From a virus: a stretch of DNA of 22,096 nucleotides. The notes under the pieces are model-generated. The model saw only the letters and a program-made list of their open reading frames with translations, did not search any database and had not been told where the DNA came from. The DNA is taken from positions 1 through 22,096 of the IMG/VR virus record IMGVR_UViG_3300007734_000474; one strand, 5' to 3'. This document shows positions 1 through 22,096 of this stretch, piece by piece. Both the position numbers and the translations under genes were made by a program. Position 1 is the first letter of the stretch; each line of letters opens with the position of its first letter.

Positions 1-2
1 TA

Positions 3-107
3 GCTAACCTATTCGGGGCGCATGAGTGCCATGAGGGTAAGGCGCATGACATTGAAGATGGCAAGTGCACCAAGTGCGGTGTACATGTAAAGGAGAAGAA
101 CACATGA
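3..107 (+). CDS. C-terminal end of a small zinc-binding protein (5' end outside window)
   Basis: Reading frame 3 is open from the window edge to a TGA at 105-107. The last 34 residues include an H-E-C-H cluster and a CTKC knuckle (Cys 22 and 25 of the visible part), then end in KEKNT. The TGA overlaps the ATG of the next gene (ATGA, 104-107), the same junction type used by the following genes, which supports this as the true reading frame. A zinc-ribbon-like small phage protein is the likely identity; its function is unknown. The competing frame 1 starts with a stop codon and has no recognisable motif. Confidence 0.6.
   Translation, partial: ANLFGAHECHEGKAHDIEDGKCTKCGVHVKEKNT
90..107 (+). 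promoter_or_regulatory. Ribosome-binding junction, copy 1 of a repeated 18-mer
   Basis: AAGGAGAAGAACACATGA holds a strong Shine-Dalgarno core (AAGGAG, 90-95) eight bases before an ATG that overlaps the upstream TGA. It fixes the downstream start at 104 rather than at the in-frame GTG at 65. An identical 18-mer lies at 413-430. Confidence 0.75.
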
Positions 108-430
108 TTAAGCGAGTGTTTGACGACAACGATCTGGCAACGTACTACTGCACCCTGTGCAACAGGCCGTTTAAACCATTGCAAGAAGCTAATGAACATG
201 CAAGGTTCTGCAGTCAAGCTGTGCCAACGCAACCTGTATTTCGATCCTACACAACAGCGGCAACCTTTGAGCTAGAAGATGATGACATCCAAGACTACAA
301 AAAGCCGTGGGCAGGGCTGACGGATGAGGATTTAAAACTATTATCTGCTGAATGGCGAATTGTTTATGGCGCATGGGTGGATGACTTTGCGCGAGATATT
401 GAAGCCAAACTCAAGGAGAAGAACACATGA
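104..430 (+). CDS. Small C2HC zinc-finger-like phage protein
   Basis: This is a 108-residue protein of unknown function. Near its N-terminus is a C-x2-C-x12-H-x3-C pattern (C16, C19, H32, C36), which looks like a C2HC/C2H2-type zinc site. The middle is acidic. The C-terminal half carries PWAGLTDEDLK and DDFARDIEAKLKEKN, a helical ending I associate with small phage proteins in replication regions; the 58-residue protein at 1014 has a similar 'LDDFARDVYIKLL' segment. The start at ATG 104 is chosen because of the AAGGAG site eight bases upstream; an in-frame GTG at 65 would read through the upstream gene. Its TGA overlaps the next ATG, so translation is probably coupled. DNA or RNA binding is plausible but inferred. 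Confidence 0.8.
   Translation: MIKRVFDDNDLATYYCTLCNRPFKPLQEANEHARFCSQAVPTQPVFRSYTTAATFELEDDDIQDYKKPWAGLTDEDLKLLSAEWRIVYGAWVDDFARDIEAKLKEKNT
413..430 (+). promoter_or_regulatory. Ribosome-binding junction, copy 2 of the repeated 18-mer
   Basis: The sequence is identical to 90-107. It encodes the end of the upstream protein (…EKNT stop) and at the same time supplies the Shine-Dalgarno (413-418) and ATGA restart for the gene at 427. Confidence 0.75.
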
Positions 431-780
431 CAGGCTTTAACTCAAAACGCGAAGCATCTCATCAAAAATTAAATTACGAAGTTGTTGGTGATGAGGTAGT
501 CAAGGTTGGTAATTTAGATGAGCCTATATTTAAATATAGAGAAGATACCTATAAAGTCCCTAGATGTTTTAATTCTGTTGTTCAATGGAGAGATTGGCAA
601 AAAGCAGCTAGGGCTTCAAATCCCGGTAGTAGCGGTTACTGCACAGACTGCACGTTTAAATACAAAAACCAAATGGTAAAAGAAAACCGTTGCAACTTTC
701 CAACAGTTAAGTTTAAACTTACTGAAGATGGAGGCGTTGAAGGAGTTAGAGAAAAACTATGGTTTGAAAAAAACACATGA
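427..780 (+). CDS. Hypothetical cysteine-containing phage protein
   Basis: This 117-residue protein is of unknown function. It contains C47 and a C72-x2-C75-x13-C89 arrangement (YCTDC … ENRCNFP) that could bind zinc, preceded by a Trp-rich stretch (VVQWRDWQKAAR). It starts inside the previous stop (ATGA at 427-430) with AAGGAG eight bases upstream, and ends in another ATGA at 777-780. The DNA is visibly richer in A and T than the genes around it, with many AAA, ATA and TTT codons, which may mean more recent acquisition. The C-terminal EKNT recurs in the neighbours only because the DNA junction is repeated. Confidence 0.75.
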   Translation: MTGFNSKREASHQKLNYEVVGDEVVKVGNLDEPIFKYREDTYKVPRCFNSVVQWRDWQKAARASNPGSSGYCTDCTFKYKNQMVKENRCNFPTVKFKLTEDGGVEGVREKLWFEKNT

Positions 781-992
781 GATGCCCCATATGTAATGCA
801 CCAACTGATGTAGAAGACTCACGACAAAGAAAGGAAACCAACAGTGTTATCAGAAAACGCAAGTGCTTCAACAACCACATCTTCAAGACGGAAGAAAAAA
901 TCCAAGGAGATAAACTTCTACGACCCGTTCAAGCGGGTAGACCCCAAGCTGCTGGAGCAGATGTACCGATTAGCGCAGAAGGAAAAACTTAA
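777..992 (+). CDS. NrdR-like zinc-ribbon protein
   Basis: Residues 1-40 look like the zinc ribbon at the start of NrdR-type regulators and related small phage proteins: C3-P-I-C6, then DSRQRKE, basic RKRK, and C30-x3-H34 followed by IFKTEE. The ATP-cone domain of true NrdR is absent, so this is not a full ribonucleotide-reductase repressor. The 71-residue frame continues after about residue 41 in sequence with no protein-like character, while frame 1 over the same DNA reads as a convincing protein (see 844-1017). Either the ribbon protein simply overlaps another gene, or one extra A in the A6 run at 895-900 breaks a longer protein. It starts in an ATGA overlap without a clear Shine-Dalgarno, implying coupled translation. 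Confidence 0.65.
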   Translation: MRCPICNAPTDVEDSRQRKETNSVIRKRKCFNNHIFKTEEKIQGDKLLRPVQAGRPQAAGADVPISAEGKT

Positions 993-1017
993 ACAATTAC
1001 CAGACGCATTACTATGA
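844..1017 (+). CDS. Overlapping short gene, or the frameshifted tail of the zinc-ribbon protein
   Basis: Frame 1 is open from 814 to a TGA at 1015-1017. Its second half (KEINFYDPFKRVDPKLLEQM, then YRLAQKEKLKQLPDALL) has the look of a real helical protein. A GTG at 844 has AAGGA (831-835) eight bases upstream, giving a 57-residue product. The stop overlaps the ATG of the next gene (ATGA, 1014-1017), as at the other real junctions here, which strongly favours this frame near 1000. Alternatively a +1 shift at A6 (895-900) would fuse it to the zinc ribbon as …FKTEE-KSKEINFYDPF…. Function is unknown. Confidence 0.55.
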   Translation: MLSENASASTTTSSRRKKKSKEINFYDPFKRVDPKLLEQMYRLAQKEKLKQLPDALL

Positions 1018-1190
1018 ACGGCATACCCACATTCAGTGCTTGGGACAGGGCAACGCTCGACGATTTTGCGCGGGATGTTTACATCAAGCTGCTACAGCAG
1101 CAAGAAACGATTGAGCAGTTGACGCTGGATAAGAAAACCATCTTTGAAGCGTACCGCATGTTAATAAAAGGGACTTCACATGACGCCTGA
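1014..1190 (+). CDS. Short hypothetical phage protein (58 aa)
   Basis: ATG 1014 begins in an ATGA overlap with the preceding frame-1 gene, and the product ends at TGA 1188-1190, eleven bases inside the VRR-NUC gene. The protein reads MNGIPTFSAWDRATLDDFAR and continues with VYIKLLQQQETIEQLTLDKK, ending in a helix with AYRMLIKG. The 'LDDFAR(D)' segment resembles the C-terminus of the 108-residue protein at 104. The second half is Gln/Leu-rich and probably coiled coil. The role is unknown. The overlaps on both sides and natural amino-acid composition support it despite its small size. Confidence 0.65.
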   Translation: MNGIPTFSAWDRATLDDFARDVYIKLLQQQETIEQLTLDKKTIFEAYRMLIKGTSHDA

Positions 1191-1488
1191 AGCAAGAGTT
1201 AAAAACGGAATCAAGAAGCTGTTGGACGCCCATGAGGTGTACTACTTCATGCCAGCAGCCAACGGATACGGACGCGCAGGGATACCCGACATCGTGTGCT
1301 GCATCAACGGGTGCTTCCTTGCGATTGAGTGCAAGGCGGGTAAGGGAAAAACAACAGCCCTGCAAGACAGGGAGTTGGTAGCCATCCACAAGGCAGGAGG
1401 TAGCGCTGTGGTTATCAACGAGACTTCCCTGCACACATTGCAGGGAATCATTACAAACATCAAACAAAGGACAACTACATGGACTTAG
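1180..1488 (+). CDS. VRR-NUC domain nuclease
   Basis: This 102-residue protein is a stand-alone VRR-NUC domain, a branch of the PD-(D/E)XK nuclease fold. The active-site signature is complete: GIPD with D37, then E50-C51-K52 in LAIECKAGKG, and Q62 in the following helix. Family members cut structured or branched DNA and are common beside phage polymerases and helicases; the exact substrate cannot be read from the sequence. A Shine-Dalgarno-like AAAAGGGA lies just upstream of ATG 1180. The 3' end overlaps the next gene by ten bases. It is part of a nuclease-rich replication block and probably acts in recombination, repair or breakdown of host DNA. Confidence 0.9.
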   Translation: MTPEARVKNGIKKLLDAHEVYYFMPAANGYGRAGIPDIVCCINGCFLAIECKAGKGKTTALQDRELVAIHKAGGSAVVINETSLHTLQGIITNIKQRTTTWT

Positions 1489-1766
1489 AAACTGAACGCA
1501 TGCACGCCATGCAGAATGAGATGAACGAGCGTATTGAAACGCTGTCAACGGAGGAGAAAGCACATCTGGCAGAACTCATACTTGTGCTAACCCGATGCTA
1601 CGGCACTGAAGCAAACTGCGCCGTGGTGCTGTCCTACAGCAACGGCAAACTTTCAATCATGTCAATGAACAATACAGAGCTAGAAGCGCATACGCTTTGC
1701 AAAGATGCAGCAAGCATATTGGCCGACAGCTTGGGCAGCAACAACCAACCGAAGGATATACATTGA
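1479..1766 (+). CDS. Hypothetical small phage protein
   Basis: This 95-residue protein is of unknown function. The N-terminal 40 residues are acidic and helical (MDLETERMHAMQNEMNERIE). The second half has alternating hydrophobic residues (CAVVLSYSNGKLSIMSMN) that suggest a small beta-sheet, followed by a helix. AAAGGA stands about seven bases upstream of ATG 1479. It overlaps both the VRR-NUC gene (by ten bases) and the polymerase start (TTGA at 1763-1766), so it is almost certainly co-translated with the polymerase. No motif allows a functional guess. Confidence 0.7.
   Translation: MDLETERMHAMQNEMNERIETLSTEEKAHLAELILVLTRCYGTEANCAVVLSYSNGKLSIMSMNNTELEAHTLCKDAASILADSLGSNNQPKDIH
1751..1765 (+). 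promoter_or_regulatory. Ribosome-binding site that sets the polymerase start at TTG 1763
   Basis: GAAGGA (1751-1756) lies six bases before TTG 1763, which overlaps the upstream TGA (1764-1766). The polymerase frame extends further upstream to 1697, but those 22 codons lie wholly inside the previous gene and do not resemble a polymerase N-terminus. Confidence 0.7.
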
Positions 1767-3730
1767 GCCAACCATACGACACCATCCTGACCATCGACTT
1801 TGAAACCCGATGGGACAAGGCCGACTACACCCTATCCAAGATGACCACCGAGGAGTACATACGTGATACTAAATTCCTTGCATTCGGAGCATGCATACAT
1901 GAGTATGGAAGTGACGGAGTTATTCAATGGTATGGAAGAGACGAGCTTCATCGAATCCTATCAACATATGACTGGACGCGAACAGCAGTCCTTGCTCATA
2001 ACGCTCAATTCGATATTGCCATACTCGAATGGGTATACGGAGTGCACCCCTGTTTCATCTTCGACACCCTGTCAATGGCGCGAGCTTTACGGGGCGTGGA
2101 GGTTGGCAATTCCCTCGCCAAGCTCGCAAGCGATTTTGGCCTTCCCCCCAAAGGGACAGCCGTATATTCTACGGATGGACTGGCCGTCCTTGAGCCTGAG
2201 ACAGAAAGAGAACTTGCTGAGTATTGTAAGCACGACGTATATCTCTGCGAACAAATATTCAAAAGACTCGCGGAGGGCTACCCTGCAAAGGAACTACGAC
2301 TCATCGACATGACGCTGAAGATGTTCACTGACCCCACGCTGGTGCTTGACCCGGACATGCTGGCCGATGCACTGCTGGATGAGAAGGAGCAGCGGGAGGC
2401 ACTGCTGTTGCGGCTCAAGATTACCGAGTCTCAGTTGGCATCCAACCCGCAGTTCGCCCTCATACTGAACGAACTCGGTGTGCCCACGCCATACAAGACG
2501 AGCAAGACCACAGGTGAGCAGACCTTGGCGCTGGCTAAGACAGACGCGCTGTTCCAAGCCATGCTCAACGGAGACAACGAAGAGGTGGCGCTGCTGTGTG
2601 AGGCTAGGCTGAAGGTGAAGTCCACATCCGAGCGCACACGGGCACAACGCTTCCTTGAGATCAGCACACGGGGCACATTGCCTGTGCCGCTGTCCTACTA
2701 CGGAGCCTCAACGGGACGCTGGACAGCCGCAAGGGGGAGCGCCATCAACATGCAGAACCTCAAGCGGGGGAGCTTCCTACGCAAAGCCATCATGGCCCCG
2801 GAGGGACACCAGTTGGTGGTGGGTGACCTGTCTCAGATTGAGCCCCGGGTGCTGGCATGGCTGGCTGACTACGATGATCTGCTGCACATCTTCAACGCCG
2901 GGGGTGACCCGTATGCTGCCTTCGGTGCACAGATGTTCAACATCCCCGGCTTGACCAAAGAGAGCCACCCTGACTTGAGGCAGTCAGCCAAGTCAGCGCT
3001 GTTGGGTGCAGGGTATGGGTTGGGTTGGGCCAGCTTTGCTGCACAACTGCTGGTTGGGTTCCTTGGCGCACCACCTGTGCGCTACACCAAAGAGTTTGCC
3101 AAACAGTTGGGGGTGACAAGGGAGTCCGTAACTACGTTTGTTGAGTGGGATGACAACGTGGAGAGAATGAGAGCAGTACCGCACACCTGTACCGAGCCAG
3201 AGTTGTTGATCCACTGCGTAGCAGCCAAAGCAATCATTGATAACTACCGCAAGACCGCTGCGCCGGTTGTGAAATTCTGGAACATGTGCGGGGAACTGAT
3301 ACACCGAAGCCTGTACAGCGGCAAGGAGTACACGCACAAGTGCCTGACCTTTAGCAAGGGACAGATAAAACTGCCCAGTGGGATGTGCTTGCTGTACCCC
3401 AACTTGCGGCGGGGGAAAGACGAGGAAGGAAAGTTGCAGTGGACGTACGGTCTAGATGCGAGTAAGATATACGCTGGCAAGATTACGAACAACGTCACGC
3501 AAGGCGTAGCAAGATGCGTGATGACAGACGGGATGCTCCGCGTAGCAAAGAGATACCCCGTCAAAAGCACAGTACACGATGAGTTGATCGCCGTTGTACC
3601 GGATGCGGAGGTTGAAGAAGCTAAGACTTGGGTCTTGGAGCAAATGGCTATGGAGCCACGGTATCTGCCGGGGATTCCACTGAACGCTGACGGCGGCGCA
3701 CACCGTAGGTATGGACTAGCCAAAGGGTAA
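1763..3730 (+). CDS. Family A DNA polymerase with 3'-5' proofreading domain
   Basis: A 655-residue phage replicative polymerase. The N-terminal proofreading domain has all three exonuclease motifs: D12-F-E14 (ExoI), AHNAQFD84 (ExoII) and Y154-x3-D158 (ExoIII). The polymerase domain has the template-contact segment YYGASTGRWTAA, motif A (GDLSQIEPR, D355), motif B on the O-helix (R406-x3-K410 … Y418-G419) and motif C (H605-D606-E607). The residue matching E. coli Pol I Phe762 is L414, and the residue after the motif A aspartate is Leu where Tyr is usual. There is no 5'-nuclease domain, as usual for phages. TTG 1763 is used as start with GAAGGA upstream. It is expected to work with the SNF2-type helicase, primase-helicase and putative ssDNA-binding protein encoded downstream. 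Confidence 0.95.
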   Translation: MSQPYDTILTIDFETRWDKADYTLSKMTTEEYIRDTKFLAFGACIHEYGSDGVIQWYGRDELHRILSTYDWTRTAVLAHNAQFDIAILEWVYGVHPCFIFDTLSMARALRGVEVGNSLAKLASDFGLPPKGTAVYSTDGLAVLEPETERELAEYCKHDVYLCEQIFKRLAEGYPAKELRLIDMTLKMFTDPTLVLDPDMLADALLDEKEQREALLLRLKITESQLASNPQFALILNELGVPTPYKTSKTTGEQTLALAKTDALFQAMLNGDNEEVALLCEARLKVKSTSERTRAQRFLEISTRGTLPVPLSYYGASTGRWTAARGSAINMQNLKRGSFLRKAIMAPEGHQLVVGDLSQIEPRVLAWLADYDDLLHIFNAGGDPYAAFGAQMFNIPGLTKESHPDLRQSAKSALLGAGYGLGWASFAAQLLVGFLGAPPVRYTKEFAKQLGVTRESVTTFVEWDDNVERMRAVPHTCTEPELLIHCVAAKAIIDNYRKTAAPVVKFWNMCGELIHRSLYSGKEYTHKCLTFSKGQIKLPSGMCLLYPNLRRGKDEEGKLQWTYGLDASKIYAGKITNNVTQGVARCVMTDGMLRVAKRYPVKSTVHDELIAVVPDAEVEEAKTWVLEQMAMEPRYLPGIPLNADGGAHRRYGLAKG

Positions 3731-3735
3731 TCACA

Positions 3736-4038
3736 TTGAAGATACCAAAGAAAATCAAGATAGGCCGACGATGGTACGCCATCGAAGTAGTCGAACAGAT
3801 GCCAAGAGTAGGACACATGGGGGACATCGACTACCCCCCAAGCCAGCACATCCGTGTCGGCTTGCGTAGCAGCAGGACAGGCAAGAGTTTCAAGCAGGAA
3901 GAAGTTGCTGATACGTTCTGGCACGAAATGGTGCATGCCATATTGCATGACATGGACAGCAAGCTGTACCGCAACGAGACATTCGTCAGTGCGTTTGCCG
4001 CCCGTCTAACCAAAGCAATCAACTCAGCGAGGTTCTAA
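3736..4038 (+). CDS. Small HExxH (zincin-like) phage protein
   Basis: A 100-residue protein with a basic N-terminus (MKIPKKIKIGRRWYAIEVV) and a central HExxH motif, H63-E64-x2-H67, followed by D72 (HEMVHAILHDMD). The motif and spacing recall ImmA/IrrE- or SprT-type minimal metallopeptidases found in phages, though the domain is very short and a protease activity is not proven. The start is TTG 3736, five bases after the polymerase stop; the only nearby in-frame ATG would remove 21 conserved-looking residues. The stop codon directly abuts the ATG of the next gene (TAAATG). Possible roles are cleavage of a host regulator or a DNA-protein-crosslink protease; this is inference. Confidence 0.75.
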   Translation: MKIPKKIKIGRRWYAIEVVEQMPRVGHMGDIDYPPSQHIRVGLRSSRTGKSFKQEEVADTFWHEMVHAILHDMDSKLYRNETFVSAFAARLTKAINSARF

Positions 4039-4704
4039 ATGACCAAGGTAGTATGGAGCCACTCATCCCTCAAAGACTTTGAGGGGTGTGCCCGTAGGTA
4101 TCACGAAATCAAAGTACTTAAAAACTACAAGTTTCAAGATACAGACGCAACGCGATACGGCACGGACTTGCACAAAGCGGCAGAAGACTACCTTGCTGAT
4201 GGGGTGGTGCTGCCATCCCGGTTTACCTTTGTCAAGGACGTTCTGGATGTGCTCGACAAGAAGCCCGGGCGCAAGCTGACAGAGCACAAGATGGCGCTGA
4301 CAGAGAAGCTGCGCCCCTGTGCGTGGGATGCGCCAGATGTGTGGGTGCGCGGCATAGCTGACCTGCTCATCATTGACGATGAGAACCTAACGGCGTGGGT
4401 GGTGGACTACAAGACGGGCAACAACAGATACCCTGACAGAGAGCAGCTTGTGCTGATGTCACTGCTGGTGTTTGCCCACTTCCCCCACATCAGGCAGGTG
4501 AAGTCAGCGTTGCTGTTCGTTGTTAAGAACGACATGGTTAAGCACAACATGTCTGTCGATGAAGCCAAAGACGAGTGGCAGCGCTATCGTGAGCGTTCAG
4601 CACGCATTTCCGCATGCATTGACAGTGGTGTGTGGAACCCCAAACAAACGCCACTATGCGGGTGGTGTGCAGTGAAGAGTTGTGAATTTAACCCCAAGCA
4701 CTAG
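4039..4704 (+). CDS. Cas4/RecB-type PD-(D/E)XK nuclease, probable iron-sulphur protein
   Basis: The 221-residue protein has the RecB-family core: H-x-A in the helix GTDLHKAAEDYL, then GIADLL with a catalytic aspartate, and VVDYKTG with the D-x-K pair, followed by a Tyr/Gln-type helix (YPDREQLVLMSLLV). One N-terminal cysteine (C17, in DFEGCARRY) and three near the C-terminus (C207-x2-C210-x4-C215) match the layout of the 4Fe-4S cluster in Cas4 and AddB nucleases. Such phage enzymes are usually DNA exonucleases that make single-stranded tails for recombination or degrade host DNA. There are no cas1, cas2 or CRISPR repeats nearby, so CRISPR adaptation is not implied. It directly follows the HExxH gene with no spacer. 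Confidence 0.88.
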   Translation: MTKVVWSHSSLKDFEGCARRYHEIKVLKNYKFQDTDATRYGTDLHKAAEDYLADGVVLPSRFTFVKDVLDVLDKKPGRKLTEHKMALTEKLRPCAWDAPDVWVRGIADLLIIDDENLTAWVVDYKTGNNRYPDREQLVLMSLLVFAHFPHIRQVKSALLFVVKNDMVKHNMSVDEAKDEWQRYRERSARISACIDSGVWNPKQTPLCGWCAVKSCEFNPKH

Positions 4705-4713
4705 GAGAAAGTT

Positions 4714-4950
4714 ATGACCCAAGTCAACGGCAAGCGTGACTACAAACACGCATATGTTTTGCAAAAGAAAAGCGGAGAGACAAAAGACTTTCTTGAACGA
4801 CAGAAGGCCCGGCAAGCCTACGATGCCAAGGGCATTGATCGAACTGGGAAAGACATCGACCACATCACACCGATACGCAAGGGAGGCAAGTCAACACCGG
4901 GCAACACCCGACTGCGTAGCCCCAAAGCAAATCAGAGCGACAACAAATAA
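4714..4950 (+). CDS. HNH endonuclease
   Basis: This 78-residue protein ends in a compact HNH-type site: D49-H50 in KDIDHITPIRKGG, N64 in PGNTRLRSPKAN, and N73-x3-N77 near the C-terminus, i.e. the common variant with Asn in place of the last His. The N-terminal half is basic and helical. AGGAGA (4704-4709) precedes ATG 4714. The cysteine pairs that bind a structural zinc in some HNH proteins are absent. It could nick DNA during replication or recombination; it is not at the typical place of a terminase-associated HNH gene, as no packaging genes are visible. It sits between the RecB-type nuclease and the helicase. Confidence 0.85.
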   Translation: MTQVNGKRDYKHAYVLQKKSGETKDFLERQKARQAYDAKGIDRTGKDIDHITPIRKGGKSTPGNTRLRSPKANQSDNK

Positions 4951-4962
4951 CACGGAGAAGCA

Positions 4963-6543
4963 ATGGAAATCATAGAAAACAAGGCGCTGCTACTACGAAC
5001 TCGTGACCCCGGTAAATACGGCATCATCCCCAAGAGTCGGGTTGTTGAGCAGCACGAAGATGGGTCGGCATCTGTAGCAGTTTACTGGGGTCTAGAAGAA
5101 GCAAAGGTGCTTAGAAACTTAGGCGTCAAAGATGTACCCTCGCCCATAACCAAGCGCTATCACTGGCCCGGACGTTACATACCGATGGCGCACCAGATTG
5201 AGACAGCGGGGTTCCTAACCATGAACCGCAAGGCGTTTTGTTTCAGTGAGCCGGGTACAGGCAAGACCCTGAGTGCACTGTGGGCCGCAGACTATTTGAT
5301 GTCACAGGGTGTGGTGCGAAGGTGTCTGATACTGTGCCCCCTGTCCATCATGCACAGCGCGTGGTTGTCAGACATGACTAGCAGCATCATCCATCGTTCT
5401 GCCATAGTCGCCCACCATGCTCAAGCTAGTCGGCGCATTGAGATGGTGCAGCAGAACTACGAGTTCGTCATTACCAACTACGATGGGTTGAACCTGATTG
5501 CGGACGAAGTGCGTAACGATGGGCGGTTCGACTTGGTGATTGCGGATGAGGCCAACGCCTACAAGATGCCCACCACCAAAAGGTGGAAGTCGTTGCAGAA
5601 AGTTGTCACACCTGACACGTACCTGTGGATGATGACGGGCACACCCGCTGCACAGTCTCCCGTGGATGCGTATGGGCTTGCCAAGTTCGTTAACCCCAAC
5701 GGTGTGCCGAAGTTCTACACAGCATGGCGGGATCAGGTGATGAACAAAATCACGATGTTCAAATGGGCTCCCAAAGCCGATGCGCCTGAGACAGTGTTTG
5801 CTGCGCTGCAACCGGCGATACGCTTCACCAAAGCACAGTGCCTTGACCTACCGCCTGTCATCACAATGGTGCGCGAAGTACCGCTGACCCCACAGCAAAA
5901 CAAGTACTACGTGATGCTCAAGGAACAGATGCTGGTGCAAGCCGCAGGGGAAACCATCACAGCTGTGAACGCTGCTGCGGGTGTGAGCAAGTTGTTGCAG
6001 ATCAGTTGTGGGGCTGCGTACACAGACACAAAGGAAGTGGTGGAGTTTGACTCCTCCCCACGCCTTGCTGTGCTGGAGGAAATATTAGGAGAGACACAGC
6101 GCAAGGTCATCATCTTTGCCTTGTTTCGTAGCACCATCTCAGCGATACATGCCCACCTGTTGAAGCGCCACATAGCAACGGAAATGATTCACGGCGACAT
6201 ACCCCCGATCAAACGGGGAGACATCATCAGGCGCTTCCAAAACGAGCCTGAACCAAGGGTGTTGGTGATGCAACCGGCAGCGTCCGCACACGGCATCACA
6301 CTGACCGCTGCGGACACGGTGGTGTTCTACGGCCCCCTGATGTCTGTGGAGCAGTACACGCAGTGCATCGCCAGAGCAGACCGCAAGGGGCAGGACTCAG
6401 ACAAAGTTACGGTGGTGCACATTCAGGGATCGCCCATAGAAAGACGCATGTTTAAAGCCCTTGCAGAAAAAGTGAGTGACCACTCTTTACTAACCAAACT
6501 GTTCGACATTGAAATTAAAACAGGAAGGGGGTTGCAAATGTAA
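4963..6543 (+). CDS. SNF2-type superfamily 2 DNA helicase/translocase
   Basis: This 526-residue protein contains the full set of SF2 helicase motifs: Walker A EPGTGKT (K101), motif II DEAN (D195-E196), motif III MMTGTP, a C-terminal RecA-like lobe with KVIIFALFRST, motif V ASAHGITLTAADTVVFY, and motif VI QCIARADRKGQ with arginines R471 and R474. The spacing and the RxGQ ending match the SNF2/Rad54 branch common in phages. It is ATP-driven and probably unwinds or remodels DNA at forks or recombination intermediates. GGAG (4954-4957) is placed five bases before ATG 4963. In this layout it is the only SF2 helicase, close to three nuclease genes and the polymerase. Confidence 0.93.
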   Translation: MEIIENKALLLRTRDPGKYGIIPKSRVVEQHEDGSASVAVYWGLEEAKVLRNLGVKDVPSPITKRYHWPGRYIPMAHQIETAGFLTMNRKAFCFSEPGTGKTLSALWAADYLMSQGVVRRCLILCPLSIMHSAWLSDMTSSIIHRSAIVAHHAQASRRIEMVQQNYEFVITNYDGLNLIADEVRNDGRFDLVIADEANAYKMPTTKRWKSLQKVVTPDTYLWMMTGTPAAQSPVDAYGLAKFVNPNGVPKFYTAWRDQVMNKITMFKWAPKADAPETVFAALQPAIRFTKAQCLDLPPVITMVREVPLTPQQNKYYVMLKEQMLVQAAGETITAVNAAAGVSKLLQISCGAAYTDTKEVVEFDSSPRLAVLEEILGETQRKVIIFALFRSTISAIHAHLLKRHIATEMIHGDIPPIKRGDIIRRFQNEPEPRVLVMQPAASAHGITLTAADTVVFYGPLMSVEQYTQCIARADRKGQDSDKVTVVHIQGSPIERRMFKALAEKVSDHSLLTKLFDIEIKTGRGLQM

Positions 6544-6593
6544 AAAAAACTACTACACTGTCCAACCCTTGACAAAACTACATGGAGAAGCAA

Positions 6594-7004
6594 ATGGAAA
6601 CAGAAGTGATTGAGGTGCTGCCGCTTGATCGGCTTGCCAAAATCTACCGTAAGATGCGTTCCGCAATCGAGGTCTTGACGAAAGAGTATGACACTCAAGT
6701 CGAAGCCATCAAGGAGCAGCAGGAGGGCGTGAAGAACGCCATGAAAGACCAGATGAAGGCGCTGGGCGTCACATCTGTAAAAACAGCAGAGGGCACGGTC
6801 ATACTCTCCGTGAAGACCCGCTACAACACGCAGGACTGGGACTCGTTCAAACGATTCATCATCGAGAACGAAGCCGTTGACTTGCTGGAGAAGCGGATCG
6901 CACAGAGCAACATGGCGCAATTCTTGACAGAAAACCCCGGACTCGTACCTCCGGGACTCAACTCATCGTCTGAGTATGACGTAAGCGTACGCAAACCAAC
7001 TTAA
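6594..7004 (+). CDS. Coiled-coil phage protein of unknown function
   Basis: The 136-residue product begins with a long charged helical region (about residues 10-60, KIYRKMRSAIEVLTKEYD and KEQQEGVKNAMKDQM), then has KALGVTSVKTAEGTVILSV, which looks like a beta-hairpin, and ends NMAQFLTENPGLVPPGLN … SVRKPT. I recognise the pattern from small phage proteins encoded beside replication genes but know no function for them. ATG 6594 is chosen over the in-frame ATG 6582 because GGAG (6584-6587) is six bases upstream of it and would be inside the gene if 6582 were used; the same arrangement is seen at 8342/8354. A 50-bp gap separates it from the helicase gene. Confidence 0.75.
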   Translation: METEVIEVLPLDRLAKIYRKMRSAIEVLTKEYDTQVEAIKEQQEGVKNAMKDQMKALGVTSVKTAEGTVILSVKTRYNTQDWDSFKRFIIENEAVDLLEKRIAQSNMAQFLTENPGLVPPGLNSSSEYDVSVRKPT

Positions 7005-7015
7005 CAGGAACCTCA

Positions 7016-7981
7016 ATGGAAATTATGCTTTTTAACTCTAAGACTGCCCCCGCTCACGTTCGCGCAGGGCAGCTTTCCGAAACTGCCAAAGCCCTGTCGG
7101 GCGGTGCAGGCAACAACATCAAGCGCGTCAGCACAAAGGGTGGTGTGTTTCGTTTGATGGCTGGCGGCAAAGAGGTCGCCAACATTGAGGAGCGCCACCT
7201 TGATATCGTGATCGTACTGGCTGCCCCCAAGGTCAGCCGCATTTTCTATGCAGCAGCGTACGACAGCGACAAGATTGCGCCCCCTGACTGTTCTTCCACA
7301 GATGGCGAAACGCCTGATGCGGGTGTGGCTAACAAGCAGTCCGACAGTTGCATGGGTTGCCCCCAGAACATTGCTGGCTCTGGCAACGGCAACAGCCGTG
7401 CATGCCGCTACCAGCAACGTCTGGCTGTGGTGTTGGAGGATGCCATTGATGATGATGTGCTGCAACTCACGTTGCCAGCAACGTCCATCTTCGGTAAGGA
7501 TGAAGGCGACAGGCGCCCCCTGCAAGCCTACGCACGGTTCTTGGCGAACCAGAACCCCCCGGTTAACCCCGAGGCGGTTGTGACCCGCATGCGCTTTGAT
7601 ACCAAGGCAGAAGCCCCCAAGCTGTTCTTCCAACCCATGCGCTGGCTGACAGACGCCGAGTATGCTACCGTCATGCAGCAGGCTGCTACGCCTGATGCCA
7701 AGCGTGCCATCGCATCTACAGTGGCGGCGGCAGACGGCGTTAAAGCTGAGCCGTTGGCTCTGGCAGGCAAGGCTCCCAGCAAGCCCCCCGTTGTTGTTGT
7801 TGTTGAGGAAGAGGATGAAGAGGTTGTGCCGCCACCGCCAAAAGCAAAGAAGGCCAAACCTGCTCCAGCAGCAGAGGAGGAAGCAGAACCCGAGGTGCGT
7901 AAAACCGCAACCAAGGTGACGGCTGTCCCGGCTAAAAAGGGAAGCCTGTCTTCTATTGTGGCTGATTGGGACGACGAGTAA
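7016..7981 (+). CDS. Four-cysteine phage protein with acidic tail, candidate ssDNA-binding protein
   Basis: The 321-residue protein has an N-terminal beta-rich part (GGVFRLMAGGKEVANIEER, LDIVIVLAAPKVSRIFYAAA) and a putative zinc site formed by C92, C112-x2-C115 and C130 (CMGCPQN … RACRYQQRLAVV). After about residue 245 it becomes low complexity: runs of Val, Glu, Pro, Ala and Lys, ending in a short conserved-looking acidic tip, SLSSIVADWDDE. A disordered linker with an acidic tip is typical of ssDNA-binding proteins such as SSB or T7 gp2.5, where it recruits replication partners, so an SSB-like role is a reasonable inference, not a family match. CAGGAA sits before ATG 7016. A full-length antisense open frame over this gene is an artefact of codon bias. 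Confidence 0.75.
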   Translation: MEIMLFNSKTAPAHVRAGQLSETAKALSGGAGNNIKRVSTKGGVFRLMAGGKEVANIEERHLDIVIVLAAPKVSRIFYAAAYDSDKIAPPDCSSTDGETPDAGVANKQSDSCMGCPQNIAGSGNGNSRACRYQQRLAVVLEDAIDDDVLQLTLPATSIFGKDEGDRRPLQAYARFLANQNPPVNPEAVVTRMRFDTKAEAPKLFFQPMRWLTDAEYATVMQQAATPDAKRAIASTVAAADGVKAEPLALAGKAPSKPPVVVVVEEEDEEVVPPPPKAKKAKPAPAAEEEAEPEVRKTATKVTAVPAKKGSLSSIVADWDDE

Positions 7982-7989
7982 TATGTTGC

Positions 7990-8090
7990 TGGGGTACAAG
8001 CAGCGGTCGCATTACGTGGGTCGGGGTTCGTAGATTCCTCGTTAATTGATACGTACATATCCACGACTGCGTTTCCTGACTTGTACCCCA
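7990..8090. repeat. Nested imperfect inverted repeat in the only sizeable intergenic gap
   Basis: The gap 7982-8102 holds an exact 11-base inverted repeat, TGGGGTACAAG (7990-8000) and CTTGTACCCCA (8080-8090). Inside it, further collinear complementary pairs occur: 8008-8011 with 8068-8071, 8015-8019 with 8061-8065, and 8026-8032 with 8050-8056 (one mismatch). Together they would form a long interrupted hairpin with small internal loops. There is no T-run, so it is not a simple intrinsic terminator. The 3' arm ends 12 bases before the ATG of the helix-turn-helix gene, which itself lacks a Shine-Dalgarno. A structured RNA leader, an operator pair or a replication-related site are all possible. 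Confidence 0.6.
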
Positions 8091-8102
8091 CACTTAATAC
8101 CT

Positions 8103-8381
8103 ATGGCCTACTCACAAAAAATTATCGGACTCGTGGCGTCTACCCCTAAAACACTGGGCAACCAGCTAGGGCGGTGGGCAGTCCATCTCGATTTTCCCGT
8201 TACCAAGATAGCCCGTGCACTGGGTGTCACCCGTCAAACAGTCTATAACTGGTTCACAGGTACTGAAGTGTTCGTTGGCTATCGTGGGCGCGTGGAACTG
8301 CTTTTAAAAATTATGCAAGCCTCATCCACAGCAGATGAAGCATGGAGAAAAATATGCAAGGAATACAACCTCAAACCCTGA
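8103..8381 (+). CDS. Small helix-turn-helix DNA-binding protein
   Basis: A 92-residue protein with a clear helix-turn-helix at residues 33-52 (VTKIARALGVTRQTVYNW), followed by a 'FTG … VFVGYRGRVELLLKIM' segment and a C-terminal helix. It probably binds a specific DNA site, perhaps as a Cro/repressor-like regulator or a replication accessory factor. ATG 8103 is chosen over an upstream in-frame TTG at 8046, which would read through the inverted repeat and gives an unconvincing N-terminus. No Shine-Dalgarno is visible (CACACTTAATACCT), unusual for this window. The inverted repeat just upstream is an obvious candidate target for self-regulation. The 3' end overlaps the next gene. Confidence 0.75.
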   Translation: MAYSQKIIGLVASTPKTLGNQLGRWAVHLDFPVTKIARALGVTRQTVYNWFTGTEVFVGYRGRVELLLKIMQASSTADEAWRKICKEYNLKP

Positions 8382-8524
8382 CCGATGCAGAACTGGCAAA
8401 GTATGCCCACCTGCAAGGAGCGAAGGGATTAAGCCCAGAATGGGTAACAGAACTCATCACACGATTTGAATCGTTGCTGATGGACTATGAGGAGTTAGAA
8501 GCCAAGCTAGAAGCAATACTGTAA
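8354..8524 (+). CDS. Short hypothetical phage protein (56 aa)
   Basis: The short acidic helical protein has the pattern QTLTDAELAKYAHLQGAKGL followed by SPEWVTELITRFESLL. It overlaps the end of the helix-turn-helix gene. ATG 8354 is preferred to ATG 8342 because GGAG (8344-8347) lies six bases upstream of it, the same layout as at 6582/6594. Function is unknown; position between the regulator and the primase-helicase suggests a small replication accessory protein. Confidence 0.7.
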   Translation: MQGIQPQTLTDAELAKYAHLQGAKGLSPEWVTELITRFESLLMDYEELEAKLEAIL

Positions 8525-8536
8525 ACAAGGACAGAC

Positions 8537-11470
8537 ATGACCCCGCTTGAATTCCTAGCGGTTGTTTTACCGTCCCCACAATACGGCTTGTATTGCGCGG
8601 CAGAACTCAGCACAAATAAAAGAGAGCACACCTTTGTTCAAAATTTGGAGGACATGTATCCCACCGTAACCAACTGGGTGGGGGACAACAAAAACGTCTA
8701 CTTTGCGTTAGCATCTTATGACCCTGCGGTTGCAAAAATCAAAGGGAACAAGGACAGACGCACTGCCGATAACGCACGCTGGATAAAAGCGTTCTTTATC
8801 GACATGGATAATTACACATCCAAGAAGGCGGCGGCTACGGCACTTGATGGGTTCCTGACCAAGACAGGTCTGGGGACACTGGGTGTGCCGTGGATTATTG
8901 ACTCTGGCGGTGGGCTGCACTGCTACTGGCCCTTGAAGGAGGCCGTTGACATCACAACGTGGAAACCGATTGCAGAGAACCTGAAGCGTCTTTGCAAGCA
9001 GGAGCAACTCACCATCGACATGACGGTGACCGCCGATGCCGCACGGGTACTACGCATCCCTGACACCACCAACTTCAAACCGAAGTACACAACGCCGCGC
9101 CCCGTGCGCTTGGTGGCGGAGGGTGATGTGTTTACCCTTGCTCAGTTTGCCAGCGTCATCCGGGGGCAGCTACTGGGGTCGGTTTATGAGGCCAAAACCA
9201 CCAGCACGCTAGGGCTGGCAGGGGTGCGCCCCACAGCAGCAATGACGCCAACCAGTATCAAACTCTTTGAGAACAGCGCAACACGGTTCAAAACAATCTG
9301 GCTGGCTACACAAAACGGCAGAGGCTGCGGACAGTTGGCGCACTACGCACTGCATGCTTCAGAGGACGGCATGGAGCCATTGTGGCGGGGCATGTTATCG
9401 CTCACCCAGAAATGTGTGGACGGGGACAAAGCCTCGACATGGTTGAGCAACATGCACCCCTACGACCATGACCGCATGCACGAGAAACTGCGGCAGATCA
9501 AAGGCCCGTACCCATGCAGCAAGTTCGACTCCGAGAACCCCGGTGTCTGCACCCAGTGTGAGCATTGGGGGCGGCTTACCAATCCACTGGCACTAGGGCG
9601 TGAGGTGATGACGGACAACACCGAGCGTGAGATTGAGATTAAGACGGTAGCCGCCAGCACCGTTGTGGAAGATGCGCCGATCAAAGTAGTCCGCCCCAAA
9701 CCGCCTCGTGGCTACAGCTACGGCGCTCGTGGTGGTGTTTTTTGTGAACGTATTGTGGAAGACGCCGATGGCGTTAAGTCAAAGAAGCAAATCATGATCT
9801 TGCCGTACGACATGTTTGTGGTGGACATACTCAACCACAACGCTGAACATACGGTGCACTTAATGGCGCTTCGTCCCGAAGCCGCTACCGATGTAACCAT
9901 GCCTATGAAGGCGATTGTAAGTAAGGATGAAACTGTGAAAGCACTAGCTCAACAAAACATAATCTCCTCGTTTGGAGCAAACAACGACAAGAACCTTGCG
10001 GATTACGTTCGCGCTTGCGTAGAGCAATCCAGCACCACCAAGGTAGCGGTCAAAGTACCCGACAGCTACGGATGGCAACCAGACAACTCGTATGTGTTTG
10101 CTGGCCGTATTTTTACCAAGGACGCAGCGCCTGTCTGTGTGCCCATGCCGGGGCTGGAGAACCTGACGGTCAACACCGAACCCAAAGGCACACTGGACAA
10201 CTGGCGCAAGTTCATACAGATGCTCATCAACCGCAGGATGTACTCGCACCTCGCCATCATGCTGGCAGGAGCCAGCGCCCCCTTCATGCGCTTCACAGGC
10301 ATCTACGGGCTGACGTACCACTGCGCTTCCACAGACTCAGGCACGGGCAAGTCACTGGCGCTAGAAGCCGCAGCATCTATCTGGGGCCATCCCACCCACT
10401 ACCGCACAGGCAAAGGCACTTCTCCGGTTGCCATGCAGCAACGTCTGGGCCTGCTCAACAGCCTGCCGCTCATCACGGATGAGATCACTAGCAAGAACCG
10501 GGCAGACTTCGAATGGTTCCCAGCGTTTCTGTTGGATATGACTGAGGGGCGTGGCAAGGAGCGGATGGAGTCCGGGGCGAACAAGGAGCGCTTGAATCTG
10601 TCCACATGGATGACAACCTGCTTGATGTCATCCAACACCAACGCCGTGGACTACCTGACGGGTGGACGCAAGCATGCCTCTGAGGGAGAACTACGGCGGC
10701 TGTTGGAGTTTGTGCAGAACGAGAAACTGAAATGGGAACCGCATGAGATTGAGGTCATCAAATCTCTGCAAGAGAACTACGGCGTGGCTGGCTACGTACT
10801 GTCTGACTACTTGGCTAAAAACTTTGACGCCTTCCCGGAACTGGTGTCTGGCAGCGTCAGACGCATGTATGTGGAATTCAAAGCCACCAATGATGAGCGC
10901 TTCTGGATGGCGGGTGTTGGTGCGCTGGTGACCGCTGGGCTTGTCATGGGCAGCAAGCACGCCAACATCATCGACTTGCCTATGGCCCACATCATCGCCC
11001 ACCTCAAGACCGTTGTAGAAGGTATGAGGGCAAACATGAAGCACAGCGCAAAGACCGCAGAGGATGTGCTGAACTCCTACACCCGCGAGTCATACGGCAA
11101 CTTCATCGTGATCCACGAGGTGGTCGGGGGTTACATGGCAACGCTTGGATTAGAGGACGACCAGAAGATCAACTGGCGCGAACTCACCCGCTCTAACGTG
11201 GCAGGGCGCATTGAACACGGCATCACTGAGGGGTACATCGACTACTTCATTGAAGAGCAACTGCTCAAGGCGTACTGCTCATCCATGAGCTTTGGTTATG
11301 CCGAATTCAAACGACAGTTGTCGGGCATGTGCCGGGTGGAGTTTATAAAGAAGGACATGATGGCACGCACCAAGGGGCCACAGATGCGGGTTAACGTGAT
11401 GAAGATTAGCCGCCGAATAGGGGAGGTCGATGATGCCATTGGTGATTCGCTATCCGTGGCGGCTGATTGA
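8537..11470 (+). CDS. Fused primase-helicase (AEP-type primase plus DUF927-like ATPase)
   Basis: This 977-residue protein joins two replication enzymes. Residues about 60-200 carry an archaeo-eukaryotic-primase-like (RepB/prim-pol) domain: D89-M-D91 (FFIDMDNY), S123-GGGLH128-CYWPL and D161 followed by ARVLRIPDTTNF. A putative zinc site, C327-x10-C338-x2-C341 (YPC … GVCTQC), sits between the domains, as in similar phage primases. The C-terminal half has Walker A TDSGTGKS (K605) and Walker B PLITDEIT (D648-E649) of the DUF927-type phage helicase ATPases. It should prime and unwind at the fork for the family A polymerase. AAGGA lies just upstream of ATG 8537. The 3' end overlaps the next small gene. 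Confidence 0.9.
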   Translation: MTPLEFLAVVLPSPQYGLYCAAELSTNKREHTFVQNLEDMYPTVTNWVGDNKNVYFALASYDPAVAKIKGNKDRRTADNARWIKAFFIDMDNYTSKKAAATALDGFLTKTGLGTLGVPWIIDSGGGLHCYWPLKEAVDITTWKPIAENLKRLCKQEQLTIDMTVTADAARVLRIPDTTNFKPKYTTPRPVRLVAEGDVFTLAQFASVIRGQLLGSVYEAKTTSTLGLAGVRPTAAMTPTSIKLFENSATRFKTIWLATQNGRGCGQLAHYALHASEDGMEPLWRGMLSLTQKCVDGDKASTWLSNMHPYDHDRMHEKLRQIKGPYPCSKFDSENPGVCTQCEHWGRLTNPLALGREVMTDNTEREIEIKTVAASTVVEDAPIKVVRPKPPRGYSYGARGGVFCERIVEDADGVKSKKQIMILPYDMFVVDILNHNAEHTVHLMALRPEAATDVTMPMKAIVSKDETVKALAQQNIISSFGANNDKNLADYVRACVEQSSTTKVAVKVPDSYGWQPDNSYVFAGRIFTKDAAPVCVPMPGLENLTVNTEPKGTLDNWRKFIQMLINRRMYSHLAIMLAGASAPFMRFTGIYGLTYHCASTDSGTGKSLALEAAASIWGHPTHYRTGKGTSPVAMQQRLGLLNSLPLITDEITSKNRADFEWFPAFLLDMTEGRGKERMESGANKERLNLSTWMTTCLMSSNTNAVDYLTGGRKHASEGELRRLLEFVQNEKLKWEPHEIEVIKSLQENYGVAGYVLSDYLAKNFDAFPELVSGSVRRMYVEFKATNDERFWMAGVGALVTAGLVMGSKHANIIDLPMAHIIAHLKTVVEGMRANMKHSAKTAEDVLNSYTRESYGNFIVIHEVVGGYMATLGLEDDQKINWRELTRSNVAGRIEHGITEGYIDYFIEEQLLKAYCSSMSFGYAEFKRQLSGMCRVEFIKKDMMARTKGPQMRVNVMKISRRIGEVDDAIGDSLSVAAD
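11422..11435 (+). promoter_or_regulatory. Strong Shine-Dalgarno inside the primase-helicase gene
   Basis: GGAGGT (11422-11427) lies five bases before ATG 11433 and two before ATG 11430. It is the best ribosome-binding match in the window and marks the small gene downstream as real. Confidence 0.7.
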
Positions 11471-11660
11471 ACGGGGGCAGGGGTTCTTCATCCCGTGCCT
11501 TGATATTGAAGCCGTAAGGGAGGAGGGGCTAAAGAAAGCGCTCTCCCTCCGCATGCTGGATGCCCGTGGTGTTACGGGCATCCGCAAAGGGTTTACGGGC
11601 GTGTGGTTCTATCGGTTAGCCGTTCGAAACTTACCGCAATCCGGTTCTGTTCCACCTTGA
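11433..11660 (+). CDS. Small hypothetical phage protein, 3' end overlapping the opposite-strand gene
   Basis: A 75-residue protein containing RGQGFFIPCLDIEAVREEGL, then KALSLRMLDARGVTGIRKGF and GVWFYR. I recognise this 'GQGFFVPCLD … VREEGL' type as a small phage protein commonly placed after replication genes; its function is unknown. GGAGGT five bases before ATG 11433 supports this start over ATG 11430. The first codons lie inside the primase-helicase gene. The last 68 bases overlap the 3' end of the giant gene on the other strand, and the residues coded there (LAVRNLPQSGSVPP) look less conserved than the rest. Confidence 0.75.
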   Translation: MPLVIRYPWRLIERGQGFFIPCLDIEAVREEGLKKALSLRMLDARGVTGIRKGFTGVWFYRLAVRNLPQSGSVPP

Positions 11661-14600
11661 GCTTATCCAGCATATTGTCCTTCTGCGCCGTGGTCATCGT
11701 AGGGTGCGCCCGTATCTTGCGCTCCATTGAGTACAGATCGCCCAAGCGTTTGAACGTCTGCCCAGACACAGCGGCAGCGGCCAGTTCGTTAGCGTAGCGC
11801 TGTGCAAACGCCGCAGCTTCCGCACGCTGCCCACGTTCCACCATGCTCACATAGGTCTGCCGTGCTTGCTGGACGCGCTCCATGTGGTCATAGGCCGCAT
11901 CAATAAACCCACGCCCTTCAGCCGACTGAAACAAGCCCCCGATCAAGGGCTGTTTGTTTAAAGGCACAGAGGCTTTCTCTCCTGTGCCACTAGCCCCTAA
12001 CAACGGGTCAAAAACTTGCAGCAGCGCCACACCCAAGCCGCCCGTGTACCCACGCACGAGGTGCGTCAGCATGATGGGCGACACACCCGCCATCCCGGTT
12101 ACTGACCCAGCTATGCGTAGCGCTTCAGGTGTCGTGTCTTTAAACCGGTACTCGGCTTGTATCTTCTTCTCCCGTTCCGACTCAATCGGGCCAACGGTAG
12201 TGCTTCCGTAAAACGCCTCTAGCACAGGCTTGGCGGCTGCTGGGACTACGCCCGGAACCGATTGCGCCAGCACACTACCTATACCTTTAAGTGCCTCCCG
12301 CGCTTTGACATCTCGGGCAGCAACGTCAATTAACATTTGTGGCAGTGCAACAAAGCCTAGCCCCACCTCGTATGGAATAGGTATCTTGAGCGGTTCTTTA
12401 AGCCCCGGCAATGGCATAAACAAGTTGCCGTAGCGTTCCGCAGGAGTGGCTTTCTTGTACGCCTCATCGTCCTGCATCATAAGAGCGTACGCCATAACGC
12501 CAACAGTCAGCATCGCCCCCCGTGCGTACAGCTTGCGCTTCAACTCCAGTTGTTCAGAGAACGGCAGCTTGCCCTTCAGCGCACGGTACAGCAAGTCCAA
12601 GCCCTGCACTTGGGAATTAAAAAACGGAACCAGCGTACTCAGCATGTGCATGCTGGGCGACAAGCCGTGCCGACCAAAGTTCTGAGACTCGGCGGCGTGA
12701 AGTTGCGCCCGGAATTCCGACAACCCTTTTTTTAACCCGTCTTGGTAGACCGTGGCGCGGGTAGCGGCGTCCGTCTGCAAGGCAAACGTATCTAGCGCCC
12801 CCATTGTTTTCTTCCACCAGTTCTTGCCGGTGGCAATGCTCTCAATGAACTGCTGCATGTCCCGTTCATTGCCGCTGAACACGTTGCTGCTAACCACCAA
12901 CCCACCACTGAGCGCTTCCTCGGCGGTGCTCGTGCCCATCCGCATTTTGCCGAGTTCTTTCAAGGCATTGAGTACGGGAACACCATCCACTCCAGACAGT
13001 ATGGCAGCGTTTATGGGGTCACGGACAAGCTGCCGAAACGGATACACAGGAGCGCGGGTAACAAACTTACGCACCAAATCTGCCGGGTAACCCAACGCAC
13101 GAACAAGAATCGGGATGGTGGTTTTAATCCCCGACATCCCTGCAACAATTAGTTCCGCAGGTATGCCAAAGGTATCTGAGTCAATCGTTGCAAAATGCGG
13201 CTCACCCTTTAGACGGTAGTGCACCGTGTCTTTAGATGCAAGCCCCTGCCCCTTACCCATCTTAGAAACAAACCCTGCTTTAAACAGCGCGTTGCTTGAC
13301 TCCAGCGACTCTTTGTTGTGCATCGACAGGCGCGTGAGCATGTAGGTGTTCTGCACAGAGCTTGTAAAAATAGGCAGGATCGTTTGCTCAGACCCTAGCA
13401 TGCGGACGAGTTCCGGGTCGTTTGAGATGTCACCTATGCGGATAGCGCTTTCGGAATCCGAGTACAGCTTGACAACCCCGTCCTCAACCCGATAGAACGG
13501 CACAAACGGCGTCTTCTTCAGTCGGGCAACTTCTTCTGCACTGAGTAGGTCGTGCTGTTCCGCAAAATCTAGCAGGCCGCTGTTGAACTGCTTGTACTCC
13601 AGCAGGGCCGCATCCATGTACTTTTTGGCCGTGGGGTTTGTTTTAAGATACGCAACGGCGTTTTCATACTCAGCTTTGGCCTCCGCAGCTTTCTTGCCAG
13701 CCAACCGCTCCCACCCATTGGGTACAGCGTCAGCACGCTGCCCCGCCACAATCCGGGTAAGCATCATCTCGCCATCTTCAACCCCAGACTTTTCAACATG
13801 CTCCGCGACACGCACCATAGTAGCGCCTGCTTTGCGTCCGTAACCATACTCACCCGTTTTTGGATCGCGTACTATGCTGATAGGCCCGTACGACAGGAAC
13901 TGCCCTACGGCCTGCGAAACCTTGTCGGCCATCCGCATGAAGTAGTTGGCTTGGAACAGTTCGTTGTTGGTCAGCTTGCCTGCTTTTTCAGCAGCAGCAA
14001 AGGCTGCTTCCCTCGCCGCCTTAGCGTCTACGTACTGCACCCGTCCAGCCAAACCTAAGAAGTTACCCCGGAAAGTTGTCAGCGCATCAGGGCTGCTACC
14101 AATAAACACTGACCGAGAAAACAACGGGCCTTTAGCTCGGCCGATAGGCTGCAAATTAATGCCTAGTATTTCCGGCTTAACGTCAATAAAAGCACGCTCA
14201 ACATATTTGCCACCATCATTATTTTGCTCAATGGCATCTATGCCTGCCGCTTTTAGAACTCGCATTGCTTTGTCAACGCCCAGAGCGTCTCGCATTTTAT
14301 AAAGCAGTAGGTTGGCGGGGTAGTTGCCATCTTCTTCGGCAAACCGTTTAGCGTACTCGTCCCCATACTGTTCAAGCAGCGCGTCAAGTTTTGGCCTATC
14401 ACCAACTGTAAAATTAGAATTGACTTGGTACACCCGCGCATTGGGAACGTCATCCAGTGTGCGATATAAGTTGCCTTGTTTGGGGCGTTCTTTTAAGCCT
14501 TTTATTTTTGAAACGTCAAGGGTGTTTACGGCGTCTAAGTCTGCTTGTGTGTCCACCAAAGCTTCTTCTAGCGCGGGTATTGCTGAACCGTTAGTTAGCT

Positions 14601-17600
14601 TAGTATGTTTGCCGTCAAGCGATGTTTTAACTACCCTTGCCGCTTTTAGACGATTTTTAATTTTTTCCAAATCACTCTTAAACTCATCTTTTTTATCCGC
14701 AATATACTCAATAGCCGCTTTGTTTTTTTCTGGGTCTATTGCATCCCCGTTTAACACACCATTTAAATAGCGCGTCAAAAGATTTGATTCATATAGTGTG
14801 CGTATATCTTCAAAGCTTAATCCTTCATTAACATCTGTTGTTATGCGGTTAAACTTGTCGTCCAAGTCACGGAACTGTTGGTATGACATGCCACCATAGC
14901 CGGTAGCATTAGATGCTTTACCAGCAGTAACTGCGGCTTGGTAATACTCAGCGTAATCTTTATCTGGGGTTACGTAAGGCCCGACACCAAGCGACTCTTC
15001 GCGTTTAAAACGACGATCAAAAGCTCCCTCGCCCTCCCCAGCAAATACTGTATCAAACGCCGTAAACGTGGCATCAGAGCCGTGCCATGTGCCCCGTAGT
15101 TCCAACTGAGCGCAGCCGTAGGCAAAGTTAACTAGGTCGCCTGCTTTGAGGCCGGACGGGTTTATACCAAAAGCCGCCAACGCTTTTTTGAATGCGTCAA
15201 CAACCATTTTTAGCCAGTTGTGCGCGGCGGTTCGATTAACAACGCCTGCGGGTTGAATACCTGCCTTGATGGCCTCTTCAACTGCGTAAGCAATGATCTC
15301 GTCGTCTACTTGATCGGCAGTAGTTTCAGCGGCTTCCACACGCGCAAGCGCAGCTTTACCAATCTTGGACTCAACAGAACCATCGTTACGTTTTGCCCAG
15401 TTTTTAACCGTAACGGCAATAGCGGTGTATTGCGCTTTGTTGAAAAAATTTCGGAACCCAATGTGCGCCCCGACCTCGTGCAGCGTAACCCCCAGCGCTT
15501 CACCTTTACCGATGTTGTCTGCAAACAAAAAGGCGCTGCCTTTGTACACAAGCCCTTTGACATTCCGTGGCACTCTACCTTCAGCCGTGGGGTAAAGTTC
15601 TATAAAATCTGCAACGGATTGAAACACCGTTAATTTTGCAGGTGGCGCAGGCTTGTTAGTTTTTTGTTTTGGTACTACGATGCCAGCTTCAGCAAGCTCG
15701 GCTGTAACACTTTCTACAGTAGTTGCGTTAGTTGGTTTGCCACGAGATAAAGAAATGTTTACCTCTTTTACCATAGAACCAGTTCCTTGATACCGGCCAA
15801 TTTCACCTGCCGTATCACCTTTTTCTCTTTTAACAGCCGCTAGGGTTTTGTTAAGTTCTATTATTTCTTTTTGCAGTTTTACTTCTTGTATATTAAGCCT
15901 CTGCATTGTTTCAGTAAGACGCCCCTTAACCTTGTCTTTGTTATTTGTGCGTAAATACGTTTGCTGCCGTTGCACTTCAACAAGCTCGGCTTTTTTGGCT
16001 GTTAGCGCCTCAATAGAAGCAACCCCCGTCGAACCCATTTGAGCCGTTGCAGATGGGGTTCCTGTTTGCGTAACTTGGTTGTTTTTGCCGTATGCCACGG
16101 CTCCTTTTTGCGTAGCAGGTAGCCTTGGCGCAACTCCCCCTTCTGCGGTTTGTTTGCGTTCAGCCCTTTCTGCTGCGTCTAAAAATAGTTTAACAAAATC
16201 GGCTTTTTCTTCGGGGTCAATTTCTGTAACAAGCCGAGGTGTTTTTATGTACACGCCAGCCAACTCTGCTTGAGCAACGTCTAGTTTTTTCTGTAACTCT
16301 ATTTTTTTAACAGGGTCTTTTTCCTTATCTAATGCGGCTAAAGCAGAACCTACTTTGCTGCGTAAACCTTTTATTTTGTCTTGCAACGCAGACGCATCTT
16401 CCGTAACACGCACGCCGGGGAGATCAAGCCCCTCTCGTCCAGCTTGGATGCTTTCAGTATATGGCTTTGTTTGTTCGGATGCTGCCTCGTCCGGTTTTGC
16501 AGTTGCATCCGCAACTTCTTGACGGGCTTTTTCCAATTCTGCTTTTGCTTTTTCTGCTTCTTCGGTTGCTGCGCGTGCGTCTTGTCTGGCTATCTTGGTC
16601 AAAGTTCCTGCGGACGCATTCTCTATAAGCAGCAAGTCGTTAAATTTAGCACGCGCCTTTTCTACCATTTTTTGAGCGTTTGCAATGTACCCTTCTGTCT
16701 CTGCAATCTCTTTACCAAACGGATCGGAAGAATTTAGTTGATTAAGCGCGGCTCTTAGCGCGGGTGTGTTTTCTAACTCGGCTTCTTGCACAAACTGCAC
16801 AAACATTTGTTTAGCCGCGGGGTCGCCCTGCAATGTGAGGATGCCTTCTCGCAATGAACGCAGTTCGGCCAAGTCCTTCGGGACATGCTGCAACTCTGTC
16901 TCCAAAGCCACAACTTCCCGCACTGCCGGGGCAAACCACACAGGCTCCCCACCAACTAAAGCAACTGTTTCTTTAGCTGCTTTTGCTTTCTCTAAGGCTC
17001 GATTGTGTTTTGTTATTGCCGTGCTCAATGCGTTCTGCACATCTTGCGTTTGTTTTTTTAGTGCGCCATTTGTCTTTTTAATCTTGTCTTTAAGTGCCGC
17101 AACTTTTTTTGAATCTAGTAACTCTCGGAAAGTTTCTGGTGTGCTGCGTACCGTTTGAAAAGGGGTTGTGCGGAACGCCGCATTAAACATATCCTTAAGT
17201 GGGCTCTTACTTGCGGCAGGCAACTTTTCATATTCAGCCTCACTCACCCCCATGTTTTTTAAGAAGCCAGAAAACTCACGGCCAAAAGCAGGTTCTTCAA
17301 ACAGTTCTAGTTGGGGCTGGGCACTGGTGCGCTGCAAGTCTGCCAGCGTGGCTCCGGGCTGCGTGCCACTAGCGCCTTCTCTTTCCTGAAACTTTATCGC
17401 GGCTTGCAGTTCCAGAACCGCATTGGGGCTGGGCAAGTTACCTTCTAAGACCTGCTGCGCTTGTTGCCGTGCCAGAGTAATTATGTCTGGATCGCTTATT
17501 TTGGGTAGCGCCTCGGCCAGTTGTTCTAGCAGCGCTTGTGTTGCAGGGTCGGTGCGTGCCGACACACCTCCGCCCTTTTCTGCGGCAAACAGTTGGGCAA

Positions 17601-20600
17601 TATCTTGCAGACTGCCTACTTTTTCCGGGGCTGCCTTCTCGGCTGTTGGTACTGCACGAGTTCTGGTTTTAACTGTGCTGAGTACTGCCTCAATCAGATT
17701 GAGGGCATCTTGTTTTTCATTGCTTGCACGATAGGGCGTGCCTTTTAATTCCAACGTAGCTGGCGCAGCAATTCGTTTTCCTTCTAATGGCGCTGGCGGC
17801 AAAGGAGTTTTACGCCCTTGTGCATCCTCATAGTAGTGCGTGGCAGGCTTAGTTATTTTTTCCTGTAACTCTGAGGTTTGCTTCGATAACAAACGGGCAG
17901 CGGCTTTTTGCAAGTTGTCCGTTATGTTGTTTCGCATCTGCTCTTGAATAGCAAGTGCTGCCGCATGCCGAGACTCAAACACATTCCAACGATCTTGCAG
18001 TTCGTTGAAACCCTCCATAACACGCGCACGGGCATCTGCGGCTTCCCATGTCGCCATTTCTGGGATGCCAAACGCTTTGCGTCTTTCGTTTATTTCTGCC
18101 GCATGTGCTGCCGCATAGGCTTCTTTGGCTTTGTCAAATTGCGTTTTGATTCCTTTTGCAGGGTCTAGAGTTAACGTGCCCGGAATTCGATTAAACCGAA
18201 GCGTGTTCAGTATTTTTACTACATCCAACAGCACTTTATTTTGCTTGTCGGCATGCATCTCTGCATTTGCTTCCGTTGCACGCCCTTCCGCTAACGTGCC
18301 AAACCCCAATGCAGACTGCAATCCCGTGGTAATTGCACCCCGCGCCGCCGTGTCTTGTTTACGGGCGTCTTGTAGGTCGGCTATAAGCGCTGTTTGGGCT
18401 TCCTTATTTCCTGTAAGCCGCGCTATTTGAAATTTAGCTTGCAAATCGTTGAGCATGCGCCGAGGGGAAACACCCAACCCTTGCTGTATTTGTCCGGGAG
18501 TTACGGTGGCGGCTTTGGGCAGTGTTGCAACAAGCTGGTCTATTGCCGGGATGTCTTCTAGCGTTTCTGTCTCGGGCAAGGCTTCTTGAGACACCCCCGT
18601 GTTGCTTGCTCGTAGAATATTGGCTTCCGCCAAAGTTCCCCGTTCCGCAGAACGAAACGGTTTCTGCGCCTCTCGTTCAGCCGCAGTGGTGGCAATGTTT
18701 GCATTGGCAAGGTCTTCATTGGACTGTTGAAGTAGTGCCAATGGGTCTTTTGAAACTGTTGTTTTCTGACCTGCTAAAAGACTCGTAGCAGCGTCCGCTT
18801 CGTCTTTGTCTATGGCCCGTTGCTGCGTACGCAGCCCCTCTATGTAACCGGGCTCTGTAAGAGAACGCTGAACAATCGGTGTGTTTTTGGGAATCCCATA
18901 CGATTTGATTTCTTCTTCAAGCGCATCAATCTGTGCAACAAGCCGGTCTGCTTTAACCGGGTCAAAACCTTCCCCAGCCATAGCTTTAAGTCTTTTTTTA
19001 GCCGTATCTAGCTTCTGCTGTGTCTGTGCAACAACATTCTCCGGGGACTGAACGCCGCCTAAATCCGATAGTTTGTTGGTGACGTAATCCAACTCCGTCT
19101 GTAGTTTCTTGCGCTCACCGCTGAGTTGTTTGATTGCTGCCGTGTCCGCATCACTAGCCGCATCCGATGCAGCGGTCTGGTTGTATTCCAAAAGCCGTCT
19201 GACTTCTTGCTGCTTTGTTGCAAAGTCTGTAATCTGCGCTTGTGTATCTACATCGGGCGCGGGTGTTGGAGGTTGTTCTACGGCGTCCATCCCGGGCAGC
19301 GTTGCTTGCGGAGATTCAAAGTATGGTTGTTTCTGGGCATCCTGCGCGACATCAGTTTGAGCCGCAGTTTCTACTGCTTGCATCCGGTCGGTTTCCGCAG
19401 CGTCTAAGATTGGCTTGACCCGGCGGTATTCTTTAGCTGCCTCTGTAAGTACTACAGCGTTTTCTTTTAGTTTCTTTGCGGTTTCTGTGTTTGCTTGCTT
19501 GTCTACTTCCGTCAAGGGTTTATCTTTAGTGCCCTTGATTATTTGAGCAAGCAAGTCAGTTTTATTCTTTTCGGCTGCAAAGTATGCTTGCTCTGCTTGT
19601 TTGGCATACTCAGGGGTTTGTTTGCTGGCTTCCAGTTGGGCAGCGGCAGCGTCCTGCTGGGCTTTCTGGGCTAGGTTGGCTTCTGCATCTGTTTGTATTT
19701 TTTGTTGAGCAGTTACATCTCGGGCATTGCTGCGTTCTTTTAAAGCAAAACCGCCTCCAAGCGGAGAGGCTAGCGCCATGTTTAGCGCTGTGTTGCGGTA
19801 CTGCGTAATGGCTTCGTCGTCTGCAAGGGGCTTGCCAACAGCGGCCCGGTCTATGACATCTTGGAAAATCTCAGTGGGTAATTCACCAATGGCAAACCGC
19901 CCCGTACCGTAGCCAATAGTCGCCATAGTGCCGCGACCAGCAGTCTTAGTGGCTTCAGCCATCAACGCTGCACGGGCCGCATCGCCCGATTCCTCTGCCA
20001 CTCTCTGACCAATGGCCTTCTTAAAGATACCCGGCATTGCAATCTTCGTACCGACTAGATTGGCTGCGGCATTGGCGGCTGCATAGGGCGCAAGCTCTAG
20101 CGCGTTGACATCTGGTTTCTCCCCGGCTTCTATTTGGGTCTGTACCTTTTCCTGTGCTTGGCTTCCCAGTGCTTGAATGGCATTGACAATGAGAGGAACC
20201 GCATATTGGCCGATTTGCGAACCCACTGCTGCTGCACCGGGTAAAGGAACCAAAGCCCCAGCCGCCCCACCAGCCAACCTACCAAGTGCCGCCGATCCTA
20301 TTTCTTGCCCAACGGACGGTAGTAGTCCAGCAATGGCAGACGGCACTTGACTAATAGCTTCACCAGCAGCACCAAGGTACTCACCACTGTTGAACTTGTC
20401 TACGATTTTCTGGGGCTGAAACCCGGGTGTGTATGCTTTTGCTGCTTCCTCTTGGCGTTTGGCCCCTTCCATTGCGGCGGCAGTTGTGTCCCCTGTGAGA
20501 GCGCCCAGACCCGTACGCCCAATATTCAGCAGGTTTCTTGCACTGGATTTAACATCGGCCAACAGCCCCGTTTCAGGTTTGGGGCCTTCTACAGGTGCAA

Positions 20601-20712
20601 TACTTGCTAAATGCATTTTCAACGCCCGGATAACTTGGGCATCCGAAGCGTCGTCTGGCCCCTCAATGGAATAGGTGCGCCCGTCAGGGCCGTCTACGTT
20701 GTATATACGCAT
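11593..20712 (-). CDS. Giant polyvalent/internal virion protein with metallopeptidase and ADP-ribosyltransferase-like domains
   Basis: The 3039-residue product is one uninterrupted frame. In order: residues 1-40, a small beta N-terminus (YNVDGPDGRTYSIEGP); 115-225, Gly/Ala-rich, partly hydrophobic, possibly membrane-active, followed by ELPTEIFQDVIDRAA (277-291); about 325-1650, long Lys/Glu/Gln/Ala coiled coils; about 1690-1820, a zincin-type domain with HEVGAH (1745-1750) and a downstream acidic helix DDEIIAYAVEE; 1875-2185, an ADP-ribosyltransferase-like domain opening with TWHGS (H1877), then GVGPYVTPDKDYAEYY and ending YVERAFIDVKPEIL; 2190-3039, a helical region with FVTRAPVYPFRQLVRDP (about 2547) and a hydrophobic stretch near 2727-2743. 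This matches phage polyvalent proteins, thought to be packed in the virion and injected. No lytic transglycosylase motif was found. The start lacks a Shine-Dalgarno and follows the upstream stop by nine bases, so coupling is likely. Confidence 0.88.
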   Translation of the reverse strand: MRIYNVDGPDGRTYSIEGPDDASDAQVIRALKMHLASIAPVEGPKPETGLLADVKSSARNLLNIGRTGLGALTGDTTAAAMEGAKRQEEAAKAYTPGFQPQKIVDKFNSGEYLGAAGEAISQVPSAIAGLLPSVGQEIGSAALGRLAGGAAGALVPLPGAAAVGSQIGQYAVPLIVNAIQALGSQAQEKVQTQIEAGEKPDVNALELAPYAAANAAANLVGTKIAMPGIFKKAIGQRVAEESGDAARAALMAEATKTAGRGTMATIGYGTGRFAIGELPTEIFQDVIDRAAVGKPLADDEAITQYRNTALNMALASPLGGGFALKERSNARDVTAQQKIQTDAEANLAQKAQQDAAAAQLEASKQTPEYAKQAEQAYFAAEKNKTDLLAQIIKGTKDKPLTEVDKQANTETAKKLKENAVVLTEAAKEYRRVKPILDAAETDRMQAVETAAQTDVAQDAQKQPYFESPQATLPGMDAVEQPPTPAPDVDTQAQITDFATKQQEVRRLLEYNQTAASDAASDADTAAIKQLSGERKKLQTELDYVTNKLSDLGGVQSPENVVAQTQQKLDTAKKRLKAMAGEGFDPVKADRLVAQIDALEEEIKSYGIPKNTPIVQRSLTEPGYIEGLRTQQRAIDKDEADAATSLLAGQKTTVSKDPLALLQQSNEDLANANIATTAAEREAQKPFRSAERGTLAEANILRASNTGVSQEALPETETLEDIPAIDQLVATLPKAATVTPGQIQQGLGVSPRRMLNDLQAKFQIARLTGNKEAQTALIADLQDARKQDTAARGAITTGLQSALGFGTLAEGRATEANAEMHADKQNKVLLDVVKILNTLRFNRIPGTLTLDPAKGIKTQFDKAKEAYAAAHAAEINERRKAFGIPEMATWEAADARARVMEGFNELQDRWNVFESRHAAALAIQEQMRNNITDNLQKAAARLLSKQTSELQEKITKPATHYYEDAQGRKTPLPPAPLEGKRIAAPATLELKGTPYRASNEKQDALNLIEAVLSTVKTRTRAVPTAEKAAPEKVGSLQDIAQLFAAEKGGGVSARTDPATQALLEQLAEALPKISDPDIITLARQQAQQVLEGNLPSPNAVLELQAAIKFQEREGASGTQPGATLADLQRTSAQPQLELFEEPAFGREFSGFLKNMGVSEAEYEKLPAASKSPLKDMFNAAFRTTPFQTVRSTPETFRELLDSKKVAALKDKIKKTNGALKKQTQDVQNALSTAITKHNRALEKAKAAKETVALVGGEPVWFAPAVREVVALETELQHVPKDLAELRSLREGILTLQGDPAAKQMFVQFVQEAELENTPALRAALNQLNSSDPFGKEIAETEGYIANAQKMVEKARAKFNDLLLIENASAGTLTKIARQDARAATEEAEKAKAELEKARQEVADATAKPDEAASEQTKPYTESIQAGREGLDLPGVRVTEDASALQDKIKGLRSKVGSALAALDKEKDPVKKIELQKKLDVAQAELAGVYIKTPRLVTEIDPEEKADFVKLFLDAAERAERKQTAEGGVAPRLPATQKGAVAYGKNNQVTQTGTPSATAQMGSTGVASIEALTAKKAELVEVQRQQTYLRTNNKDKVKGRLTETMQRLNIQEVKLQKEIIELNKTLAAVKREKGDTAGEIGRYQGTGSMVKEVNISLSRGKPTNATTVESVTAELAEAGIVVPKQKTNKPAPPAKLTVFQSVADFIELYPTAEGRVPRNVKGLVYKGSAFLFADNIGKGEALGVTLHEVGAHIGFRNFFNKAQYTAIAVTVKNWAKRNDGSVESKIGKAALARVEAAETTADQVDDEIIAYAVEEAIKAGIQPAGVVNRTAAHNWLKMVVDAFKKALAAFGINPSGLKAGDLVNFAYGCAQLELRGTWHGSDATFTAFDTVFAGEGEGAFDRRFKREESLGVGPYVTPDKDYAEYYQAAVTAGKASNATGYGGMSYQQFRDLDDKFNRITTDVNEGLSFEDIRTLYESNLLTRYLNGVLNGDAIDPEKNKAAIEYIADKKDEFKSDLEKIKNRLKAARVVKTSLDGKHTKLTNGSAIPALEEALVDTQADLDAVNTLDVSKIKGLKERPKQGNLYRTLDDVPNARVYQVNSNFTVGDRPKLDALLEQYGDEYAKRFAEEDGNYPANLLLYKMRDALGVDKAMRVLKAAGIDAIEQNNDGGKYVERAFIDVKPEILGINLQPIGRAKGPLFSRSVFIGSSPDALTTFRGNFLGLAGRVQYVDAKAAREAAFAAAEKAGKLTNNELFQANYFMRMADKVSQAVGQFLSYGPISIVRDPKTGEYGYGRKAGATMVRVAEHVEKSGVEDGEMMLTRIVAGQRADAVPNGWERLAGKKAAEAKAEYENAVAYLKTNPTAKKYMDAALLEYKQFNSGLLDFAEQHDLLSAEEVARLKKTPFVPFYRVEDGVVKLYSDSESAIRIGDISNDPELVRMLGSEQTILPIFTSSVQNTYMLTRLSMHNKESLESSNALFKAGFVSKMGKGQGLASKDTVHYRLKGEPHFATIDSDTFGIPAELIVAGMSGIKTTIPILVRALGYPADLVRKFVTRAPVYPFRQLVRDPINAAILSGVDGVPVLNALKELGKMRMGTSTAEEALSGGLVVSSNVFSGNERDMQQFIESIATGKNWWKKTMGALDTFALQTDAATRATVYQDGLKKGLSEFRAQLHAAESQNFGRHGLSPSMHMLSTLVPFFNSQVQGLDLLYRALKGKLPFSEQLELKRKLYARGAMLTVGVMAYALMMQDDEAYKKATPAERYGNLFMPLPGLKEPLKIPIPYEVGLGFVALPQMLIDVAARDVKAREALKGIGSVLAQSVPGVVPAAAKPVLEAFYGSTTVGPIESEREKKIQAEYRFKDTTPEALRIAGSVTGMAGVSPIMLTHLVRGYTGGLGVALLQVFDPLLGASGTGEKASVPLNKQPLIGGLFQSAEGRGFIDAAYDHMERVQQARQTYVSMVERGQRAEAAAFAQRYANELAAAAVSGQTFKRLGDLYSMERKIRAHPTMTTAQKDNMLDKLKVEQNRIAVSFERLTDRTTRP

Positions 20713-20721
20713 GGTTGTTAT

Positions 20722-22096
20722 TTATTTTGTGGGGCTACTGCCCCGTACAGTAAAACCTCCATTGCCAGACATCCGGGCCATAAACGCCGCATATGCTGCT
20801 GGATTTGAAGTTTTTAACCCCTCCAGTAGCATTGGGTCTTTAGCAAGAGCCAGCGCTATAGCTTCGTCTCCTTTGCTTTCCGCATTTTTTTCTGACCAAT
20901 ATGTAAACCCTTTTTTAACATCCCCATCACCTAATATAGAATAGAGTCTTTCTGGCCCTCCGGGCAGCTTGGCTATTTCTAATTGCAGTGCACGATTTGC
21001 TGCTGCTTCGCCTACTCGTGCAGATCGGTCTGCGTTAGACATTCTTTCCTGTGCGTCAGTGGAGTACACAGTTCTTTGCCCAGCCCCAAGCTCGTTAATT
21101 TTTGCAGTGTCTACTTGTGCTCGGCGAGTTACTGCATTGTTCTGCGAGTCTTGGAACGCTTTCATGGCGGCTGCTACTTCTGCATCTTTTCGGTTAAAAG
21201 CTAGTGCCAAGCCTGCTATTAGGTTTTTATCGCCTTCCAACTCAGTGTTTCTTATGTCAGTTTTAAAAGCGCGGCGTTCTTTAGCCGTTAAATCATCACG
21301 GTTAATTCGATAGTCTTCTATCTTGTCTCTAGTTTCACCTAGTTTTTCTTTGGCTTTTTCAATCTTATCTATACCATCTTTGTAGGCTTTTGTTCCTACC
21401 AGAGCGCCCTTGCCAATATTTTCAAACGCATATTGAGAAGTTCCAGACATCATGGCAAACCCAGCTTCCATTAACGACAGGTATGGATTTCTTTCTGCTG
21501 ACTCTGCAATGCTGGCTTCCTGTTTGTTTGCACGTTCTTCTCGTTTGGCATATGGGTCAGGTCGGTCTTTTGTTTCTTTTTCAAACTCATCAAGAGCCTC
21601 TTGAGAAAACCTTTTTGATTTAGTGTTTAAAGCCGCGCGTTCTTTTGCTACAGGATCAATAGCCTTAATCCCAATTTCAAACTCTGCTCTAGATGCAAGT
21701 ATTTGTGCTGGTGACATTCCTGCTGTGTTTATATTGTCGTATTGAGATGCCAACGATGCCAAACCTGCACCGGCAAGAACGTTAGTAGGGCCAACAGCAG
21801 AACTAGCAGCAGGGGGAGCGCCAGCAGGAGCACCAGCGGTTGGACGAGCAGCGGTTGGACGCGCAGCGGTTGGACGCGCAGCAGGGGGAGGAGCAGGGGG
21901 AGGAGCAGGGGGAGGAGCAGCAGCAAGACGAGGAGCGCTAACACCATTAGGGTCTTCCGCACCACCGCCAGCAACGGGTACTGATGACGGCACTATTGCC
22001 ATTTCCTTAGGCGGTGAAAGAAAAGGACTGGTTCGCGGCCCTCCTCGTGCTGTTAATTCAGCAACCCTTTCTGCCTCCGCTTTTGCACGTTCTGCT
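20722..22096 (-). CDS. Pro/Ala-rich helical protein, probably virion-internal (5' end beyond window)
   Basis: The reading frame ends at a TAA (20722-20724) and stays open to the right edge. An ATG at 22002 is possible but has AAGGA only one base before it, too close to act, and the frame continues upstream with a coiled-coil-like stretch (AERAKAEAERVAELTARGGP), so the real start is probably outside. Visible parts after that ATG: a Pro/Ala-rich tandem-repeat linker (about residues 27-70), charged helices, a conserved-looking block NPYLSLMEAGFAMMSGTS with FENIGKGALVGTKAYKDG, a coiled coil, and a C-terminus APYAAFMARM-like in character (NPAAYAAFMARMSGNGG). This type of protein often stands directly before polyvalent virion proteins. 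A structural or ejection-related role is inferred from position and composition. Confidence 0.75.
   Translation of the reverse strand, partial: AERAKAEAERVAELTARGGPRTSPFLSPPKEMAIVPSSVPVAGGGAEDPNGVSAPRLAAAPPPAPPPAPPPAARPTAARPTAARPTAGAPAGAPPAASSAVGPTNVLAGAGLASLASQYDNINTAGMSPAQILASRAEFEIGIKAIDPVAKERAALNTKSKRFSQEALDEFEKETKDRPDPYAKREERANKQEASIAESAERNPYLSLMEAGFAMMSGTSQYAFENIGKGALVGTKAYKDGIDKIEKAKEKLGETRDKIEDYRINRDDLTAKERRAFKTDIRNTELEGDKNLIAGLALAFNRKDAEVAAAMKAFQDSQNNAVTRRAQVDTAKINELGAGQRTVYSTDAQERMSNADRSARVGEAAANRALQLEIAKLPGGPERLYSILGDGDVKKGFTYWSEKNAESKGDEAIALALAKDPMLLEGLKTSNPAAYAAFMARMSGNGGFTVRGSSPTK
21834..21916. repeat. Two short tandem repeats coding a Pro/Ala-rich linker
   Basis: Three 15-base copies of CAGCGGTTGGACG(A/C)G at 21834-21878 are followed by three 12-base copies of GCAGGGGGAGGA at 21881-21916. 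Read on the minus strand they encode repeated ARPTA and PPPA units, so unit changes keep the frame. This forms a flexible linker in the 5' region of the virion-protein gene and is prone to length change by slippage. Confidence 0.85.

Follow-up and report, generated by a model that had tools for sequence, protein, structure and literature searches.

We find that the one sizeable gap in the gene run of an uncultured phage holds a member of a covariation-supported phage RNA family that is absent from Rfam, and that the slot in which it lies is occupied, from one phage to the next, by interchangeable kinds of hairpin. The window, a 22-kb IMG/VR virus record analysed over its full 22,096 nucleotides, would encode this class A RNA at positions 7989–8090 (+ strand) as part of a replication-region transcript. 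That the spacer functions as a folded RNA, as an earlier note on this DNA had proposed, has strong support from covariation and from G-U pairs possible only on the + strand. In our best overall reading, to which we give about even chances, class A is an exchangeable RNA whose hairpin bridges the spacer in cis and whose domain acts independently of the helix-turn-helix (HTH) gene that follows.

The gap at 7982–8102, which the earlier note had called the only real one, is the only one longer than 40 nt in the listed + strand gene run, and its 11-base inverted repeat is present as described, with perfectly matching arms at 7990–8000 and 8080–8090 separated by 79 nt. The repeat had been called unlikely by chance, which holds within the 121-nt spacer, where mononucleotide shuffles gave an 11-bp perfect inverted repeat in 4 of 5000 trials, and does not hold across the whole window, where dinucleotide shuffles gave 0–2 such pairs and one pair is about the expectation; the arms by themselves are therefore modest evidence. 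Minimum-free-energy folding of the spacer as RNA, a check that the note had proposed, gave −42.0 kcal/mol (z = −3.0, equalled by 0 of 200 shuffles), an energy that does not tell the + and − strands apart. The three further complementary segments said to nest inside the repeat proved real, being the helices P1b/P2, P3, P4 and P5 of one long hairpin, and all are kept in relatives. The inverted repeat is the basal stem of this ~102-nt structured RNA.

The whole hairpin (7989–8090, with all its parts on the + strand) was delimited by fold z-score, covariation and covariance model R1. Its basal stem P1 pairs 7990–8000 with 8080–8090 over 11 bp, and the sequence varies by subgroup (GGGGUACAAG, GCUGGGGUGG, GCUAGGCCGCAG and, with an extra side hairpin, GGGGGUAGC) with pairing kept throughout. 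Above it, the 5′ side of P1b/P2 (8001–8006) pairs CA at 8001–8002 with 8077–8078 and GG at 8005–8006 with 8075–8076, enclosing a conserved GC bulge at 8003–8004. P3 joins CGCA at 8008–8011 to UGCG at 8068–8071 and is largely invariant, partly through the search pattern; P4 joins 8015–8021 to 8059–8065, with double changes at 5 of 7 pairs; and P5 joins CGGGG at 8022–8026 to CCUCG at 8037–8041 around a variable loop (8027–8036). The 3′ side carries a conserved one-sided internal loop 3′ of P5 (UYA ... ACA, 8042–8058) and the conserved ACUGCGUUUCC strand (8066–8079), which contains the 3′ sides of P3 and P2 and a UUU internal loop at 8072–8074. A 12-nt linker (8091–8102) without a Shine–Dalgarno (SD) sequence leads to the start codon.

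A covariation search upstream of the HTH gene in relatives, likewise suggested in the earlier note, found the paired arms kept and double changes present. Covariation among 51 distinct relatives, with 102 occurrences, backs the five nested helices; all these relatives are metagenomic, and their loci are not independent samples. In the A2 alignment of 29 sequences, 97.6% of cells are paired, compared with 88.2% after shuffling and 31–53% after sliding, and 12 of 24 pairs show changes on both sides. P4 and P5 pairs switch among GC, UA, AU and CG across the 51 distinct cores, and the near-invariance of P2 and P3 is in part built in, those letters having been fixed by the search pattern. At one P5 pair, 48 of the 51 cores have G-U, which would be a C-A mismatch on the opposite strand and so places the RNA on the + strand.

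Rfam 15 gave no relevant match for the window spacer (E up to 10) or for L010 (E up to 5), and at permissive thresholds the window, L026, L051 and L010 drew chance-level matches alone, none near a gathering threshold. ARAGORN found no tRNA or tmRNA cloverleaf in the window; a scan for sigma-70-like promoters found none at the hairpin; and a terminator scan of the spacer on the + strand found no GC hairpin with a U-tract, the tail reading CACUUAAUACC. Covariance model R1 detects no more than one copy, in the HTH slot, in any long record of the group, and when 16 such records were searched whole, one copy was present in 4 and none in 12. A nucleotide search of cultured phages and plasmids with the RNA returned short chance matches alone, and the best cultured-phage matches, L329 and L330, were discarded as class A members on a zero score with the covariance model. 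Candidates from a loosened pattern (L333–L338) also went unrecognised by the model, L336 reaching merely E 0.06, and GTACCCCCACC outside the slot amounts to chance 11-mers. An integron attC site, a class with variable terminal structure, was set aside by inspection alone, as paired core motifs were not seen.

The genes on either side define the slot. The upstream gene (7016–7981, +; PHROG_27714, E = 2e-31), whose TAA stop codon at 7979–7981 lies 8 nt before the basal stem, encodes a protein with an acidic C-terminal tail (...DWDDE) that may be ssDNA-binding-like, judging from this tail and the neighbourhood alone; a fold search with a weak model (pLDDT 63) gave no confident relative. Its cysteines 92, 112, 115 and 130 are invariant, which suggests a zinc site, and the tail, modelled with low confidence, is probably disordered. 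The HTH gene (8103–8381, +; PF13384, E = 4.6e-6) starts with the ATG at 8103, encodes 92 aa and is conserved in all slot relatives; its protein model is all-helical (pLDDT 93), a fold search found no confident relative and cultured phages gave no match. Its relatives in viral contigs number in the hundreds, with 240 locus rows from three protein searches and further loci added by DNA patterns. Metagenome-assembled genome contigs that carry the gene, titled ErkenSummer and Kiruna, suggest lake water and were taken as mis-binned phage, and primase comparison puts Pseudomonas phage Rollin and Rhizobium phages nearest among cultured phages, at 23–24% identity. In many loci, L016, L049, L067 and L077 among them, the interval from the SSB-like gene to the HTH gene has taken up cargo genes, before or after the RNA, and one cargo gene (MAIIFPANTRG..KAMAK) ends 1–2 nt before the HTH start, occupying the hairpin's place. 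Farther along the window, a 3039-residue ORF (11593–20712, −) is convergent with the replication genes.

Across ~270 related loci, the slot between the PHROG_27714 and HTH genes nearly always contains a hairpin: 133 of 141 distinct spacers compared have one, and the 8 that do not are 0–8 nt long. The L199 clade lacks a slot hairpin entirely. Besides class A, we distinguish class S, a plain C(UUCG)G hairpin and similar; class B, with the form GGGGG-GAA ... AGUA-CCCCC, which resembles a bulged-G loop E and has a hypervariable tip; and a remaining class of others. Some tips are common to differing stems or backgrounds, such as the tRNA T-arm-like element GUGAGUUCGAAUCUCAC that ends the loop-E-type hairpins of L026 (4840–5000), L031 and L080, for which ARAGORN reported no tRNA and Rfam a weak tmRNA fragment alone (E 0.037). 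One ~50-nt tip module (GGCAACCAAGG..CUGUAAGCCAG) sits on differing basal stems in L011, L078 and L021, as if tips were exchanged separately. The spacer before the HTH gene in L162 and L136 holds a minimal ~29-nt loop-E hairpin that keeps GAA/AGUA and has almost lost its tip, which suggests that the bulged-G motif itself is under selection.

These hairpins are exchanged between close relatives. L119 and L012 share 99.4% identity across 900 nt upstream of the slot and 99.4% across 1,295 nt downstream of it, and the former carries a 136-nt class A spacer where the latter carries a 32-nt UUCG spacer; a second exchange pair, L092 and L268, is 94.5% identical upstream and 99.2% downstream. Mapped onto a 188-row tree, slot class requires at least 60 changes, compared with 88–105 for shuffled labels. 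RNA structures are thus exchanged in one slot between otherwise ~99% identical phages, and phage pairs that differ mainly in the RNA offer natural knock-outs.

Slot hairpins range from 14 to 129 nt in spacers of 25–146 nt in total, and the spacer outside the hairpin comes to 2–24 nt (MFE hairpin) or 6–26 nt (fixed stem borders); only 44% of shuffled spacers of at least 55 nt are equally compact. Of 131 slots, 62 have an SD word immediately 5′ of the hairpin, at least 5 letters long in 48 of the 62, and in no slot does one lie between the hairpin and the start codon. Within the 62, looping out the hairpin shortens the SD-to-AUG distance from 22–132 nt along the linear sequence to 6–19 nt. Of the primase starts of these phages, 97% carry an SD word, and in the UUCG hairpins inspected before genes elsewhere in these genomes the SD lies 3′ of the hairpin. 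We propose that closure of the hairpin loops the long spacer out and would thereby keep an upstream ribosome signal near the HTH start codon, many relatives having an SD as this signal and the window probably a ribosome terminating at the TAA. Keeping the start codon within reach in this way is the best-supported cis effect, and one that would act on translation.

In the window, neither the leader GAGTAATATGTTGC nor the linker CACTTAATACCT flanking the hairpin contains an SD, in agreement with the earlier note's description of an HTH gene without one before ATG 8103, and the hairpin's bridging role there would consequently rest on stop-to-start reinitiation. In the window's SD-less subgroup, 8 nt separate the TAA from the stem and 12 nt separate the stem from the start codon, a spacing that would suit such reinitiation. 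In L312, L025, L072 and others the RNA is followed by a gene with an SD of its own, so bridging by the RNA is not universal, and in the cultured phage Rollin a hairpin follows the upstream gene and precedes a normal SD. In class A loci such as L010, L092 and L275, leader and linker can pair (AAGG/CCUU, GAG/CUC and AAAG/CUUU), a possible stem extension that would mask the SD.

The class A core also occurs elsewhere (model R1, E below 1e-14), giving the family at least four genomic contexts. In L312, L313 and L316 it lies between a PHROG_27714 gene and a primase gene with its own SD, with no HTH gene; in L311, whose record also contains an integrase-like ORF, it has a PHROG_862 gene (ending ...DDPEDCPF) before it and a Gp157 gene after it; and in L314/L331 it comes after the final gene of a minus-strand operon with an SSB gene (...DDDIPF) among its members, with a terminator (AAGCCGGG-AUGAA-CCCGGCUUUUUUU) and a convergent gene directly after it. 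The three records with other contexts have one core copy each. No gene follows the RNA in L314/L331, so a leader role is impossible there, and a core found before primase, before Gp157 and once without a downstream gene is not simply an HTH leader. Its internal loops are kept across four contexts in a core of 70–88 nt and call for a further explanation, and the core that lacks a downstream gene makes a role in trans or as a 3′-UTR element likelier than HTH control.

Several other explanations were weighed. One is a DNA element, either a paired operator for the HTH protein or a replication origin, both raised in the earlier note; in its favour, the inverted repeat adjoins the HTH gene and replication genes. 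We consider it highly improbable: in a comparison of site presence, L012 has a short UUCG hairpin in place of the entire element and thus lacks the site despite flanks 99.4% identical to those of L119, the G-U pairs become C-A mismatches on the other strand, and GC skew shows no origin-like change at 8 kb. The high exchange rate and the cargo genes in the same interval would suit a recombination joint resembling a PeSL, with hairpin arms selected for cassette shuffling, but no promoter was found in the element and joints alone would not keep the internal loops, leaving this improbable. The earlier note's folded leader survives in part, as the RNA is folded and control of the HTH gene can be at most a portion of its role. 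An HTH-specific cis-regulatory leader, riboswitch-like or protein-sensing, would account for the HTH gene that follows most occurrences and for the AAGG of the 5′ leader, which could pair with CCUU of the 3′ linker in several class A members; with no HTH gene after the RNA in L311, L312 and L314, and with unrelated hairpins swapped in before the same HTH gene, we judge it unlikely.

Two further accounts are doubtful but worth more. The hairpin could belong to the 3′ end of the upstream gene, as an intercistronic mRNA stabiliser, RNase III processing site or attenuator: it is found after that gene in most loci, many with inserted genes, and in Rollin, the L314 core stands just before a terminator, and a CUUCGG hairpin stabilises T4 gene 32 mRNA, according to PMC8948821. 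Such a role sits poorly with a window that has no U-tract and no terminator in the scan, with the hairpin-free L199 clade and with L102/L103, where the RNA follows an inserted gene rather than the SSB-like gene. A purely cis account, for which we see perhaps a one-in-several chance, would make the hairpin a spacer-folding device (a split ribosome-binding site or translational coupling) and the class A body tolerated cargo. The narrow range outside the hairpin whatever its kind, the SD placed solely 5′ of it, the plain UUCG hairpins that serve the same job in near-identical phages and the precedent in T4 genes 38 and 25 (PMC3014915) all speak for it, but it leaves unexplained both the conserved internal loops of the core in four contexts and L314, where no gene follows.

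We therefore return to class A as one of several exchangeable hairpin cassettes between the ssDNA-binding-like and HTH genes, a bridge in cis with a domain of its own. This domain most likely has a role of its own, apart from the HTH gene, as a putative protein-binding RNA that could be released from the transcript or serve as a 3′-UTR element; that near-identical phages do without it counts against this reading. More tentatively, class A might be an autonomous phage non-coding RNA with a function in trans, such as binding a host or defence protein, traded as a cassette at a fixed slot that also hosts loop-E modules, so that the phages would hold a swappable set of RNAs. If the RNA does act in trans, this would hint at RNA-level competition with hosts.

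Known phage systems share parts of this arrangement. The plain slot alternative is exactly of the kind described for CUUCGG intercistronic hairpins of phages (Tuerk 1988, as relayed in PMC8948821), whereas the class A and loop-E hairpins are much bigger than those in that account and of another type. PeSL cassettes of T4-type phages likewise place stem-loops at junctions with heavy modular exchange (Arbiol 2010 and Comeau 2014, as relayed in PMC4503421); unlike the cassettes of that summary, the slot element has no early promoter in our scan, keeps to one main slot and contains a conserved RNA core. The closest parallel for the cis part of the proposed mechanism is the split ribosome-binding site of T4 genes 38 and 25, where a hairpin between SD and AUG cuts the effective distance from 22 to 5 and from 27 to 11 nt (PMC3014915). 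The slot relatives resemble it in the shortening of the SD-to-AUG distance across 62 slots and in the consistent 5′ placement of the SD, and differ in that the hairpin can hold a structured domain of more than 100 nt that is exchanged between close relatives, and in that neither side of the hairpin shows an SD in the window. The looping-out proposed here would thus follow the T4 principle and extend it from two genes to a whole uncultured phage group, with up to ~130 nt between SD and start codon.
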